The notes below the pieces were generated by a model. The model saw nothing but the letters and a program-made list of their open reading frames with translations. It was not told where the DNA came from and searched no databases. The translations under genes were made by a program, and so were the position numbers. This document shows, piece by piece, positions 1-64,000 of a stretch of 64,000 nucleotides of DNA. The DNA lies in assembly GCF_021310995.1 (NCBI RefSeq), contig NZ_CP054150.1, positions 186,001 through 250,000 on the forward strand, in the 5' to 3' direction. Every line of letters begins with the position of its first letter. Within the stretch, counting starts at the first letter, position 1. The stretch comes from Agrobacterium vaccinii (GTDB lineage Bacteria > Pseudomonadota > Alphaproteobacteria > Rhizobiales > Rhizobiaceae).

Positions 1-1278
1 GGACGTTTGGCCGGGGCTATCGAAGTGTTGGCGGATATCGAGGCGCGCAGACGCCCCGTCGCCGACGCACTGAAGGACTGGGGACTGGCGCATCGTTTTG
101 CCGGTTCCGGTGACAGGGCTGCCATCGGCAACATCGTTTACGATGCCCTGCGCATGAAGCTTTCCCACGCATGGCTGATGGACGACGAGAGCGCGCATGC
201 GCTGGGGTATGCCGTGATGTTGCGCCAATGGGGCAAATCCGCCGAACAACTGGTTGCCGAATTCGATGGCGACAAGTTCGCGCCGGAACCCTTGTCGGAG
301 GTGGCTCTATCAGCATTTGCCTCGCGTGCGCTGTCGGACGCACCGTCTCATGTCCAAGGCGACATTCCCGACTGGGTGCAGGCCTCCTTCGAGGCAACAT
401 TCGGCGACGACTGGCTGCGCCAGGCCAAGGCGCTGAACGAGCGTCCAACGCTTGACCTGCGCGCCAACACGTTGAAGGCCAACCGCACCAAGGTCATCAA
501 GGCACTGGAAGACGCCAAGGCAGAGGCGACCCGTCTTGCCCGCCACGGCGTGCGCATTGCCGCCGGTGAAGGCCCATCGCGTCTACCCAATGTCACCGCC
601 GAGCTGTCTTTCCAAAAGGGCTGGTTCGAGGTGCAGGACGAGGGATCGCAGATCGTGGCCGATCTGGCCGGTGCGCAGGAAGGTGAGCAGATTCTCGATT
701 ATTGCGCAGGCGGCGGTGGCAAGACGCTGGCGATGGCTGCGACCATGAACAACAAGGGGCAGGTTCACGCCTTCGATGCCGACCGCAAGCGTCTGGCTCC
801 CATCATCGAACGCCTGAAGCGGGCAGGCACACGCAATGTGCAGGTACATGACCGCGCGGATGCACTGGAGCGCTATCAGGGCAAGTTTGATCGCGTGCTG
901 GTGGATGCCCCCTGCACCGGCACCGGCACATGGCGTCGCCGACCGGATACGAAGTGGCGGTTGAACGAACGCAATCTCGAAGAACGGGTGGAACAGCAGG
1001 CTCAAGCGCTGGATCAAGCCAAGCTTTACGTGCGCCCGGGCGGTGAGCTCGTCTACGTCACGTGTTCCGTGCTACCAGAGGAAAACGAACGTCAAGTGCG
1101 CCGCTTCTGCGCCGACAATCCCGAATTTTCCATCCGCTCGGCCCTAGACCGCTGGACCGGTCTGTTTGGTGCAGATGCCGTCAAACCCCATTCAGTGGAT
1201 GGCGAGACACTGACGCTGACACCGGCGACGACGGATACCGATGGGTTCTTCTTCTGCGCCATGAAGCGCAAGGCCTGA
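1..1278 (+). CDS. RsmB/NOL1/NOP2/Sun-family RNA (cytosine-5)-methyltransferase, 5' end outside window
   Basis: This protein transfers a methyl group from SAM to C5 of cytosine in RNA, most likely 16S rRNA. The reading frame is open from base 1 and no good start with a ribosome binding site is visible, so a few N-terminal residues probably lie upstream; the TTG at base 7 is only the first start-like codon. The SAM-binding motif LDYCAGGGGKTLAMA lies in the middle. The two family cysteines are present in DAPCTGTGTWRRRPD (motif IV) and VTCSVLPEEN (motif VI). The N-terminal third is the NusB-like RNA-binding part usual in RsmB proteins. The family is clear; the exact rRNA target is inferred. Confidence 0.9.
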   Translation, partial: GRLAGAIEVLADIEARRRPVADALKDWGLAHRFAGSGDRAAIGNIVYDALRMKLSHAWLMDDESAHALGYAVMLRQWGKSAEQLVAEFDGDKFAPEPLSEVALSAFASRALSDAPSHVQGDIPDWVQASFEATFGDDWLRQAKALNERPTLDLRANTLKANRTKVIKALEDAKAEATRLARHGVRIAAGEGPSRLPNVTAELSFQKGWFEVQDEGSQIVADLAGAQEGEQILDYCAGGGGKTLAMAATMNNKGQVHAFDADRKRLAPIIERLKRAGTRNVQVHDRADALERYQGKFDRVLVDAPCTGTGTWRRRPDTKWRLNERNLEERVEQQAQALDQAKLYVRPGGELVYVTCSVLPEENERQVRRFCADNPEFSIRSALDRWTGLFGADAVKPHSVDGETLTLTPATTDTDGFFFCAMKRKA

Positions 1279-1309
1279 TTGGCGCCGCCAAACGCTTATC
1301 TGAAACTTG

Positions 1310-1404
1310 TCACAACCCTTGTGAAATGACGGATTTGACCAAAGTCAAAATCCGGCAGTCTGGTTGGAAAGCTTCTAAACTAGAATATTTGACACAAGTT
1401 TGTG
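1310..1404. promoter_or_regulatory. Cluster of four short inverted repeats upstream of the imelysin operon
   Basis: Four dyads lie in the 182-bp gap before the imelysin gene. They are TCACAA-CCC-TTGTGA (1310-1324), TTTGAC-CAAA-GTCAAA (1334-1349), TTCTA-AAC-TAGAA (1373-1385) and CACAA-GT-TTGTG (1393-1404). The first and last share the half-site TTGTG/CACAA. They are placed where operators for an iron- or metal-responsive repressor would be expected. None fits the TGA-N9-TCA RirA box, and the third resembles but does not match an Irr-type element. Which regulator binds is unknown. Confidence 0.5.
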
Positions 1405-1460
1405 ATTGGTTCAGAACTCGCCTTCACGGCCTCGTTACGAGAGGGCTGATAGGAGAGATC

Positions 1461-2738
1461 ATGTTCCGCAAAACCTTATCCAGCGCAAGTCTGGCGCTTC
1501 TGGCCGCATCGGTGGCCCTCACCGCACTTCCTGTCCGCGCTGCGACTGATCCGGCTGCCGTGGTCAAGCATTATGCGGAACTGGGTCATGCGAAATATCA
1601 GGATGCGCTGACGATGGCCGAAACGCTCGACAAGGCCATCGACGCGCTGATCGCGACGCCCAGCGACGCCACGCTGAAAGCTGCGCGTGAAGCCTGGATC
1701 AAGGCCCGCGTCCCCTACCAGCAGACCGAAGTCTACCGCTTCGGCAACCCGATCGTTGACGAGTGGGAAGGCAAGGTCAACGCCTGGCCGCTGGACGAGG
1801 GCCTGATCGACTATGTCGATGGTTCCTATGGCACCGAAAGCGACGAGAACGAGCTTTACACCGCAAACATCATCGCCAACAAAAAGATCAAGGTCGGCGG
1901 TGAAGAGGTCGATGCCTCCAAGATCACGCCGGAGCTGATCCAGAGCCTTGCGGAAGCGGGCGAAGTGGAAGCCAACGTCACAACAGGTTACCACGCCATC
2001 GAGTTTCTGCTGTGGGGCCAGGATTTGAATGGCACCGGACCGGGTGCGGGCAACCGTCCTTACACCGACTACGACACCAAGAACTGCACGGGTGGCAATT
2101 GCGACCGCCGTGCCGATTACCTCAAGGCCGCCTCCACGCTGCTGGTTTCGGACCTGAAGGAAATGGTTGCCAACTGGGCACCGGATGGCGAAGCGGCAAA
2201 GACGGTGGAAGCCGACCCGAAAAAGGGCCTGACCGCCATTCTGACCGGCATGGGCTCGCTGTCCTATGGCGAGTTGGCAGGCGAGCGCATGAAGCTCGGC
2301 CTTCTGCTGCATGATCCCGAAGAAGAGCATGATTGCTTCTCCGACAACACCTATAACTCGCACCTCAATGACGCCATCGGCATCGCCGCTGCCTATAGCG
2401 GTGAATACACGACGGTAGACGGTAAGAAGTTGACCGGCCCTTCGCTCTCCGAACTTGTTGCCGCCAGCGACAAGGCGCTGGATGCGGAAATGAAGGCGAA
2501 GCTGAACAAGACGCTGGACGCCATGCATGCCATGGAAAAGCGCGGCCAGACCGTGGAAGCCTATGACCAGATGATTGCCGAGGGCAACAAAGAGGGCAAT
2601 GCCGTTGTGCAGACTGCCATCGACGGGCTTCTGGACCAGACCAAGACCATTGAGCGCGTGATTGCGGCGCTGGATCTGGGCAAGATTCAGCTGGAAGGTT
2701 CCGACAGCCTGGACAGCCCGAACGCCGTGTTCAAGTAA
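1461..2738 (+). CDS. Imelysin-family periplasmic protein (peptidase M75 fold), first of two
   Basis: This is a 425-residue exported protein of the imelysin family, which is linked to iron acquisition; peptidase activity is doubtful in most members. I chose the ATG at 1461 because AGGAGAG lies just upstream and the following 25 or so residues form a Sec signal peptide ending near VRA-ATD. The open frame extends further upstream but lacks these signals. The family GxHxxE motif is present as GYHAIE, followed by FLLWGQD. It is the first gene of a run with a DUF1111 di-haem protein, a second imelysin and a DUF1513 protein. The family is sure; the ligand, probably iron, is inferred. Confidence 0.9.
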   Translation: MFRKTLSSASLALLAASVALTALPVRAATDPAAVVKHYAELGHAKYQDALTMAETLDKAIDALIATPSDATLKAAREAWIKARVPYQQTEVYRFGNPIVDEWEGKVNAWPLDEGLIDYVDGSYGTESDENELYTANIIANKKIKVGGEEVDASKITPELIQSLAEAGEVEANVTTGYHAIEFLLWGQDLNGTGPGAGNRPYTDYDTKNCTGGNCDRRADYLKAASTLLVSDLKEMVANWAPDGEAAKTVEADPKKGLTAILTGMGSLSYGELAGERMKLGLLLHDPEEEHDCFSDNTYNSHLNDAIGIAAAYSGEYTTVDGKKLTGPSLSELVAASDKALDAEMKAKLNKTLDAMHAMEKRGQTVEAYDQMIAEGNKEGNAVVQTAIDGLLDQTKTIERVIAALDLGKIQLEGSDSLDSPNAVFK

Positions 2739-2748
2739 GACGATGATG

Positions 2749-2775
2749 CAGGCCGCGTGGGTGACATGCGGCCTG
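2749..2775 (+). terminator. Stem-loop after the first imelysin gene (no U-tract)
   Basis: CAGGCCGC and GCGGCCTG form a perfect 8-bp stem around an 11-nt loop, starting ten bases after the imelysin stop codon. There is no run of T afterwards, so it may be an mRNA-stabilising or attenuating hairpin inside the operon rather than a true terminator. Confidence 0.45.
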
Positions 2776-2891
2776 TCTATTGCTGCCAGACGTTTTGCAG
2801 GCGGATCATTTTGCGAAGAACGAGGTTCACTCCCCCCGAACTGGCATGGCAGTGGGACTACCGCTCCCCCAAACCCGATGTGTAAGGTTTC

Positions 2892-4598
2892 ATGAGACAT
2901 TTGCGGCAACGACGCCTTTTCTGTCTTCTGTTTATCTTGGCAGCGTGCAGTATCGCCATAACCTACGACAGTGCGCTTGGTTTAACCCCCTCTGTCCTGC
3001 CGGACATCTCCCCCACAGGTGGGGAGATTGGCCAGTCTCACGCTCTTCGCTTCATCCGCGACGTTGAAGATGTGGAAGAGGTTGCCGCTTGTCGATCTCC
3101 CCACCTGTGGGGGAGATGTCCGGCAGGACAGAGGGGGGTAAGCCAAGCGCACTGTTGTGTATTGGGCGGCCCCGGAGCCGAAACCATCACCCGCACCGAT
3201 CTCTCCACCAAGGATTTGGTCCGCGTGCGGCAGGTCACCCGCCCTACCAGCGACTTCTCCAAGGCCGAACCATCCGAGGCCCTTTCGGCGGGGGCAGCGA
3301 CCACCACGGCCACAACCGATCCTTTCTCGCAACCATCCGCCAATATGAGTTTCGAGCGCGGACATGATTTCAAGCTGGGCAATGCGCTGTTTCAGAAATT
3401 GTGGGTGTCCTCGCCATCCTCCACGCAGGCGTCTGACGGGCTGGGGCCGCTTTACAATGCGCGATCTTGTCAGACCTGCCACATCAAGGACGGGCGTGGG
3501 CGTCCGCCTGACGGGAATGAGGAGGCGGTGTCGATGTTCCTGCGCCTTGCCCGCCCTGCCCGTACGCCTGACGAGATAAAGGCAATCGCTGACCATGATG
3601 TGCTGAATTTTCCAGATGCGACCTATGGCGGGCAGCATCAGAACCTTGCGGTGCCCGGCCTGAAAGCCGAGGGCAGGCTTGCCGCCTCCTATGACGAAAA
3701 GAGGGTTACGTTGGGCGATGGCGAGATCGTATCGCTCCGCAAGCCGACCTATAGCCTCAAGGGTCTGAATTATGGCCCGCTGGAGCCTGATACGACACTG
3801 TCCCCCCGCATCGCCCAGCCGACTTTGGGTTTGGGCTTGATCGAGGCCATAGCGGATGAGGATATTCTGGCCAATGCCAGGCGTGACGGCGGCAGACCGG
3901 CATGGGTGCGGGACCACCGCAATGGCGCGTTGAAGCTCGGTCGGTTCGGCTGGAAGGCACAGAATGCCATTGTGCGGGATCAGGCAGCCAATGCGCTATC
4001 TCATGATATCGGCATATCCTCGCCGGATGCGCCAAATGCCTTTGGCGATTGTACCGATAAAGAACCGGACTGTCTTTCCATGCCGACCGGCGTGCAGAAG
4101 CGGCTGGGCGATGTGGAAGCGCCTTCGCCTGTTCTCGATCTGATGACGTTCTACACCGAAAATCTGGCCGTACCGGCGCGCCGCAATGTCGATGACCCCA
4201 CCGTTCTACATGGCAAGCAGCAATTCTACGACGCGGGATGCGCGTCCTGTCACGTGCCGAAATTCGTGACGAAGCGCGATGCCAACGATCCGCTGCATTC
4301 CTTCCAACTGATATGGCCCTATTCCGATTTTCTGCTGCATGATATGGGCGATGGCCTGGCAGATGGTCAGCAGGTGGGTGAGGCAGGTGGGCGTGACTGG
4401 CGCACTCAGCCGCTCTGGGGCATCGGGTTGACGCAAGCCGTGAATGGCAATGGTTTTTATCTGCATGACGGGCGGGCGCGCAGCCTGACCGAAGCGATCC
4501 TGTGGCATGGTGGCGAAGCACAAAAGGCGCGCGATGCTTTTGCTGCCTTGCAAAAGTCTGACCGGCAGGCTTTGCTGACATTTCTGGAGTCTCTGTGA
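2892..4598 (+). CDS. Di-haem oxidoreductase-like protein (DUF1111, c-type cytochrome)
   Basis: This predicted periplasmic c-type cytochrome has two haem-binding motifs, CQTCH (within RSCQTCHIKDGRG) and CASCH (within DAGCASCHVPKF), and the LGPLYNARSC segment typical of the DUF1111 thiol-oxidoreductase group. The N terminus MRHLRQRRLFCLLFILAAC looks like a signal peptide with a lipobox (LAAC). About 63 residues right after it are encoded by a palindromic repeat element (2968-3155), so this part is not family sequence. The mature family sequence resumes at RTDLSTKDLVRV. A start downstream at 3346 would lose the signal peptide and is less likely. It shares an operon with two imelysins, suggesting periplasmic redox handling of iron or another metal. 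Confidence 0.85.
   Translation: MRHLRQRRLFCLLFILAACSIAITYDSALGLTPSVLPDISPTGGEIGQSHALRFIRDVEDVEEVAACRSPHLWGRCPAGQRGVSQAHCCVLGGPGAETITRTDLSTKDLVRVRQVTRPTSDFSKAEPSEALSAGAATTTATTDPFSQPSANMSFERGHDFKLGNALFQKLWVSSPSSTQASDGLGPLYNARSCQTCHIKDGRGRPPDGNEEAVSMFLRLARPARTPDEIKAIADHDVLNFPDATYGGQHQNLAVPGLKAEGRLAASYDEKRVTLGDGEIVSLRKPTYSLKGLNYGPLEPDTTLSPRIAQPTLGLGLIEAIADEDILANARRDGGRPAWVRDHRNGALKLGRFGWKAQNAIVRDQAANALSHDIGISSPDAPNAFGDCTDKEPDCLSMPTGVQKRLGDVEAPSPVLDLMTFYTENLAVPARRNVDDPTVLHGKQQFYDAGCASCHVPKFVTKRDANDPLHSFQLIWPYSDFLLHDMGDGLADGQQVGEAGGRDWRTQPLWGIGLTQAVNGNGFYLHDGRARSLTEAILWHGGEAQKARDAFAALQKSDRQALLTFLESL
2968..3155. repeat. Long inverted-repeat (RIME-like) element inside the DUF1111 coding region
   Basis: Two 61-bp arms (2968-3028 and 3095-3155) are inverted copies with two mismatches, separated by 66 bp. 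Each arm carries an inner palindrome around ATCTCCCCCACAGGTGGGGA. The layout matches the intergenic palindromic mosaic elements common in Rhizobiales genomes. Here it lies inside an open reading frame and the frame stays open through both arms. Confidence 0.85.
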
Positions 4599-5719
4599 TG
4601 GACAATGCGATGCGAAAATTTCATGCCCTTCTGCCGCTCGCTTTTCTGATGAGCTTCGGCACCGCACTGGCGCAGGATGTGGAGCTGATGCCACCACCCC
4701 CACTCGACCCGGTGAAGGTGCGCAGCGTGATGGAAAAGGCCGTGGATGGCTTTATCCGCCCCGGCTATGACGGCTTTCGCGATAGCGCCAAGGCGCTGAC
4801 GTTCAAGATGCAGGCGCTGTGCGCCGCCCCTTCCGCTGACACGATTGCGGCAGCGAAAGCGGCATTTTTGGACGCGACCCACGCATGGTCGGGTATCGAG
4901 ATCGTGCGCGTCGGTCCCGTCATCGAGCAGAACCGGTTCGAGCGGGTGCTGTATTATCCTGACAAAAAGGGTCTTGGTCTCAAACAGGTGCAAAAATACC
5001 TTTCGGACAAGGATGAGACCGTGACGACACCACAGGGTCTGCGGGCAAAAAGCGTTGCCGCGCAGGGCTTCGGGGCGCTAGAATATGTGCTTTACGGCAC
5101 AGGTTCCGACGATGTAATGGCCGAGAAAAACAGTTTCCGTTGCCGGTACGGCGCAGCCATTGCGGGCAATATTGCCAATATCGGCACCGAACTTTCCGAT
5201 CTCTGGGATGCGCCTGACGGGACGGCAAAGAACTGGAAGGAACCAGGGCCTGACAATCCGGTGTTTCGTGACGAGCGCGAGGCCCTGGTGGCGCTGCTGG
5301 GCATCCTGGTGCATGGCTCCGAAGCCATTCGCGACCAGCGCATCGAAACCTTCTACAAGGGTCCCGATAATGCCAAATTTCCGCGTACCGCGATCTACTG
5401 GCGCTCAGGCCTGACATGGAAAAGCATCGGCGACAACGTGGCTGCGGTACAGGGCCTGCTGCACAAAGCTGGCATGAGCGATCTCCTGCCGCCCGACCAG
5501 CGCTCCATCATCGGCTCCATCGACTTCATCGCCAAATCAATGGTCCGAGTCTCCGGCAACATCGAGCCTGACGTCGAAAAGGCGCTTGGCGACGACAAGG
5601 AGCGCGCCAAGGTGGATTATCTGCTGCTGAACGGCAAGGACCTGATCTACCGCATCAACGACCAATATGGCGGGGCCATTGGCCTTAGCTCCGGCTTTTC
5701 CTTTGCGGATGGGGACTGA
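4598..5719 (+). CDS. Imelysin-family periplasmic protein, second of two
   Basis: This is a second imelysin protein of about 373 residues with a signal peptide (MRKFHALLPLAFLMSFGTALA-Q). Its ATG at 4598 overlaps the stop codon of the DUF1111 gene, so the two are translationally coupled; an internal ATG at 4610 is also possible. The position of the family GxHxxE motif reads GFGALE in GFGALEYVLYG, so the histidine seen in the first imelysin is missing. The two imelysins are therefore not interchangeable copies. Membership in a common iron-related periplasmic complex with the neighbouring proteins is inferred from the operon. Confidence 0.87.
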   Translation: MDNAMRKFHALLPLAFLMSFGTALAQDVELMPPPPLDPVKVRSVMEKAVDGFIRPGYDGFRDSAKALTFKMQALCAAPSADTIAAAKAAFLDATHAWSGIEIVRVGPVIEQNRFERVLYYPDKKGLGLKQVQKYLSDKDETVTTPQGLRAKSVAAQGFGALEYVLYGTGSDDVMAEKNSFRCRYGAAIAGNIANIGTELSDLWDAPDGTAKNWKEPGPDNPVFRDEREALVALLGILVHGSEAIRDQRIETFYKGPDNAKFPRTAIYWRSGLTWKSIGDNVAAVQGLLHKAGMSDLLPPDQRSIIGSIDFIAKSMVRVSGNIEPDVEKALGDDKERAKVDYLLLNGKDLIYRINDQYGGAIGLSSGFSFADGD

Positions 5720-5722
5720 ACC

Positions 5723-6814
5723 GTGGCGCGCGACAAGCGACTGCTGATCGACCGGCGCTCCTTTATCAAGGCGGCGGGATTGCCGTTTCTGGCGTCGCTT
5801 GCGCCGCGTTCGCTTTACGCGCTGGAGCGGACGGATGCGGTCTTCGCATCGGCGTTCCGCGACCGCGATGGCGCTTATGGTGTGGCAACGGTGAGCGAAG
5901 CGGGCGAGATCATCGACCGGATGGTGCTGCCTGCCCGCGCCCATGGCATGGCGACCAGCCGCGCCACCGGGGTTACGGTTGCCTTTGCGCGCAGGCCCGG
6001 CACCTTCTTCATGGCCTTCGACCCGGCGAAACGCCGCGAACCCATCGTCATGCACACGCCGGAGAACCGCCACTTTTACGGCCACGGACAGTTTTCACCC
6101 GATGGCTCGATCCTCTACGCTAGCGAAAACGACTTCGACCGCAATCGCGGTGTGATCGGCCTTTACGATGCCCGCGACGGCTTCAGGCGCATCGGCGAAT
6201 ATGACGCGCGTGGCATCGGTACGCACGACATGACGGTGAGCGACGACGGACGGATGATCATCATCGCCAATGGCGGCATCGAGACCCACCCGGATTTTGG
6301 GCGTACGAAACTGAACCTCGATGCGATGCAGCCTTCTCTGGTGCTGCTGGATGCGGCCACGGGACGGTTGATCCAGAAACACGGCCTTGCAAAGGATCTC
6401 AGCCAATTGTCCACCCGGCATGTGGATCTCGGTAATGATGGGCGCATCTGGTTTGCCTGCCAGTATGAGGGACCGCGCAACGAATTGCCGCCGCTGGTGG
6501 GGTATTTTTCCAAAGGCGAGGATCTGCGTTTCATCGATCTGCCCGAAGAAACGACGACGCGGCTGGCGAACTATGTCGGGGCGATCGCCGTCAACCGGCG
6601 CGATGGCATCATCGGTCTGACGTCGCCCAACGGTAATGCCGCGGTGATGCTGGACGAGAAAAGCGGCAGGGTTGTCGGTGAGACTGCTCTTCGCGAGGCG
6701 GCGGGTGTTGCGGCGGCGCCAAAAGGCATTGTCACCTCGTCTTATGACGGGCAATTCGGGGCAAAAACCAGTGCTGTAGCATGGGATCAGCATATCGTTC
6801 GGCTTGCCGGATGA
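5723..6814 (+). CDS. DUF1513 protein, Tat-exported, predicted beta-propeller
   Basis: The protein has 363 residues and begins with a GTG codon three bases after the previous stop. The N terminus carries a twin-arginine signal (DRRSFIK followed by a hydrophobic stretch ending near SLYA), so it is probably exported folded to the periplasm. The body has the repeated pattern of a seven-bladed propeller, for example GHGQFSPDGSILYASEND and HDMTVSDDGRMIIIANGG. DUF1513 genes are known to sit beside imelysin and DUF1111 genes, which matches here. No enzymatic role is established; a structural or metal-binding part of the same system is a guess. Confidence 0.85.
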   Translation: MARDKRLLIDRRSFIKAAGLPFLASLAPRSLYALERTDAVFASAFRDRDGAYGVATVSEAGEIIDRMVLPARAHGMATSRATGVTVAFARRPGTFFMAFDPAKRREPIVMHTPENRHFYGHGQFSPDGSILYASENDFDRNRGVIGLYDARDGFRRIGEYDARGIGTHDMTVSDDGRMIIIANGGIETHPDFGRTKLNLDAMQPSLVLLDAATGRLIQKHGLAKDLSQLSTRHVDLGNDGRIWFACQYEGPRNELPPLVGYFSKGEDLRFIDLPEETTTRLANYVGAIAVNRRDGIIGLTSPNGNAAVMLDEKSGRVVGETALREAAGVAAAPKGIVTSSYDGQFGAKTSAVAWDQHIVRLAG

Positions 6815-6849
6815 ATTGCTAAAATAACACCGGAACAGAAGGAACGTCT

Positions 6850-7317
6850 GTGCATTTCATGCCTATGAAAAAAGCGCTGGTCTATCTCATTTTCGTCTTT
6901 GTCGTCGTCACCATCGGGGCGCTGATCGGCATGAACAATGTGCCGGGCGAATGGTACCAATCGCTCAACAAACCTTTCTTCAACCCGCCCAACTGGATTT
7001 TTGGCCCAGTCTGGACCGCGCTCTACGTCATGATTGCCATTGCTGGTGCGCGCACGTGGTTGCAAAGCCGCATGGGCGGGCGCATGCAACTGTGGGGCAG
7101 CCAGATGCTGCTGAACTTCATGTGGTCGCCGATCTTCTTCACGATGCAGAGCCCCATCGGTGCGCTCATTCTCATCGTGCCGATGCTGATCTGCGTCATC
7201 GCCTTCATCATCATGACATCCACGCGTGACCGCATTTCGATGTGGCTCTTCGTGCCCTATGCGGTGTGGGTTGCCTTCGCCACGCTGCTGAACGCCAGCA
7301 TCGTTTACCTGAATTAG
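6850..7317 (+). CDS. TspO/MBR family tryptophan-rich membrane protein
   Basis: This is a five-helix integral membrane protein of the TspO/CrtK/peripheral benzodiazepine receptor family, which binds tetrapyrroles and affects their export and stress signalling. Family hallmarks are WYQSLNKPFFNPPNWIFGPVW near residues 35-55 and LLNFMWSPIFF. The GTG at 6850 follows AGAAGGA at good spacing; ATG codons at 6859 and 6865 are alternatives. It lies 35 bp after the DUF1513 gene on the same strand and could be co-transcribed. The family call is firm and the ligand is inferred. Confidence 0.9.
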   Translation: MHFMPMKKALVYLIFVFVVVTIGALIGMNNVPGEWYQSLNKPFFNPPNWIFGPVWTALYVMIAIAGARTWLQSRMGGRMQLWGSQMLLNFMWSPIFFTMQSPIGALILIVPMLICVIAFIIMTSTRDRISMWLFVPYAVWVAFATLLNASIVYLN

Positions 7318-7386
7318 CACACGTCCTCCCTTGCCATGTCGCGATCAACGCGCCATGTCTTGTCAAAGAACAGGAAAGGCAGGGGA

Positions 7387-7836
7387 ATGGATTTCACCGA
7401 TCCCGGCGATTTTCGCCAGCGGATAGAAAAGAGCTTCGCACGCCAGGGCGTCGTTCAGGCCATCAACGCCGAGATTTCGCGCATCGAGCACCGGCTGGTG
7501 GAAATCGAGCTTCCGTTTCACCCCAAACTCACCCAGCAGCACGGCATTCTGCATGCGGGCGTCATTGCTGCAGCGCTGGATACCGCCTGCACCTATGCCG
7601 CCTATACGATCATCGAGCCTGACACCTCGCTGCTGACCATCGAGTTCAAGGTCAACCTGATGTCGCCGGGGCGTGGCGAGCGATTTCTGTTTCGCGGTGA
7701 AATCACCAAGCCGGGCAGCAACATTATCGTCGCCGACGGTCGCGCCTATGCGCTGTCGGATGGCCCGGCCAAGCTGATCGCCTCCATGACCGGTACGATG
7801 ATGGTGATGAAAGGCCGCGAAGGGTTCGATGAATGA
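7387..7836 (+). CDS. PaaI-family hotdog thioesterase
   Basis: This is a 149-residue single hotdog-fold protein expected to hydrolyse acyl-CoA thioesters in the cytoplasm. The segment QQHGILHAGVIAAALDTACTYAA corresponds to the hotdog helix and active-site region of PaaI-type enzymes; its conserved HG-G pattern appears as LHAGV. I chose the ATG at 7387, preceded by AGGGG, over an upstream in-frame start at 7336 with no binding site. The gene overlaps the following nucleosidase by four bases (ATGA). The acyl substrate cannot be read from the sequence. Confidence 0.85.
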   Translation: MDFTDPGDFRQRIEKSFARQGVVQAINAEISRIEHRLVEIELPFHPKLTQQHGILHAGVIAAALDTACTYAAYTIIEPDTSLLTIEFKVNLMSPGRGERFLFRGEITKPGSNIIVADGRAYALSDGPAKLIASMTGTMMVMKGREGFDE

Positions 7837-8471
7837 GTTATGAGACTGTGGATGTGGCGGGCAAGCGCCTGCTGTTCGTCATGGCAGCAGATGCCGAATA
7901 TGGCCTGCATCTGAAAGCCCGCTTCAAGCCGCTTATGACGGGTGTCGGCCCGGTGGAGGCGGCGGTTTCGCTGACAGCGGCACTGAGCGAGCTGAATTAC
8001 GCCGGTCGATCTCCCCATCTCGTCGTCTCGCTGGGTTCTGCTGGCTCGCGCGTTCTGGAGCAAGCGGAGGTCTATCAAGCCATGTCCGTCTCCTACCGCG
8101 ATATGGATGCGTCCGCCTTCGGTTTCAAAAAGGGCTGCACGCCGTTCCTCGATTTGCCCGCCGAAGTTTCCCTGCCGCTGCGCATTCCCGGCGTGGCGCA
8201 AGCTAGGCTTTCCACCGGCGCCAATGTCGTATCCGGTGCTGCCTATGACGGGGTGGACGCCGACATGGTTGAGATGGAAACGTTTGCGTTATTGCGCGCC
8301 TGCCAGCGTTTTGACATTCCGCTCATCGGGCTCCGTGGAATCTCGGACGGAAAGGCGGATGTGCACCATATTTCCGACTGGACGGAGTATCTGCATGTGA
8401 TTGATGAGAAGCTGGCCGACGCTGTGGACAGGCTGTGCCGCGCGATAGAAGACGGCAGCATTTCGCTCTAA
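7833..8471 (+). CDS. mtnN: 5'-methylthioadenosine/S-adenosylhomocysteine nucleosidase
   Basis: This 212-residue enzyme cleaves MTA and SAH to adenine and the thioribose or ribosyl-homocysteine, recycling by-products of SAM reactions. The purine phosphorylase fold shows in LVVSLGSAGS, DADMVEMETFALL (the catalytic-region glutamates) and GLRGISDGKAD, where the aspartate should contact adenine. It is slightly shorter than the E. coli enzyme (about 232 residues) but no core motif is missing. It is coupled to the upstream thioesterase by an ATGA overlap. Confidence 0.82.
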   Translation: MSYETVDVAGKRLLFVMAADAEYGLHLKARFKPLMTGVGPVEAAVSLTAALSELNYAGRSPHLVVSLGSAGSRVLEQAEVYQAMSVSYRDMDASAFGFKKGCTPFLDLPAEVSLPLRIPGVAQARLSTGANVVSGAAYDGVDADMVEMETFALLRACQRFDIPLIGLRGISDGKADVHHISDWTEYLHVIDEKLADAVDRLCRAIEDGSISL

Positions 8472-8555
8472 ATCTCTTGCGCAACCGCTTATTTTCTGGC
8501 TTTTCAGGCCATGTCACGGGTTGCCTAAAGCCCCGGATTTCTTTAAAGGCTCGCC

Positions 8556-10133
8556 ATGACCCAGATAGCCCATCCCGACAGCATCCTCATCATCGATTTC
8601 GGCAGCCAGGTGACGCAGCTTATTGCGCGCCGTGTTCGCGAAGCCGGAGTCTATTGCGAAATCCACCCGTTCCAGAATGCCGCAGAGGCATTCGAGAAGC
8701 TGGCGCCCAAAGGCGTCATCTTCTCCGGCGGCCCGGCATCGGTGACGGCAGAGGGCAGCCCGCGCGCACCGCAGGCGGTGTTTGATTCCGGCATCCCGAT
8801 CCTCGGCATTTGCTACGGCCAGCAGACGCTGTGCACCCAGCTGGGCGGCACGGTCGAAGGTGGTCACGCAGCGGAATTCGGTCGCGCCGATATAGAGATC
8901 AAGAAGGCAAGCCCGCTGTTTGACGGTTTCTGGGAACTGGGCGGACGTTACCCGGTGTGGATGAGCCATGGCGACCGCGTCACGCAATTGCCGCACGGCT
9001 TCGAAGTGGCCGCGACATCTGAAAACGCGCCCTTTGCCATCGCCGTCAACGAAGAGCGCCGTTATTACACCACGATGTTCCACCCGGAGGTCATGCACAC
9101 GCCTGACGGTGCCAAGCTGCTGTCCAACTTCGTGCACAAGATCGTTGGCCTGAAATCCGACTGGACCATGGCTGCCTACCGCGCCGAAATGATCCGCAAA
9201 ATCCGCGAGCAGGTGGGCACCGAGCGCGTCATCTGCGGACTGTCTGGTGGCGTCGATTCCTCCGTTGCTGCGGTTCTCATTCACGAAGCCATCGGCGATC
9301 AGCTGACTTGCATCTATGTCGACCACGGCATGATGCGTCTGGCCGAGAGCGAACAAGTCGTGACCATGTTCCGCGACCATTACAACATTCCACTGGTGCA
9401 TGTGGATGCGTCCGACCTGTTCCTGACGGAACTGGCTGGCGTGTCCGATCCGGAAGTCAAGCGCAAGACCATCGGTCGCCTGTTCATCGAAACATTCGAG
9501 GCTGAAGCTGCCAAGATCGCATCCGACGGCAAGGGCGCACCGGCATTTCTGGCGCAGGGCACGCTGTACCCCGACGTTATCGAGAGCGTGTCCTTCTCCG
9601 GTGGTCCATCCGTCACCATCAAGAGCCACCACAATGTCGGCGGTCTTCCAGAACGCATGAACATGAAGCTGGTGGAGCCGCTGCGCGAGCTATTCAAGGA
9701 CGAAGTGCGCGTGCTTGGCCGCGAACTCGGTCTGCCCGAAAGTTTCATCGGTCGCCACCCGTTCCCCGGTCCGGGTCTCGCCATCCGCTGCCCCGGCGTG
9801 GTGACGCGCGAAAAGCTCGATATTCTGCGCAAGGCCGATGCCATCTATCTCGACGAAATCCGCAAGGCCGGTCTCTACGACACCATCTGGCAGGCCTTTG
9901 CCGTGCTGCTACCGGTGCAAACCGTGGGCGTCATGGGCGATTACCGCACCTACGACTTTGTCTGCGCGCTGCGCGCCGTAACCTCGGTGGACGGCATGAC
10001 GGCGGATTTCTACCCTTACGACATGAACTTCCTTGGCCGCACCGCGACCCGTATCATCAACGAAGTCAAAGGCATCAACCGCGTGGTCTATGACGTAACG
10101 AGCAAGCCACCCGGTACGATCGAATGGGAATAA
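8556..10133 (+). CDS. guaA: GMP synthase (glutamine-hydrolysing)
   Basis: GuaA makes GMP from XMP, ATP and glutamine. The 525-residue protein has the class I glutamine amidotransferase domain with the nucleophile Cys86 in GICYGQQ and the His/Glu pair in MFHPEVMH. The ATP-pyrophosphatase P-loop GLSGGVDSS follows near residue 229, and the C-terminal dimerisation domain contains [10 protein letters not shown], the usual end of the protein. The length is normal. It stands alone, with a T-rich tail downstream. Confidence 0.97.
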
Positions 10134-10163
10134 CAAAAGGCGGGTTTCTATATCCGCTTGCTT

Positions 10164-10178
10164 GTTCTCATTTTGTTC
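10164..10178 (+). promoter_or_regulatory. LexA (SOS) box, GTTC-N7-GTTC
   Basis: GTTCTCATTTTGTTC matches the alphaproteobacterial LexA consensus GTTC-N7-GTTC exactly. It lies 62 bp before the chosen start of the 2H phosphoesterase and 30 bp after guaA, so it should control the downstream gene. Confidence 0.6.
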
Positions 10179-10240
10179 TTTTTATTTTTACTGATTGATG
10201 ATAGCTTTCTGGCCTTGGCATGAGGCCAGGGAGCATCACC

Positions 10241-10915
10241 ATGGGCGATAGTGCAGCATCAGCGGATCAGCCGCGGCAACTGTCTTTTGACTGGCTTGCG
10301 CCTCATTCCGTGACGGGCCATAACCGGCAGAAACTCAGCAAATTGTTGCTGATGACGAAACCACCCGGCGCTGTTTCTGAGACAATTTTCCGCGACGCTG
10401 AGAGACATGCTCTGGGCCGGACGACGCGGAGCGCTTATCCTGCCGAACTCCTACATGTCAGCTTGCTCTGTATTGGGGCATTTCAAACCCGTCCTGACAG
10501 GCTGATTGCGCACCTTGCCGCAGCGCTACGGGATTTTTCTGCGCGACCAATCCCCATGACCCTGGACACGGTAACTCACTTCGGAAATCGCAAGAGTCTT
10601 GCTTTGAAGAGTACGTCCGTGCTTCCTGAGATGACGTGCCTCACACAGATGCTGCAAGCGAGGTTGCGCTCGCACAGTGTGCCCTACGTATGCCAAAGCG
10701 CTTTCACGCCGCATGTGACAATCATTTACGGATGTGGGGAGATAGAAGCGATGCCAGTATCGAAGGCATATGGCTGGACTGTGAGCAACTTTGAGCTCGT
10801 CTTCAGTCACTACGGCGAGGCTCAGCATGAACAATGCGGACGGTGGCCCTTACGGGCTGAAAGCCGTGACTATCCGGCCATTGCCGAACAAATGAAATTC
10901 CCGCAGTGGCAATAA
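10241..10915 (+). CDS. 2H phosphoesterase / RNA 2',3'-cyclic phosphodiesterase (2'-5' RNA ligase family)
   Basis: This 224-residue protein carries the two HxTx-type motifs that define 2H phosphoesterases: HVSL in ELLHVSLLCIG and HVTI in FTPHVTIIYG. Such enzymes act on 2',3'-cyclic phosphate or 2'-5' linked ends of RNA. The ATG at 10241 follows AGGGAG at good spacing; an upstream in-frame ATG at 10220 lacks one. It is longer at the N terminus than the roughly 180-residue ThpR type. A LexA box stands upstream, which suggests DNA-damage control. The substrate is unknown. Confidence 0.8.
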   Translation: MGDSAASADQPRQLSFDWLAPHSVTGHNRQKLSKLLLMTKPPGAVSETIFRDAERHALGRTTRSAYPAELLHVSLLCIGAFQTRPDRLIAHLAAALRDFSARPIPMTLDTVTHFGNRKSLALKSTSVLPEMTCLTQMLQARLRSHSVPYVCQSAFTPHVTIIYGCGEIEAMPVSKAYGWTVSNFELVFSHYGEAQHEQCGRWPLRAESRDYPAIAEQMKFPQWQ

Positions 10916-11007
10916 TCTATGAAAAGCTGAGATATGCAGGTTTACGTCAGTGCACAGGACGTAGGCGACATGCTAGGCACCAATTCAGGTACGCAAGTCC
11001 GCCACAA

Positions 11008-11053
11008 AAGGCGTATTTCGCCTTCTGCCAAGGCGAGGCCATCATGCCTCGCC
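11008..11053 (-). terminator. Two consecutive hairpins after the 55-aa protein gene
   Basis: Read on the minus strand, GGCGAGGC-N6-GCCTCGCC (11053-11032) is followed by AAGGCG-AAATA-CGCCTTTT (11024-11006). The second has the form of a short intrinsic terminator with a T-run. Both lie just after the stop codon of the small gene at 11069-11236. Confidence 0.55.
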
Positions 11054-11068
11054 AGCGTCAATTCGAGA

Positions 11069-11236
11069 TTAGAGCTGAACCTTGTCGAAAGCCTTGCGGT
11101 CGATGCCGAGGGCGTCGAGGTCTGCGCCTGCTGGCTTGCGGTGGGAACGGACAGCGGCGGATACTGCAAGAGCCGCACCGAAAACGGCAAAGGTTTCGCC
11201 AAAGAATTTACGGGATGTCTTAGCAACGTTACGCAT
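11069..11236 (-). CDS. Small protein with one hydrophobic segment, unknown function
   Basis: The product is 55 residues, beginning MRNVAKTSRKFFGE, with a hydrophobic stretch FAVFGAALAVSAAV that could be a single membrane helix and a charged tail containing DLDALGIDRKAF. The start has AGGAGA at correct spacing, and the gene is followed by two hairpins. These signals and a plausible basic N terminus favour a real gene over a chance frame. No family function is recognised. Confidence 0.6.
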   Translation of the reverse strand: MRNVAKTSRKFFGETFAVFGAALAVSAAVRSHRKPAGADLDALGIDRKAFDKVQL

Positions 11237-11347
11237 GTGGGTCTCTCCTTCGTGTTGCCCAGAATATGAGCATTCAAAGGCTTTTGCACAACTCATGATA
11301 TAGCAGGCAAGCCATGCAGCTTAGCTCGAACTCATTTGGATGACAGC

Positions 11348-11365
11348 CCATGCAAATTTGCATGG
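11348..11365. promoter_or_regulatory. Perfect 18-bp palindrome upstream of the YffB-like gene
   Basis: CCATGCAAATTTGCATGG is a perfect palindrome 67 bp before the start at 11433. A partial copy of its half-site (GCCATGCA) occurs about 40 bp further upstream. It looks like an operator for a dimeric repressor, but no regulator can be named. Confidence 0.45.
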
Positions 11366-11432
11366 CTCATTGGATGTTGAACGCGATGGCTATTTTGCTA
11401 TTCATTGGGAGGAGCATGAAAAGGCTGATGAT

Positions 11433-11780
11433 ATGACGGTTACGATTTACGGTATCAAGAACTGCGACACGATGAAGAAGGCCCGCAACTGGCTGGAAGC
11501 TGAGGGCATTGACTACACGTTTCATGATTATAAAAGCGCTGGGATTGATGCGGCCCATCTCAATGCCTGGTGCGATGCCGCCGGTTGGGAAACAGTGCTG
11601 AACCGCGCAGGCACCACCTTCAAGAAGCTGGATGAGGCCGATAAGGCTGACCTTACGCGCGAGAAGGCAATTGCGCTGATGTTGGCACAGCCTTCCATGA
11701 TCAAGCGTCCGGTTCTCCAGGCCAAGGGCAAGATCACGGTTGGCTTCAAGCCCGACACCTATGCGGCGCTGTTCGGTTAG
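11433..11780 (+). CDS. ArsC/Spx-family thiol reductase, YffB type
   Basis: This is a 115-residue thioredoxin-fold protein. IYGIKNCDTMKKARNWL gives the single N-terminal cysteine of the YffB subgroup of the arsenate reductase family, and MIKRPVL is the conserved later segment with the arginine. YffB proteins are thought to be glutathione-dependent thiol reductases rather than true arsenate reductases, and no ars genes are nearby. The start at 11433 is where family homology begins; the longer open frame from 11340 has no support. It is followed after 8 bp by the ybaK-like gene. Confidence 0.85.
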   Translation: MTVTIYGIKNCDTMKKARNWLEAEGIDYTFHDYKSAGIDAAHLNAWCDAAGWETVLNRAGTTFKKLDEADKADLTREKAIALMLAQPSMIKRPVLQAKGKITVGFKPDTYAALFG

Positions 11781-11788
11781 GTAACGCC

Positions 11789-12265
11789 ATGTCGAAGACG
11801 ACGCGTGCGACACAGGTGCTGACCAAGGCCGGTATTTCCTTCACCACCGTGGCTTACGACTATGATCCGAACGCCGAGCGTATCGGTCTTCAGGCGGCGG
11901 AGGCCATCGGGGCTGAGCCGCATCTGGTGCTGAAGACCTTGATGGCCGAGGTGGATGGCAAAGCAGTCTGCGTTGTCGTGCCATCTGACCATGAAGTCAG
12001 CATGAAGAAGCTGGCGTCGGCCTTTGGTGGCAAGTCGGCGCATATGATGAAACCTGCCGATGCCGAACGCGCGACGGGGTATCATGTAGGTGGCATCAGC
12101 CCTTTCGGCCAGAAGAAGCAGGTGCCGACGGCCATCGAGGTGCAATCCATGGGCCATGATCTCGTCTATATGAATGGCGGACAACGGGGATTGCAGGTAC
12201 GCCTTTCACCTCGGGATGCACAATCCGTCTTGAAAGCCGTGGCGGCACCGCTGGTAAGCGAATAG
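11789..12265 (+). CDS. ybaK: Cys-tRNA(Pro)/Cys-tRNA(Cys) deacylase, YbaK/EbsC family
   Basis: This 158-residue editing enzyme hydrolyses mischarged Cys-tRNA(Pro). It has the family's conserved lysine in LVLKTLMAEVDGK and the GYHVGGISPFGQKK segment that lines the active site, and its length is typical. It lies 8 bp after the YffB-like gene and is probably co-transcribed. The YbaK family is certain; the tRNA specificity is taken from the family. Confidence 0.92.
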   Translation: MSKTTRATQVLTKAGISFTTVAYDYDPNAERIGLQAAEAIGAEPHLVLKTLMAEVDGKAVCVVVPSDHEVSMKKLASAFGGKSAHMMKPADAERATGYHVGGISPFGQKKQVPTAIEVQSMGHDLVYMNGGQRGLQVRLSPRDAQSVLKAVAAPLVSE

Positions 12266-12338
12266 CAGAAAGCCGGTTGGCTTTCGCCGCGAATGGGCTA
12301 TGTTTTGCGCCTCCTATTGAAGCATATGAAGGCGCATC

Positions 12339-13577
12339 ATGACAGTTTCTCCCATCGATCCCGTCAAACTCGAAAAACTGGCCGAAGTTGCCGTCAAGGT
12401 CGGGCTGCAATTGCAGAAGGATCAGGATCTGGTCATCACCGCGCCGCTGGCAGCATTGCCGCTAGTGCGGTTTTTGACTAAGCACGCTTACATGGCTGGC
12501 AGCGGTCTGGTCACAACCTTCTATTCCGACGAAGAGACGACGCTTGCGCGTTACGCGCATGCCAGCGATGCCAACTTCGACCGCGCTTCCGGCTGGCTCT
12601 ATGAGGGCATGGCGAAGGCCTACGCCAATGGCGCGGCACGGCTGGCGATCTCCGGCGACAACCCCATGCTGCTGGCGGACGCAGATCCGGCCAAGGTGGC
12701 GCGCGCCAACAAGGCGAATTCCACCGCTTACAAACCGGCGCTGGAGAAGATTTCCAACTTCGACATCAACTGGAACATCATCTCCTACCCCAACCCGTCC
12801 TGGGCCAAACAGGTGTTCCCCGGTATTCCCGAAGACGAAGCTGTCAAGAAGCTGGCGAACGCGATTTTTGCGGCTTCCCGCGTTGATCTGGCCGACCCGG
12901 TGACTGCGTGGGCGGAGCACAATGCCAATCTTGCCAAGCGCTCCAAATGGCTGAATGGTGAGCGTTTCGCCTCGCTACACTTCACTGGCCCCGGTACGGA
13001 GGTGACCATAGGCTTGGCCGACAACCATGAATGGCATGGCGGCGCGTCCATGGCCAAGAACGGTGTGACCTGCAACCCCAACATCCCGACCGAAGAGGTC
13101 TTCACCACACCGCATGCCCTGCGGGTGGATGGTTACGTCTCCAGCACCAAGCCACTGTCGCATCAGGGCACGCTGATCGACAACATCCAGGTCAAGTTCG
13201 AGGCAGGCCGCATCGTGGAGGCCAAGGCGTCCCGTGGCGAAGAGGTTTTGAACAAGGTGCTGGATACGGATGAAGGCGCGCGGCGTCTGGGCGAAGTGGC
13301 GCTGGTGCCGCATTCCTCCCCCATCTCGGCCAGCGGCATTCTGTTCTACAACACGCTGTTCGATGAAAATGCCTCGTGCCACATCGCGCTGGGCCAGTGC
13401 TATTCCAAGTGCTTCCTCGATGGCGCTTCGCTCAGCCAAGACCAGATCAAGGCGCAGGGCGGCAATTCCAGCCTCATCCACATCGACTGGATGATCGGCT
13501 CCGACAAAGTGGATATCGACGGTGTCAGAGCCGATGGCACGAAAGTGCCTGTGATGCGCAAGGGCGAATGGGCCTGA
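12339..13577 (+). CDS. Aminopeptidase, M29 family
   Basis: This 412-residue cytoplasmic metallo-aminopeptidase belongs to the M29 (AmpS/aminopeptidase T) family. The metal-binding and catalytic region shows in NIPTEEVFTTPHALRVDGY, GARRLGEVALVPHSSPIS, ENASCHIALGQCYSKCF and HIDWMIGSDKVDIDG, all of which are hallmarks. The start follows a short leader with GAAGGCGCATC. It appears to be a single-gene unit and is followed by the remains of an EamA transporter on the other strand. Confidence 0.92.
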   Translation: MTVSPIDPVKLEKLAEVAVKVGLQLQKDQDLVITAPLAALPLVRFLTKHAYMAGSGLVTTFYSDEETTLARYAHASDANFDRASGWLYEGMAKAYANGAARLAISGDNPMLLADADPAKVARANKANSTAYKPALEKISNFDINWNIISYPNPSWAKQVFPGIPEDEAVKKLANAIFAASRVDLADPVTAWAEHNANLAKRSKWLNGERFASLHFTGPGTEVTIGLADNHEWHGGASMAKNGVTCNPNIPTEEVFTTPHALRVDGYVSSTKPLSHQGTLIDNIQVKFEAGRIVEAKASRGEEVLNKVLDTDEGARRLGEVALVPHSSPISASGILFYNTLFDENASCHIALGQCYSKCFLDGASLSQDQIKAQGGNSSLIHIDWMIGSDKVDIDGVRADGTKVPVMRKGEWA

Positions 13578-13583
13578 TAGGCC

Positions 13584-13871
13584 CTATTGCGGGGCCTGAC
13601 TTTTCTGGCTGAGCCAGACGCTGGACGGCACGATGATGAAACCGGCAATCTGTGCTGGCGCGAGGTTTTGACCGAGCGCCAGCCAGCATAGAAGCGTGGC
13701 GGTAACTGGCGCTCAAAAGACCAAGAGAAGCGGCAACCGAGGGTTGGACGCGTGTCAGTCCGCGGAACCATAGAAGAAGGCAGCACCGATCAGCCCCAGA
13801 TAGGCCATGCCCAGCACATTCGTGGTGGTCAGAGCGTGCAAGGCCGGAATGACGCTGTACAAAGTCGATTA
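13584..13871 (-). pseudogene. C-terminal fragment of an EamA/DMT transporter with frameshifts
   Basis: On the minus strand three frames together spell an EamA C-terminal domain. ALTTTNVLGMAYLGLIGAAF reads in one frame, LLLWFRGLTRVQPSVAASLG in a second, and VTATLLCWLALGQNLAPAQI up to SVWLSQK in a third, ending at a TAG at 13584-13586. The frame breaks are near 13780 and 13710. The N-terminal half of the transporter is absent because prfC begins right beside it. No intact frame covers the domain, so it is a decayed remnant. Confidence 0.8.
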
Positions 13872-15455
13872 TCACGCCGCCTTGGCGACGTGATACTCCT
13901 TGATCGCAGCCATCTTGATCGCGGGATACCGTTCCGACTCATAGCGCAGCGAAAACGCGTCCTGGGCCAGAAACACCGGATCGCCATCGAGGTCGCGGGC
14001 AATATCGCCGCGCTTGACCGTCAGGAACTTCTCCATATCGGCAGACTGCTCAGCAGAAATCCAGCGGCAGATCGAGAACCGCGACATTTCGAACGAGACC
14101 GGCAAGCCATATTCGCCCATCAGCCGCTCTTTCAAAACATCGAGCTGCAAAGCGCCGACGACGCCGACGATGGCTGGGGAGCCGTCTTCCGGCGAAAACA
14201 ACTGCACGACGCCTTCTTCGGCCATCTGGTGCAGCGCTTCCTTCAGCTTCTTCGCCTTCATCGCATCTTCTAGCCGCACGCGGCGCAGAATTTCCGGCGA
14301 GAAGTTGGGAACGCCCTGGAACACGAGGTTTTCACCCTCGGTCAGCGTATCCCCGATGCGTAGTGTGCCGTGGTTGGGAATGCCCACCACATCGCCCGCA
14401 AAGGCGGTGTCGGCGATGTGACGCTGCGAGGCGAAGAAGAATTGCGGTGCCGTCAGGCCCATCTGCTTGCCGGTGCGCGCCAGCCGCGCCTTCATGCCGC
14501 GCTCCAGCTTGCCAGAGCAGATACGCGCGAAGGCAATGCGGTCGCGGTGGTTGGGGTCCATATTCGCCTGAATCTTGAACACGAAGGCCGTCATCTTGTC
14601 TTCATCGGCATGCACGGTGCGCGTATCGGCCACTTGGTCGCGCGGCGGCGGTGCGATATCGCCTAGCGCATTGATAAGGTCACGAACGCCGAAGTTGCGC
14701 AACGCCGAACCGAAGAACACCGGCGTCAGATGTCCCTCCAGAAACGCCGTGCGATCAAACGGACGGCAGGCCTCCAGCGCCAGTTCGGTTTCCTCGATAA
14801 AGGCGTCACGCTCGTTTTCCGGCAAGCGGCTCGCCACCGCCTGTGGGCCATTTACCTGCGTTGCATCAACCTCGTTATCGGAGCCGCGCACCCGGTTGCT
14901 GGCCAAGTGGTAAGAGCCGCAGAAGCTCTTGGAACGACCGATCGGCCATGTAATTGGGGCCGTATCCAGCGCCAACTTCTCCTCGACCTCGTCCAGAATC
15001 TCGAAAATGTCCCGGCTTTCGCGGTCCATTTTGTTGACGAAGGTGATGATGGGAATGTCGCGCATGCGGCACACTTCGAACAGTTTTAGCGTCCGTGGCT
15101 CGATACCCTTGGCGGCATCGATGACCATGATGGCCGCATCCACCGCCGTCAGCGTGCGGTAGGTATCATCCGCAAAGTCTTCGTGGCCCGGCGTATCGAG
15201 AATATTGAAAACCTTGTCGTCATATTCGAACGTCATCACCGAGGTCACGACCGAGATGCCGCGCTCGCGCTCGATTTTCATCCAGTCGGAACGCGTCTGG
15301 ATACGGTCCTTCTTCGCCTTCACTTCACCGGCCAGCTGAATGGCACCGCCGAACAGCAGCAGCTTTTCGGTCAGCGTCGTCTTACCGGCGTCCGGGTGCG
15401 CAATAATAGCGAAGGTGCGGCGGCGGGAAACCGCCTCTGCGAGTGTTTCAGCCAT
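13872..15455 (-). CDS. prfC: Peptide chain release factor 3
   Basis: RF3 is the GTPase that recycles RF1 and RF2 from the ribosome after termination. The 527-residue protein shows AHPDAGKTT (G1), RERGISV (G2), DTPGHEDF (G3) and NKMDR (G4), followed by domain II and the RF3 C-terminal domain. The start at 15455 ([15 protein letters not shown]) matches the family. The open frame extends almost 220 codons further upstream, but that part runs through the antisense strand of dut and is not coding. The gene is divergent from dut. Confidence 0.95.
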
Positions 15456-15548
15456 TCTCAGAAATTCCTGTTGATTGGGGCCGTCTTTATAGATTTGGTG
15501 CCGGATATGCAATTGACCAAGACAGTGAGCGCGCAGCAAATGGATCAC

Positions 15549-16019
15549 ATGAACACACGCGCATCTTTTCAACCCTCGCTCAAGCTCGTTCGTCTCGAAA
15601 ATGGCGCCGGTATCGACCTGCCCGCCTATGAGACGACTGGTGCCGCTGGCATGGATTTGCGCGCCGCCGTTGCTGCTGACGAACCGCTCACTTTGAAACC
15701 CGGCACCCGCGCACTGGTGCCCACCGGTTTCATCTTCGAAGTGCCGCAAGGTTTTGAGGCGCAAATACGCCCACGCTCTGGCCTTGCCATCAAGAACGGC
15801 CTTACATGCCTCAACACACCCGGAACGGTGGATAGCGATTATCGCGGCGAGGTCAAAGTCATCCTCGCCAATCTGGGCCAGGAGGATTTCGTGATCGAGC
15901 GCGGCATGCGTATCGCCCAGATGGTCATCGCACCCGTTACGCAGGTGGCCGTCTTCGAGGTCACGGAGACCTCTGATACCGCCCGCGGCACCGGCGGTTT
16001 CGGCTCCACCGGCGTTTGA
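15549..16019 (+). CDS. dut: Deoxyuridine 5'-triphosphate nucleotidohydrolase
   Basis: The trimeric dUTPase hydrolyses dUTP to dUMP, keeping uracil out of DNA and feeding dTMP synthesis. Its five motifs are visible: AAGMDLRA (1), PRSGLA (3), [13 protein letters not shown] (containing the family aspartate) and the C-terminal [10 protein letters not shown] arm (5), with motif 2 between. The start at 15549 gives 156 residues, the usual length. In-frame ATGs at 15507 and 15540 are alternatives, and none has a strong ribosome binding site. Confidence 0.93.
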
Positions 16020-16064
16020 TACGTCACAACCGCACGCAATTTTCTGCGCGGCATAAGTGAAATT

Positions 16065-16079
16065 GTTCACTTCTTGTTC
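16065..16079 (+). promoter_or_regulatory. LexA (SOS) box upstream of comM
   Basis: GTTCACTTCTTGTTC fits the alphaproteobacterial GTTC-N7-GTTC LexA consensus. It overlaps a second dyad, AAGTGAA-ATTG-TTCACTT (16055-16072). It lies about 93 bp before the comM start. Confidence 0.6.
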
Positions 16080-16171
16080 TTGTTTTATCATTCGCGTTGT
16101 GCAAGGTTGCATGGGCGGAAATTTACACGCTTAATTGCGTGTTTTCTAAAGTCCGCCTGTTGGGGGCTTAT

Positions 16172-17704
16172 ATGGTTGCGCGCGTCAATACAGTGGCATT
16201 TCAGGGTATAGAGGGCGTACCCGTCGAAGTTCAGGTCATGGTCGCACCCGGCAAGGTCGGCATGCAGATCGTCGGCCTGCCGGATAAAGCCGTGGCAGAA
16301 AGCCGGGAGCGAGTGCAAGCTGCTCTCCACGCCTCCGGGCTGGCGCTTCCCGCCAAAAAGGTCACCGTTAATCTCGCGCCCGCTGATTTGCCCAAAGAGG
16401 GCAGTCATTTTGATCTCCCAATTGCGCTCGGGCTGATGGCCGCTCTAGGCGCTATTCCGGCAGAAGCGCTGGATGCATATGTCGTTTTGGGTGAGCTCAA
16501 TCTGGATGGCACAATCGGTGCCGTGTCCGGGGCACTTCCCGCCGCCATCGGCGCGAATGCGCAGGGCAAGGGACTCATCTGCCCGGCAGATAGCGGCGGA
16601 GAAGCCGCATGGGCGGGTGCCGAGTTCGATATTCTCGCACCTCGCAGCCTGATTGCGCTTGCCAACCATTTTCGCGGCACCCAGCGCCTGTCACGCCCGC
16701 TTGCCGCAATCCGCGCCAATCCCGCAAACCTGCCTGATCTTGCCGATATCAAGGGGCAGGAAAGCGCCAAGCGCGCGCTGGAAGTGGCTGCCGCCGGTGG
16801 GCATAATCTCCTGATGGTCGGCCCGCCCGGTTCGGGAAAGTCCATGCTGGCCTCGCGGCTTCCCTCCATCCTGCCGCCGCTCTCGGCTGCGGAATTGCTG
16901 GAGGTTTCCATGGTCCATTCCATCGCCGGTCAACTCTCCGGCGGAAAGCTGTCGGATCGCCGTCCGTTCCGCACACCGCACCATTCCGCCACCATGGCAG
17001 CCCTCGTAGGTGGCGGCCTGCGCGCCAGACCGGGCGAGGCCTCACTTGCCCATCACGGTATTCTCTTTCTCGATGAGTTCCCGGAGTTTTCGCCGCAAGC
17101 CCTGGATGCGCTGCGACAACCGCTGGAAACTGGCGAATGCATCATCGCCCGTGCCAACCACCGTGTCAGTTACCCGGCGCAAATCCAGCTCGTTGCTGCC
17201 ATGAACCCTTGCAAATGCGGAATGGCAGGCGAACCCGGCTTCACTTGTGCCCGTGGCCCGCGCTGCGTGACGGATTATCAGCAACGGATTTCCGGCCCGC
17301 TGATGGACCGCATCGATATCCGCATAGAAGTTCCTGCCGTCTCGGCGGCGGACCTCATCCGCCCCATGGCCGCCGAAGCCAGCGCAGATGTTGCTATACG
17401 CGTGGCCCGCGCTCGTGAGCTGCAACAGGACCGTTTCGCCGCCGCAGGCTTCAACGGCATCCGCACCAACGCCCGCTGCTCCACGGCGCTGATCGAAAAA
17501 TTCGGTGAACCCGATGCCCCAGGCCTGCAACTGCTCCGCGACGCCGCCGAAAAACTGAAATTCTCCGCCCGAGGCTACCACCGCATCCTCAAAGTCGCAC
17601 GCACGCTGGCTGATCTGGACGACAAGGCTACCGTCACCCGCATTCACCTGGCGGAAGCGATTTCTTATCGGATAGCGGGGGAGCGACTGACGGCGGCGGC
17701 ATGA
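16172..17704 (+). CDS. comM: YifB/ComM family Mg-chelatase-like AAA+ ATPase
   Basis: The 510-residue protein has an N-terminal ChlI/Lon-like domain (VNTVAFQGIEGVPVEVQV onward) and a C-terminal AAA+ module with Walker A GPPGSGKSM and Walker B ILFLDEFPEF. A cysteine-rich segment (CKCGMAGEPGFTCARGPRC) follows. ComM acts as a branch-migration helicase in homologous recombination during natural transformation in other bacteria. The start at 16172 gives the conserved MVARVNTVAF N terminus. A LexA box in the promoter region suggests a DNA-damage role here, since no competence genes are nearby. Confidence 0.92.
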   Translation: MVARVNTVAFQGIEGVPVEVQVMVAPGKVGMQIVGLPDKAVAESRERVQAALHASGLALPAKKVTVNLAPADLPKEGSHFDLPIALGLMAALGAIPAEALDAYVVLGELNLDGTIGAVSGALPAAIGANAQGKGLICPADSGGEAAWAGAEFDILAPRSLIALANHFRGTQRLSRPLAAIRANPANLPDLADIKGQESAKRALEVAAAGGHNLLMVGPPGSGKSMLASRLPSILPPLSAAELLEVSMVHSIAGQLSGGKLSDRRPFRTPHHSATMAALVGGGLRARPGEASLAHHGILFLDEFPEFSPQALDALRQPLETGECIIARANHRVSYPAQIQLVAAMNPCKCGMAGEPGFTCARGPRCVTDYQQRISGPLMDRIDIRIEVPAVSAADLIRPMAAEASADVAIRVARARELQQDRFAAAGFNGIRTNARCSTALIEKFGEPDAPGLQLLRDAAEKLKFSARGYHRILKVARTLADLDDKATVTRIHLAEAISYRIAGERLTAAA

Positions 17705-18032
17705 GGGAGGGTTAGGCGGAACGTTCGCAACTCATGGCCGTCCCTCATTGGCGGTGCAGGACATGACAGCGAAAGCCTTCTAAGGAAGGCGCGAGTATGG
17801 GCGCAACGCAGCAACCCTCACCCTGAGGCGGGAGCGAAGCGACCCTCGAAGGGCGAGGGTTGCGGGCCAAAAGGGCAGAGGGCGAGGCGGATGCTTCGAG
17901 GCTTTGCCCTTCGATCAAAGCACCTCAGCATGAGGACGGCGGGTGTGGCAGCCCGAAATGCTCAGCATAAGGCGGAGGGCGAAGTGTTTGCAACGGGGCC
18001 GCTAGGTTGCCTCTACCCTTGTGGGAGAGGAA
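17705..18032. repeat. Intergenic region made largely of palindromic repeats
   Basis: No gene is visible between comM and cysK. The stretch holds a palindromic element with ends GCAACCCTC (17811-17819) and GAGGGTTGC (17855-17863), and a second mosaic-type sequence at about 17890-17938 (GGATGCTTCGAGGC up to CAGCATGAGG), of the kind scattered in Rhizobiales intergenic regions. Short partial frames across it are repeat-derived. Confidence 0.6.
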
Positions 18033-18072
18033 GAAAAATCATGACTTAGCGCAAGCTAAGTCATGATTTTTC
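18033..18072. terminator. Perfect 18-bp hairpin with GCAA tetraloop
   Basis: The two 18-nt arms 18033-18050 and 18055-18072 are exact inverted copies around a GCAA loop. One end carries GAAAAATC and the other GATTTTTC, so it could work as a bidirectional terminator between the convergent comM and cysK genes. It may also be part of the repeat mosaic beside it. Confidence 0.6.
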
Positions 18073-18134
18073 AGGTGAGGGGTTTGCCGCTGGTTCCAAC
18101 GCCAACGATAGACCACTCAAACAGCTCGGTAAGT

Positions 18135-19103
18135 CTAGAGCCCCAATCCCTCAAACAGTGCCGTCGACAAATACCGTTCCGCAAACGACGGGATGATCAC
18201 CACAATCGTCTTGCCCGCATTCTCATCTCGCGCACCGATCTTGATAGCAGCGGCGAGGGCTCCGCCGGAGGAAATGCCGACCGGTACACCTTCCAGACGG
18301 GCAACCAGACGGGCGGTTTCGAAGGCTTCGTCATTGGTGACGGTGACGATCTCGTCGTAGATCTTGGTGTCGAGCACGGCGGGCGCGAAGCCTGCGCCGA
18401 TGCCTTGAATCTTGTGCGGGCCGGGGTTTCCGCCTGAAAGCACGGGGCTGTCGGCTGGCTCTACCGCTATCACTTTCACGTCGGGTTTGCGCGCCTTGAG
18501 AACCTGGCCAACGCCGGTAATGGTGCCGCCGGTGCCGATGCCCGAGACGAAGATGTCAACATTGCCATTCGTGTCGTTCCAGATTTCCTCGGCTGTTGTC
18601 TTGCGATGGATTTCGGGGTTGGCGGGGTTTTCGAACTGCTGTGGAATGATCGCATCGGGCAGCGTTTCGGCCAGTTCATGCGCCTTGGAAATCGCGCCCT
18701 TCATGCCTTTGGGGCCTTCGGTCAGTACCAGTTCGGCACCCAGAAGTGCCAGCATCTTGCGGCGCTCGATTGACATGGTCTCGGGCATCGTCAGGATCAG
18801 TTTGTAGCCCTTGGCGGCGGCGGCAAAGGCCAGCGCAATGCCGGTGTTGCCGGATGTCGGCTCGATCAGCGTCGTCTTGCCGGGCGTAATCTTACCCTGG
18901 GCTTCCAGCGCTTCGATCATGGCAACGCCGATGCGGTCCTTGACCGAGGCGATGGGGTTGAAGAATTCGAGCTTTGCCAGAATGGTCGCCTTGACGCCTT
19001 TTTCAGCCGCCAGCTTGTTGAGCCGGACCAGAGGCGTGTCGCCGATCGTTTCCGTGATTGAGGAATAGATACGTCCGCGTCCGGGTTTTCTGGCTTCTGT
19101 CAT
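18135..19103 (-). CDS. cysK: Cysteine synthase A (O-acetylserine sulfhydrylase)
   Basis: CysK makes cysteine from O-acetylserine and sulfide using PLP. The PLP lysine is in [11 protein letters not shown], the substrate loop is [10 protein letters not shown], the phosphate-binding loop is [12 protein letters not shown], and [10 protein letters not shown] is the C-terminal active-site segment. The product has 322 residues, normal for CysK. I chose the second ATG (19103), which has GGAG six bases upstream; an in-frame ATG at 19115 is possible. It stands alone. Confidence 0.95.
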
Positions 19104-19244
19104 GGCATGCTCCATTGTGCAAACAGCAGGAATTGGCCGCAGAATAGGAGGAATAGCATTTCGATTCCAGAGAATGAATGTGCGTATATAGAGATATTCA
19201 GGGCATAAAATTCTATGGGCGCGTCATTTATTGGAGCCTAGTTC

Positions 19245-19862
19245 TCAAGTTGCGCGCGTCGCGATCATAGCGGCAGTACCAGCCAGAATGCCTGCTGCGG
19301 TTCGGTTGAGGATCGTCAGGGCACTGGGACGTTTCAACAAAGTCCGGGCCTTTGAGGCCAGCAGAATATAGGGCAGCAGCACCGCCATCAGCACGGTGAA
19401 AGTGACCGCAAGGAGGGTCGCGTATTCACTGGTTCCGATCAGCCGGATGTCGATCAGCGTCGGTACCAGGGCCACGTAAAACAGCATGGTCTTGGGGTTG
19501 CCCAAAGTGATGAACAGGCCAGACAGGAAAGACATGCCCATGCTGGTGCTCTTTTTGGCTTGTAAATCCTGCGGCAAAAGCCCGGCAGTCCACAGTTTCC
19601 AGGCGATATAAAGCAGATAGGCGGCGCCTGCGAATTTCAGGATCATGAAGGCTTCCTGAAATGTCTGCGCCACGAAGGCGAGGCCGAGAATGACGGCGGT
19701 CAGGTAGACCATGTCGCCGAGAACGAGACCGAGCCCCATGAAAAACGTTTCGCGAAACCCGGAGCCCAGGGCGCGGGCGACGATGGCCGTCATGCCGGGG
19801 CCGGGGATGGCGGCGGCGATGAAGAGAGCGGTGGCGTAGGTCAGAAGCGTTGCAATGGTCAC
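19245..19862 (-). CDS. LysE/RhtB-family amino acid exporter
   Basis: This is a 205-residue inner-membrane protein with about six hydrophobic segments. The family signature IPGPGMTAIVARALGSGFRE lies near the N terminus, and GLFITLGNPKTMLFY is the conserved central motif. RhtB proteins export amino acids or homoserine lactone. I chose the GTG at 19862 because GGGGGA precedes it and family homology starts there. The transported compound cannot be predicted. Confidence 0.9.
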   Translation of the reverse strand: MTIATLLTYATALFIAAAIPGPGMTAIVARALGSGFRETFFMGLGLVLGDMVYLTAVILGLAFVAQTFQEAFMILKFAGAAYLLYIAWKLWTAGLLPQDLQAKKSTSMGMSFLSGLFITLGNPKTMLFYVALVPTLIDIRLIGTSEYATLLAVTFTVLMAVLLPYILLASKARTLLKRPSALTILNRTAAGILAGTAAMIATRAT

Positions 19863-19937
19863 GACGGTGTCCCCCGAAAATCGTGACGTCGATATAGCAT
19901 GGGGAACGGGCAAGAAAAGAGCCTTGCGAAAACGACA

Positions 19938-19960
19938 AAGCCCGGCGCGTGGCCGGGCTC
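19938..19960 (-). terminator. Intrinsic terminator of the EF-hand gene
   Basis: On the minus strand GCCCGGC-CACGC-GCCGGGC forms a 7-bp GC-rich stem followed by TTT. It lies 26 bp after the EF-hand stop codon and just before the LysE promoter region. Confidence 0.65.
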
Positions 19961-19985
19961 TGCGAGAATTCACTCGAAAGAGTGA

Positions 19986-20630
19986 TTACAGGAACGGGCG
20001 ATCCGGCATGTCATCGATGCTGATGACGCCGTCGTTGTTCTTGTCGAGGCGTGTGAACATTTTTTCACCGGCGGCGGTAAACTCGGCCTTGCTGATCTGG
20101 CCGTTGCCATCGGTGTCGACCATGGAGAACATCGCGTTCACACGACCACCCGGACGTTTGCCACCTTCGCGGCCTTCATGCTTGCGGCCTTCATGCTTGC
20201 GGCCTTCATGCTTGCGGCCTTCATGCTTGCGGCCTTCGTGGCGCTTGCCGTCACGCTCTGCGTGTTCCGGGCCGCCCTTTTTGCCATCCATACCTTCGGC
20301 ATTGGCACGCTCTGGACGTGGGTTGGCGGCGCGGAAAGCTTCCATCTTGGCTCTGCGGAAATCACGCATTTCCTTCGGAGTGATGAAGCCATCCTTGTTG
20401 GCGTCAATCTCGGTGAAAAGCGCGTCCTGGCGGGCGGCGAACTCTTCCTTGGAAACCTTACCGTCCTTGTTGGTATCAGCCGTCTTTAGCAGATAGACAT
20501 AGGCCAGTTCAGGGCGCATCGGCGGGCCATCTCTGCCAGGGCCACGGGGTGCTGCCATGGACATGGGTGCTGTGGTGCTGAGCACCAGGGCCGCTCCAAG
20601 AGCCGTGAGCGCAAATTTTCGAATTGTCAC
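19986..20630 (-). CDS. Exported EF-hand protein with KHEGR repeats
   Basis: This 214-residue protein has a Sec signal peptide (MTIRKFALTALGAALVLSTTAPMSMA-A) and four EF-hand loops: DTNKDGKVSKEE, DANKDGFITPKE, DTDGNGQISKAE and DKNNDGVISIDD. All four keep the D-x-[DN]-x-[DN]-G spacing needed to bind calcium. Between loops 2 and 3 is a basic, histidine-rich linker of five or so HEGRK-type units encoded by a 15-bp DNA tandem repeat. It is probably a periplasmic calcium or metal sensor or buffer; its partner is unknown. A terminator follows. Confidence 0.85.
   Translation of the reverse strand: MTIRKFALTALGAALVLSTTAPMSMAAPRGPGRDGPPMRPELAYVYLLKTADTNKDGKVSKEEFAARQDALFTEIDANKDGFITPKEMRDFRRAKMEAFRAANPRPERANAEGMDGKKGGPEHAERDGKRHEGRKHEGRKHEGRKHEGRKHEGREGGKRPGGRVNAMFSMVDTDGNGQISKAEFTAAGEKMFTRLDKNNDGVISIDDMPDRPFL
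20171..20245. repeat. 15-bp tandem repeat coding for KHEGR units
   Basis: Four perfect copies of GGCCTTCATGCTTGC (20171-20230) are followed by one degenerate copy (20231-20245). The unit length keeps the EF-hand gene in frame, so copy number can change protein length without breaking the gene. Confidence 0.9.
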
Positions 20631-20734
20631 TGGTCTGTACCTTTCAAATGCTGTCCCTGATTGAAAGGTAGTGAGCCTATTGTGCCTTCACCACTTAAAC
20701 ATCAGTAATGTGCATGACAAATCGGTAACCTGGC

Positions 20735-21454
20735 TCAGCCTGCTGCGTGGGACAGTACCTTTAGAAAGCCTGTCAGATCATCGGTGATGAAATCGATGTG
20801 CTCGTCGCTCGTTGCCGGAATTTCCCAGCGCTCCATGACGATGCCTTCGAGATTGCGCGGCACCAGAAGCACCGTCTTCATGCCCAAAGCCTTCGGTGCC
20901 ACTAGGTTTCGCGGCAGGTCCTCGAACATGGCGGCCTTGGTCGTGTCCAGCTTGGCGAGAGCAGCGAATTTCTCGTAGGTCGCGCTGGCGGGCTTGGGCA
21001 GAAAATCCGCGGCGACGATGTCGAAGATATCCTCGAAATGGTTGAGAATCCCCAGCGCGCCAGCGGCGGCCTGCGCGTGCGGCACGCTGCCATTGGTCAG
21101 AATGAACTTGCGCCCCGGCAGGGCCTTGATCGCGTCACCCAGGTCCGGGTTGGGCAGCAGTGCTGAATAATCGATCGCATGCGCGCGTTCCAGAAAGGCG
21201 TTGGGGTCGATGCCGTAATGGATCATCAGGCCCTGAAGGGTGGTGCCATGCTCGTGGTAATATTGCTTCTGAAGCTTGCGGGCTTCATCCGGCTCGAGCT
21301 GCAGCAATTCGGCGACATAGGCCGTCATGTTCTTGTCGATCTGCGAAAACAGGTTCACCTCGTGCGGGTAAAGCGTGTTGTCGAGATCAAACACCCATTC
21401 GGTCACATGGGAAAAGTCGGCAGGGGTTGGTTCATTTTTCGGTTTCGTGCTCAT
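20735..21454 (-). CDS. Pyrimidine 5'-nucleotidase, HAD superfamily
   Basis: This 239-residue HAD hydrolase has the catalytic DxDxT motif in VFDLDNTLYPHEVNLF, motif II in FILTNGSVPHA and motif IV in AMFEDLPRNL. These match the pyrimidine 5'-nucleotidase / phosphatase subgroup (SDT1-like) with an alpha-helical cap. It should dephosphorylate UMP or CMP or related phosphates. It is a single gene, divergent from the DMT transporter. Confidence 0.88.
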   Translation of the reverse strand: MSTKPKNEPTPADFSHVTEWVFDLDNTLYPHEVNLFSQIDKNMTAYVAELLQLEPDEARKLQKQYYHEHGTTLQGLMIHYGIDPNAFLERAHAIDYSALLPNPDLGDAIKALPGRKFILTNGSVPHAQAAAGALGILNHFEDIFDIVAADFLPKPASATYEKFAALAKLDTTKAAMFEDLPRNLVAPKALGMKTVLLVPRNLEGIVMERWEIPATSDEHIDFITDDLTGFLKVLSHAAG

Positions 21455-21558
21455 GGCCCCTTATGCCCTGTCGTCAGCACAAAGAAAATCGAAAAGGCGA
21501 CGTTCCAGCCGCTTTCCGACCTTGGGGCGGAAAGCTGGGGCGTGATAATCGTTTAGGC

Positions 21559-22461
21559 ATGGAACTCTGGATACCCATCACCATCGCCGCTGCCTTCATG
21601 CAGAACCTACGCTCCGCCTTGCAAAAGCATTTGCAGGGCTCGCTTGGCACGCGTGGTGCCAGCTTCGTGCGCTTCGGTTATGGATTCCCGATTGCCGTCA
21701 TGTACGTCTTGGCTCTGCATTTCGTGGCGAAGCAGATTTTCCCGACCTTCAGCGCGCCATTTTTCATCTGGGCGGTTATCGGCGGTCTGGCACAAATCTT
21801 TGCCACCATGATGCTGGTGCATCTGTTTTCCCTGCGCAACTTCGCCGTCGGCACCGCCTATTCGAAGACGGAGCCGGTGCAGGCGGCGCTGTTCGGTTTC
21901 GTCATCCTCGGTGAAAAGCTGACGCCGGGTGCTGTCGGAGCGATCATCGTCGGCGTCATCGGTGTGATGACGATATCCATGGCGCGTATGCCGCTCTCTT
22001 GGAGAAACACTGTAACGGCACTGACCAGCCGCACCGCGCTGATCGGCATCGCTTCCGGCGGCGTCTTCGGCATATCGGCGGTGGCTTATCGAAGCGCGTC
22101 CCTGTCCTTGCAAGGAACGGGGCCGATCATGTCGGCGGCGGTGACGCTGGCCTGCGTCACGACCTTCCAGACGGCCTTCATGCTGGTTTGGATGGCTTGG
22201 AAGGACAAGCGGGAGATCGTGCAGGTTCTGGTAACGTGGCGCTCGTCGGCTCTGGTCGGCATCGCCGGGGTATTGGGCTCGGCTGGCTGGTTCACGGCCA
22301 TGACGCTGCAACAGGTGGCCTATGTGCGAGCGCTGGGCCAAATCGAACTCGTCTTCACCTTCATGGCGTCGTGGTTCCTGTTTCGCGAACGGGTCAACGC
22401 CATGGAACTGGCAGGATGCCTGCTGATCGTCAGCGGCATCCTGGGTTTGCTGTTCTGGTAA
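21559..22461 (+). CDS. EamA/DMT-superfamily transporter
   Basis: The product is a 300-residue inner-membrane protein with about ten helices in two EamA repeats. Typical segments are GTAYSKTEPVQAALFGFVILGEKLTPG in the first and VRALGQIELVFTFMASWFLFRERVN in the second. The start at 21559 begins the first helix; the longer open frame to 21160 is antisense to the nucleotidase. The stop codon directly abuts the stop codon of argB on the other strand. The substrate is unknown. Confidence 0.88.
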   Translation: MELWIPITIAAAFMQNLRSALQKHLQGSLGTRGASFVRFGYGFPIAVMYVLALHFVAKQIFPTFSAPFFIWAVIGGLAQIFATMMLVHLFSLRNFAVGTAYSKTEPVQAALFGFVILGEKLTPGAVGAIIVGVIGVMTISMARMPLSWRNTVTALTSRTALIGIASGGVFGISAVAYRSASLSLQGTGPIMSAAVTLACVTTFQTAFMLVWMAWKDKREIVQVLVTWRSSALVGIAGVLGSAGWFTAMTLQQVAYVRALGQIELVFTFMASWFLFRERVNAMELAGCLLIVSGILGLLFW

Positions 22462-23346
22462 TCAGGGCACGATGAGCGTGCCCGCACCTTCTGTAAAGAT
22501 TTCCAACAGAACCGAGTGCGCCGTCTTGCCGTTGAGAATAACGACACCCTGAACGCCCGCCTTGATGGCCTCGATGCAGGTCTCGACCTTGGGGATCATG
22601 CCGCCGGAAATCGTGCCATCTTTGATCAGTGCGCGCGCCTGCGACACCGTCAGTTCCTTGATGAGTTCCTTGTTCTTGTCGAGAACACCTTCGACATCGG
22701 TCAGGAACAGCAGGCGGCTGGCGTGCAGCGCACCGGCAATGGCGCCGGCAAAGGTGTCGGCATTGATGTTGTAGGTCGCACCATCACGGCCAGGAGCCAC
22801 CGGCGCGATGACCGGGATCATCTCGGACTTGGCGAGAAGATCGAGCAGCGTGCGGTCGACTTCCACCACTTCACCGACGAAGCCGAGGTCGAGAACGCGC
22901 TCGATGTTGCTGTCGGGATCGATGACAGTCTTCTTGGCCTTTTCGGCAAAGACCATATTGCCGTCCTTGCCACACAGGCCGATAGCCCATTCCCCGGTCT
23001 GGTTGATGAGGGCGACGATTTCCTTGTTGATGGAGCCGGCCAGCACCATCTCAACGATCTCGACCGTCTTGGCATCGGTCACGCGCAGGCCACCTTCGAA
23101 TTTCGATTCGATACCCATCTTGCTCAGCATCGCGCCGATCTGCGGGCCGCCGCCATGAACGACGATGGGGTTGATGCCCGACTGCTTGAGAAGCGCGATG
23201 TCCTCGGCGAAAGCCTTGCCCAGGCCGCTGTCGCCCATGGCATGACCGCCATATTTTACGACGATGGTCTTGTTCTCATATTTCTGCATGAAGGGCAGTG
23301 CCTGTGCCAGAAGCCGGGCCTGCATTTCGCTTTCGGAAGACGCCAT
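22462..23346 (-). CDS. argB: Acetylglutamate kinase
   Basis: ArgB phosphorylates N-acetylglutamate in arginine synthesis. The 294-residue protein shows the kinase-family motifs [31 protein letters not shown] and the C-terminal [10 protein letters not shown]. The start [21 protein letters not shown] at 23346 agrees with rhizobial ArgB. It is convergent with the DMT transporter with no bases between stop codons. Arginine feedback control is usual for the family but not shown here. Confidence 0.95.
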
Positions 23347-23586
23347 GGGAAATAACCTCGTCGTTGAATGCCGCGCTTTTAACCCAAGTTTTTGACGGAT
23401 GAAACAACGCAGAGCCAATCTGGCGCAGAAAATTCAAACGTGATCACGACGATAGCGCCATGGAGATTGACATAATCGCACAATCGGACCAGCTTTATGC
23501 GTGGGGGCAAATGCGCGTGCCGGTTGGAGCAAGCCGGAAACTGCCATGATGGCGGTGTCGCACGATAGCCAGGAGTTCGATGACGG

Positions 23587-23967
23587 ATGACCTTGCCAGA
23601 TCGGGAGAAGCGTTGCGGTTTGCAGGATGAGGTGCTGGCGGGCGAATATGTCCTCGGCGCATTGAGCTCCGATGCCAGTGCTGAACTTGCCAAACGCATG
23701 AAGACGGATCGCCAGTTCGCAGCCACGGTCCGCCGCTGGCAGGAAAACCTCGCAGAAACAGATCGAACCGACCGTCGCGCTTTTTCAGCCTATGGTGCAG
23801 GGAGAGCAGTGGATCACGGCAGACGCAGATCGGACATCAAGGGACATCGCGGGCTTTACGGGCGTTTTGCAATCGCCTCGGCGTTGTGGAATTCCGTGCG
23901 TTTCTGGAGACTGACGACATCGGCAGCAGTGCTATGGGCAGCAGCGCTGCTATTTGCGGGTTTTTGA
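23587..23967 (+). pseudogene. Truncated anti-sigma factor (RskA-like) remnant
   Basis: The frame of 126 codons starts MTLPDREKRC and contains LQDEVLAGEYVLGALSSDAS, which matches the N-terminal zinc-finger-like domain of RskA/anti-sigma-K proteins. ALWNSVRFWRLTTSAAV near the end matches the juxtamembrane helix of the same family. The middle reads out of register and the periplasmic domain, usually over 100 residues, is missing. No sigma factor gene precedes it. It is probably a decayed gene, though a shortened functional protein cannot be excluded. Confidence 0.55.
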
Positions 23968-24058
23968 GCCGTTGCAAAAACGCATTGCTTATCATTCCCG
24001 TCATCAGCGCGGGAATTTGGGGCGGCAGTCCATTGTACTGCCAAGCCCCTGAACTCAG

Positions 24059-24724
24059 TTAGATACTGATCGTCCTGACAATTTCGTCTCGGACCATATC
24101 CAGCCCCGAGGATTTTTCGGAAGACGTGGCCAGCACTTCAGGATAGGCAGCCGGGCGCTTGCGAATTTTCTCCAGCGTTTCTGTCATCAAACGTGGCACA
24201 CCGACGTCCTTGATCTTGTCGGTCTTCGTCAGAATGATCTGGTAGGAGACAGCTGCCTTGTCCAGCAGCGACAACACGTCCTCATCGTTCTTCTTGATGC
24301 CGTGGCGCGAGTCGATCAGCACGTAAACGCGCTTCAGCGTCGCGCGGCCCCGCAGATAATCGAACACCAGCTTCGTCCAGGCATCGACCTGATCCTTCGG
24401 TGCCTGTGCATAGCCGTAACCCGGCATGTCCACCAGCGCCATCGGCGGCAGGTCGCCTGCCTCGCCGGAAAAACCCTCGGGAACGAAGTAGTTCAGTTCC
24501 TGTGTACGGCCCGGCGTGTTGGACGTGCGCGCCAGCCCGCGATGGCCGACGAGCGCGTTGATCAGAGACGACTTGCCGACATTGGAACGTCCGGCAAAAG
24601 CGATCTCTGGCGGTCCTTCGGGGGGAAGGAATTTCATGGCGGGTACGCCGCGAATGAAAATCCAGGGCCGCCCGAAGAGCGGCTTTTCCGTTGCCGGCTG
24701 GCCGCCTTTGATGTCGCCGGTCAT
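24059..24724 (-). CDS. engB: YihA/EngB-type ribosome-biogenesis GTPase
   Basis: This 221-residue small GTPase is needed for late assembly of the 50S ribosomal subunit. GTP motifs are [12 protein letters not shown] (G1), the [11 protein letters not shown] switch, DMPGYG (G3), TKTDK (G4) and a later SSEKSSG (G5). The start at 24724 overlaps the yidC stop by four bases, as in other alphaproteobacteria with the order rpmH-rnpA-yidC-engB. The long upstream open frame is out-of-frame yidC sequence. Confidence 0.95.
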
Positions 24725-26544
24725 TTGGTTTCCACCGGCTTTCGCTTGAACAACGCTTTTATGTTGTCGAACAGCTCGATCTTGGCACCGTGGCGCTTCA
24801 TGATCACGGCTTGCTGGGAAATCGACAGGGTGTTGTTCCATGCCCAGTAGATGACGAGACCGGCAGGGAAGGACGCCAGCATAAAGGTGAAGATCAGCGG
24901 CATCCAGGTGAAGATCATGGCCTGCGTCGGATCTGGAGGCGTCGGGTTCATGCGCATCTGCATGAACATGGTGATGCCCATGATGATAGGCCAGACGCCG
25001 ATCATTAGGAAGTGCGGAACGTCGTAAGGCAGAAGGCCGAACAGGTTGAACAGCGAGGTCGGATCGGGCGCAGACAGGTCGTGAATCCAGCCGAAGAACG
25101 GCGCATGCCGCATTTCGATGGTCACGTAGATGACCTTGTAAAGCGCGAAGAACACCGGAATTTGCAACAGCATCGGCCAGCAACCGGCCACCGGATTGAT
25201 CTTTTCTTCCTTGTAGAGCTGCATCATGGCCTGTTGCATGGCCATGCGGTCATCGCCATGCTTGGCTTTCAGTTCCTCCATCTTGGGCTGCACGCGCTTC
25301 ATGTTGGCCATGGAAGCGTACTGCTTGCTGGCAAGCGGGAAGAACAGAACCTTGACGACGATGGTGGTCAGCAGGATAGCCACGCCGAAGTTACCAAAGT
25401 AACGGAAGAAGAAATCCATCAGTTTGAACATCGGCTTGGTGATGAAGTAGAACCAGCCCCAGTCGATCATGAGATCAAACTTCGGAATCGCGTATTGCGT
25501 TTCGTAACGGCTGACGAGCGGAACTTCCTTGGCACCAGCAAAAACGAGGTTCTTCAGCTCGACCGACTGGCCTGGAGCCACGGTAACCGCATCGCCACGG
25601 TAGTCGGCCTGATAACGCGGCTGACCATCGGTGAAGTGGGTGTAGCGGGTTTCGACAGGAACGGTCTGCGGCGGCACGATGGCAGCAGCCCAGTACTTGT
25701 CGGTAATGCCGAGCCAGCCACCGGTTGCCTTTGGCAGAGTGTAGGGCTTTTCTTCGACGTTCTTGTAGGATTCTTCCGTCAGGCTGCCATCTGCACCGGC
25801 AACGCCCAGAAAGCCTTCGTGAATGACGAAGACGGCAGGTGTTGCAGGCTTGTTGTTGCGGGTGATGCGGCCATAGGTCGAGAAGGACACAGGCTCCTGG
25901 CCGGGGTTCTCGATCTTGTCGACGATAGTGATCATGTAGTGATCGTCGATCGAAAGCGTGCGGTTGAAAACCACGCCCTTGTCGTTTGTGAAGGACAGCG
26001 TAACAGGCGTTTGCTCTGTTAGCTTGGCGCCTTCGGGAGCGGTCCAGATGGTGGAGGGGCCGGGAACCGTGCCCACAGCATCACCGGCGATATAGCCAAG
26101 CTCCGTGAAGTAGCCGTCATGGGTGTCGGATGGCGAGAACAGCGTGATGAGCGGGCTCGAGTCATCCACGGTCTCGTGGTAGTCCTTGAGCTTGATATCA
26201 TCCAGACGAGCGCCACTGAGGTTGATGGAACCTGAAATGGCATTTGTGTCGATCTGTACGCGCTGCGATCTGGCAAGCGCTTCATCGCGAGACATGGTTG
26301 CGGCCTGCTGGCCGGAGGCGCCGGGCAGGGTGCCACCCGGTGCTGCTGCCGTTCCCGGCGCAGCGGCGGTGCCGGTGCCCGTTGTGGGCTGCGTCTGCTG
26401 CTGCGCGGCCTGCTGGGCCTGACGGGCCTCTTCGGTCCGACGCTGCTGCTCGATGCGCGGGTTCATATACAGGAACTGCCAGGCAAGCACGATGACAACC
26501 GAAAGGCCTATCGCGATAAAGTAGTTGCGGTTTTTTTCCATCAT
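24721..26544 (-). CDS. yidC: Membrane protein insertase YidC
   Basis: YidC inserts and folds inner-membrane proteins with or without SecYEG. The 607-residue protein has the first membrane anchor at residues 5-25 ([21 protein letters not shown]). A low-complexity Gln/Pro/Gly/Ala linker follows, then a large periplasmic domain. The C-terminal five-helix core contains [20 protein letters not shown], the conserved cytoplasmic region, and [20 protein letters not shown]. The first of two adjacent ATG codons overlaps the rnpA stop codon. Confidence 0.97.
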
Positions 26545-26924
26545 TCTTTCCTGGAGCGGGTCTCCCGGGAGCGTCCGGATTTCGCGCGTCCCTCGATCCG
26601 CTCTATGAGCAAGTGTTCCAGTACGGCAAATTCGGTTTTCAATGCGTCCCTTCGGGCGACAATCACATAGTCATGCCCGGGCTTCATTGCAAACCCGGCT
26701 TTAAGCCTGACGGCTTCCCTCAGACGGCGGCGCATTCGATTGCGTTCAACCGCATTGCCTTGGCGTTTCGTCACCGTAAAACCGACGCGGGGTTCGGTCT
26801 CGGGTGCCTGACGATCCAGTACCTCCAGAAGAAAGGTGCTGCCTCGCCTTTTTTCTCCTGCCTGAACAGCAAGAAACTCCGGTCGGTTTTTCAACCGACC
26901 GGGTATTTTCTTCTCATGCGTCAT
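26541..26924 (-). CDS. rnpA: Ribonuclease P protein component
   Basis: RnpA is the protein subunit of RNase P, which matures the 5' ends of tRNAs. The 127-residue protein has the basic RNA-binding signature [14 protein letters not shown] preceded by [14 protein letters not shown]. Its position between rpmH and yidC is the standard bacterial order. It overlaps yidC by four bases, indicating a single transcript. Confidence 0.95.
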
Positions 26925-26956
26925 GTGCCGCGACTTTCATCGGGCTTGCGGCGCAA

Positions 26957-27094
26957 TTAGGCCGAAAGACGGGCGCGGCCGCGTGTGCGGCGAGCAGCCA
27001 GAACCTTACGACCGCCGGCAGTTGCCATACGGGCACGGAAACCATGACGACGCTTGCGAACAAGCTTGGATGGCTGGAAAGTACGCTTAGACAT
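26957..27094 (-). CDS. rpmH: 50S ribosomal protein L34
   Basis: This 45-residue basic protein begins [20 protein letters not shown] and ends RGRARLSA, which is diagnostic for L34. It is a component of the large ribosomal subunit. It is the first gene of the rpmH-rnpA-yidC-engB run; the next gene starts 32 bp downstream. The promoter should lie in the 27095-27456 gap. Confidence 0.97.
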
Positions 27095-27456
27095 TTATTT
27101 AATACCGCGGGGTGCGGCCCTTCTTGACTTTGCCCCTTATGGGACAAGAGCGTTTCGTTAATGCCGAGGCCTACCGCGCAAACGGTAAAATGCCCAGACG
27201 TGCGGGCTTATAAGGGCTTACAGGCCTTAAAGTCAATTGCTGAACCGCACGACCTCTTTGTGTTCATCCAGTCTGTATGACAGATTGAGTAATCTATGCT
27301 TGTGAAACGCCTGCGCCGCCTCTTCCAGGCGAGCAAAATGAATAAAATTGGAAAGTCTTTCTTAAGGGGAGGCAGTTAAAGGTTTTGCTGACGAACTATC
27401 GTCGGGGGATCGTTTCTTGCTTTTTGGCGAGATGACGTTTTTGAGGGGAATACGCA
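27095..27456. other. Divergent intergenic region between rpmH and the chemoreceptor gene
   Basis: No coding region or RNA gene is recognisable in these 362 bases. The region should carry the rpmH promoter on the minus strand and the chemoreceptor promoter on the plus strand. GAGGGGAA just before 27457 is the ribosome binding site of the latter. I saw no DnaA-box cluster, so it is not an origin. Confidence 0.5.
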
Positions 27457-29475
27457 GTGAAAATTCGGGGTAAGATCAATCTTCTTGTGGGGCTTTTGAG
27501 CCTTGTTGCTTGTACCATAGGTGGATTGTCGATCTATGCCGTCAAGGAATATCATGCCCAGACATTGGCGCTGGATGCTGTTGCAGACCGCGCCCGGCAT
27601 GGAGAAACCCTCAATCGTCTCGTCACGGCAGTGGTGATGGAATCGCGCGGCATCTACGCCGCCAAAGATACAGCCGCAGCGGCGAAATTTGCCGACGGCA
27701 TCAAGACCAACCTCGATGACATGGCCGCTTTGCTGAACGACTGGAAATCGCAGGTTCCGGCGGCACAGGTCAGCCAGTTCGCCAGTCTCGAAAAGCGCTT
27801 CGCCGATTTCCGTACGTTCCGGACAGAAACCGCGCGCCTTGGCCGCGAAGCAAGTCCTCAGGACGCCAACGCGCAGGGCAACAACGAAGCCAACCGTGAA
27901 AACCGCAAGCTTTACCAGGCCGAGATCGATGCCGTCGTGAAGAGCGACCTTCAGGCCCTGGATGCGATCAAGGTAGAAATCGAGAACTTCGGCGACACGA
28001 TTTTCCTCGTCGTTGCTTTCGTTACCGTGGCCGGTGTGGTCATCGGCGCGGCCTTTGGTCTCTATATCGGCTCCAGAGAACTCAGCGGCCCGATCCTGAA
28101 AGTTTCCAACGTCATGAACGCGGTTGCCGAAGGCAATCTGGACACGGACGTACCCTATCTCGACCGCAAGGACGAAATCGGTGAAATGGCCGCCGCCGTG
28201 GAAGTCTTCAAGCGCAACGGGCTGGAATTCCGCCGCATGAATGCGCAGGAAACCGCCATGCGCGCCAAGAGCGACGATTTGCAGGCTGGCATGGCAGAAG
28301 TCGTGGGTGCGGCTGCGGAAGGCGATTACAGCCGCCGCATCACCAAGGATTACGGCGACGATAACCTCAACCGTTTTGCCCATAACATCAATTCGCTTCT
28401 GATCAGCGTCGATAGCGGCGTGACGGAAACGGGCCGCGTCATCGAGAGCCTTGCGCATGGTGACCTGACGCAGACGATGAATGGCAGTTTCCACGGTGTG
28501 TTTGCCGAGCTTCAGTCCAACGTCAACGAGACATTCGTCAAGCTGAAGGGCACGATTTCCGAAGTTCGCGGCAGCACCGAAAGCATCAGCGGCAACGCCA
28601 ATGAACTACGCGCCGCAGCCGACGATCTCTCCAAGCGTACCGAGCAGCAGGCCGCAGCCCTGGAAGAAACATCCGCCGCGCTGGATGAAATCACCGCTGT
28701 GGTTCGCAGCTCCACCGAGCGTGCGCAGGAGGCCAGCGCCATGGTTTCCGAAACCAAGGAAAAGACGGCACAGTCTGCCAAGGTCGTGCGCGACGCCGTC
28801 TCGGCTATGGGACGGATCGAGCAGGCATCGCGCGAGATCAGCCAGATCATCAATGTCATCGACGAGATCGCCTTCCAGACCAATCTGCTGGCGCTAAACG
28901 CAGGTGTCGAAGCCGCACGTGCTGGCGAGGCTGGTAAGGGCTTTGCCGTTGTGGCACAGGAAGTGCGCGAACTGGCACAGCGTTCCGCCAATGCCGCCAA
29001 GGATATCAAGGCGCTGATCACCAAGTCGGGCGAAGAGGTCGGTAACGGTGTAACGCTGGTGCAGCGCACCGGTGAGGTCTTGGACGAGATCGAGACGCGC
29101 GTACTCGGTATCAACGATCACATCCACTCCATCGCAACCGCTGCCAAGGAACAGTCCACTGGCCTGCAGGAAGTCAATACGGCCATCAATCAGATGGACC
29201 AGGTGACCCAGCGCAACGCGGCCATGGTGGAAGAAACCTCTGCCGCAACCCACAAGCTGAGCGGTGAAGCGCAGACCCTCGTCTCGCTGGTCGGTCGCTT
29301 CCGGCTCGGCAACGAGACGGGCGCCTACGCCGGTCAGTCTGGCCGACCCGCCGTCGCGTCATCCCGCTCTGCACCGGTGGCATCACCTGCGCGCAAGATG
29401 ATGGGCAACGTGGCCCGCGCCTTCAACGGCAATGCAGCGGTCGCCCAAAGCCGCGATGAATGGCAGGAGTTCTAA
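27457..29475 (+). CDS. Methyl-accepting chemotaxis protein
   Basis: This 672-residue transmembrane chemoreceptor starts at a GTG with a good binding site. The first membrane helix is near residues 8-28, the periplasmic sensor domain follows to about 185, and the second helix is IFLVVAFVTVAGVVIGAAFG. A HAMP domain comes next, then a second HAMP-like stretch. The signalling tip contains DEIAFQTNLLALNAGVEAAR. The C terminus DEWQEF fits the xWxxF pentapeptide that tethers CheR and CheB, so this is probably a fully adapting receptor. The ligand is unknown. Confidence 0.94.
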   Translation: MKIRGKINLLVGLLSLVACTIGGLSIYAVKEYHAQTLALDAVADRARHGETLNRLVTAVVMESRGIYAAKDTAAAAKFADGIKTNLDDMAALLNDWKSQVPAAQVSQFASLEKRFADFRTFRTETARLGREASPQDANAQGNNEANRENRKLYQAEIDAVVKSDLQALDAIKVEIENFGDTIFLVVAFVTVAGVVIGAAFGLYIGSRELSGPILKVSNVMNAVAEGNLDTDVPYLDRKDEIGEMAAAVEVFKRNGLEFRRMNAQETAMRAKSDDLQAGMAEVVGAAAEGDYSRRITKDYGDDNLNRFAHNINSLLISVDSGVTETGRVIESLAHGDLTQTMNGSFHGVFAELQSNVNETFVKLKGTISEVRGSTESISGNANELRAAADDLSKRTEQQAAALEETSAALDEITAVVRSSTERAQEASAMVSETKEKTAQSAKVVRDAVSAMGRIEQASREISQIINVIDEIAFQTNLLALNAGVEAARAGEAGKGFAVVAQEVRELAQRSANAAKDIKALITKSGEEVGNGVTLVQRTGEVLDEIETRVLGINDHIHSIATAAKEQSTGLQEVNTAINQMDQVTQRNAAMVEETSAATHKLSGEAQTLVSLVGRFRLGNETGAYAGQSGRPAVASSRSAPVASPARKMMGNVARAFNGNAAVAQSRDEWQEF

Positions 29476-29516
29476 GGCCCGGACCATCCAGGCCTCGTTT
29501 GAAGACGTCAAAACTG

Positions 29517-29548
29517 AAAACCCCTCGCCACCGGCGAGGGGTTTTTTT
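29517..29548. terminator. Strong intrinsic terminator between the chemoreceptor and symporter genes
   Basis: CCCCTCGCC-ACC-GGCGAGGGG (29521-29541) is a perfect 9-bp stem preceded by AAAA and followed by seven T. The A and T runs make it usable on both strands for the two convergent genes. Confidence 0.9.
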
Positions 29549-29569
29549 GGTACGGTGCACGTTGTTAGC

Positions 29570-30922
29570 TTACTCGGCAGGCACCACGGTCGGATCGAGT
29601 GCATCGATGCCCTCTTGCCGATCATACGCGGCCTGATCGAGAATACCCTGCCGCTTGGCCACGATGGTGGGGATCAGCGCCTGACCGGCCACGTTGACCG
29701 CCGTGCGGCCCATATCGAGGATCGGGTCGACCGCCAGCAACAGGCCGACGCCTTGCAGCGGCAGACCAAGTGTCGAGAGCGTCAGCGTCAACATCACGGT
29801 TGCGCCCGTCAGACCCGCCGTTGCAGCAGAGCCCAGAACCGAGACAAAGGCGATCAGCACATATTCCTGAATGCCGAGCGGCACGCCATAGAACTGCGCA
29901 ACGAAGATGGCGGAAATCGCCGGATAAATGGCCGCACATCCGTCCATCTTGGTGGTCGCACCCAGCGGCACGGCGAAGGCGGCATATTCACGCGGCACAC
30001 CGAGATTGCGCTCCGTGACCTGCTCTGTCACCGGCAGCGTGCCGATGGAGGAGCGGGAGACGAAGGCCAACTGAATGGCGGGCCAAGCGCCGGAAAAGAA
30101 GCGGACCGGGTTCAGCCCATTGGCCGCAAGAATGATGGGGTAAACAACGAACAGCACGATGGCGAGGCCGATATATATCGCCGCCGAATACCAGCCGAGC
30201 GAGGCCAGCGCTTCCCAGCCATAAACGGCAACGGCATTGCCCAGAAGGCCGATCGTACCGATCGGCGTCAAGCGGATAACCCACCACAAAATCTTGCGCG
30301 TAATCGCCAGCAGCGAGCGGTTGAAGGCCAGAAACGGCTCTGCCTTCTCGCCCACCTGCAAGGCAGCGATGCCGACCGCAATCGAGATCACCAGGATTTG
30401 CAGCACATTGAAATTAAGCGCAGTGGTAGCGCCACCCTGCGTGATCTTGGTCGATGCCTGGAGACCGAGCAGGTTGGCCGGGATCAGCCCTTTGAGAAAA
30501 TCGAGCCACGAGCCTGTGCTGGACGGGACCGCCGCAGCCGTCGCCGCAACGCCCGAGTTGATGCCCGGCTGGATCAACAGCCCGAGCGCGATGCCGATGA
30601 GAACAGCAATCAGAGCCGTGATCGCAAACCACAACAGCGTCTGCCACACCAACCGCGCCGCATTGTTCAACTCGCGCAGATTGGCGATGCTGGCGACGAT
30701 GGCGGTGAAAATCAGCAGCGGCACCAGAGCACGCAGCAGCTGAACGAAAATCGTACCGATGGTCGACAGCGTCTGAACCAACCAATTCGGCCCCGCCTCG
30801 GACGCGCCCATCTGCCGGGCGATATAACCCAGCACGAGGCCAACAACCATGGCGGCAAAAACCTGAAAGCCGAACGAGGTGTAGAAGGGCTTAGGCGCCC
30901 GTGTGGTGGATGATGCAGACAT
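29570..30922 (-). CDS. Dicarboxylate/amino acid:cation symporter (DAACS family)
   Basis: This 450-residue sodium- or proton-coupled transporter belongs to the GltP/DctA family. It has eight or so membrane helices and the two re-entrant loops: the serine-rich hairpin SRSSIGTLPVTEQ and the cation site VPLGATTKMDGCA. The sequence GSAATAGLTGATVMLTLTLS is the second hairpin region. Substrate could be glutamate, aspartate or C4-dicarboxylates; no sigma-54 promoter of the kind seen for dctA is visible upstream. It is convergent with the chemoreceptor gene. Confidence 0.9.
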   Translation of the reverse strand: MSASSTTRAPKPFYTSFGFQVFAAMVVGLVLGYIARQMGASEAGPNWLVQTLSTIGTIFVQLLRALVPLLIFTAIVASIANLRELNNAARLVWQTLLWFAITALIAVLIGIALGLLIQPGINSGVAATAAAVPSSTGSWLDFLKGLIPANLLGLQASTKITQGGATTALNFNVLQILVISIAVGIAALQVGEKAEPFLAFNRSLLAITRKILWWVIRLTPIGTIGLLGNAVAVYGWEALASLGWYSAAIYIGLAIVLFVVYPIILAANGLNPVRFFSGAWPAIQLAFVSRSSIGTLPVTEQVTERNLGVPREYAAFAVPLGATTKMDGCAAIYPAISAIFVAQFYGVPLGIQEYVLIAFVSVLGSAATAGLTGATVMLTLTLSTLGLPLQGVGLLLAVDPILDMGRTAVNVAGQALIPTIVAKRQGILDQAAYDRQEGIDALDPTVVPAE

Positions 30923-31186
30923 TTTGTATCCGTGAAAAACGAAAAGACGGTGAGGACCGCCTGACGTGACAATGAAGAGATTGCTTCTGTATCGAGCAGA
31001 TTGCGTAAAATATCAACGAATGGAATTGCGCGATAAGAACGTTCGCCGGAAATTTGTTTCGTCAGCAGCGATTGGGATTACCGAACCCTTGGTGCTCAGC
31101 GCTGTATTGCAATATCAAAATTATTCATCGAAACGATATCTGCCACAAGATGGATTTGAAGGACCACAGTCAATAGCCTGTCTGCA

Positions 31187-31873
31187 ATGGAGTCAGCAGG
31201 AAGGTTTCCAGTGGTTTTTCTCGATGCGAGTGCGGTTTATCCCATTACCTTGCCTGATGGGACTGTATACAGAGACACAGTTTATTTAAAAAACGTCGTC
31301 GATCATCCACGCATGGAAATCGGCGATTTCAGCTACTACACTCACTCTGGAAAGATCGAGGAGACGGCCATCATTCTGGCTCCTTATCTTGGTCCCGGTG
31401 TTCGCGAAAAGCTAGTGATCGGTAAATTCGTCCAGATCGCGCGGGGAAGCTACTTTATCACTAGTTCGGCCAACCATCCGATGACGGGTTTCACGACCTA
31501 TCCGTTTCGCATCTTCAAGCCAGAGACATTCGGCTATAAAGACTTGCCTGTAAAGGACACTATTGTGGGCCACGATGTCTGGATTGGCCAGAATGCAGCC
31601 ATCATGCCCGGAGTCCACATCGGTCACGGCGCAATCGTTGCCGCCGCCTCTGTTGTCACGCGCGATGTGCCGCCCTACGCCGTTGTCGGAGGCAACCCTG
31701 CTTCCATCATCCGAATGCGTTATTCAAGCGACATAGTTGAAGCGCTTTTAAGCTTAGGCTGGTGGAACTGGTCCCTGGATAAAATCGAAGCCAGCCTCGA
31801 TGCACTAAATAGTGGCGATTTAGCCAAACTCAGGCTGGTCTATGGTGAGGACTCATTCAGGTCCACGCTATGA
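31187..31873 (+). CDS. CatB-type xenobiotic/hexapeptide acetyltransferase, 3' end altered by IS insertion
   Basis: This left-handed beta-helix acyltransferase of 228 codons has hexapeptide repeats such as DTIVGHDVWIGQNAAIMPGV and HIGHGAIVAAASVVTRDVPPYAVVGGNPA. The last ten residues are encoded by the IS element that begins at 31843; the ancestral stop would have been the TAG formed at the target site. CatB-like proteins acetylate antibiotics or sugars; here a polysaccharide-modifying role is as likely as resistance. Its base composition is AT-richer than the flanking core genes, consistent with transfer. Confidence 0.8.
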   Translation: MESAGRFPVVFLDASAVYPITLPDGTVYRDTVYLKNVVDHPRMEIGDFSYYTHSGKIEETAIILAPYLGPGVREKLVIGKFVQIARGSYFITSSANHPMTGFTTYPFRIFKPETFGYKDLPVKDTIVGHDVWIGQNAAIMPGVHIGHGAIVAAASVVTRDVPPYAVVGGNPASIIRMRYSSDIVEALLSLGWWNWSLDKIEASLDALNSGDLAKLRLVYGEDSFRSTL

Positions 31874-32687
31874 TTGCTGATACGAGAGCAATTGCAGAGA
31901 GATAGTTTGCGGCGAGCCTGTCGTATCTTGTTGCGATGCGTCGCCAGTTTTTGAGCCTGCAGAACAGGCGTTCAATGACATTTCTGCGCCTATAAGCTTT
32001 GCGGTCGAGTGGATATGGTTTTTTCCGTGTCGCCGATGATGGGATGACGGCCTTGATCTTATGACCTTTGAGCCATCCGCGCAGGCTATCGGCATCATAG
32101 GCCTTGTCGGCGAGAAGGCGTCTGGTCGGGCGCACGGCTTCCAGCAAAGGAATGGCTATCCTGATGTCTGCGATGTTTCCTGGTGTCAGAGCAAACGCGA
32201 CCGGTCTGCCGCAATGATCGGCCAGACAATGGATTTTGCTTGTTCTTCCTCCGCGTGACGTGCCAATCGCTTGCGCCCACGCCCCCCTTTTGAGCTTTGA
32301 GCGGAACGATGCGCCTTGATGTGCGTGCTGTCGATGGACAATTCCTCAGGGACGGGGCCGGTTGCAGCCATCTTTTCAAAGATGCGTTGCCAGATGCGCC
32401 GTCGTGCCCAACGGTGATAGCGATTGTAGATGGTTTTGGCAGGCCCGTATTCCGGCGGAACGTCACGCCACCGGCAGCCAATTTTCAGCACATGAAGAAT
32501 ACCGGAAATCACACGTCGGTCATCGACACGGCGAGCACCGGGCTGATTCTTCGGCAGGTACGGCTCAATCGCAGCCCAGGCCTCATCAGAAAGCCAGAAA
32601 AGATCGCTCATCATGAACATCCTTGCTTTGAAACTCAAACAAGCAAGAATCATGCAATAAAGACAGTTGTTTGATCAGGTCCTCATC
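31843..32687 (-). mobile_element. IS5-family (IS427-type) insertion sequence, about 845 bp
   Basis: The element is bounded by imperfect inverted ends (GGTGAGGAC at the left, GGATGAGGAC read inward from the right) and flanked on both sides by CTA (31840-31842 and 32688-32690), a target duplication. It encodes one transposase in two overlapping frames. All expected transposase regions are present with no inactivating stop, so it may still be mobile. Confidence 0.87.
31857..32614 (-). CDS. IS5-family transposase, orfA/orfB joined by -1 frameshift
   Basis: OrfA (32614-32186) starts MSDLFWLSDEAWAAIEPYLP, the standard IS427-group N terminus, and includes the first catalytic aspartate in SIDSTHIKAH. 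The minus strand then carries AAAAGGGGGG at about 32292-32282, a slippery run. A -1 slip there leads into orfB, which reads WAQAIGTSRGGRTSKIHCLA and ends at 31857. OrfB supplies the second aspartate (LLADKAYDAD) and the catalytic glutamate (RNVIERLFCRLKNW). The three DDE residues are therefore complete in the fused product. Confidence 0.87.
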
Positions 32688-32868
32688 CTAGGTAGCAAGA
32701 GTACTTTCACGCAATAACTCCGGCGACTAACGTTCGAAAAAGTGCAGTCGATTTCTTGCTGTGATGGAATTGCAAATGAAGCACAGGTCAATCGTTGCCG
32801 GTGAAAAACTTCAGAACTGGAGCAGTAGATGGTATTCTATGAGACTGTTTTTCTTGTCAAGAAGCCAG

Positions 32869-33552
32869 TCAAAAGCGACCGGTCTTTAGATGATCGTTGA
32901 AGCGTAAGATCTGTGCTTTCACTTGTAGATATCGCGAAATAATTTTCTCCGCCAAGCTCAGCTCGGTGCTGAAGCGAATAGCCGCAAAGGCTTCATCCCA
33001 ACTAGCATCATCCCCGCGCCAATCGAGATCAAAACCCGTAGTCTCCACAAAAAGAAGTCCGATACGCTTCTCTTTATTGAAACGCCGCAACAAGGAGTCC
33101 ACTTCCAAACGCTGATCTGGCGTCGGATGCGCGTTAGAGACAACGAACAGAGTCGGCTCATCGTCGGAAAGCATTCGTTTGGTGCGAAAACACATGGCAT
33201 CATGCTTTTTACGCGCGTTTGCAAACTGCTCCTCCACGGAAACCATAGTCGAGTCCATTCTGAACTCGTGATGATGTTCCGTACCATAGACTGTATTGAC
33301 CACTGTTCTTTTAGATGGGGCAAGGTGTTCGAGGCGCATCATACCTTCAAAATCCTGACGCAGGTAGACGATCAAGGCATCAATAGGTGTGACTTGCCAA
33401 GAGAACACAGAACTCGGACATCCAAGTGCGGCATTTTTTAAGCCGGACACTCGTCTACGACGTTCGGAAAAATCGCCTGTGAGTCGTCTAACTTGCGATT
33501 GCGCTTCGCAACTAGCTCCGAGACTAACAATCCGGCGGAAAACTTGCTCCAT
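32869..33552 (-). CDS. DUF1796 family, putative papain-like cysteine peptidase
   Basis: The product has 227 residues. The N terminus IVSLGASCEAQSQVRRL carries the family SLGxxC motif with its cysteine, followed by SSVFSWQVTPIDALIVYLRQ, which corresponds to the PFDW(I/V)xTP segment, and by VNTVYGTEHHHEF with the conserved histidines. The family is annotated as putative peptidases from sequence only, and it often sits in surface-polysaccharide loci. GAGGGA precedes the start. It lies between the IS element and the fructokinase gene and is AT-richer than its core neighbours. Confidence 0.72.
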   Translation of the reverse strand: MEQVFRRIVSLGASCEAQSQVRRLTGDFSERRRRVSGLKNAALGCPSSVFSWQVTPIDALIVYLRQDFEGMMRLEHLAPSKRTVVNTVYGTEHHHEFRMDSTMVSVEEQFANARKKHDAMCFRTKRMLSDDEPTLFVVSNAHPTPDQRLEVDSLLRRFNKEKRIGLLFVETTGFDLDWRGDDASWDEAFAAIRFSTELSLAEKIISRYLQVKAQILRFNDHLKTGRF

Positions 33553-33564
33553 GCAAATCCCTCT

Positions 33565-34491
33565 TCACAACCCGATCTCATTCGCCCATGGCGGGTTCGC
33601 CCCCGCGCGCGACACCGTCACAGCCGCAGCCTTCGCGCCCAGCGCCAGTGCCTTGGCGATCTGCTCTTCCGTCAGTGCTGCGACCTGTGGCTTCGTCAGC
33701 AAGCCCTGAAGTTTCAACGAGGCGAGGATGCCAGCGTCGAAGGTGTCGCCTGCGCCGACTGTGTCCACCACCTCGACGCGTTCGCTCGGCACTTCCACGC
33801 GAAGGTTCGATGTATAGCCGACCGCGCCCTCTGCACCGCGTGTGACGACCACGAGTTTGGCGCCGTGGTGCAGCCAGTGACGGGCAAGGGTGTCCTCATC
33901 ACCCTCTAGGCCGAACCATGCCAGATCCTCATCCGAGAATTTGACGATATCCGATTTGGCTGCCATGCGGTTGATGCGTTCCAGGTGCTTCTGCTTGTCC
34001 TTGATGAAGCCGGGGCGGATGTTGGGATCTAGCGAGATGACGCGTTTTTCGTGTTCGCGCATCAAAAGCGCTTCGTAGGTACCGCCGCAGGGTTCGGGGA
34101 TGAGGCTGATCGCGCCGAAATGCATGGCTTCGCAATCGGCACCGATGTTGGGCAGATCGCTTTCGGAGAGCATGCGCAACGCCGTGCCTTCATCGTAAAA
34201 GGCGTAGGTCGCGTGACCATCCACCAGTTTGACGAAGGCGATTGTCGAGGGGCGATGCGAGAAGGCGCAGAGGCTGTAATCGACATTGCTGTCCCTAAGC
34301 GTGTCCTTGAGGATCTCGCCCATCATGTCATCGGCAATGCCGGAGAAGAAGGCGGAGGGAACGCCGAGGCGCCCCAGCGCGACGGCCGTGTTGAAGACCG
34401 CCCCGCCTGCATAGGGCGCAAAACCAGGCTCGCCTTTCGTGGTTTCACGCGGCAGCATGTCGATCAGGGCTTCACCACAACACAGGATCAT
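33565..34491 (-). CDS. frk: PfkB-family sugar kinase, probable fructokinase
   Basis: This 308-residue ribokinase-fold enzyme phosphorylates a sugar, most likely fructose, feeding glycolysis together with Pgi. The N-terminal signature is CGEALIDMLP with AGGAVFNTAVALGRLG, and the catalytic C-terminal motif is DTVGAGDTFDAGIL with the base aspartate. GGAGGAGGA precedes the start. A palindrome typical of LacI-family operators lies just upstream. Fructose specificity is inferred from the closest family pattern. Confidence 0.85.
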   Translation of the reverse strand: MILCCGEALIDMLPRETTKGEPGFAPYAGGAVFNTAVALGRLGVPSAFFSGIADDMMGEILKDTLRDSNVDYSLCAFSHRPSTIAFVKLVDGHATYAFYDEGTALRMLSESDLPNIGADCEAMHFGAISLIPEPCGGTYEALLMREHEKRVISLDPNIRPGFIKDKQKHLERINRMAAKSDIVKFSDEDLAWFGLEGDEDTLARHWLHHGAKLVVVTRGAEGAVGYTSNLRVEVPSERVEVVDTVGAGDTFDAGILASLKLQGLLTKPQVAALTEEQIAKALALGAKAAAVTVSRAGANPPWANEIGL

Positions 34492-34515
34492 CCGGTCCTC
34501 CTCCGTATCAAAAAC

Positions 34516-34527
34516 TAAATCGATTTA
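34516..34527. promoter_or_regulatory. LacI-type operator-like palindrome upstream of the sugar kinase
   Basis: TAAATCGATTTA is a perfect 12-bp palindrome with a central CG, the form recognised by many LacI/GalR-family sugar regulators. It lies 25 bp before the kinase start codon, in a position that would block transcription. Confidence 0.45.
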
Positions 34528-34586
34528 AACAACTTCGCCCGAAATGGCCAGATGTCTGCAAATCGAAAATTCTCACCCAAACAAGA

Positions 34587-35285
34587 TCAGGATTGCGGCA
34601 ATTCGCTGACCCCGCCGCGCGCGGCAGACCATGGCAGCGGGTTGTCGAGGAAGGCTTCGACTTCCGACAAGGTCTTGTCATCGAACAGCTTTTCGCTGCG
34701 GGCAACGGCCAGAACATTGCGCCATGTGCTGAGGTAATGCAGCTTCACGTTTCCGTTGGCAAAGCGTGCTTCGGCCTCCGGGAAGATGCCGTAATAGAAC
34801 AGCGCAATGCCGTGATCGACAATGCCACCCGCGGCCCTGATAGCATCGATGAAGGTGAACATGGAACCGCCAGCAGTCGTCAGATCCTCGATCACAAGCA
34901 CGCGCGCACCCTCAGGCATATGGCCTTCGATCTGTGCATTGCGGCCATGACCCTTGGGCTTCTTGCGGCAATAGATCATCGGCAAGCCCAAACGTTCCGC
35001 CAGGAAGGCGGCGAAGGGAATGCCCGCCGTCTCGCCACCGGCCACGCAATCAAATTTCTCGAAGCCCGCATCGGCAACGATCTTGGCTGCGGCAAAATCC
35101 ATCACGGCAGCGCGGATGCGTGGGTAGGAAATCAGCTTGCGCATGTCGATGTAAACAGGGCTCTTCATGCCCGATGCGAAGGTGTAGGGGCTTGCCGAGT
35201 TGAAATGCACCGCCTTGATTTCCCACAACATTTTCGCAACAAGCTCTGCCACAAGGGCGCGATCCGTGAATGTAAACTGGGACAT
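34587..35285 (-). CDS. pyrE: Orotate phosphoribosyltransferase
   Basis: PyrE joins orotate to PRPP to form OMP in pyrimidine synthesis. The 232-residue protein contains the PRPP-binding motif [14 protein letters not shown] and the flexible catalytic loop [17 protein letters not shown]. The start at 35285 ([19 protein letters not shown]) follows GAGGA; an ATG two codons earlier is possible. It lies downstream of pyrC with a terminator between, so the two genes may not share all transcripts. Confidence 0.95.
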
Positions 35286-35319
35286 CGGCATTTTCCTCTT
35301 TTGATCATCGAGTGCATAA

Positions 35320-35343
35320 AAAAACTGCCGGATAAACCGGCAG
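35320..35343 (-). terminator. Intrinsic terminator after pyrC
   Basis: On the minus strand CTGCCGG-TTTAT-CCGGCAG is a perfect 7-bp stem followed by seven T. It starts 13 bases after the pyrC stop codon and lies before pyrE, so it can attenuate or end pyrC transcription. Confidence 0.85.
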
Positions 35344-35355
35344 CGATTGAAATAT

Positions 35356-36393
35356 TCAGGCAACGTCCCAATGCAGCGGGAACATCGGGTCGAACACCGT
35401 GACCGGGCCTGCACCGGTGTCGATCTTCTCCGGAAAGTTCACGGGCTCATCGCGCCTGACCATGGTAATCGTGTCTTCATTGGGTGCCAGACCATACCAG
35501 GCGGGGCCGTTCAGCGAGGCGAAAGCCTCCAGCTTGTCGAGCGCATTGTCCTGCTCGAACACATGGGCAAGGCAGCTCATGGTGTTGATGGAGGTGTAGA
35601 CCCCGGCGCAACCGCAGGCACATTCCTTCAGCGGGTCCACATGCGGGGCGGAGTCCGTGCCGAGGAAAAATCTGCTGTCGCCGGAGGTGGCGGCAGCGCG
35701 CAGCGCCAGACGGTGCTCTTCGCGCTTGGCAACCGGCAGGCAGTAATAATGCGGCTTGATGCCGCCCACCAGAATGGCGTTGCGGTTGATGATGAGATGG
35801 TGGGTGGTGATCGATCCGGCAAGATTGGCCTTGGATTCCCTAATGTAATCCACGCCATCGCGCGTCGTCACATGCTCCATCGTCACCTTCAGTTCCGGCA
35901 GGCGCTGGCGCAGCGGATCGAGAACCGTATCGATGAAGACCTTTTCGCGGTCGAAAATATCAACTTCCGGCGTCGTTACCTCGCCGTGGACACAGAGCGG
36001 CAGGCCGATCTTCGCCATGCGCTCCAGCACCGCCATTGCCTTGTCCATATTCCCCACGCCGCCATGGGAATTTGTGGTGGCTCCGGCGGGGTAGAGCTTG
36101 ACTGCGGTGATGAGGCCGCTGGTCTTGCCCTCTTCCACGTCGTCGGGGCTGGTGTGCTCGGTAAGGTAGAGCGTCATCAGCGGTTCGAAACGATCACCCG
36201 CTGGAATGGCTTTGACGATGCGGTCCTTGTAAGCGATGGCGTCTGCTGTCGTGACAACCGGCGGCACGAGGTTCGGCATGATGATGGCGCGGGCGAAATG
36301 GCGGCTGCTATCACCGATCACGCCTTCCAGCATCGCACCATCACGCAAATGCAGGTGCCAGTCATCAGGGCGGCGAAGGGTGATCGACTTCAT
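35356..36393 (-). CDS. pyrC: Dihydroorotase (class II)
   Basis: PyrC closes carbamoyl aspartate to dihydroorotate. The 345-residue protein begins [19 protein letters not shown] with the zinc-binding HxH pair. The carboxylated lysine is expected in [16 protein letters not shown], with further zinc ligands in LCVHGE and MEHVTTRDG and the catalytic aspartate in FLGTDSAPH. The length and motifs match the E. coli-type class II enzyme. It lies upstream of pyrE on the same strand. Confidence 0.95.
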
Positions 36394-36489
36394 CGTGAAA
36401 CCTCGGGCTTGCTGGAATTGCGCCCGTTTAACACCATTTAACGCGAGAAGACAGCGCCCTAAGCGACTTTTCCGACGCAAAAACGGATG

Positions 36490-37527
36490 TTAAATCGCGC
36501 CCGCCTGCGGACCCCAGACATCCGTCATGGCAAAACCTTCTGCCAGCGGATCGTTCGGGTCTAGCCAGACCTGATGCAGGCCGAAGGTAAAACCACGCCC
36601 TGTGATGGTCGGAATGACCGCCGCCTTGCCCGCAACTTCCGTGACCGCAGATAAGCCCACCTCGAACTGCGTGCCGATGATGGAGCGGGATGTGTAGACA
36701 TCACCCACCTGCACCTTGCCGCGCGCATGCAACGTGGCCAGATTGGCGGAATTTCCGGTGCCGCAGGGGGAGCGATCCGCACGGCCCGGCCACATGGTGG
36801 TGCAGGTGCGGATGGTGCCATCGGCTTCCGTATCGCGGAACATGACGTACGCCACGCCTGAAATGGCTGGAATTTCGGGATGCGCAACCGGTATTTCGCG
36901 GTTGACGATATCCTTCAACACCATGCCCGCCGCCACCAGCTTAGCCGCATTGGCCGTGTCGATGGTGAGGCCGATCTGGCTCACATCGACAAGCGCATAA
37001 AAAATGCCGCCATAGGCGATATCCATGCGGATGCGGCCCCAGTCCGGCGTTTCGATCTCGACATCCAGCTCGTGAACGAAGGACGGCACCATGGTGAGTT
37101 TCACCTTCTCGCAGCGCCCGTCGCGGCATGTGGCGGTGGCCTTCACCAGCCCGGCCGCCGTCTCCAGCATCACGATGGTTTCCGGCTCCTTCATCTCCAC
37201 CATGCCGCTTTCCAGCAGTGCGGTTGTCGCGCAAATGGAGTTGGAGCCGGAGCTTGCATGTGCCTGATCCGGCTGGAGAATGACGAAAGCGGCATCCGCA
37301 TCCGGGTGTTTAGGCGGCAGTAGCAGGTTGACGGAGCCGATGGGCGCGCCGCGCGGCTCCAGCGTCAGGAAGCGACGAAGCTCTTCGCCTTTTGGGTCGG
37401 TGTTCAGCCAGTGCAGTTGTTCAGCCACCGTGTTGCCTGGAATTTTCGGCACGCCACCGGTGGCAACACGCCCGATTTCACCTTCGCAATGAACATCGAG
37501 AAGCTGAATTGTGCGTTTGAAGCGCAT
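36490..37527 (-). CDS. Proline racemase-family enzyme (hydroxyproline epimerase or trans-3-hydroxyproline dehydratase)
   Basis: The product has 345 residues of the proline racemase superfamily. The first active-site position lies in HASSGSNSICATTALLE and appears to be Ser rather than Cys. The second keeps Cys in DRSPCGTGNSANL. Members with a Ser/Cys pair act as 4-hydroxyproline epimerases or trans-3-hydroxy-L-proline dehydratases, so plain proline racemase is unlikely. I chose the ATG at 37527 with GGAG upstream; a GTG nine bases earlier is in frame. No other hydroxyproline catabolic gene is adjacent. Confidence 0.85.
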   Translation of the reverse strand: MRFKRTIQLLDVHCEGEIGRVATGGVPKIPGNTVAEQLHWLNTDPKGEELRRFLTLEPRGAPIGSVNLLLPPKHPDADAAFVILQPDQAHASSGSNSICATTALLESGMVEMKEPETIVMLETAAGLVKATATCRDGRCEKVKLTMVPSFVHELDVEIETPDWGRIRMDIAYGGIFYALVDVSQIGLTIDTANAAKLVAAGMVLKDIVNREIPVAHPEIPAISGVAYVMFRDTEADGTIRTCTTMWPGRADRSPCGTGNSANLATLHARGKVQVGDVYTSRSIIGTQFEVGLSAVTEVAGKAAVIPTITGRGFTFGLHQVWLDPNDPLAEGFAMTDVWGPQAGAI

Positions 37528-37596
37528 GGCGATCACTCCGGTAAGATGAGAATAAGCCGGTCATAACTTATAAAATACTGTTTGTATATTACGTGT

Positions 37597-38928
37597 TCAG
37601 CGATCCCGGCATTCCGAGTTTCCACGATTGACGGAAAGGTTACAATCGCTCGACCGCCGCGTGCCGTTGTTCAACGCCTGCGGATCGACCACGCTCGTTG
37701 CCGTGTCTCCCACGGAACCAACGGTGTTGCCGACGGAGCGGCCAAGGCGCTCGACCTGTCGTCCATAATTTTCCCGCGTGCGTGGATCGAACACCGCAAT
37801 CGGCGCGCTGACCACGACGCTTGCCGCCGTACCAACCGTTTGTGCGGCACCTATGCCCACGGCACCGATGGCTTCTCCGAGGCCGACATCGGAATCCGTT
37901 ACCGTCTGACCATCGATCAACCGCCCACCGATGAGACGCACGACCTCGGGGCTTTCGGCGAATTTGCCGTGGTTGAGGCTATCGCCGGATTTTAGCTTGG
38001 TGAGGTCGAGAACCGTGATACCGGCACTTTCCAACTGGCTGCGATAGGGTTCAGCGCCGGGATCGATCTGGCCGAGGCGGTCGACATTGCCGGAAATACG
38101 CCGGGAAAGGCTGAGCGCCCGGTCATCCTGCGATACGAACAGCGTAAACTTCGGCTTTTCCTTGCCAAGGCTTGCATATTGGCGCGCAAACACATCCACA
38201 TCGAGATCGGGTGCAGCCAGAATGACATTGTTGATCTTCGGATAAACCCGGCCATGGCGGATGGCCATCTGGCGCAAAGCCTCTACGGCGAGCCAGGTGC
38301 CCATGGAGTGCGCCATGATGGTCACGTCGCTCACCGCATTGTCCTTGGCCAGTCGCGTCAGCATCTCTTCCAGCGCATCACGGGAATAGTTGGTGCTTTC
38401 CTTGTCGTAATTGTAATCGAACACGCTGGCGCGCGATGGCCAGGTAAACACCACCGGCAGCACATTTGACCCGGAATCGTGGACGATCTGCGCAAAGCGA
38501 TAGACCGATTCCTCATAGCGATTGTTGAAACCATGCACGAAGACCAGCACGCGCTTGTTCTTCAAGCTGTTGCGCTTGATCCAGCTTTGGGTGGCCGGAT
38601 CGTTCTTCAGTGGTTCGACTGAAACGGTGGTGAAGCTTTTCAGCGGATCAGCGGGCAATTTCTTCGGCCATTGCACCTGACCCACCTTGCGGTTGGCCTC
38701 GGGCGGAATGGAAACGGAGATGGCATCGACCTTCAACCCCGTGCCGCGCTCGCCTCCGAACAAAATGGCCTTGTCATCGGACGGTGCACGCGTGGTGGCG
38801 ACTAGAAGGTTGACCGCAGAGGTGCCCTGTACCCTCTGCCCGGTCGGTGTCATGACCCCAATGGGACGACCGCCGCAGCTGACAAGGAAGGCAAGCAGGG
38901 TGACTAATGCAACAAGCCTTGCGGCCAT
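37597..38928 (-). CDS. Lipoprotein alpha/beta hydrolase (DUF900 family)
   Basis: The 443-residue protein starts MAARLVALVTLLAFLVSCGG, a lipoprotein signal with lipobox LVSC, so it should be anchored in the envelope. The hydrolase domain has the oxyanion-region VLVFVHGFNNRYEES and the nucleophile serine in IMAHSMGTWLAVEALRQM, as in DUF900 esterase-like proteins. The C-terminal 100 residues are low-complexity Gly/Ala/Val/Ser rich. The start at 38928 follows GGAG at nine bases. The substrate is unknown. Confidence 0.85.
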   Translation of the reverse strand: MAARLVALVTLLAFLVSCGGRPIGVMTPTGQRVQGTSAVNLLVATTRAPSDDKAILFGGERGTGLKVDAISVSIPPEANRKVGQVQWPKKLPADPLKSFTTVSVEPLKNDPATQSWIKRNSLKNKRVLVFVHGFNNRYEESVYRFAQIVHDSGSNVLPVVFTWPSRASVFDYNYDKESTNYSRDALEEMLTRLAKDNAVSDVTIMAHSMGTWLAVEALRQMAIRHGRVYPKINNVILAAPDLDVDVFARQYASLGKEKPKFTLFVSQDDRALSLSRRISGNVDRLGQIDPGAEPYRSQLESAGITVLDLTKLKSGDSLNHGKFAESPEVVRLIGGRLIDGQTVTDSDVGLGEAIGAVGIGAAQTVGTAASVVVSAPIAVFDPRTRENYGRQVERLGRSVGNTVGSVGDTATSVVDPQALNNGTRRSSDCNLSVNRGNSECRDR

Positions 38929-39112
38929 TCCGATACTCCGGGAACAAGGCAAAGCCCATGCGTCATAGTGACGGCTTGAAGCTTCAGCATTCAACAGGTC
39001 CCGTTATTACAGAATGCTTCGCTCTAAGCCAGCAGCGAGGCGCCGAATGGAATTGTATTTCGGATGTGGTGTGTCGCAACTGCCTCAATGCGCACGCACG
39101 ACCAAAATGAAG

Positions 39113-39145
39113 CTGTGTTGTGCGGGGTCGCCTCACCCAACACAG
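39113..39145. terminator. Hairpin between the lipoprotein gene promoter and the methyltransferase 3' end
   Basis: CTGTGTTG (39113-39120) and CAACACAG (39138-39145) form an 8-bp stem around a 17-nt loop. TTTTCTTT follows on the plus strand. It lies 43 bp past the stop codon of the minus-strand methyltransferase gene and could end its transcript. Confidence 0.4.
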
Positions 39146-39187
39146 TTTTCTTTAACGTATGACAGTCCGAATACGGTTTTGCCGGTA

Positions 39188-39967
39188 TTACAGGTGGAGC
39201 ACCTGAGGGGGCATCTGCGGAGCTTTTTCCACAACCACAAGGCCACGGCCAAATTTTATCGAAGCAATGGATTTGGCCAGCGCGATGACGTCATACTGGG
39301 TTCGAGAATCCGCTGAATGCACAGCGAAATCACTGTAGCCATAATCCTCGAAAATGCTGTTTTGAATATCGATCAGCATTTTAAAGAATTCTACGGCCGT
39401 TACAGATGCATCGCGGTACGCATCCGTATGTCCCCAATACATGCACTCCAGGTCCTCAACGAAATAAACGCCCGTTTCTTTTAGACCATTGTTGAAGAGC
39501 GCATTGAAAGAGGCAATTTGATGGGATGCAACATGGCTGCCATCATCAATGATGATGTCAAATGGACCATATTTATCGACAACGGACTGGAGGAAGGCGG
39601 CATCGCTCTGATCACCGATTTCCACATGAATATCATGTTGCGGCGCATTGAAGGCGGTACAACTTTCATCGATGTCGATGCCGACGATAACGGCGCCATC
39701 TCCAAAAAAACGTCTCCACAGTTGCAACGATGCACCTCGGTAAACGCCAATTTCGAGCACGCGAGGGCTTTTCCCGTGATACGCTCCGAACTCACGGTCA
39801 TATGTCTGGAAATAGCTGAGCCACTTATGGCCGCCTGGAATAGTGGACCAAACCTGACCAGATACGGTGCGGTCGACAGCAGGGAAGGGAGGAAGCTTGT
39901 TGCTTTCCCAAGCGACCTTCGCGCGCATTTCCGCGTTAAGAAGATTGTAAATGCTTTTGGTTGCCAT
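39188..39967 (-). CDS. Class I SAM-dependent methyltransferase, glycan/natural-product type
   Basis: The product has 259 residues. VLEIGVYRGASLQLWRRFFG is the SAM-binding motif I, IVGIDIDESC is motif II, and FDIIIDDGSHVASHQIASF contains the acidic DDGSH motif typical of the sugar O-methyltransferase group related to MycE and TylF-type enzymes. YFVEDLECMYWG follows. It lies in an AT-richer block with a HAD protein and an FkbM methyltransferase on the same strand, which suggests methylation of a surface glycan. The substrate is inferred only from this context. Confidence 0.75.
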   Translation of the reverse strand: MATKSIYNLLNAEMRAKVAWESNKLPPFPAVDRTVSGQVWSTIPGGHKWLSYFQTYDREFGAYHGKSPRVLEIGVYRGASLQLWRRFFGDGAVIVGIDIDESCTAFNAPQHDIHVEIGDQSDAAFLQSVVDKYGPFDIIIDDGSHVASHQIASFNALFNNGLKETGVYFVEDLECMYWGHTDAYRDASVTAVEFFKMLIDIQNSIFEDYGYSDFAVHSADSRTQYDVIALAKSIASIKFGRGLVVVEKAPQMPPQVLHL

Positions 39968-40100
39968 GATTTTCTACTCTCTCAGCTCTTATCGGGCGAT
40001 ATGTATTCGTTAATGCTGCAGGCATTGCATCCGTTGCGCGTGTGAACAGACAAGGCGGTCCTACGCATTGGCGGGATGCCAAAACGGAAGGTGGCCCTAT

Positions 40101-41858
40101 TCACTCTGGCAATAGCTTGGCCAACTCCAGATAGCCGATACCAACTTGAACAAGTTGGCCAATTGCCTGTTGCAGTTGTTCGTCGGTCGCCGTTTCGGGC
40201 AAAACGACAATCGGCGATTCTTTTAAAATCGAAAGTGTAAGAGCAAATGCTTCCTGCAATTGATCGATCAGGCGTGCGGTCGCCGCACTGACTGGTTCGT
40301 GCTCGCGAAGAATTTTGAATTCCGCTCCCATAAACTCCACACCTATCGCGCGATCTTCATACGCAGCAGTGTTGAATCTTTCGAAGAGAAAGCGCTCCAG
40401 ATCAATCGTCACTGCGCAATCGATCTGCACGTCATCTCTGGCCGGTGCGCGCAACTCCATCGGAGGATCTATCCGGTTTGACTTGAGAGCGACGAAAACG
40501 CTGGTGTCCTCCTGCGCCTCAAGGTGCGCGATGAAATGCGCAGGACTGCGGCCCGTCCCTGACACGTCCACTATCATCGTGCGCCGACCGCGCAATTGCG
40601 TAAAATAGGCGGCATAAGCAGGACTGTCGGCAAGCATAAGATCGCGCGACGAGGGGAAGTAGTGGACGGCCATTTTTTTAGCCGACAGACCCATCATCCA
40701 CCGCACGAGATGAATCCACATATTGGAATCGCGCCCACACATCAACAATGTGTCCGCTTCCAAGGCGCTTGCACGCCTGAGGAGGAGAAGTCCTGCGATG
40801 ATCAGGAGCGGGATGTTGGCGTCAAATTGCGCCAGTTGCGCCTGCCGCGCCATTTTATCGAAAGAGAAGCTCGTCAGCCGTGCCTTGCGTATAGCTTTGG
40901 CAAATTCCTCGAGCCCAACTGAGCAGAGAACCGCTTCTCCCTGCGACCAACCAGATGTCGTTACATATTCTGCCTCTACACCGGCTTTGGCGGCTTGCAC
41001 GATATCGGAGTGGTGATTATCGCCATAGTGCCGCAGCACGCGATGAGAGCTTAATATCTTTGGCCATATTGTACCATGATGCTTGCCGTGATTGCTGAGG
41101 TGGATTGTCAATCCGGGCAGACTGCACTTCTCATCGACGACTTTGCGAATGAAGGACGCGGGTAGATACATGTCGGAAATGATAAGATCGTCATGCCTGA
41201 CCCGAGATACGAATTCCTGAATGGGAAAGAGATTGTTCCACTCTTCAGAAAGTTCCAACATCTTCAGGCGGTTCAGCGTGCTGTCTGACCATCCGGTTAC
41301 TTTGGCAAGATTTATGTAGATGTCATCAAGCGAGTAGTTTCCATTTCGCCAAAGCTCTGCCTCGACAAGCTGTCGATAACTTGCAAAACCTTCCACGCGT
41401 GACTTCGCTTCGACCAAGCTGAAGATGAGGAGTGGATTGACACAATAACGAGCGACAAGTGTATCGAAAAGGTCAAACGTCTGCACTGCCGGCAGAACTG
41501 AACGGACAGCCAGAGGTCTGAAATGGTGGAAATGTGTATCCTGAGAGTTCACGAGGGGCCCTACGATCTCCAGACTGCCGTCCGACGTTTGAACCATTAT
41601 CGCGACGCACGAAAGAGATCCGTCCTCCCGCAAGATGAGCAGTCTGTTCTGATCAATGCGCCAAGCTGCTTCATTTGGATGGCGATAGCCGCCGATGCGA
41701 CCATCCTTTTCAAACGTTAGGACAGATGTTATCCGCCGTCTTTCTGGCCCCGCTTCCAAACTGAAGACGTGCGTTGTTAGCCAGTCAGCCTCGATCGGCA
41801 TCGCCAGAAGCTCATCGGTTGCGCTGTCCAGCACCTGCTGTTTTTCTGTGTTCAGCAT
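40101..41858 (-). CDS. Large HAD-superfamily protein (COG5610-like) with an N-terminal beta-rich domain
   Basis: This 585-residue protein has an N-terminal region of about 130 residues with a lipocalin-like beta pattern (DWLTTHVFSLEAG, RRITSVLTFEKDGRIGGYRH). HAD motif I follows in FDLFDTLVARYC, a conserved LIISDMYLPASFIRK segment next, and motif IV in YGDNHHSDIVQAAKAGV. A second half contains MCGRDSNMWIHLVRW, HYFPSSRDLML and MIVDVSGTGRSP. This combination is typical of predicted HAD hydrolases encoded in polysaccharide clusters. It is 5 bp from the FkbM gene. No reaction is established for such proteins. Confidence 0.7.
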   Translation of the reverse strand: MLNTEKQQVLDSATDELLAMPIEADWLTTHVFSLEAGPERRRITSVLTFEKDGRIGGYRHPNEAAWRIDQNRLLILREDGSLSCVAIMVQTSDGSLEIVGPLVNSQDTHFHHFRPLAVRSVLPAVQTFDLFDTLVARYCVNPLLIFSLVEAKSRVEGFASYRQLVEAELWRNGNYSLDDIYINLAKVTGWSDSTLNRLKMLELSEEWNNLFPIQEFVSRVRHDDLIISDMYLPASFIRKVVDEKCSLPGLTIHLSNHGKHHGTIWPKILSSHRVLRHYGDNHHSDIVQAAKAGVEAEYVTTSGWSQGEAVLCSVGLEEFAKAIRKARLTSFSFDKMARQAQLAQFDANIPLLIIAGLLLLRRASALEADTLLMCGRDSNMWIHLVRWMMGLSAKKMAVHYFPSSRDLMLADSPAYAAYFTQLRGRRTMIVDVSGTGRSPAHFIAHLEAQEDTSVFVALKSNRIDPPMELRAPARDDVQIDCAVTIDLERFLFERFNTAAYEDRAIGVEFMGAEFKILREHEPVSAATARLIDQLQEAFALTLSILKESPIVVLPETATDEQLQQAIGQLVQVGIGYLELAKLLPE

Positions 41859-41863
41859 TGGCG

Positions 41864-42595
41864 TTAAACGGAAGTTGACTTAACGAAAATAGCATTCACA
41901 TCGGTTTGCGCCAGCAGACCGTAACCACGCGGTTTCAGGATTGAGGAAAACTCGTCAAAACGTCCTTCGTGCTCGCACTGTACGATGGTCGGCTGGAAGA
42001 CGGTATCCATTTCAGAGAGAAGCGCCGCATCCAGTCCTTCGACGTCGACGGAAAGATAGTCGCAATACGCCCCGTAATATTGCTTCAGAAAATCATTGAT
42101 ATGCATATTCTTGCATGTGATCGTGTCGATGATTTTCTCTGTGCCGCCGAACTGTTGAAAGATCGAAATGTGATCCGCCGAAACCGAGGATAATTCACTT
42201 TTTTCATGGACGTGAAATTCGATGGTCGGCTCACGGGAAACAGTGACGGCACAATTTGCGATCGTATCGTTGGGTCTCGCTTTAGCCAATGTTTCAGCGA
42301 GCGCCGGAATCGCTTCCACCAAAACACCCGTAGCACCGTAAAGCTTATATAGAAGGTAGGTCGAACTCGTCTGGAAGGGGTGGTTTGCGCCGATCTCAAT
42401 ATATCTTATCGTATCCATAGAGCGGCCAGACCTTCGCATCTGCGCACGAAGAACGGATTCTACAATAATATCTTCGTTACACTGCCCATATGTCTCATAA
42501 ATATTGGTCGTTATTGGCGCCGGACTGATTGAAAAATTATTACACTCGTTGGCTACGAATGGATTTTGAAACACGTTCCGTGCAGTCTTAAGCAT
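41864..42595 (-). CDS. FkbM-family methyltransferase
   Basis: The product has about 243 residues. RYIEIGANHPFQTSSTYLLY is the SAM-binding motif of FkbM proteins, GVLVEAIPALAETLAKARPN is the following segment, and YLSVDVEGLDAALLSEMD is the diagnostic SVDxEGxD motif. I chose the ATG at 42595, which has GGGG nine bases upstream, over in-frame starts at 42604 and 42646. It is the first gene of a three-gene minus-strand set with the HAD protein and another methyltransferase. O-methylation of a sugar is the expected activity. Confidence 0.8.
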   Translation of the reverse strand: MLKTARNVFQNPFVANECNNFSISPAPITTNIYETYGQCNEDIIVESVLRAQMRRSGRSMDTIRYIEIGANHPFQTSSTYLLYKLYGATGVLVEAIPALAETLAKARPNDTIANCAVTVSREPTIEFHVHEKSELSSVSADHISIFQQFGGTEKIIDTITCKNMHINDFLKQYYGAYCDYLSVDVEGLDAALLSEMDTVFQPTIVQCEHEGRFDEFSSILKPRGYGLLAQTDVNAIFVKSTSV

Positions 42596-42949
42596 GATTG
42601 TCATCCCCAGTAATTCATTAAAACGTCGTTCTATTCGACATTGCAATCTCAGTTGATCATCGAATAAAACACGCGTCTTGCCTGAGGCTTGTGAATCAAT
42701 CCCGTTAGACTTGTGTGCGACACTTGATGCTCAGTGCATTCGGCATCAAAAGCATTTCATGTCGATTATGATGGCATTTGGAATTGCGAAAGTGCGCTTC
42801 GCGGGTATCACGATGGCCCAAAAAATCTGACCATCGGATTTTAGGATCTGTGAGGCAGGATGATGAGATTACTGCGGAGTGATTTTCGATTCACGCAGCT
42901 TGAAGCATTGTATGCTTCGCATCACGTCTCAAATTTTAGGAAAAAGAGA
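42596..42949. other. Non-coding region between the FkbM gene and tRNA-Arg
   Basis: No convincing gene is present in these 354 AT-richer bases. It contains a dyad TTGATGC-N12-GCATCAA (42724-42749) and a hairpin GAAGCAT-TGT-ATGCTTC (42902-42918). The hairpin lies just downstream of the tRNA on the minus strand and could help end its transcription. The FkbM promoter should also be here. Confidence 0.5.
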
Positions 42950-43026
42950 TGGCGCACCCGAAGAGATTCGAACTCCTGACCCCCAGATTCGTAGTCTGGT
43001 GCTCTATCCAGCTGAGCTACGGGTGC
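42950..43026 (-). tRNA. tRNA-Arg (anticodon ACG)
   Basis: On the minus strand the sequence folds as a complete tRNA. The acceptor is GCACCCG/CGGGTGC, the D arm is GCTC/GAGC, the anticodon stem is CCAGA/TCTGG with loop CTACGAA (anticodon ACG), and the T loop is TTCGAAT. The discriminator is G and the terminal CCA is encoded (42950-42952). ACG reads CGU/CGC/CGA after deamination of A34. Confidence 0.96.
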
Positions 43027-43218
43027 GTGCCGCAGAAACATGTTCCGTTGGCGTGGCGATCCTCTAAAACGTCCTCGGTTTGAATGCAAGCGATTTTGAA
43101 AAGAAATTGTCATTTTGGTGTAATGAAATTTCTAAATATCTGAAAATAAATGATTTTTTGATCAACGTGATTTCGACGGCTCCAAACCGCGCATCAGCCG
43201 TTACGCAGTCAGCCGCTT

Positions 43219-44739
43219 TTACGCCGTTGCGCTGGCGCGAAGGTCGGTGGCAGGGCGGTCAGGGATTTCGATGCGGAATTGGGTGCCGTGGTGGGATTTT
43301 TCCACGAGCGCGATGGTGCCCTTGTGCGACAGGACCAGTTCACGGGCGATGACGAGGCCAAGGCCGGTGCCGCCGGAGCGGGCGGAGCCGCGGAAGGCGG
43401 AGAACAAGTTCTCCCGGGCCTTTTGCGGCATGCCCGGACCATTGTCGTCAATGACGATGCTGACGACATCGGCGTTGCGCTGTGCGGCAATCGTCAGCCG
43501 TTTGGTCGGGTAGTCGTCGCCGCTGGCCTGTTGCAGCGCTTGCACAGCGTTGCGACAGAGGTTGTAGAGGACGCGGAACAATTGTTCGCTGTCGGCATCG
43601 ATGCGCAGGTCCGCAGGCACGTTGTCGGCGAACTCGATGCCGCTGGTAGGATCTATGGCGAGGATGTCCTTGACGTCCTGCACAAGCTCGTCCAGATCAA
43701 TGAGGCGGCGCTTTGGCGCGCCTTCTGTGGCCTGTCCATAGGCCAGAACTTCGCTGGTGTAGCCAACGGCGCGGTCGATGGTGCGCAGCAGTTTCGGCGC
43801 AAAGCTGCGCACCATGGGGTCTTCGACATCCACGAGCCTGTCCGACATCAGCTGGGCAGAGGACAGGATGTTGCGCATGTCGTGATTGATCTTGGAAACG
43901 GCAAGACCGAGATCCGCGAGGTTCTTCTGTTGGCGAAGGGTCTTTTGCAGTTGCGTCTGCATATCGGCCAGATGTCGTCCGGCAACCGCCAGTTCGTCGC
44001 TGCCGTCATCGGGTTTGAACACACGCGAGGGATCGTCGGGCTGTTCGGAAAAACCCTGCATTCCCAGCGTCAGACGACGGATGGGCCGGATGAGGATGCG
44101 GTTGATCGAGACGAAGATCAGGCTGGCGGTGATCAGCGACAGGGCCACCGAGATCATCAAGACATTGCCCGCATAGGCGATCATCGCGGCCCGCAGCTTA
44201 TGCTCGCCGATCACGATCTCGATGATCATATTGCTGTCGCCGATGACATCGAAAACGCGGATGACACGGTTGCCACCGAACAGCAGCACGGAAAACGCGT
44301 CGCGCACGGCTTCCAGTTGGGAGACATCGGAAAGGTCGTATTGATCATCGACGCTGGGCGGCACCTCGGTCGCGGCCAGCAGCGTGTTGGTGCCATCCTT
44401 GCGCAGGGCGATCAATTTGGCGCCGGTGGCGAGCAGAGTGTCGTTCTGGACGGTTCTGGGCAGTTCTGTTTGCAAGCCATCGATGACGATGCCAGCGGCG
44501 GCAGCTGTGTTCAGCCTGTCTCGCAGCCATGAAAGGCGCATATTGGCGACGGAGGGTACGAAAATCAGGACTTCGGCGATCATCACGAAGATCACCGTCA
44601 GCAACAGCAGACGACCGGACAAGCCTTTCGTCAAGGCAGGTACCTCGCTTTGCGGGTCAGCCTGCTGACGTTCAGTCCGGTTTATGATGGTCGAAAACAC
44701 CAGGCCTGTTCCTGTTGTTGCGTGCGCCCTTGGTTTCAT
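43219..44739 (-). CDS. Sensor histidine kinase, orphan
   Basis: This 506-residue membrane kinase has one helix near residue 40-60 (LLLLTVIFVMIAEVLIFV) and a second around residue 190 (NVLMISVALSLITASLIFV), with a periplasmic sensor between, then HAMP. The phosphoacceptor histidine is in SKINHDMRNILSSAQ. The ATPase has an N box (NLCRNAVQAL), G1 (DDNGPGMP) and G2 (GGTGLGLVIARELV). The start at 44739 is an ATG; an upstream in-frame TTG at 44763 is possible. No response regulator is adjacent, so the partner is unknown. Confidence 0.88.
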   Translation of the reverse strand: MKPRAHATTGTGLVFSTIINRTERQQADPQSEVPALTKGLSGRLLLLTVIFVMIAEVLIFVPSVANMRLSWLRDRLNTAAAAGIVIDGLQTELPRTVQNDTLLATGAKLIALRKDGTNTLLAATEVPPSVDDQYDLSDVSQLEAVRDAFSVLLFGGNRVIRVFDVIGDSNMIIEIVIGEHKLRAAMIAYAGNVLMISVALSLITASLIFVSINRILIRPIRRLTLGMQGFSEQPDDPSRVFKPDDGSDELAVAGRHLADMQTQLQKTLRQQKNLADLGLAVSKINHDMRNILSSAQLMSDRLVDVEDPMVRSFAPKLLRTIDRAVGYTSEVLAYGQATEGAPKRRLIDLDELVQDVKDILAIDPTSGIEFADNVPADLRIDADSEQLFRVLYNLCRNAVQALQQASGDDYPTKRLTIAAQRNADVVSIVIDDNGPGMPQKARENLFSAFRGSARSGGTGLGLVIARELVLSHKGTIALVEKSHHGTQFRIEIPDRPATDLRASATA

Positions 44740-44835
44740 ATCGGCGCATGGCCTGAATTCCAAGCGATAATAGGGTTTTCCGCACGATTTTCAAACGCGT
44801 GACAAAGACTGCACGCGCAACGACGGTAAAGAAGA

Positions 44836-44863
44836 AACCCGCCGATGATGGTATCGGCGGGTT
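44836..44863 (-). terminator. Intrinsic terminator of pgi
   Basis: On the minus strand AACCCGCCGAT-N6-ATCGGCGGGTT is a perfect 11-bp stem followed by a T-rich tract (TCTTCTTT). It begins about 30 bp after the pgi stop codon. Confidence 0.85.
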
Positions 44864-44894
44864 CGATGTGGAGTCACGGTTCGGCTGCGAACGC

Positions 44895-46526
44895 TTATGC
44901 CTTCGTTGCGAGGCTCGACAGCGCCTTGACGAGCCCCTGTGTCGAGCTGTCATGTCCTTCGGCGCTTTCCTTGCCTTCCACCACTGGCAGCAGGCCGGTT
45001 GCCAGTTCCTTGCCCAGTTCCACACCCCATTGGTCGAAGGAATTGATGCGGAAGAGCACGCCTTCGACGAAGACGCGATGTTCGTAAAGGGCAATCAGGC
45101 GGCCGAGCGCAAACGGTGTCAGCTTGTCATAGACAAAGGTGATCGACGGACGGTTGCCGGTGAAAACGCGGTGTGGGGCGATGAAATCGGCTTTTTTGTC
45201 GTCCATGCCCTTGGAGGTCAGCTGCTCCTTGGCCTCGGCCAATGTGCGGCCCTTCATCAAGGCTTCGGATTGCGCAAGGCAATTGGCAATCAGCAACTGA
45301 TGCTGATGGCGCAGGTCGGGTTCGAAGCCATTGGCGGCAATCATAAATTCGACGGGAATGACGCTCGTGCCTTGATGGATGAGCTGGTAGAAAGCGTGCT
45401 GGCCGTTGGTGCCGGGTTCGCCCCAGACCACAGGGCCGGACTGTCCCTCCACCGGCGTTCCATCGATGGTGACGCCCTTGCCGTTCGATTCCATATCCAG
45501 CTGTTGCAGATAGGCAGGGAAACGCGACAGGCGCTGGTCGTAGGGCAGAATGGCGCGGGTCGGGTAATCAAGCACGTTGCGATGATAAAAACCGATAAGG
45601 CCGAGCAGCATCGGCAGGTTCTGGCGCACTGGTGCTTCCCGGAAATGCTGGTCCATGGCATGGGCGCCATCCAGGAACTTGCCGAAATTCTCAGGCCCGA
45701 TGGCGATCATCAATGGCAGGCCGATGGCCGACCAGATGGAGTAGCGCCCGCCGACCCAGTCCCAGAAGCCGAAGATGCGGTCGCTTTCGATGCCGAATTT
45801 TGCGACCTTGTCGAGTGCTGTGGAAACGGCGCAGAAGTGGTGCTTAACCGCGTCTTCGCCCAGCGCATCGGCGATAAACTTGCGGGCGGTGGCCGCATTC
45901 GTCATGGTTTCGATGGTGGTGAAGGTCTTCGACGCCACGATGAAGAGGGTCGTCTCCGGGTCGGTCAGCTTCAGCGTATCGGCGATATGGGCGCCATCGA
46001 TGTTGGAGACGAAATGGGCGCGCGGGCCATCATGGAAGGGTGCGAGCGACAACGTGGCCATGACAGGCCCAAGGTCGGAACCGCCAATGCCGATATTGAC
46101 GACATCGGTGATTTTTTTGCCCGTCGCACCCTTGAGGGCGCCGGAACGGATGGCATTGGCAAATTTGCCCATGGCGGCGAGAACGCCGTTCACGTCCGGC
46201 ATCACATCTTTGCCATCCACCACGACAGGCGTGTTGGAACGGTTGCGCAGCGCGGTGTGCAGAACGGCACGTCCCTCGGTAAAGTTGATTTCCGCGCCTG
46301 AGAACATCTCGTCACGCTTCTTCTCGACGCCGCCTTCGATGGCGAGCTTTTCGAGAAGGGCCAGAATGTCACCATTCACGGCGCATTTGGAGAAGTCCAT
46401 CAACAGATCGTCGAAACGCACGCTGAACTGCTCGAAACGGTTTGCGTCGGCGGCAAAGGCGGCGCGGAGGTCGGTCGCGGCGGTCTTGGCGGCAGTGGAT
46501 TTCAGGGTCTCGACGATAGCCTGCAT
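44895..46526 (-). CDS. pgi: Glucose-6-phosphate isomerase
   Basis: Pgi interconverts glucose-6-phosphate and fructose-6-phosphate. The 543-residue protein contains the sugar-phosphate site [15 protein letters not shown], the SIS-domain segment [27 protein letters not shown], and the catalytic C-terminal [21 protein letters not shown] lies just before the ATG. A strong terminator follows, so it is a single-gene unit. Confidence 0.97.
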
Positions 46527-46632
46527 GGAATGCTCCTCATGCTCCGGGGAAGGATGAGGAAACTATTCTTTTTCATCGGGCTAAATCAAGGCGCGTGCGT
46601 CCAAAACGGTCAAATTCTGCAAGTGGCACCAA

Positions 46633-48345
46633 TCAGTTAGCCAGCTTCCGAAGTTCACGCCGCAAAATCTTGCCCACATTTGTCTTCGGCAGTTCCTGAA
46701 TGAACTCCACATGCTTGGGTCGCTTGTAATTCGTCAGGCTTTTTGCACAGAAGGCTTTCAGGTCTTCCACCGTCAGCGCGGGGTCCTTCCTGACCACGTA
46801 AAGCTTCACCGCTTCGCCGGAATGCTCGTCTGTTACGCCGACCGCTGCGCATTCCTGCACACCGGGGTGGCCGGCTGCCACTTCCTCGATTTCGTTGGGA
46901 TAAACGTTGAAGCCCGAGACGAGAATCATGTCCTTCTTGCGGTCGACGATCTTGGTGTAGCCTGCCTCGTCCATGAAGCCCATGTCGCCGGACCGGAAGA
47001 AGCCGTCTGCCGTCATCACCTTGGCGGTCTCATCCGGGCGCTGCCAGTAGCCGGGCATGACCTGTGGGCCACGAATGCAGATTTCACCGACTTCGCCGAG
47101 AGGCAGGCTGTTGCCTTCATCGTCGCGAATATCGACCTCGGTGGAGGGCACGGGAAGACCGATGGTGCCGCTGAAATCGGATCGACCAAGCGGGTTGACG
47201 GTTGCGACAGGGGAGGTTTCGGAAAGGCCATAGCCTTCGCAGATATGGGTGCCGGTCACCGATGCCCAGCGTTCTGCCACGGGCCGCTGGACGGACATGC
47301 CGCCGCCCATGACGAGCACGAGTGAGCTGAGATCCAGTTTGCGGAAGTCCTCGTTGTTCAAAAGCGCATTGAACAGCGTGTTGATGGCGGGAAAGACGTG
47401 TGGCGTATAACCGGACAGTTCTTTGACGAAGCCGGGGATGTCGCGAGGGTTTGCAATCAGCAGGTTGTGACCGCCCAGCGCAATGCCCATCAGCGAATTC
47501 ACCGTCAGCGCAAAAATGTGATAAAGCGGCAGCGCGCAGACGAAGTTCATCACCTCGGGCCGCTTTTTGTGCAGAAATACCGCGTCCATCCACAGCGCAA
47601 TCTGCGCCTTATTGGCAAGCAGGTTGGCATGAGTCAGCACCGCACCCTTGGAAACACCGGTCGTGCCGCCGGTATATTGCAGGAAGGCCACGTCGCTGCG
47701 GGCGATATCGACCTTCTTGAGCGTGAGCCCGCAGGATTGTTTCAACACTGCCTTGAATCTGATGGCGTTGGGCAGGTCATAGGCCGGAACCATTTTCTTG
47801 ACCTTGCGAACCACGAGATTGACGATGTGGCCCTTGAGGCCCAGCAGATCGCCCATGGTGGCAACGACGATATGTTGGAGATCGGTTTTTGGAAGCGCCT
47901 GCTGCACGACATGGGCGAAGTTCTCCAGAACGAAAATGACTTTCGCACCGGAGTCCTTGAGCTGATGCTCCAACTCACGCGGTGTATAGAGCGGGTTGAC
48001 ATTGACCACCGTTAGGCCAGCCCGCAGGATTGCATAGGTTGCGACGGGGTTCTGGAGAATATTGGGCATCATGACCGCAACACGGTCGCCTTTTTGCAGG
48101 CCCAGCGTTTGCAACCACGCGCCGATCTGACGGGTCTGCTCTTCCAGCTGACGGTAGCTGAGCGATTTGCCCATGCTGGAAAACGCTTTGCGATCGGCAT
48201 AGAGGGCGCAGCTCTTTTCCAGCAGTTCAACGAGGGAGGCGTAACCGAGGTCCGGTAGTTCCGCTGGCACACCCTGCGGATAGGATGCAAGCCATGGCCG
48301 CTGGATGATCCGGGTCGCCGGGCTGCTCAAAGTCGTGTCGCTCAT
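46633..48345 (-). CDS. fadD: Long-chain fatty acid-CoA ligase
   Basis: FadD activates fatty acids to acyl-CoA through an acyl-AMP intermediate, coupled to uptake and beta-oxidation. The 570-residue protein has the AMP-binding P-loop YTGGTTGVSKGAVLTH, the YGLSETSPV motif, the FRSGDMGFMDEAGYTKIVDRKKD hinge region and the catalytic lysine near the end in PKTNVGKILRREL. The start at 48345 is preceded by GGGGAGGA. A possible LiuR-type site lies upstream. Confidence 0.93.
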   Translation of the reverse strand: MSDTTLSSPATRIIQRPWLASYPQGVPAELPDLGYASLVELLEKSCALYADRKAFSSMGKSLSYRQLEEQTRQIGAWLQTLGLQKGDRVAVMMPNILQNPVATYAILRAGLTVVNVNPLYTPRELEHQLKDSGAKVIFVLENFAHVVQQALPKTDLQHIVVATMGDLLGLKGHIVNLVVRKVKKMVPAYDLPNAIRFKAVLKQSCGLTLKKVDIARSDVAFLQYTGGTTGVSKGAVLTHANLLANKAQIALWMDAVFLHKKRPEVMNFVCALPLYHIFALTVNSLMGIALGGHNLLIANPRDIPGFVKELSGYTPHVFPAINTLFNALLNNEDFRKLDLSSLVLVMGGGMSVQRPVAERWASVTGTHICEGYGLSETSPVATVNPLGRSDFSGTIGLPVPSTEVDIRDDEGNSLPLGEVGEICIRGPQVMPGYWQRPDETAKVMTADGFFRSGDMGFMDEAGYTKIVDRKKDMILVSGFNVYPNEIEEVAAGHPGVQECAAVGVTDEHSGEAVKLYVVRKDPALTVEDLKAFCAKSLTNYKRPKHVEFIQELPKTNVGKILRRELRKLAN

Positions 48346-48492
48346 GTCTAGTCCTCCCCATGCTGGCATTTGCAATCATCTGCGGTGTGCGCTTCTACCC
48401 GCCTGCTCCTCAGCCCGACAGATGCACCAGCAATTTTTGCAATCGTAGATGAAGCCTCCAAAACCATCCACTCACATCAGCGTATTTAACTC

Positions 48493-48507
48493 TAACGTAA
48501 ACGTCAA
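48493..48507. promoter_or_regulatory. Possible LiuR-type (MerR family) operator upstream of fadD
   Basis: TAACGTAAACGTCAA reads TTGACGTTTACGTTA on the minus strand, similar to the ACGT-repeat sites assigned to LiuR regulators of fatty and branched-chain acid breakdown. It lies about 150 bp before fadD in the gap shared with fbpC. Confidence 0.35.
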
Positions 48508-48626
48508 CCGAGGCCGTTCCATATTAGCGGCCACTTTTGGCACGGGCAGATGACAAGCGTTTGGGTTTTGACTTTAATCCTGATTTGCGCGATCAACAAA
48601 CCAAAGCACCGCACGGAAACCAAGAC

Positions 48627-49679
48627 ATGTCAGAGATATCAGCCCTGAAACTTCACGCTGTCGGAAAGCGTTTTGGCGGTCGCGATGTGCTCACAGGCAT
48701 CGATCTCTCGGTCATGCGGGGTGAAGTCATCTGCCTCGTCGGACGCTCCGGCTGCGGAAAGTCCACCTTGCTGCGCATTATTGCCGGGGTGGAAACGCCG
48801 GATGCGGGCTCTGTCACGATGAATGGGCAGGAGATCGCAGGCCCCGCCACCTTCATGGAGCCGGAAAAGCGACGCATCGGTTTCGTCTTTCAGGACTATG
48901 CGCTGTTTCCGCATCTCACCGTCGAGCAGAATGTTCTCTTTGGCTTGAAAGGCATGCCAAAAGCGCAGGCGAAAGCGCGGGCGGCAGACATGATCGAGCA
49001 TGTGCGCCTGGCCGACCTTGCCAAGCGCTATCCACACACGCTTTCGGGCGGCGAACAGCAGCGCGTGGCCTTGGCTCGTGCGCTCGCGCCGAAACCGGAA
49101 ATCCTCCTGATGGACGAGCCCTTCTCCAATCTGGACCGAGGTCTGCGTGACAGCGTGCGCGAGGAAACGCTGGCGCTTCTGCGGGAGCTGAAAACGACCG
49201 CGATCATGGTGACGCATGATCCTGAGGAGGCGCTTTCGGCAGGTGATCGTGTGGTGCTGATGCAGGAGGGCAGGGTCGTCCAGATCGGCACGGGCTATGA
49301 GGTGCACGACAACCCCGTTAGCCGTTATGCGGCAGATTTCTTCTGCGCCTTCAACAAGGTCGAGGGCACGGTGCGCAATGGGCATGTGAAAACACCCGTC
49401 GGCGATTTTCCACACAATGGTACGTTGGCCGAGGGTAGCCCTGCCTACGCCTATATCCGGCCCAGCGCGATCTCGATTTCGCGCGCAGGCGGCGAGGGCG
49501 ATGTGGCAGGTCGCATCACCAGCCGCGTCTTCATGGGTGAGATCGAACAGGTGTCGGTCAATGTCGATGGTCTGGCGCAGGACTTGCGGGTTCGCAGCAT
49601 GCGCAGAAGCCCTGTGGATGTGGACACTGTGAGGCTTTCCATCGAGAAAGACTCGGTCCTTATGTTTACTGAAAATTGA
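48627..49679 (+). CDS. fbpC: Ferric iron ABC transporter, ATP-binding protein (FbpC type)
   Basis: This 350-residue ATPase energises periplasmic ferric iron import. It has Walker A GRSGCGKST, Q-loop FVFQDYALFPHLT, the signature LSGGEQQRVALARAL, Walker B ILLMDEPFSNLD and an H-loop in MVTHDPEEALS. A C-terminal TOBE-like domain follows. It lies upstream of the matching substrate-binding protein and permease on the same strand, separated from them by 147 bp that contain an iron box. Confidence 0.88.
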   Translation: MSEISALKLHAVGKRFGGRDVLTGIDLSVMRGEVICLVGRSGCGKSTLLRIIAGVETPDAGSVTMNGQEIAGPATFMEPEKRRIGFVFQDYALFPHLTVEQNVLFGLKGMPKAQAKARAADMIEHVRLADLAKRYPHTLSGGEQQRVALARALAPKPEILLMDEPFSNLDRGLRDSVREETLALLRELKTTAIMVTHDPEEALSAGDRVVLMQEGRVVQIGTGYEVHDNPVSRYAADFFCAFNKVEGTVRNGHVKTPVGDFPHNGTLAEGSPAYAYIRPSAISISRAGGEGDVAGRITSRVFMGEIEQVSVNVDGLAQDLRVRSMRRSPVDVDTVRLSIEKDSVLMFTEN

Positions 49680-49760
49680 ATTTTGGCTTGATGGGTCAAA
49701 AATCCCTGCCTTATTCAACTCAAAGTGAACAAAACCTCCTGAAATTCCATGGCGATAACT

Positions 49761-49775
49761 TGATTTAATTGATCA
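49761..49775 (+). promoter_or_regulatory. RirA-type iron-responsive (IRO) box, TGA-N9-TCA
   Basis: TGATTTAATTGATCA fits the rhizobial IRO consensus TGA-N9-TCA. It lies 52 bp before the start of the iron-binding protein gene, suited to iron repression by RirA. Confidence 0.6.
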
Positions 49776-49826
49776 TGTATGATGCATGCATTTCCGACGT
49801 CATTTTTCGAGTCGTAGGGGATAGAC

Positions 49827-50843
49827 ATGACATCTTTGACCAAGTTCGCGCTACTGGCCGGTACGGTGGCCTTTTCTGCCGGTACCGCACAGTCCGCAGA
49901 ACTCAACATCTACACAACACGCGAGCCAGCGCTGATCCAGCCGTTGCTGGAAGCCTTCACCAAGGAAAGCGGCGTCAAGGTCAACACCGTGTTTCTGAAA
50001 GACGGTCTGGCCGAGCGCGTGTTGAGCGAAGGCGCCAGCTCGCCCGCCGACGTGCTGATGACGGTTGATGCCGGTAATCTGGTCGACCTGGTCGAAAAGG
50101 GCGTGACGCAGCCTGTCGAATCCGAAGTCTTGACCAAAGCCATCCCTGCCGAACTTCGTGATGCCAAGGGTAACTGGTTTGCCCTGTCAATGCGCGCCCG
50201 CGTTCTTTACGCCGCCAAGGATGTCGACGTGTCCTCGTTCAACTACGAAGACCTCGCCGATGCCAAGTGGAAGGGCAAGGTGTGCATTCGCTCCGGCCAG
50301 CACCCTTACAACACGGCGCTGTTTGCCGACTACATCGCCCACCACGGCGCTGAAGCGACCGAAAAGTGGCTGGCTGGCGTGAAGGACAATCTGGCCCGCA
50401 AGGCTGGCGGCGGTGACCGCGATGTTGCCAAGGACATTCTCGGCGGCATTTGCGATATCGGCATCGCCAACTCCTACTATGTCGGCCTGATGCGCTCCGG
50501 CAAGGGCGGCGAAGAACAGGTCAAGTGGGGCGAGGCCATCAAGGTCGTTCTGCCAACCTTCAAGGACGGCGGCACGCAGGTCAACGTTTCTGGTGCAGCC
50601 GTTGCCAAGAATGCGCCAAACAAGGCAGAGGCCGTCAAGCTTCTCGAATATCTGGCGTCCGATGAAGCCCAGAAGATCTACGCCGAAGCCAACTACGAGT
50701 ACCCCGTCAACAAGGGCGCTGGCGTCGACAAGATCGTCGCTTCTTTCGGTGAGCTGAAGATCGACAACAAGCCACTGACGGAAATTGTGTCCCACCGCAA
50801 GGAAGCCAGCCAGCTGGTGGACAAGGTCGGCTTCGACAACTAA
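49827..50843 (+). CDS. fbpA: Ferric iron ABC transporter, periplasmic binding protein (FbpA type)
   Basis: This 338-residue exported protein has a signal peptide (MTSLTKFALLAGTVAFSAGTAQS-A). The mature protein starts ELNIYTTREPALIQPLLEAF, typical for the FbpA/FutA group, and keeps the paired tyrosines in GIANSYYVGLM that bind ferric iron. It captures Fe3+ in the periplasm for the FbpB permease and FbpC ATPase. An IRO box lies upstream, consistent with iron repression. A palindromic element separates it from the permease gene. Confidence 0.9.
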   Translation: MTSLTKFALLAGTVAFSAGTAQSAELNIYTTREPALIQPLLEAFTKESGVKVNTVFLKDGLAERVLSEGASSPADVLMTVDAGNLVDLVEKGVTQPVESEVLTKAIPAELRDAKGNWFALSMRARVLYAAKDVDVSSFNYEDLADAKWKGKVCIRSGQHPYNTALFADYIAHHGAEATEKWLAGVKDNLARKAGGGDRDVAKDILGGICDIGIANSYYVGLMRSGKGGEEQVKWGEAIKVVLPTFKDGGTQVNVSGAAVAKNAPNKAEAVKLLEYLASDEAQKIYAEANYEYPVNKGAGVDKIVASFGELKIDNKPLTEIVSHRKEASQLVDKVGFDN

Positions 50844-50904
50844 GCGAATGGGCATGACGCGCCCGGTATGGGTGCGTTGAGTTCTTGCCTGCGCCAACCA
50901 CACA

Positions 50905-50996
50905 CTCCGTCATCCTCGGGCTTGTCCCGAGGATCTGCAACGGACCGGGTTTGGTGACGTGGGTGGATCCTCGGGACAAGCCCGAGGATGACGGAG
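50905..50996. repeat. Nested palindromic (RIME-like) element between binding protein and permease genes
   Basis: Two exact 31-bp inverted arms (50905-50935 and 50966-50996) enclose 30 bp. Each arm is itself a hairpin, ATCCTCGGG-CTTGT-CCCGAGGAT. This is the widespread rhizobial intergenic palindrome. In mRNA it would fold into strong stem-loops just after the fbpA coding region. Confidence 0.88.
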
Positions 50997-51081
50997 CGAG
51001 CGATTTATTCTCGACAATCTCAGGCGCCCGTTTCCCGCGGGCGCCTTGCCTGTTTCCCGCAAAGCGATACCCAAGATCAGC

Positions 51082-52758
51082 ATGCGCGCCACCAACTGCA
51101 CGGCCATCCGTTCCAAACCCAGACTGCGGATCAATTCCGCGTCGTGGTGGCTTGTGGCATCCTGCGGCATTGCGGCACTGGCTATGCTGCCGGTTCTGGC
51201 GCTGTTGTCAGAGGCTATCAAAGGCTCTTCTGGGCTTTGGGAGCACCTGCGCGACACGGTGCTGGCAACCGCGCTTCCCGAAACACTGATCCTGCTGCTC
51301 GGCGTCGGCCTTGTTGCCGGGGTTATCGGAACCGCCAGCGCATGGCTCGTCAGCGCCTATGATTTTCGCGGACGAAAACTGCTGGAGTGGGCGCTGCTGC
51401 TGCCGCTGGCCATGCCGACCTATATCGTCGCCTACGCCTATCTCGACATTCTGCATCCGCTGGGTCCGGTGCAGGGAGCGGTTCGCTGGCTGCTGGGATA
51501 TTCCAGCCCACGCGAATTTCGGCTGCCCGATATCCGCTCGATGACGGGCTGCATCATCCTGCTCGGCTTCGTGCTTTACCCTTATGTCTACATTCCTGTC
51601 CGGGCGATGTTTCTGACGCAGGCCGGTAACCTGCTGGATGCGGCGCGGATGCTGGGAACCTCGCGGCACGCCGTGTTTTTCCGCGTCGCCGTCCCGCTCG
51701 CACGCCCGGCCATAGCCGTCGGCATCAGCCTTGCATTGATGGAAGCGCTGAACGACATCGGTGCATCCGAGTTTCTCGGCGTGCGAACGCTGACGGTCTC
51801 GATCTACACGACATGGGTCACCAAGTCTGATCTGCCGGGCGCATCGCAGATTGCGCTGTGCATGCTGCTGCTGGTCGTCGCGCTGATTGCCGTGGAGCGA
51901 TGGGCGCGGCGCAGGCAGTGCTATTCGACCTCGGCACAGAAGAGCACGGTGCTCGCTCCTGCCCGTGTTGGCGGGCTCGGCGGCTTGTTGGTTTTTCTGC
52001 TCGGTGGTTTGCCGATCCTGATCGGTTTCGTCGCCCCGGCCATCTATCTCACGGTCGAGGCGTGGAAGCGTTACCAGTTTGGCGGGCTGTCATCGCGCTT
52101 TGCCTCGGAAGCCATGAATACCGTTGCTTTTGCTGGAACCGCCACGCTTGTCACCGTGGGTGCCGGGCTGGTCATTGCCTACGCCATGCGGATCATTCCC
52201 GGAAAGGCATCGCTCTGGTCCTTCCGGTTGGCCACGGTCGGCTATGCGGCACCGGGAACCGTGATCGCCATCGGCGTGCTGATTGCGCTGGGAAGTTTCG
52301 ACAGGTTTCTGGATCAGACGCTGCAACAATGGTTCGGCGTTTCCAGCGGCCTGCTGTTGATCGGTAGCGGTGCTGCTCTGATCTTTGCCTACGCCGCTCG
52401 TTTCCTGACGATAGCAGGCGGCGGGATCGATGCCGGCTTGAGCCGTATTCCGATGTCCTTCGATCATGCCTCGCGCACTCTTGGCCGCACATCCACCGCA
52501 ACATTCAGCGCCGTTCACTTGCCCTTGTCGAAAGCAGCCATGGCGGCAGCGGCACTGCTGGTGTTCGTGGATTGCGTCAAGGAACTGCCCGCGACACTTC
52601 TCTTGCGCCCGCTCAATTTCGAAACCTTTGCCACCCATCTCTATGGTGAGGCCGCGCGTGGCACTTACGAGGAGGCCTCGATTGCCGCCCTCGCCATCGT
52701 CGTGATCGGCATCCTGCCTGTCATCCTTCTCGCACGCGTCGGCCGCGTCAGGCGCTAA
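51082..52758 (+). CDS. fbpB: Ferric iron ABC transporter permease, two fused domains (FbpB type)
   Basis: This 558-residue inner-membrane protein has about twelve helices in two homologous halves. Each half carries the cytoplasmic EAA-like loop that contacts the ATPase: LLDAARMLGTSRHAVFFRVAVPLARPA in the first and FDHASRTLGRTSTATFSAVHLPL in the second, each quoted in part. The ATG at 51082 is preferred; an in-frame TTG at 51046 would add twelve residues. It completes the transporter with the upstream binding protein and ATPase. Confidence 0.9.
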   Translation: MRATNCTAIRSKPRLRINSASWWLVASCGIAALAMLPVLALLSEAIKGSSGLWEHLRDTVLATALPETLILLLGVGLVAGVIGTASAWLVSAYDFRGRKLLEWALLLPLAMPTYIVAYAYLDILHPLGPVQGAVRWLLGYSSPREFRLPDIRSMTGCIILLGFVLYPYVYIPVRAMFLTQAGNLLDAARMLGTSRHAVFFRVAVPLARPAIAVGISLALMEALNDIGASEFLGVRTLTVSIYTTWVTKSDLPGASQIALCMLLLVVALIAVERWARRRQCYSTSAQKSTVLAPARVGGLGGLLVFLLGGLPILIGFVAPAIYLTVEAWKRYQFGGLSSRFASEAMNTVAFAGTATLVTVGAGLVIAYAMRIIPGKASLWSFRLATVGYAAPGTVIAIGVLIALGSFDRFLDQTLQQWFGVSSGLLLIGSGAALIFAYAARFLTIAGGGIDAGLSRIPMSFDHASRTLGRTSTATFSAVHLPLSKAAMAAAALLVFVDCVKELPATLLLRPLNFETFATHLYGEAARGTYEEASIAALAIVVIGILPVILLARVGRVRR

Positions 52759-52893
52759 TTCTGATCATCGCGCGCTTTGCATTTCGAGCGGAGATCGAGG
52801 CGCTGGACTGGCGCCAGCCAACTTTGCGCGGAACGATTTTGCCGCCCTCGGGTTTACAAGCCATAACGCATACAAGCCTAAGGAGGAAACGTT

Positions 52894-53286
52894 ATGGTAC
52901 ATCATGAACCCCGCGCCGGTCAGGACCCCTACGTCAAGGACACGCCGAGCTTCATCGCCAGCGACAAGGTCGAAGGCACCAGCGTTTACGGCGCAGACAG
53001 CAAAAAGATCGGCTCTATTCAGCGCATCATCCTCGAAAAGCGCGGTGGCCGCGTCGCCTACGCCGTTCTGAGCTTCGGCGGCTTTCTGGGCATCGGTGAC
53101 GACTACTATCCGCTGCCATGGGAAAAGCTGCATTACGATGAAGAGCTTGATGGCTACCGCATCGACCTCATCAAGGAGCAGATCGAGAACGGACCACGCT
53201 TTGCCAACCGTGATGACGAGAGTTTCCTCGGTCGCGATGACCGGACCGTTTACGACCACTACGGCGTTCCGCCATACTGGATGTAA
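52894..53286 (+). CDS. PRC-barrel domain protein
   Basis: This 130-residue soluble protein has a single PRC-barrel domain from about residue 20 to 80, with the typical KVEGTSVYGADSKKIGSIQR and VLSFGGFLGIGDDYYPLPW. Stand-alone PRC-barrel proteins of this size are common in rhizobia and linked to stress, with unknown partners. An AGGAGGAAAC ribosome binding site precedes the start, suggesting strong translation. A terminator follows. Confidence 0.9.
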   Translation: MVHHEPRAGQDPYVKDTPSFIASDKVEGTSVYGADSKKIGSIQRIILEKRGGRVAYAVLSFGGFLGIGDDYYPLPWEKLHYDEELDGYRIDLIKEQIENGPRFANRDDESFLGRDDRTVYDHYGVPPYWM

Positions 53287-53299
53287 CACCGAAAAAGAG

Positions 53300-53322
53300 A
53301 TGGCCCCGGAAGGGGCCATTTT
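53300..53322 (+). terminator. Intrinsic terminator after the PRC-barrel gene
   Basis: ATGGCCCC-GGAA-GGGGCCAT (53300-53319) is a perfect 8-bp stem with a tetraloop, followed by TTTTC and preceded by a run of A. It lies 13 bp after the stop codon. Confidence 0.85.
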
Positions 53323-53375
53323 CTTGTTCAACGATATCAGAAATCAAGCAGTGGTTGTAAACGCAAAATCCGATC

Positions 53376-53621
53376 TCAGTGAGCCCGGTGCAATTTTGCT
53401 TCAGACACCGCATCTTCAAAACACCTGCGCGCTTCCTCGGCAGTCTTGCGACCATCGAGTGCAGCACGGCACGCGCTTCTGGCGCGGACAAATGTCAATC
53501 CACGCGTATGCGGCCAGTTTTCAGTTAAAAGTGCCAGCGCGTCGAACGGGCCGGCGATTACGTCTTTGTCGGCTTTGTCGAAATTCACTTCGACAGGCTT
53601 TGTCCATTTCGTTTGTTGCAT
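53376..53621 (-). CDS. DUF982 small protein
   Basis: This 81-residue protein has the DUF982 pattern: KWTKPVEVNF, IAGPFDALALLTENWP, and ARSACRAALDGRKTAEEAR. The family is confined mainly to rhizobia, where many copies occur, and has no known function. The start has GGGAGG at six bases. It lies between the PRC-barrel gene and a tiny membrane protein gene. Confidence 0.85.
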   Translation of the reverse strand: MQQTKWTKPVEVNFDKADKDVIAGPFDALALLTENWPHTRGLTFVRARSACRAALDGRKTAEEARRCFEDAVSEAKLHRAH

Positions 53622-53726
53622 CGGACGCCTCCCTAACAGCCCATGTCAACGAGCGATAAGCTGACATGGTTCCCATCGAAGAGAATATTTGCAAAGACGC
53701 AGATTTACAACGGTAAAGTTGTGGTC

Positions 53727-53801
53727 TCAGCGGAAGCCGAAGAAGGACAGAATTGCGAGTACGATGACGACCAGGCCGACGATGTAAATGATCTGATTCA
53801 T
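53727..53801 (-). CDS. 24-residue single-helix membrane protein
   Basis: The product MNQIIYIVGLVVIVLAILSF plus four residues ending FGFR is one hydrophobic helix with a charged end. The start has GGAG seven bases upstream. Similar tiny proteins recur in alphaproteobacterial genomes. A larger in-frame open frame to 53912 exists but its start lacks support. Function is unknown. Confidence 0.65.
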   Translation of the reverse strand: MNQIIYIVGLVVIVLAILSFFGFR

Positions 53802-53945
53802 GGATAATCTCCGCTTTGTGAGATCGAACCGAGCGGGCTGACCGCTGCTGCAATGTTCGATGCTGAAACATATGACACTCACCGTAACGTGAGCGCCTGC
53901 GTGAGGTTCCATGAATATGAGAAATTCATTGTGCGCGAGCAGATT

Positions 53946-53984
53946 GCGCTCTCGGCATCGATAGGGTCGAGAGCGCGTTTTTTT
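53946..53984. terminator. Terminator hairpin next to the cfa 3' end
   Basis: GCGCTCTCG (53946-53954) and CGAGAGCGC (53968-53976) form a 9-bp stem with a 13-nt loop, followed on the plus strand by a run of T. No plus-strand gene ends here, so it may mainly end the minus-strand cfa operon, whose last stop codon is 12 bp away. Confidence 0.6.
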
Positions 53985-53988
53985 GGTT

Positions 53989-55206
53989 TTAAGACTTTGC
54001 CAGTTTGAACTGCACGACGTCTATTCGGTCGGTTCTAAAGCCTGCTGCGCAGTAATGCAGGTAATATTGCCACATGCGGCGGAAGCGCTCGTCAAAACCC
54101 ATGGGTTCGATGCGGTGCCAGTTCGCCAGAAACGCACGGTCCCACAGCATCAGGGTGCGGTCGTAATCCTTGCCGAACCGCAGCATGTCGGGCACCGCAA
54201 AGCCTTTCGCGGCGGCTGCTTTCTGGAACGCGGTGATGGTTGGCAGCATGCCGCCGGGAAAGATGTAGGTCTGGATGAAGTCGGCGTTGCGGCGATATTC
54301 ATCGAAACGGCTCTCATCGATGGTGATCACCTGCACCATGGCCTCACCCTTGTCGGCCAGAAGGTCGCGCAGGCGCTGGAAATAGGTCGGCCAGTTTTCT
54401 TCACCCACCGCTTCGAACATTTCGATGGAGACGATCTTCGAGAATTGGCCCTGGCAATCGCGGTAATCTTCCAGCCGGATATCCGCACGGTGGGCGAGCC
54501 CCGCCTTTGCGAGGCGCTTCGTCGCAAAATCGGCCTGTTCGGTCGAAAGCGTAAGACCAGTCACACGGCATCCCGTCTTGGCGATTGCATATTCGGCAAA
54601 GCCACCCCAGCCGCAACCGACTTCCAGCACATGGTCGTCGGGGCCGATGTTCAACTGCTCGACGATGCGGTCGTACTTTGCATTCTGCGCGTCGGCGAGG
54701 CTCTGGCTCGGCTTTTCGAACAGCGCCGATGAGTAGGTCATCGTCTCGTCCAGCCAGGCCGAATAGAACCGGTTACCGAGATCGTAATGGAAGGCGATGT
54801 TGCGGCGGCTGCCGGACTTGGAGTTGCGGCGCAGGCGGTGGCGCAGATAGGCGAAGGCGGAGACCAGACGCGCGGGCTCCGACACGGACATCCAGTTCTG
54901 CTCATTGGCAATGGCCACTTCCAGAAGCGTGGCGATATCGGGCGTATCCCAATCGCCATCTATGTAGGACTGCGCAAAACCAAGGCTGCCGCCCATCAAC
55001 AACCGGCGAACGACACGACCTTTGTTGAGCGAAACGACACCGTGCGGGCCGGGCTGCTGTCCACTAACGACATATTCATAGCCGCCGGGAAACAGCACGG
55101 TCAGGCGCCCATGGGTGATGTTTTTCAGGCGGCGACAAATCATCCGCTGCCAGAGAGGTGCTTGTTCCATGAGAAAGGGGCTGGTCTCCTGTTCAGCGTG
55201 GCTCAT
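53989..55206 (-). CDS. cfa: Cyclopropane-fatty-acyl-phospholipid synthase family
   Basis: This 405-residue SAM-dependent enzyme converts unsaturated acyl chains of membrane lipids to cyclopropane forms. Motif I is VLEVGCGWGGFAEYA, and IVSIEMFEAVGEENW and FIQTYIFPGGMLPT are family segments. It overlaps the upstream DUF1365 gene by 14 bases. The order FAD oxidoreductase-DUF1365-Cfa beside an RpoE/ChrR pair is a conserved alphaproteobacterial arrangement, pointing to membrane protection under photooxidative or peroxide stress. Confidence 0.92.
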   Translation of the reverse strand: MSHAEQETSPFLMEQAPLWQRMICRRLKNITHGRLTVLFPGGYEYVVSGQQPGPHGVVSLNKGRVVRRLLMGGSLGFAQSYIDGDWDTPDIATLLEVAIANEQNWMSVSEPARLVSAFAYLRHRLRRNSKSGSRRNIAFHYDLGNRFYSAWLDETMTYSSALFEKPSQSLADAQNAKYDRIVEQLNIGPDDHVLEVGCGWGGFAEYAIAKTGCRVTGLTLSTEQADFATKRLAKAGLAHRADIRLEDYRDCQGQFSKIVSIEMFEAVGEENWPTYFQRLRDLLADKGEAMVQVITIDESRFDEYRRNADFIQTYIFPGGMLPTITAFQKAAAAKGFAVPDMLRFGKDYDRTLMLWDRAFLANWHRIEPMGFDERFRRMWQYYLHYCAAGFRTDRIDVVQFKLAKS

Positions 55207-56026
55207 CTTTCATTCCTCCTGATGGTGCGCCCGCAACAGCGCTCTTTCCCTTGATGGAACTGGCAATGCGGTTGCGTGCAGCCTTGTGTCGATAAATCGG
55301 ATTGCCTTTTGCCCAAAGCAGCAGCGCTTCCCAGTGGATCGCGCCCATGATCTTCAGGGTCATCAACGGATAGGTTAAAAGTGCGCTCAACAAAGCCCTG
55401 TCATCAAGGGTGCGGCGCTTGCCGGAAAAGGAAGCAAACAGCAGATCGCCATCGCGATCCTGCTCGTTGATGGCAACCAGAACCGCCTCATCCGGCGGCT
55501 GGATGCGGAAATCATAGCTGCATTCCATCGGCACGAAGGGCGAAACATACATTTCCTTGGCGCAGGAATGTCGCACCGTTCCGGGCTGATCGGCATCCGT
55601 GGGAATGACATAGGTGTGGCGTTCGTGAAAGGTGTTGCGCACTTCGTAGAGAATGGCCACCAGCCGCTCATCCTGCCGGTCGTAACAGAAATAGACCGTC
55701 AGCGGATTGAACACATACCCGAAAATCCGCGGGTAACACAGCATGTCCACCCGCAATGCCTCGGGCGCAAGTGCGATGTCCGCATCGGCCAGATGCTGCG
55801 CGACCCATTCCTTCAAGCGACCCGTCTCGCCAACGCCGTGGTCTTTGTCGTGGAAGCTGAAGACGGCTCCGCTGTTATAACCGAACAGCCGCAGGCCCTT
55901 GTCCAGAACGTTGAGTTCATCGAGGTCCAAAAGCATGGAAAACACGCGGTAGCGCATTTTGTGGGCATGCGGGCGGTGGCGCGCATGCACGACGTGTCCG
56001 GCATAAATGGCGGAACGGAAGCTCAT
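55193..56026 (-). CDS. DUF1365 protein
   Basis: This 277-residue protein begins MSFRSAIYAGHVVHARHRPH and contains the DUF1365 segments CYPRIFGYVFNPLTVYFCYD and VRNTFHERHTYVIP. The family lies nearly always beside an FAD oxidoreductase and a cyclopropane synthase; its biochemical role is not settled but lipid modification is likely. The start overlaps the oxidoreductase stop by four bases, and its end overlaps cfa, so translation is coupled on both sides. Confidence 0.9.
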   Translation of the reverse strand: MSFRSAIYAGHVVHARHRPHAHKMRYRVFSMLLDLDELNVLDKGLRLFGYNSGAVFSFHDKDHGVGETGRLKEWVAQHLADADIALAPEALRVDMLCYPRIFGYVFNPLTVYFCYDRQDERLVAILYEVRNTFHERHTYVIPTDADQPGTVRHSCAKEMYVSPFVPMECSYDFRIQPPDEAVLVAINEQDRDGDLLFASFSGKRRTLDDRALLSALLTYPLMTLKIMGAIHWEALLLWAKGNPIYRHKAARNRIASSIKGKSAVAGAPSGGMKDEPR

Positions 56027-57384
56027 TGCGCCAGCACCTTTTCCGGGGTGAGGAGGATGCGCCCCGACTCGTTTTCGACCGTCCAAGGGCGCTTGACGCC
56101 ACCCAGCGCCTCGGCAACGGCGAGGCCCGATTGCAGCCCGTCCTCGTGGAAACCGCTGCCGAAATGCGCGCCGCAGAACCAGGTGTTGCGACGGCCCTGC
56201 AGGCTCCACAGCAGCTTCTGTGCCTCCAGCGCCTTGGTGTCGAACAGCGGATGCGCGTAATCGAATGTGCGGATCAGCTTGGCAGGATCGATCGGACGCG
56301 ACGGGTTCAGCGTCACGAATAAAGGCGTTGCGTCGTCAATATTCTGCAGGCGATTCATCCAGTAGGTCACGCACAGCTGTTCGGTACCGAGCGAGCCCGG
56401 CTCGCTCAGATAATTCCAGCTGGACCAGACATTGCGACGTTTCGGCATGAGGTTGATGTCGGAATGAAGAACGGCAGTGTTGCGCGTATACTCAAAGGCA
56501 CCCAGCACCGCGCGCTCATCGCTATCGGCATCGCCCAGCAGCGCCAGTGCTTGGTCAGAATGGGTGGCAATGACGACATCATCGAAGGCGGACATCAGGC
56601 CGGAGCGGTCGAGAAGTTTCACGCCATCCCCATCACGCCGTATCGCTGCGATCTGGCTGTTGACGACGACGGTGCCCTTGAACTGCGCCTTGATGCGCGA
56701 AACATATTCGCGACTGCCGCCCTTTACCGTGCGCCACTGCGGACGATCTGCCAGTTGCACGAGGCCATGATTGACGAAGAAGCGTATGAAGGCCTGAAGC
56801 GGGTAGGCACGCATGTCGGAAGCCGTGGTCGACCAGATGGCCGCGCCCATCGGCAGCAGATGATCGTCTATGAAGCTTTGCGAATAATTGTTCTGGTCGA
56901 GATAGTCACCGAGGCTGACGCCTTCCAGCGAGCCATCGTTCAGTAGATTAGGCGCTGTCTTATAAAAGCGCATCACATCGCGCACCATCCGCCAGAAACG
57001 CGGGCGCAACAGGTTGGACCTCTGCCCGAACAGGCCTGAAATGTTGGACCCCGAATATTCCAGCCTGCCGCCGGAAATCGATGCCGCAAAAGACATGTCG
57101 GAGGCGGTGGTTTCCACGCCCAGATGCTTGAAGATGGCGACGAGGTTAGGATAATTCCGCTCGTTATAGACGATGAAACCGGTATCGACGGCAATCGTGT
57201 CTTTGCCCGGCAGATCGACCGAGACGGTATTGGCGTGGCCACCCAGACGGTTATCCGCCTCGAACAGCGTCACGTCGGCGCTCTGATCCAGCAACCATGC
57301 GGCGGAAAGGCCCGAAATGCCCGAACCGATCACGGCAATCCGTTTTCTCTGAGATCGGTTGCTGGTGCCTGTCTGAAAGTCCAT
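56023..57384 (-). CDS. FAD-dependent oxidoreductase (amine-oxidase-like)
   Basis: This 453-residue flavoprotein has the N-terminal dinucleotide fold RIAVIGSGISGLSAAWLL and the FAD-binding continuation EADNRLGGHANTV. It belongs to the NAD/FAD oxidase-like group that travels with DUF1365 and Cfa. I chose the ATG at 57384 because the likely promoter -10 element lies about 33 bp upstream; the frame extends to 57453 but would start inside the promoter. It is the first gene of the three-gene stress operon. Confidence 0.9.
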   Translation of the reverse strand: MDFQTGTSNRSQRKRIAVIGSGISGLSAAWLLDQSADVTLFEADNRLGGHANTVSVDLPGKDTIAVDTGFIVYNERNYPNLVAIFKHLGVETTASDMSFAASISGGRLEYSGSNISGLFGQRSNLLRPRFWRMVRDVMRFYKTAPNLLNDGSLEGVSLGDYLDQNNYSQSFIDDHLLPMGAAIWSTTASDMRAYPLQAFIRFFVNHGLVQLADRPQWRTVKGGSREYVSRIKAQFKGTVVVNSQIAAIRRDGDGVKLLDRSGLMSAFDDVVIATHSDQALALLGDADSDERAVLGAFEYTRNTAVLHSDINLMPKRRNVWSSWNYLSEPGSLGTEQLCVTYWMNRLQNIDDATPLFVTLNPSRPIDPAKLIRTFDYAHPLFDTKALEAQKLLWSLQGRRNTWFCGAHFGSGFHEDGLQSGLAVAEALGGVKRPWTVENESGRILLTPEKVLAQ

Positions 57385-57416
57385 GACGTTCGGTTCCGCA
57401 TTTGTCTTATCAGCAT

Positions 57417-57443
57417 TTACGGGGCAGGTCGCCGACTGGATTG
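57417..57443 (-). promoter_or_regulatory. Probable RpoE-dependent promoter of the FAD oxidoreductase operon
   Basis: On the minus strand CAATCC (57443-57438), a 16-nt spacer and CGTAA (57421-57417) match the layout of the sigma-factor promoter on the other strand, with two changes from TGATCC. The distance to the start codon is about 33 bp. Confidence 0.45.
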
Positions 57444-57468
57444 CTTGCGGCATAATTTTTATTGTCGG

Positions 57469-57495
57469 TGATCCGATTTCAGCACCGTGGCGTAA
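57469..57495 (+). promoter_or_regulatory. Probable autoregulated RpoE promoter of the rpoE-chrR pair
   Basis: TGATCC (57469-57474) is the -35 element recognised by ChrR-controlled RpoE factors. A 16-nt spacer and CGTAA (57491-57495) follow. The resulting leader before the rpoE start would be about 110 nt. Confidence 0.55.
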
Positions 57496-57611
57496 TCGGA
57501 TTCATGACAATAAACGTTTCCATAACGGGCCCTGCGTGCCAGTATATGAGCCGCCCTCGGAACAATCCGGTGGTTGGCAAGTCGCATGGAAGCGGAGTGA
57601 AGCCGATCCGC

Positions 57612-58181
57612 ATGAGCAATACCGTCAAGGACGACATCGAAAATCAATGTCCGGCGCTGATCAAGGCCGTGGCTGGCGAGCGCAGCGTCGAAGCGTTCGA
57701 AGTGCTGTTCCGCTATTACGGACCGCGCGTGCGGATTTATATGTTACGGCAAGTGCGCGATGCACAGGCCGCTGAGGAGCTGATGCAGGAAACAATGATG
57801 ACGGTCTGGAACAAGGCCGCTCTTTTCGATCCGGCCCGCGGCAACGTCTCGGCCTGGATATTCAGAATAGCTCGAAATCTGAGGATCGATGCGCACCGCA
57901 AGGACAAGCGCCCGGAATTCGATATCAACGACCCGGCCTTTGTGAAAGACGATGCGCCCGCCGCCGATACGCAGATGGAAGAGGTACAGGATGCCGAACG
58001 TCTGCACCGGGCGCTGGCGCAACTGCCGCAGGAACAGCTCGATCTGTTGAAACGCTCTTTTTTCGATGAGGCCTCCCACAGCACTATCGCACAGCAACTT
58101 GGTCTGCCCATCGGCACGGTCAAGTCTCGCATCCGTCTTGCCTTTGCCAAGCTTCGCACCGCGCTGGAGTCACGCTCATGA
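57612..58181 (+). CDS. rpoE: ECF sigma factor, RpoE of the ChrR-controlled group (ECF11-like)
   Basis: This 189-residue sigma-70-family factor has region 2 with YYGPRVRIYMLRQVRDAQAAEELMQET, quoted in part, and the -10 recognition FRIARNLRIDAHRK. Region 4 contains GLPIGTVKSRIRLAFAKLR. The start at 57612 (MSNTVKDDIEN) has GGAG 12 bases upstream; the longer frame would begin before the promoter. It overlaps the ChrR-type gene by four bases, typical of a sigma/anti-sigma pair. It should drive its own operon and the divergent lipid-stress operon. Confidence 0.93.
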   Translation: MSNTVKDDIENQCPALIKAVAGERSVEAFEVLFRYYGPRVRIYMLRQVRDAQAAEELMQETMMTVWNKAALFDPARGNVSAWIFRIARNLRIDAHRKDKRPEFDINDPAFVKDDAPAADTQMEEVQDAERLHRALAQLPQEQLDLLKRSFFDEASHSTIAQQLGLPIGTVKSRIRLAFAKLRTALESRS

Positions 58182-58837
58182 GGGTAAATCACAAGGTTAG
58201 CGACGAATTGCTGCTGGATTACGCATCGGGAAGTCTCGGCGAAAGCTGGAGCCTTGCGGTATCGACGCATCTCGCCCTGTGTCCCGAAAGCCGCCAGCGG
58301 CTGGAAGCACTTGAGATGACCGGCGGCGCGCTGCTCAGCGATATCACACCCGTCGATGAAGTGTCCGAAGATCAGTGGCAGAAGATACGCAAGCTCCTGA
58401 AGGCGGATGCAACAACTGTGTCGTCCCCGCCCGCAGCTCAGACACATGACGGCGCCGTGCTGCCGGAACCGCTGCGGTCCTATGCAGGTGGCGATGTGGA
58501 TGCGCTGAAATGGAAGCAACTTGGCCCCGGCGCCTACCACTTCCCCATTCGCACGCGTGATGGCGAGGCCAATGTTCGCCTGCTGCGCATCCCGGCGGGA
58601 AAGCCGGTGCCTGAACATACCCATGGCGGGCGTGAACTCACGGTCGTGCTCTCGGGCTATTTCAAGGATGGAAACGATGTCTTCCGCCGTGGCGATTTCG
58701 AAGAGGCCGACGAGGATCTGACGCACCAGCCAATTGCGGGCGAAGGCGAAGACTGTATCTGTCTTGCCGTCACCGACGCGCCGTTGAAGTTCAAGAGTTG
58801 GCTGGTTCGGTTGGTTCAGCCGGTTCTGGGAATATAA
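58178..58837 (+). CDS. chrR: ChrR-family zinc-binding anti-sigma factor
   Basis: This 219-residue protein has an N-terminal anti-sigma domain and a C-terminal cupin. The zinc site region reads HLALCPESR, so the usual HxxxCxxC carries Ser in place of the second Cys. The cupin keeps PEHTHGGRELTVVLSGYF with two His and a Glu, and a later His in LTHQPI. ChrR holds RpoE inactive until singlet oxygen or related stress is sensed. The four-base overlap with rpoE supports pairing. Confidence 0.92.
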   Translation: MRVNHKVSDELLLDYASGSLGESWSLAVSTHLALCPESRQRLEALEMTGGALLSDITPVDEVSEDQWQKIRKLLKADATTVSSPPAAQTHDGAVLPEPLRSYAGGDVDALKWKQLGPGAYHFPIRTRDGEANVRLLRIPAGKPVPEHTHGGRELTVVLSGYFKDGNDVFRRGDFEEADEDLTHQPIAGEGEDCICLAVTDAPLKFKSWLVRLVQPVLGI

Positions 58838-59036
58838 TTAGGAAGTCAGGCGGGTCGCAGGAGAAAAAATCGCGTGACCCGCAATGACCTCATTCCCGCG
58901 CCCGTCAATCCAGCCAGCCCAAGTCCTTAGGTTGAGGATAGTCTTTTTGCCGTGCAGACGCGTTTTAGCCACAAGTACAGGAATAAGCGCAGTAGCGCTG
59001 CTCTGGAATTCGCCAGCCCATTAAGGAAACAAAAGC

Positions 59037-59432
59037 ATGCAGCTTCTCGTCGCCTATATCGGCACGGCCATCGTCTTTTTTGGACTGGATTTCATCTGGT
59101 TGTCGAAGGCATCCGGCTTTTACAAGCGCGAGATCGGCCCGCTTCTGCTACCAAAACCCAATTTCGCTGCCGCTGGCATCTTCTACCTCTTTTATATCGC
59201 CGGCATCGTCTATTTCGCCGTTCTCCCTGCATTGAATGGCGGCGGATGGAGCACGGCGCTCACCTCCGGCGCGATCCTCGGCTGCTTTGCCTATGGCACC
59301 TATGATATGACCAATCTTTCCACTTTGAAGGGCTGGTCATGGCGCATTTGTGTGGCTGATATTCTTTGGGGAACCTTCCTGACCGGCCTCGCCGCTGTCG
59401 GCGGTTTCTGGCTTGTTCAGGCCGTGGCGTAA
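59037..59432 (+). CDS. DUF2177 membrane protein
   Basis: This 131-residue integral membrane protein has about four helices. It shows the DUF2177 pattern IVFFGLDFIWLSKASGFYK, LFYIAGIVYFAVLPAL and AYGTYDMTNLSTLKGW. DUF2177 genes often lie near RpoE/ChrR loci, so it may belong to the same stress regulon, but no TGATCC promoter is obvious. Its last 16 bases overlap the 3' end of rhaK on the other strand. Confidence 0.88.
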   Translation: MQLLVAYIGTAIVFFGLDFIWLSKASGFYKREIGPLLLPKPNFAAAGIFYLFYIAGIVYFAVLPALNGGGWSTALTSGAILGCFAYGTYDMTNLSTLKGWSWRICVADILWGTFLTGLAAVGGFWLVQAVA

Positions 59433-60802
59433 TCGGTTTCCACGATCTTCCGCCATTTGCTGTAGTAATCCAAGACGCCTTGAAGCGCTTCAACGGCGTG
59501 ATAGGATTGTCGCGGCGCATTCCTGATCGCAAGCAGCGCAGCCCCGAGCGCCGTGCCAGACGGGCTGTTGCTATCGGTCACCAGGACATCCGATCCGGTT
59601 ACTGCTGTCAGCGCCTGCGTGTAAATGCCATTGCTCCCGAACGGACCTTCCACGATGGTCGTTTGTGCATTGCCAACCAGCGCAAGACAAGAGGCCGTCA
59701 TCATCGCCGCATAGAGACTTGCTGCGACATAGCGCTCCGCTTCGCCTCTTGGTTCGTTCAGCCAGTGGCCCTTGCCACCGGGATAGGGCCCAGAACCTTC
59801 CGCCGCATTAGGCAGATAGAGAATGTCATCTGCCAGAACGGCCTCCAGTGCCGCGCCACACTCAGCCTCGCTCGGCGGGGTAAGACCCACCGTCAGCATC
59901 TCGAATTCCCGCCCACCCATGAAACGCGCCGAAGGCACTGGCTTGCCGAACGCATCGACATTGACCAGCGTATCGCGCGCCGAGTCAAGCGTTTCCAATG
60001 GCGCGCCGACGCCAAAGCAGATGACCCATGTCCCGGTCGACACGACCGAAAACGGACCTTTGCGCACCATCAGATGCGGCAGCAGCGATGCATTGGAATC
60101 GTGAAGGCCGCAATAGACCGGCATCTCGCCATCGATGCCGATCCTCGCCGCTATATCAGGTAACACCGTTCCCAACACATCGAAAGCAGAACGCACCAGC
60201 GCGAGCAGATTGGCGATGCCCAAGCGATCCGGCAGGCTCGAAAATGTTGATTTGCCCGGCTGCCAGAGATCCGTGTGGCAGCCCAGCGATGTCGCCTCAT
60301 TGGCCTTCACGCCGGTCAGCCGGTAGGCCCAATATTGCGGGTAGGTCAGGATATCAGTGACTTCGGTGAAGGCGTCGGGAAAGGCCGTCTTCTGGTAGTG
60401 CAGTTGCGCCCCGACATTCAGCCCCATGGGAAGCGCCGGTGAGAAGGTTTCCTCAAAGGGCGGGCGCAGACCGGCATAAGCTCTTTGAATGTCGTCGGGG
60501 TAGCTGTGTTCGTAATCCAGAACCGGCAGCGCCAAATCGCCCTTACTATTCAGTAGAGCGACACTCGCCCCATGGGTGGTGATGGATATCGCCTGATATC
60601 CGGGCTGCTCGTGAAAAGCCGCCAGTCCCTCGATGATGAAACTCCACAGCGTCTCGATATCGTAATGCGGGTAGGGCGGGGCGCTCAGAACCCTGTTGGC
60701 GATCTTGCGCGACGCAATTTCCTCGCCGCTCTCGCCATCGACCACGATCAGCTTGGCGTGCGTCTTGCCGATATCGATGACGGCGACATTCTTGATGGTC
60801 AT
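59417..60802 (-). CDS. rhaK: L-rhamnose kinase, FGGY family (RhaK of rhizobia)
   Basis: This 461-residue FGGY-type sugar kinase has the N-terminal phosphate loop [31 protein letters not shown] in the middle and a C-terminal [14 protein letters not shown]. In Rhizobium leguminosarum RhaK is required for rhamnose transport as well as phosphorylation. The gene overlaps rhaU by four bases and is the last of the rhamnose operon in this window. Confidence 0.9.
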
Positions 60803-61122
60803 GGCAGGTGAAACAACGTCACGAGGTCGGTCGCAACAGGGGAATTATCCTGATGGCTGTCCATGATGTCGGCCATATGCGCCCACCAGCGTTTCATCAC
60901 CGGATGGTCGGGTAGCGATGCCATGCCGTGGTTCGCAGGACGGGTCAAAACGCCAAACAGGATGTTAGTTTCCGGGTCGAGATGAATGGAATAATCGCTG
61001 ACGCCTGCCTCGTGCAGAAGCGTGACCAGTTCCGGCCAGATCTCGTCATGGCGTTTCCGGTACTCCGCTTCCATGCCGGGAAAGAGCTTCATCTTGAAGG
61101 CGTGTTTTTCGAGTTCTGACAT
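60799..61122 (-). CDS. rhaU: L-rhamnose mutarotase
   Basis: This 107-residue enzyme interconverts alpha and beta L-rhamnose. The sequence [26 protein letters not shown] is family-typical (quoted in part), with catalytic residues near YRKRH, and [11 protein letters not shown] near the end. It lies between rhaQ and rhaK with almost no spacing. Length matches RhaM/RhaU. Confidence 0.93.
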
Positions 61123-61125
61123 GGT

Positions 61126-62133
61126 CTACCTCATGGCCCGCAGACGGCGCACGACGATGGGAATGGCGATGGTGATGATGAGGAGAAGCCCGACGAAGAT
61201 GGACATGACGATGCCGGGCACGTTCAAGAGACCAAGCCCGAAGGTGACGAGGCCCGTGACGAAGGCTGCAATGACCACCCCGCCGATGGTGCCGGAACCG
61301 CCCAGAATGGAAACGCCACCCAGCACCACCATCGTCACCACTTCCAGCTCCCAGCCTTGCGCGATGGAGGGGCGGGTGGAGCCGAGGCGGGAGGTAAGGC
61401 AGACGGCAGCGATGCCGCTCATAAGGCCCGTCAGCAGGAACAGGATGAACTTCACCCGTTCCACCGGAATGCCGGAAAAGCGCGCGGCAAAGGAGTTGGT
61501 ACCGATGACGAAGACCTGACGCCCGAAATTGGTGGCATGCAGCAGAATGGCGAAGAGGACGGCCATGACGACGAACAGCACGAATTCAAAGGAGATAACC
61601 CAGAACACGTAACCCTGTCCGAAATAGGCAAAGCTTTCCGGGTATTTGCCGAAGGCCTGATCGCCCAGCACCAGATAGGAAATGCCACGAAACAGGCTCA
61701 TCGTGCCGATGGTGACGACGATGGAGGGCAGCCGCAAACCCGCCACCAGAAAGCCGTTGAAAGCACCGCAGGCGAGGCCGGTGCCGATGCCGAGCGCCAC
61801 AAGGCCCGGCGTGCCCACACCCATCTGCACCGCATAACCCATGACGGTGGAGGCGAGCGCGATGATGGCGGCGACCGAAAGATCGATTTCACCGGCGATG
61901 ATCAAAAGCGCCATGGCGAAGGCGATCAGCGCCTTTTCGGTAAAGTTGAAGGTGGCGTCCGAGAGGTTATAGGCATCGAGAAAGTAAGGCGATGCGAAGG
62001 AATTGACGACGAAGATCAGGATCGCCACGCCCAGAAGCAGCACTTCCCAACTGGCCATGATGCGCTTGAACGGCGTACCGAGCTTGTCTGGAATGACGCG
62101 CGGCGTTGCGGTGTCGGGTGCTATCACGCTCAT
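61126..62133 (-). CDS. rhaQ: Rhamnose ABC transporter permease RhaQ
   Basis: This 335-residue inner-membrane permease belongs to the ribose/xylose (CUT2) group, with eight to ten helices. GEIDLSVAAIIALASTVMGY is the signature near the first third and VVLGGVSILGGSGTIGGVVIA is the EAA-like segment. It overlaps rhaP by four bases and lies 3 bp before rhaU. It pairs with RhaP in a heterodimeric channel. Confidence 0.9.
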   Translation of the reverse strand: MSVIAPDTATPRVIPDKLGTPFKRIMASWEVLLLGVAILIFVVNSFASPYFLDAYNLSDATFNFTEKALIAFAMALLIIAGEIDLSVAAIIALASTVMGYAVQMGVGTPGLVALGIGTGLACGAFNGFLVAGLRLPSIVVTIGTMSLFRGISYLVLGDQAFGKYPESFAYFGQGYVFWVISFEFVLFVVMAVLFAILLHATNFGRQVFVIGTNSFAARFSGIPVERVKFILFLLTGLMSGIAAVCLTSRLGSTRPSIAQGWELEVVTMVVLGGVSILGGSGTIGGVVIAAFVTGLVTFGLGLLNVPGIVMSIFVGLLLIITIAIPIVVRRLRAMR

Positions 62134-63131
62134 GCCGAAGCCTCCTTGGTGATTTCGGTCCTGGCCCTGTCGCGCAGAATGATGCGGCCCTTTTTGGCTT
62201 CGGCGCGGGCGTTGAACACCACGGCAAGCACGATGACGACGCCTGAAATTGCCATCTGCGCAAAGGGCGAAATGCCGATGACGGGCAGCGCATTCTTGAT
62301 GACACCGAGAAACAGAGCCCCCAGCACCGCACCGGCAACCGAGCCGATGCCACCCGCAATCGAAATGCCGCCGATGACGTTTGCGGCGACGCTATCCAGT
62401 TCGAAACCGGATGCGATATCGACATAGGCCACGGCGTAGCGCGACACCCAGAGGTAGCTCGCCAACCCCGCCAAAGCACCCGAAAGTACAAAGGCCAGAA
62501 AGCGCGTGCGGCCGACATCGATGCCCGCATAGACCGCAGCGCCCGGATTGCCGCCCGAGGCATAGGCGGAACGCCCGAAGGAGGTGCGGGTTAGGACTAG
62601 CCATGCGCCCGCAATGATGAGGACGGCGACCCAGGATAGAACAGGCATTCCAAAAATCGGCGTGCGTGGAATATTCAGGAACGTCGGCGACATCTGGTGT
62701 GCGTTGATCCATGCGCCACCGGAGAGAACAAAGGCCATGCCACGATAGATGGTCAGCGTTCCCAGTGTGACCACGATGGAAGGCAGGCCCAGCCACCAGA
62801 CAAGAATGCCGTTGATCGAGCCAAGAAGTGCGCCGATGACAACCGCCATGGCAATGAGGAAGGGCAGGGGTATCGAGGGAAAAGCGGCATTGGTCATCGC
62901 CACGGCCATGCCGGTAAAGGCAAGGTTGGCGGCAACAGAGAGATCGATGGATTTCGTCAGGATCACCGCCATCTGGCCCAGCGCCAGAATGATGAGGATC
63001 GACGTGTCATTGAAGATATTGACGAGATTGGCCGGGCGCTCGAAACCGGGGGAACGCATGGAGAAGCCCGCGATCAAGGTGATGATGATGCCTGCCAGCA
63101 GCCATTCGCGATTTTTCAATAGTCTTTTCAT
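62130..63131 (-). CDS. rhaP: Rhamnose ABC transporter permease RhaP
   Basis: This 333-residue CUT2-type permease contains KSIDLSVAANLAFTGMAVAM and NVIGGISIAGGIGSVAGAVLG, which correspond to the same two signatures as in RhaQ. It starts 13 bp after rhaT and overlaps rhaQ. The partner relation with RhaQ and RhaT is inferred from the conserved rhizobial rhaSTPQUK order. Confidence 0.9.
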   Translation of the reverse strand: MKRLLKNREWLLAGIIITLIAGFSMRSPGFERPANLVNIFNDTSILIILALGQMAVILTKSIDLSVAANLAFTGMAVAMTNAAFPSIPLPFLIAMAVVIGALLGSINGILVWWLGLPSIVVTLGTLTIYRGMAFVLSGGAWINAHQMSPTFLNIPRTPIFGMPVLSWVAVLIIAGAWLVLTRTSFGRSAYASGGNPGAAVYAGIDVGRTRFLAFVLSGALAGLASYLWVSRYAVAYVDIASGFELDSVAANVIGGISIAGGIGSVAGAVLGALFLGVIKNALPVIGISPFAQMAISGVVIVLAVVFNARAEAKKGRIILRDRARTEITKEASA

Positions 63132-63144
63132 GGCGTTGGTCCTC

Positions 63145-64000
63145 TCACGCGTTTCCTGTGGCAGCGCGCACCAGCTTTTCGGCGGAAAAATCTGGTCGTT
63201 CGAACACGCCCGCCATCAGACCTTCGCGCATGACGATGGCGCGGTCCGACATGCCCAGAATTTCCGGCAGTTCGGATGAAATCATGATGATCGACAGTCC
63301 CTCGGCGGCAAGCTCGCTGATGAAGCCGTGGACTGCGGCCTTGGAGCCGATATCGATGCCCTTGGTCGGCTCGTCCAGAATGATGACCTTGGGCTGGGTG
63401 GCCAGCCACTTGCCGATGACCACCTTCTGCTGGTTGCCGCCCGAGAGCGTACCGACTGGCACCGACAGGGCGGCGGCGCGCAGATCCAGACGCGAGGCAT
63501 ATTTGCGGGCGAGCGCAAATTCATTGGCAGCGGCCAGAAACCCCTTGCGGGATGTGCGCGCCAGCGATGGCAGCGACATGTTCTGATAGATCGGCAGTTC
63601 GAGCGCCAGCCCGTGCCGCCCGCGCTCTTCCGGCACATAGACGATGCCAGCATGAATCGCGTCTTGCGGGCTGCGAATGGAAATCTGCTGACCATCCAGC
63701 GTCAAGGTGCCGGATGCAGGGCGGGTGATGCCGAACAGCGACTGGCAAAGCTCCGAACGCCCGGCACCAATCAGGCCGTAAAGCCCGAGAATCTCGCCCT
63801 TGCGCAGATCGAAGGAAATGTCGCGAAACTCGGTATCGTGGCAATAGCTTTTGACAGAGAGCGTCGTGGTGCCGATGTTGACGGCCTGCTTGGGAAAGGC
63901 ATCCTTCACATCGCGTCCCACCATCAGCCTGACGATTTCGTCCTGTGGTGTCTGCTTGAGGTCACCCGAACCGACCATCTTGCCATCACGGAACACGGCA
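63145..64000 (-). CDS. rhaT: Rhamnose ABC transporter ATP-binding protein RhaT, 5' part outside window
   Basis: Only the C-terminal ATPase half of this double-domain CUT2 protein is inside the window. The frame is open to the last base, and the true start lies beyond it. It shows the degenerate second Walker A GLYGLIGAGRSEL, the signature LSGGNQQKVVIGKWLA, Walker B VIILDEPTKGIDIG and the VPEERGRHGL motif. It energises RhaP/RhaQ. Confidence 0.9.
   Translation of the reverse strand, partial: AVFRDGKMVGSGDLKQTPQDEIVRLMVGRDVKDAFPKQAVNIGTTTLSVKSYCHDTEFRDISFDLRKGEILGLYGLIGAGRSELCQSLFGITRPASGTLTLDGQQISIRSPQDAIHAGIVYVPEERGRHGLALELPIYQNMSLPSLARTSRKGFLAAANEFALARKYASRLDLRAAALSVPVGTLSGGNQQKVVIGKWLATQPKVIILDEPTKGIDIGSKAAVHGFISELAAEGLSIIMISSELPEILGMSDRAIVMREGLMAGVFERPDFSAEKLVRAATGNA

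Follow-up and report, generated by a model that had tools for sequence, protein, structure and literature searches.

The window analyzed here, a 64,000-nucleotide stretch of Agrobacterium vaccinii DNA, contains a gene for a 224-residue two-histidine (2H) phosphoesterase at positions 10241..10915 of the forward strand, preceded by an exact match to the SOS box GTTC-N7-GTTC. Judging by the conservation of this operator, the gene is very probably under LexA/SOS control, and it appears to be a DNA-damage-response component that has so far gone undescribed. On balance, we lean toward a reading of the whole in which a LexA-repressed 2H phosphoesterase would work near the replication clamp. SOS regulons still contain conserved genes without known function, and the subfamily described here, which we call SOS-2H, has intact catalytic motifs, is preceded by an operator whose conservation reaches well outside the genus, and carries a peptide from which DnaN binding can be predicted. 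If right, the reading would connect the chemistry of two-histidine phosphoesterases with replication under damage, and a separate subfamily would lose the incorrect names that databases give it, 2'-5' RNA ligase and RNA 2',3'-cyclic phosphodiesterase.

Conservation of the predicted LexA box

The predicted LexA box, GTTCTCATTTTGTTC, occupies positions 10164..10178 of the forward strand, and 62 bp separate its end from the ATG at 10241; on both points the preliminary description of this DNA, which had placed an exact GTTC-N7-GTTC 62 bp before a 2H-type gene, was correct. The accessible text of PMC6237742 gives the same pattern as the SOS box of Caulobacter. A putative -10 element, GATAGC, was picked out by eye from the genus sequences at 10200..10205 (forward strand), and many genus relatives, also compared by eye, have GATAAT in its place. 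This GATAAT-like element lies about 20 bp past the box, which would place the -35 region partly within the box. A ribosome-binding-like GGAG follows at 10230..10233 on the same strand: GGAGC precedes 22 of the 23 genus starts listed, and the remaining one (L031) has GGAGT.

Taken by itself, the single box in the window proves nothing, since the pattern occurs three times in the 64 kb against an expectation of 1.86, and 32 of 100 shuffles reach three. In the whole genome, scanned over 4.87 Mb in three contigs, exact sites number 161 and matches to the reversed control pattern 113, so many of the exact genome sites are due to chance. What raises the box above the chance level is its conservation across relatives. 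The sample around the window comprised 61 genomes, 37 of them from the genus (the source genome included). The gene is present in 24 of the 37 and was not found in the other 13; one weak match (E 6.2e-4) lies elsewhere. The preliminary description had proposed looking for loss of the box in close relatives, and none was seen: an exact site stands within 400 bp upstream of the match in all 24 genus loci. In one genus relative (G031, loci L032/L034) the gene is split between two frames and the box is still intact. The 23 distinct genus sequences show 2.0 bits per column at the eight fixed letters of the box, 1.45 in the box interior and 0.25 over the 45 bp upstream. The possibility that the box belongs to the terminator of guaA, the upstream gene, was discarded, as the site is exact where guaA is not adjacent and the 45 bp upstream are so poorly conserved.

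Wider draws extend the pattern. In the family draw 52 of 394 genomes matched; 26 loci outside the genus were taken (23 further listed places without a locus were left out), and the exact box is present in 25 of 25, in stretches of 343 to 1153 bp, with L086 excluded as having no upstream sequence. The order and class draws gave matches in 249 of 397 and 132 of 385 genomes, most of them at low ThpR-like scores; within the high-scoring clade, 32 of 37 loci carry the exact box no more than 450 bp away (31 of 36 after removal of one duplicate). The phylum draw (111 of 398 genomes matching) added six alphaproteobacterial loci, three with an exact box. The total is 83 of the 91 alphaproteobacterial loci examined, eight being without an exact box; the relatives are not independent, so no probability is attached to this count. 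At the genome density of sites, simple arithmetic predicts about 1.4 boxes in 91 stretches of some 480 bp. The control clade of true ThpR genes has an exact box at none of its 19 loci, and the 1.8 kb surrounding the ThpR paralogue of the source genome contain no site with one mismatch or fewer.

The quality of the site was judged with a scoring matrix built only from 46 distinct lexA and recA sites. In each of the 22 genomes selected, lexA is preceded by an exact site no more than 450 bp away; recA is so in eight, and its site differs by one mismatch in the others. The window box scores 20.4 bits, close to the exact lexA box of the same genome (20.3), whereas the median of the 100 own-genome sites listed, out of 161, is 8.0; it takes rank 4 of those 100. 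The recA sites and the second lexA site of the genome score higher (22.7-23.1), but they are training sites. Sites of the same form in the genome precede an imuA/imuB-like pair (named by eye, imuA being without a Pfam match), dnaE, an AlkZ-like glycosylase and a UvrD-type helicase, with uvrA alongside. It is very improbable that the site arose by chance or serves a different regulator: the three window sites against 1.86 and the 113 reversed-pattern sites speak for such an explanation, whereas the matrix rank and the arithmetic expectation weigh against it, and conservation together with the empty ThpR control led us to reject a chance match. A gene is assigned to the SOS regulon by a GTTC-N7-GTTC operator that lies at its promoter and is shared by relatives, as is the case here, and the comparison strongly supports the LexA control that the preliminary description had predicted.

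Several other own-genome sites may be recorded. A second exact box in the window, GTTCACTTCTTGTTC at 16065-16079 (rank 18 of the 100 listed), lies 92 bp before a start at 16172, which we take from its sequence to be that of a ComM/YifB-like gene; a release-factor-3-like gene is near this box on the opposite strand. The top score of the 100 listed belongs to GTTCTTTTTTTGTTC, an exact box 36 bp before an AlkZ-like DNA glycosylase frame (L036, G000:C1:566141). Exact boxes also occur about 200 bp before a dnaE-type gene with PHP and Pol III alpha domains (L041, G000:C1:1208576) and some 325 bp from a CI-repressor-like gene with HTH and S24-peptidase domains (L038, G000:C1:641314).

Outside the alphaproteobacteria, an exact CTGT-N8-ACAG was seen at one of the eight best other-class loci of the phylum draw: L238 has CTGTATGGATGTACAG, an SOS box of the gamma/beta type, 148 bp before the match, and none of the remaining seven has an exact copy. 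This L238 box, TACTGTATGGATGTACAGTA, is of the gamma/beta type by its form and stands 5' of an SOS-2H gene from another class. Eight Paracoccus plasmid records with a homologue were found, and one of the five fetched has an exact box. Some genomes carry tandem SOS-2H genes (L199, L200 and also G642), the second starting 17 bp (L199) or 20 bp (L200) after the first.

Relation to ThpR and gene neighborhood

The start conserved in the genus is the ATG at 10241; another in-frame ATG lies at 10220, and the stop codon occupies 10913-10915. A match above the cut-off to PF13563 or PF02834 places a protein in the 2H superfamily, and this one exceeds both (2_5_RNA_ligase2, 36.6 bits with a cut-off of 27; LigT_PEase, 23.7 bits with a cut-off of 23.3). 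Of the two intact HxTx motifs previously reported, the second is confirmed as HVTI (residues 158-161, 10712..10723, forward strand), but the first is HVSL (residues 72-75, 10454..10465, forward strand), an HxSx motif; this is allowed by the family definition, His-X-Ser/Thr, in the accessible text of PMC5283653. His72 and His158 are invariant and Thr160 is present in at least 90% of 28 diverse sequences. The third residue of the first motif is Ser in 41, Thr in 16 and Ala in six of 63 SOS-2H proteins. The nearest proteins with named loci come from Agrobacterium rubi (90% identity) and A. rosae (81%), and each of the 15 loci with a name comes from a record of Agrobacterium or Rhizobium.

Databases call the relatives by the two names given above, and the preliminary description had likewise assigned the gene to the 2'-5' RNA ligase family, a name that proved to be wrong. 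The protein misses the NCBIfam cut-offs for ThpR (30.8 bits against 65.7 for TIGR02258; 28 against 184 for NF011704). A quick tree of 92 rows has a single branch, with SH-aLRT 100, that parts 73 SOS-2H rows from 19 ThpR rows, and a separate ThpR paralogue is encoded elsewhere in the same genome. The nearest solved structure by profile is the E. coli LigT/ThpR 5ldi (E 1.5e-17), whose Arg130 coordinates the product phosphate according to the accessible text of PMC5283653. Arg at this place marks ThpR, and here the residue is Tyr163 (10727..10729, forward strand); Arg is likewise replaced by Tyr in the profile alignment with 5ldi. Among 63 readable of 64 SOS-2H proteins the place is taken by Tyr in 50, Trp in five and Arg in four, whereas the 19 ThpR-clade proteins have Arg in 15, Tyr in three and Ser in one. 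SOS-2H further differs from LigT in its N-terminal extension, which LigT lacks, and from the ThpR clade in the LexA box, absent from 19 of 19 loci of that clade. As far as sequence comparison goes, the protein is a member of a 2H subfamily distinct from ThpR. That it should be an ordinary ThpR which happens to be SOS-regulated is scarcely credible: the database names favor it, and the TIGR02258 score, the fully supported branch and the true ThpR elsewhere in the genome rule it out.

The upstream gene (8556..10133, forward strand) we take from its sequence to be guaA. Of 92 loci, 18 have a guaA C-terminal signature no more than 1.5 kb upstream, and two of the 18 belong to other classes (L231, L237). 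Downstream, at 11433..11780 on the forward strand, lies a conserved neighbor that is presumably of the ArsC/YffB type, given its YGIKNCDT signature; this signature is present in 40 of 92 loci and downstream in 39 of them. The space between this neighbor and the 2H gene holds a 55-aa frame on the reverse strand (11069-11236), and DNA similar to its C-terminal end was noted by eye in several genus loci. A PADLOC search gave no match, and the gene was accordingly dropped as a defense-system candidate. A phage or plasmid origin was likewise rejected: the relative P0147, used as query, has no match in 50,697 phage records, and the only plasmid matches that P0045, P0147 and the window protein gave are in Paracoccus.

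The N-terminal peptide and possible mechanisms

Residues 13-18 of the window protein, QLSFDW (10277..10294, forward strand), resemble a clamp-binding motif, and Gln13 is invariant in the 18 genus sequences aligned. Most SOS-2H proteins have an extension ahead of the first strand, with peptides such as Q-L-S-L-D-L, Q-L-P-L-F and Q-L-S-L-P-G-F, and most relatives carry an N-terminal Q-x-x-[LF]-x-(G)-[LFW]. In their accessible parts, the sources give the clamp-binding consensus as QLxLF or QLxLxL (PMC4564189) and as Q-phi-x-[LM][FL] or Q-phi-x-[LM]-x-[FL] (PMC13254535). The latter, strict form is found in 11 of 61 sequences against 0.91 in shuffled extensions, and a broader form in 39 of 61 against 4.3, the 61 being 64 rows minus three with short or unreadable extensions. 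The pattern was widened to take in the G-containing form once the sequences had been seen, the first and narrower version having missed Q-x-x-L-x-G-F. With this form included, the motif occurs in 17 of 18 genus proteins (3.7 expected), 40 of 56 other alphaproteobacterial ones (5.6 expected), all nine best phylum-draw proteins (eight from other classes and one alphaproteobacterial; 1.5 expected) and 116 of 195 database proteins (18.7 expected). The ThpR clade has it in none of 15, 12 of which have no extension; these counts omit rows without a readable first motif (one alphaproteobacterial, three database and four ThpR).

The strict consensus is missed by the window QLSFDW and by all 18 genus rows; QLSFDW has aromatic residues where the strict form wants Leu/Met and Leu/Phe. 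Eleven of the 56 other alphaproteobacterial rows comply with it, against 0.74 expected. Database proteins do so in 13 of 223 cases against 3.5 expected; with 116 of 195 proteins matching the wide pattern, only a minority show the strict form. The box and the motif do not always go together: the box is present and the motif absent in L171, L172, L176, L182 and L199-L201, and the reverse is seen in L168 and L170, as well as in L194 with a doubtful match, QDALFF. From the enrichment over shuffles, docking of the peptide on the beta sliding clamp is a tentative proposal to which we give somewhat less than even weight. Clamp binding is a lead and not a result, because QLSFDW deviates and no genus row has the strict form. 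The clamp-motif-like N-terminus points toward DNA replication or repair rather than free RNA.

In the mechanism we propose, LexA would occupy the box over the promoter and repress the gene; upon DNA damage, RecA-driven cleavage of LexA would allow the enzyme to be made. The Q-x-x-[LF]-x-(G)-[LFW] peptide would then dock on the beta sliding clamp, placing the two-histidine chemistry at sites of replication or repair, where the enzyme might open 2',3'-cyclic-phosphate or related blocked ends. The family and the catalytic motifs are what suggest such ends as the substrate, and we hold this particular assignment to be doubtful.

The main rival among the alternatives is RNA-end repair, as the preliminary description had proposed, in which the SOS-induced enzyme would open RNA 2',3'-cyclic phosphates, for instance on tRNA halves produced by SOS-induced ribonucleases, for repair or degradation. 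We judge it rather unlikely. It draws on the 2H family and on the nearest structure, E. coli LigT/ThpR, which acts on 2',3'-cyclic mononucleotides (PMC5283653, accessible text), as well as on Salmonella, in which tRNA cleavage under mitomycin, with cyclic-phosphate ends, needs RecA and LexA cleavage in what could be consulted of PMC7790460 and PMC9879122. Yet the genome already possesses a boxless ThpR paralogue, 55 of the 63 SOS-2H proteins that could be read have Tyr or Trp in place of the Arg that coordinates the phosphate, and RNA-end repair would leave the conserved N-terminal peptide without a reason.

A narrower version of the clamp-associated reading, which we think improbable, has the tethered enzyme acting on DNA, opening 2',3'-cyclic-phosphate ends that derive from ribonucleotides left by error-prone SOS polymerases. 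Breakage at misinserted ribonucleotides would yield 2',3'-cyclic-phosphate ends that block extension and sealing. Such a substrate would fit because SOS polymerase V misincorporates ribonucleotides (PMC3493448, PMC3820734) and topoisomerase 1 cleavage at a ribonucleotide produces a 2',3'-cyclic-phosphate nick in yeast (PMC4176331), as the accessible portions of these papers describe. If true, it would mean a bacterial damage-response enzyme for ribonucleotide-derived DNA ends that is widespread in alphaproteobacteria; SOS-2H also occurs in other proteobacteria, mostly without a recognizable SOS box.

Degradation of a nucleotide signal (a cyclic or 2'-5' oligonucleotide, or ADP-ribose cyclic phosphate) during a damage or prophage response seems to us quite improbable. 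Other 2H enzymes do degrade 2'-5' oligoadenylates, by the accessible text of PMC8406329, and the patchy presence in the genus (24 of 37) would agree with such a role, but the missing PADLOC and phage matches count against it, as do the housekeeping neighbors, guaA and the yffB-like gene.

Comparison with known systems

Erill 2004 and da Rocha 2008 are said to list alphaproteobacterial LexA regulons. Our literature search found no LexA-controlled 2H/LigT gene in alphaproteobacteria; regulon tables and supplements were beyond its reach, and an earlier mention is possible. The word 'ligase' is absent from the text of the Caulobacter papers PMC13384398, PMC12700426 and PMC6237742. The preliminary description had known of no earlier account of a link between DNA damage and the repair of cyclic-phosphate RNA ends. 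In that general form the statement needs qualifying, because the Deinococcus ligT is damage-induced under another repressor and the Salmonella rtcBA genes offer a parallel by another route; what is left of it is the LexA-controlled alphaproteobacterial case, which was not found in the parts of the literature covered.

The accessible text of PMC5552922 and PMC8533742 describes a LigT-family gene of Deinococcus in the damage operon cinA-ligT-recA, within the DdrO/IrrE regulon. It resembles the window gene in that a LigT-family gene is tied to DNA damage, a likeness at the level of the LigT family. Unlike the window gene, the Deinococcus ligT is controlled by DdrO through an RDRM operator and shares an operon with recA. 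Salmonella is described in the accessible text of PMC9879122 and PMC7790460 as having SOS-dependent RNA repair via rtcBA, whose damage-induced RNA-end enzymes are the closest parallel on that side. The control of rtcBA is different: RtcR and sigma54 respond to RNA ends, and LexA cleavage acts only indirectly. The enzymes also differ, RtcB being a ligase and RtcA a cyclase.

The clamp-associated phosphoesterase that we favor would have its other counterpart in the beta-clamp-binding proteins, with motifs QL[S/D]LF and QLxLxL in the accessible parts of PMC4564189, PMC9690074 and PMC13254535. A number of SOS-2H relatives share with them a short peptide of the Q-L-x-L-x-[LF] type, whereas the QLSFDW of the window protein and the frequent QLSLPGF of SOS-2H depart from the strict consensus.
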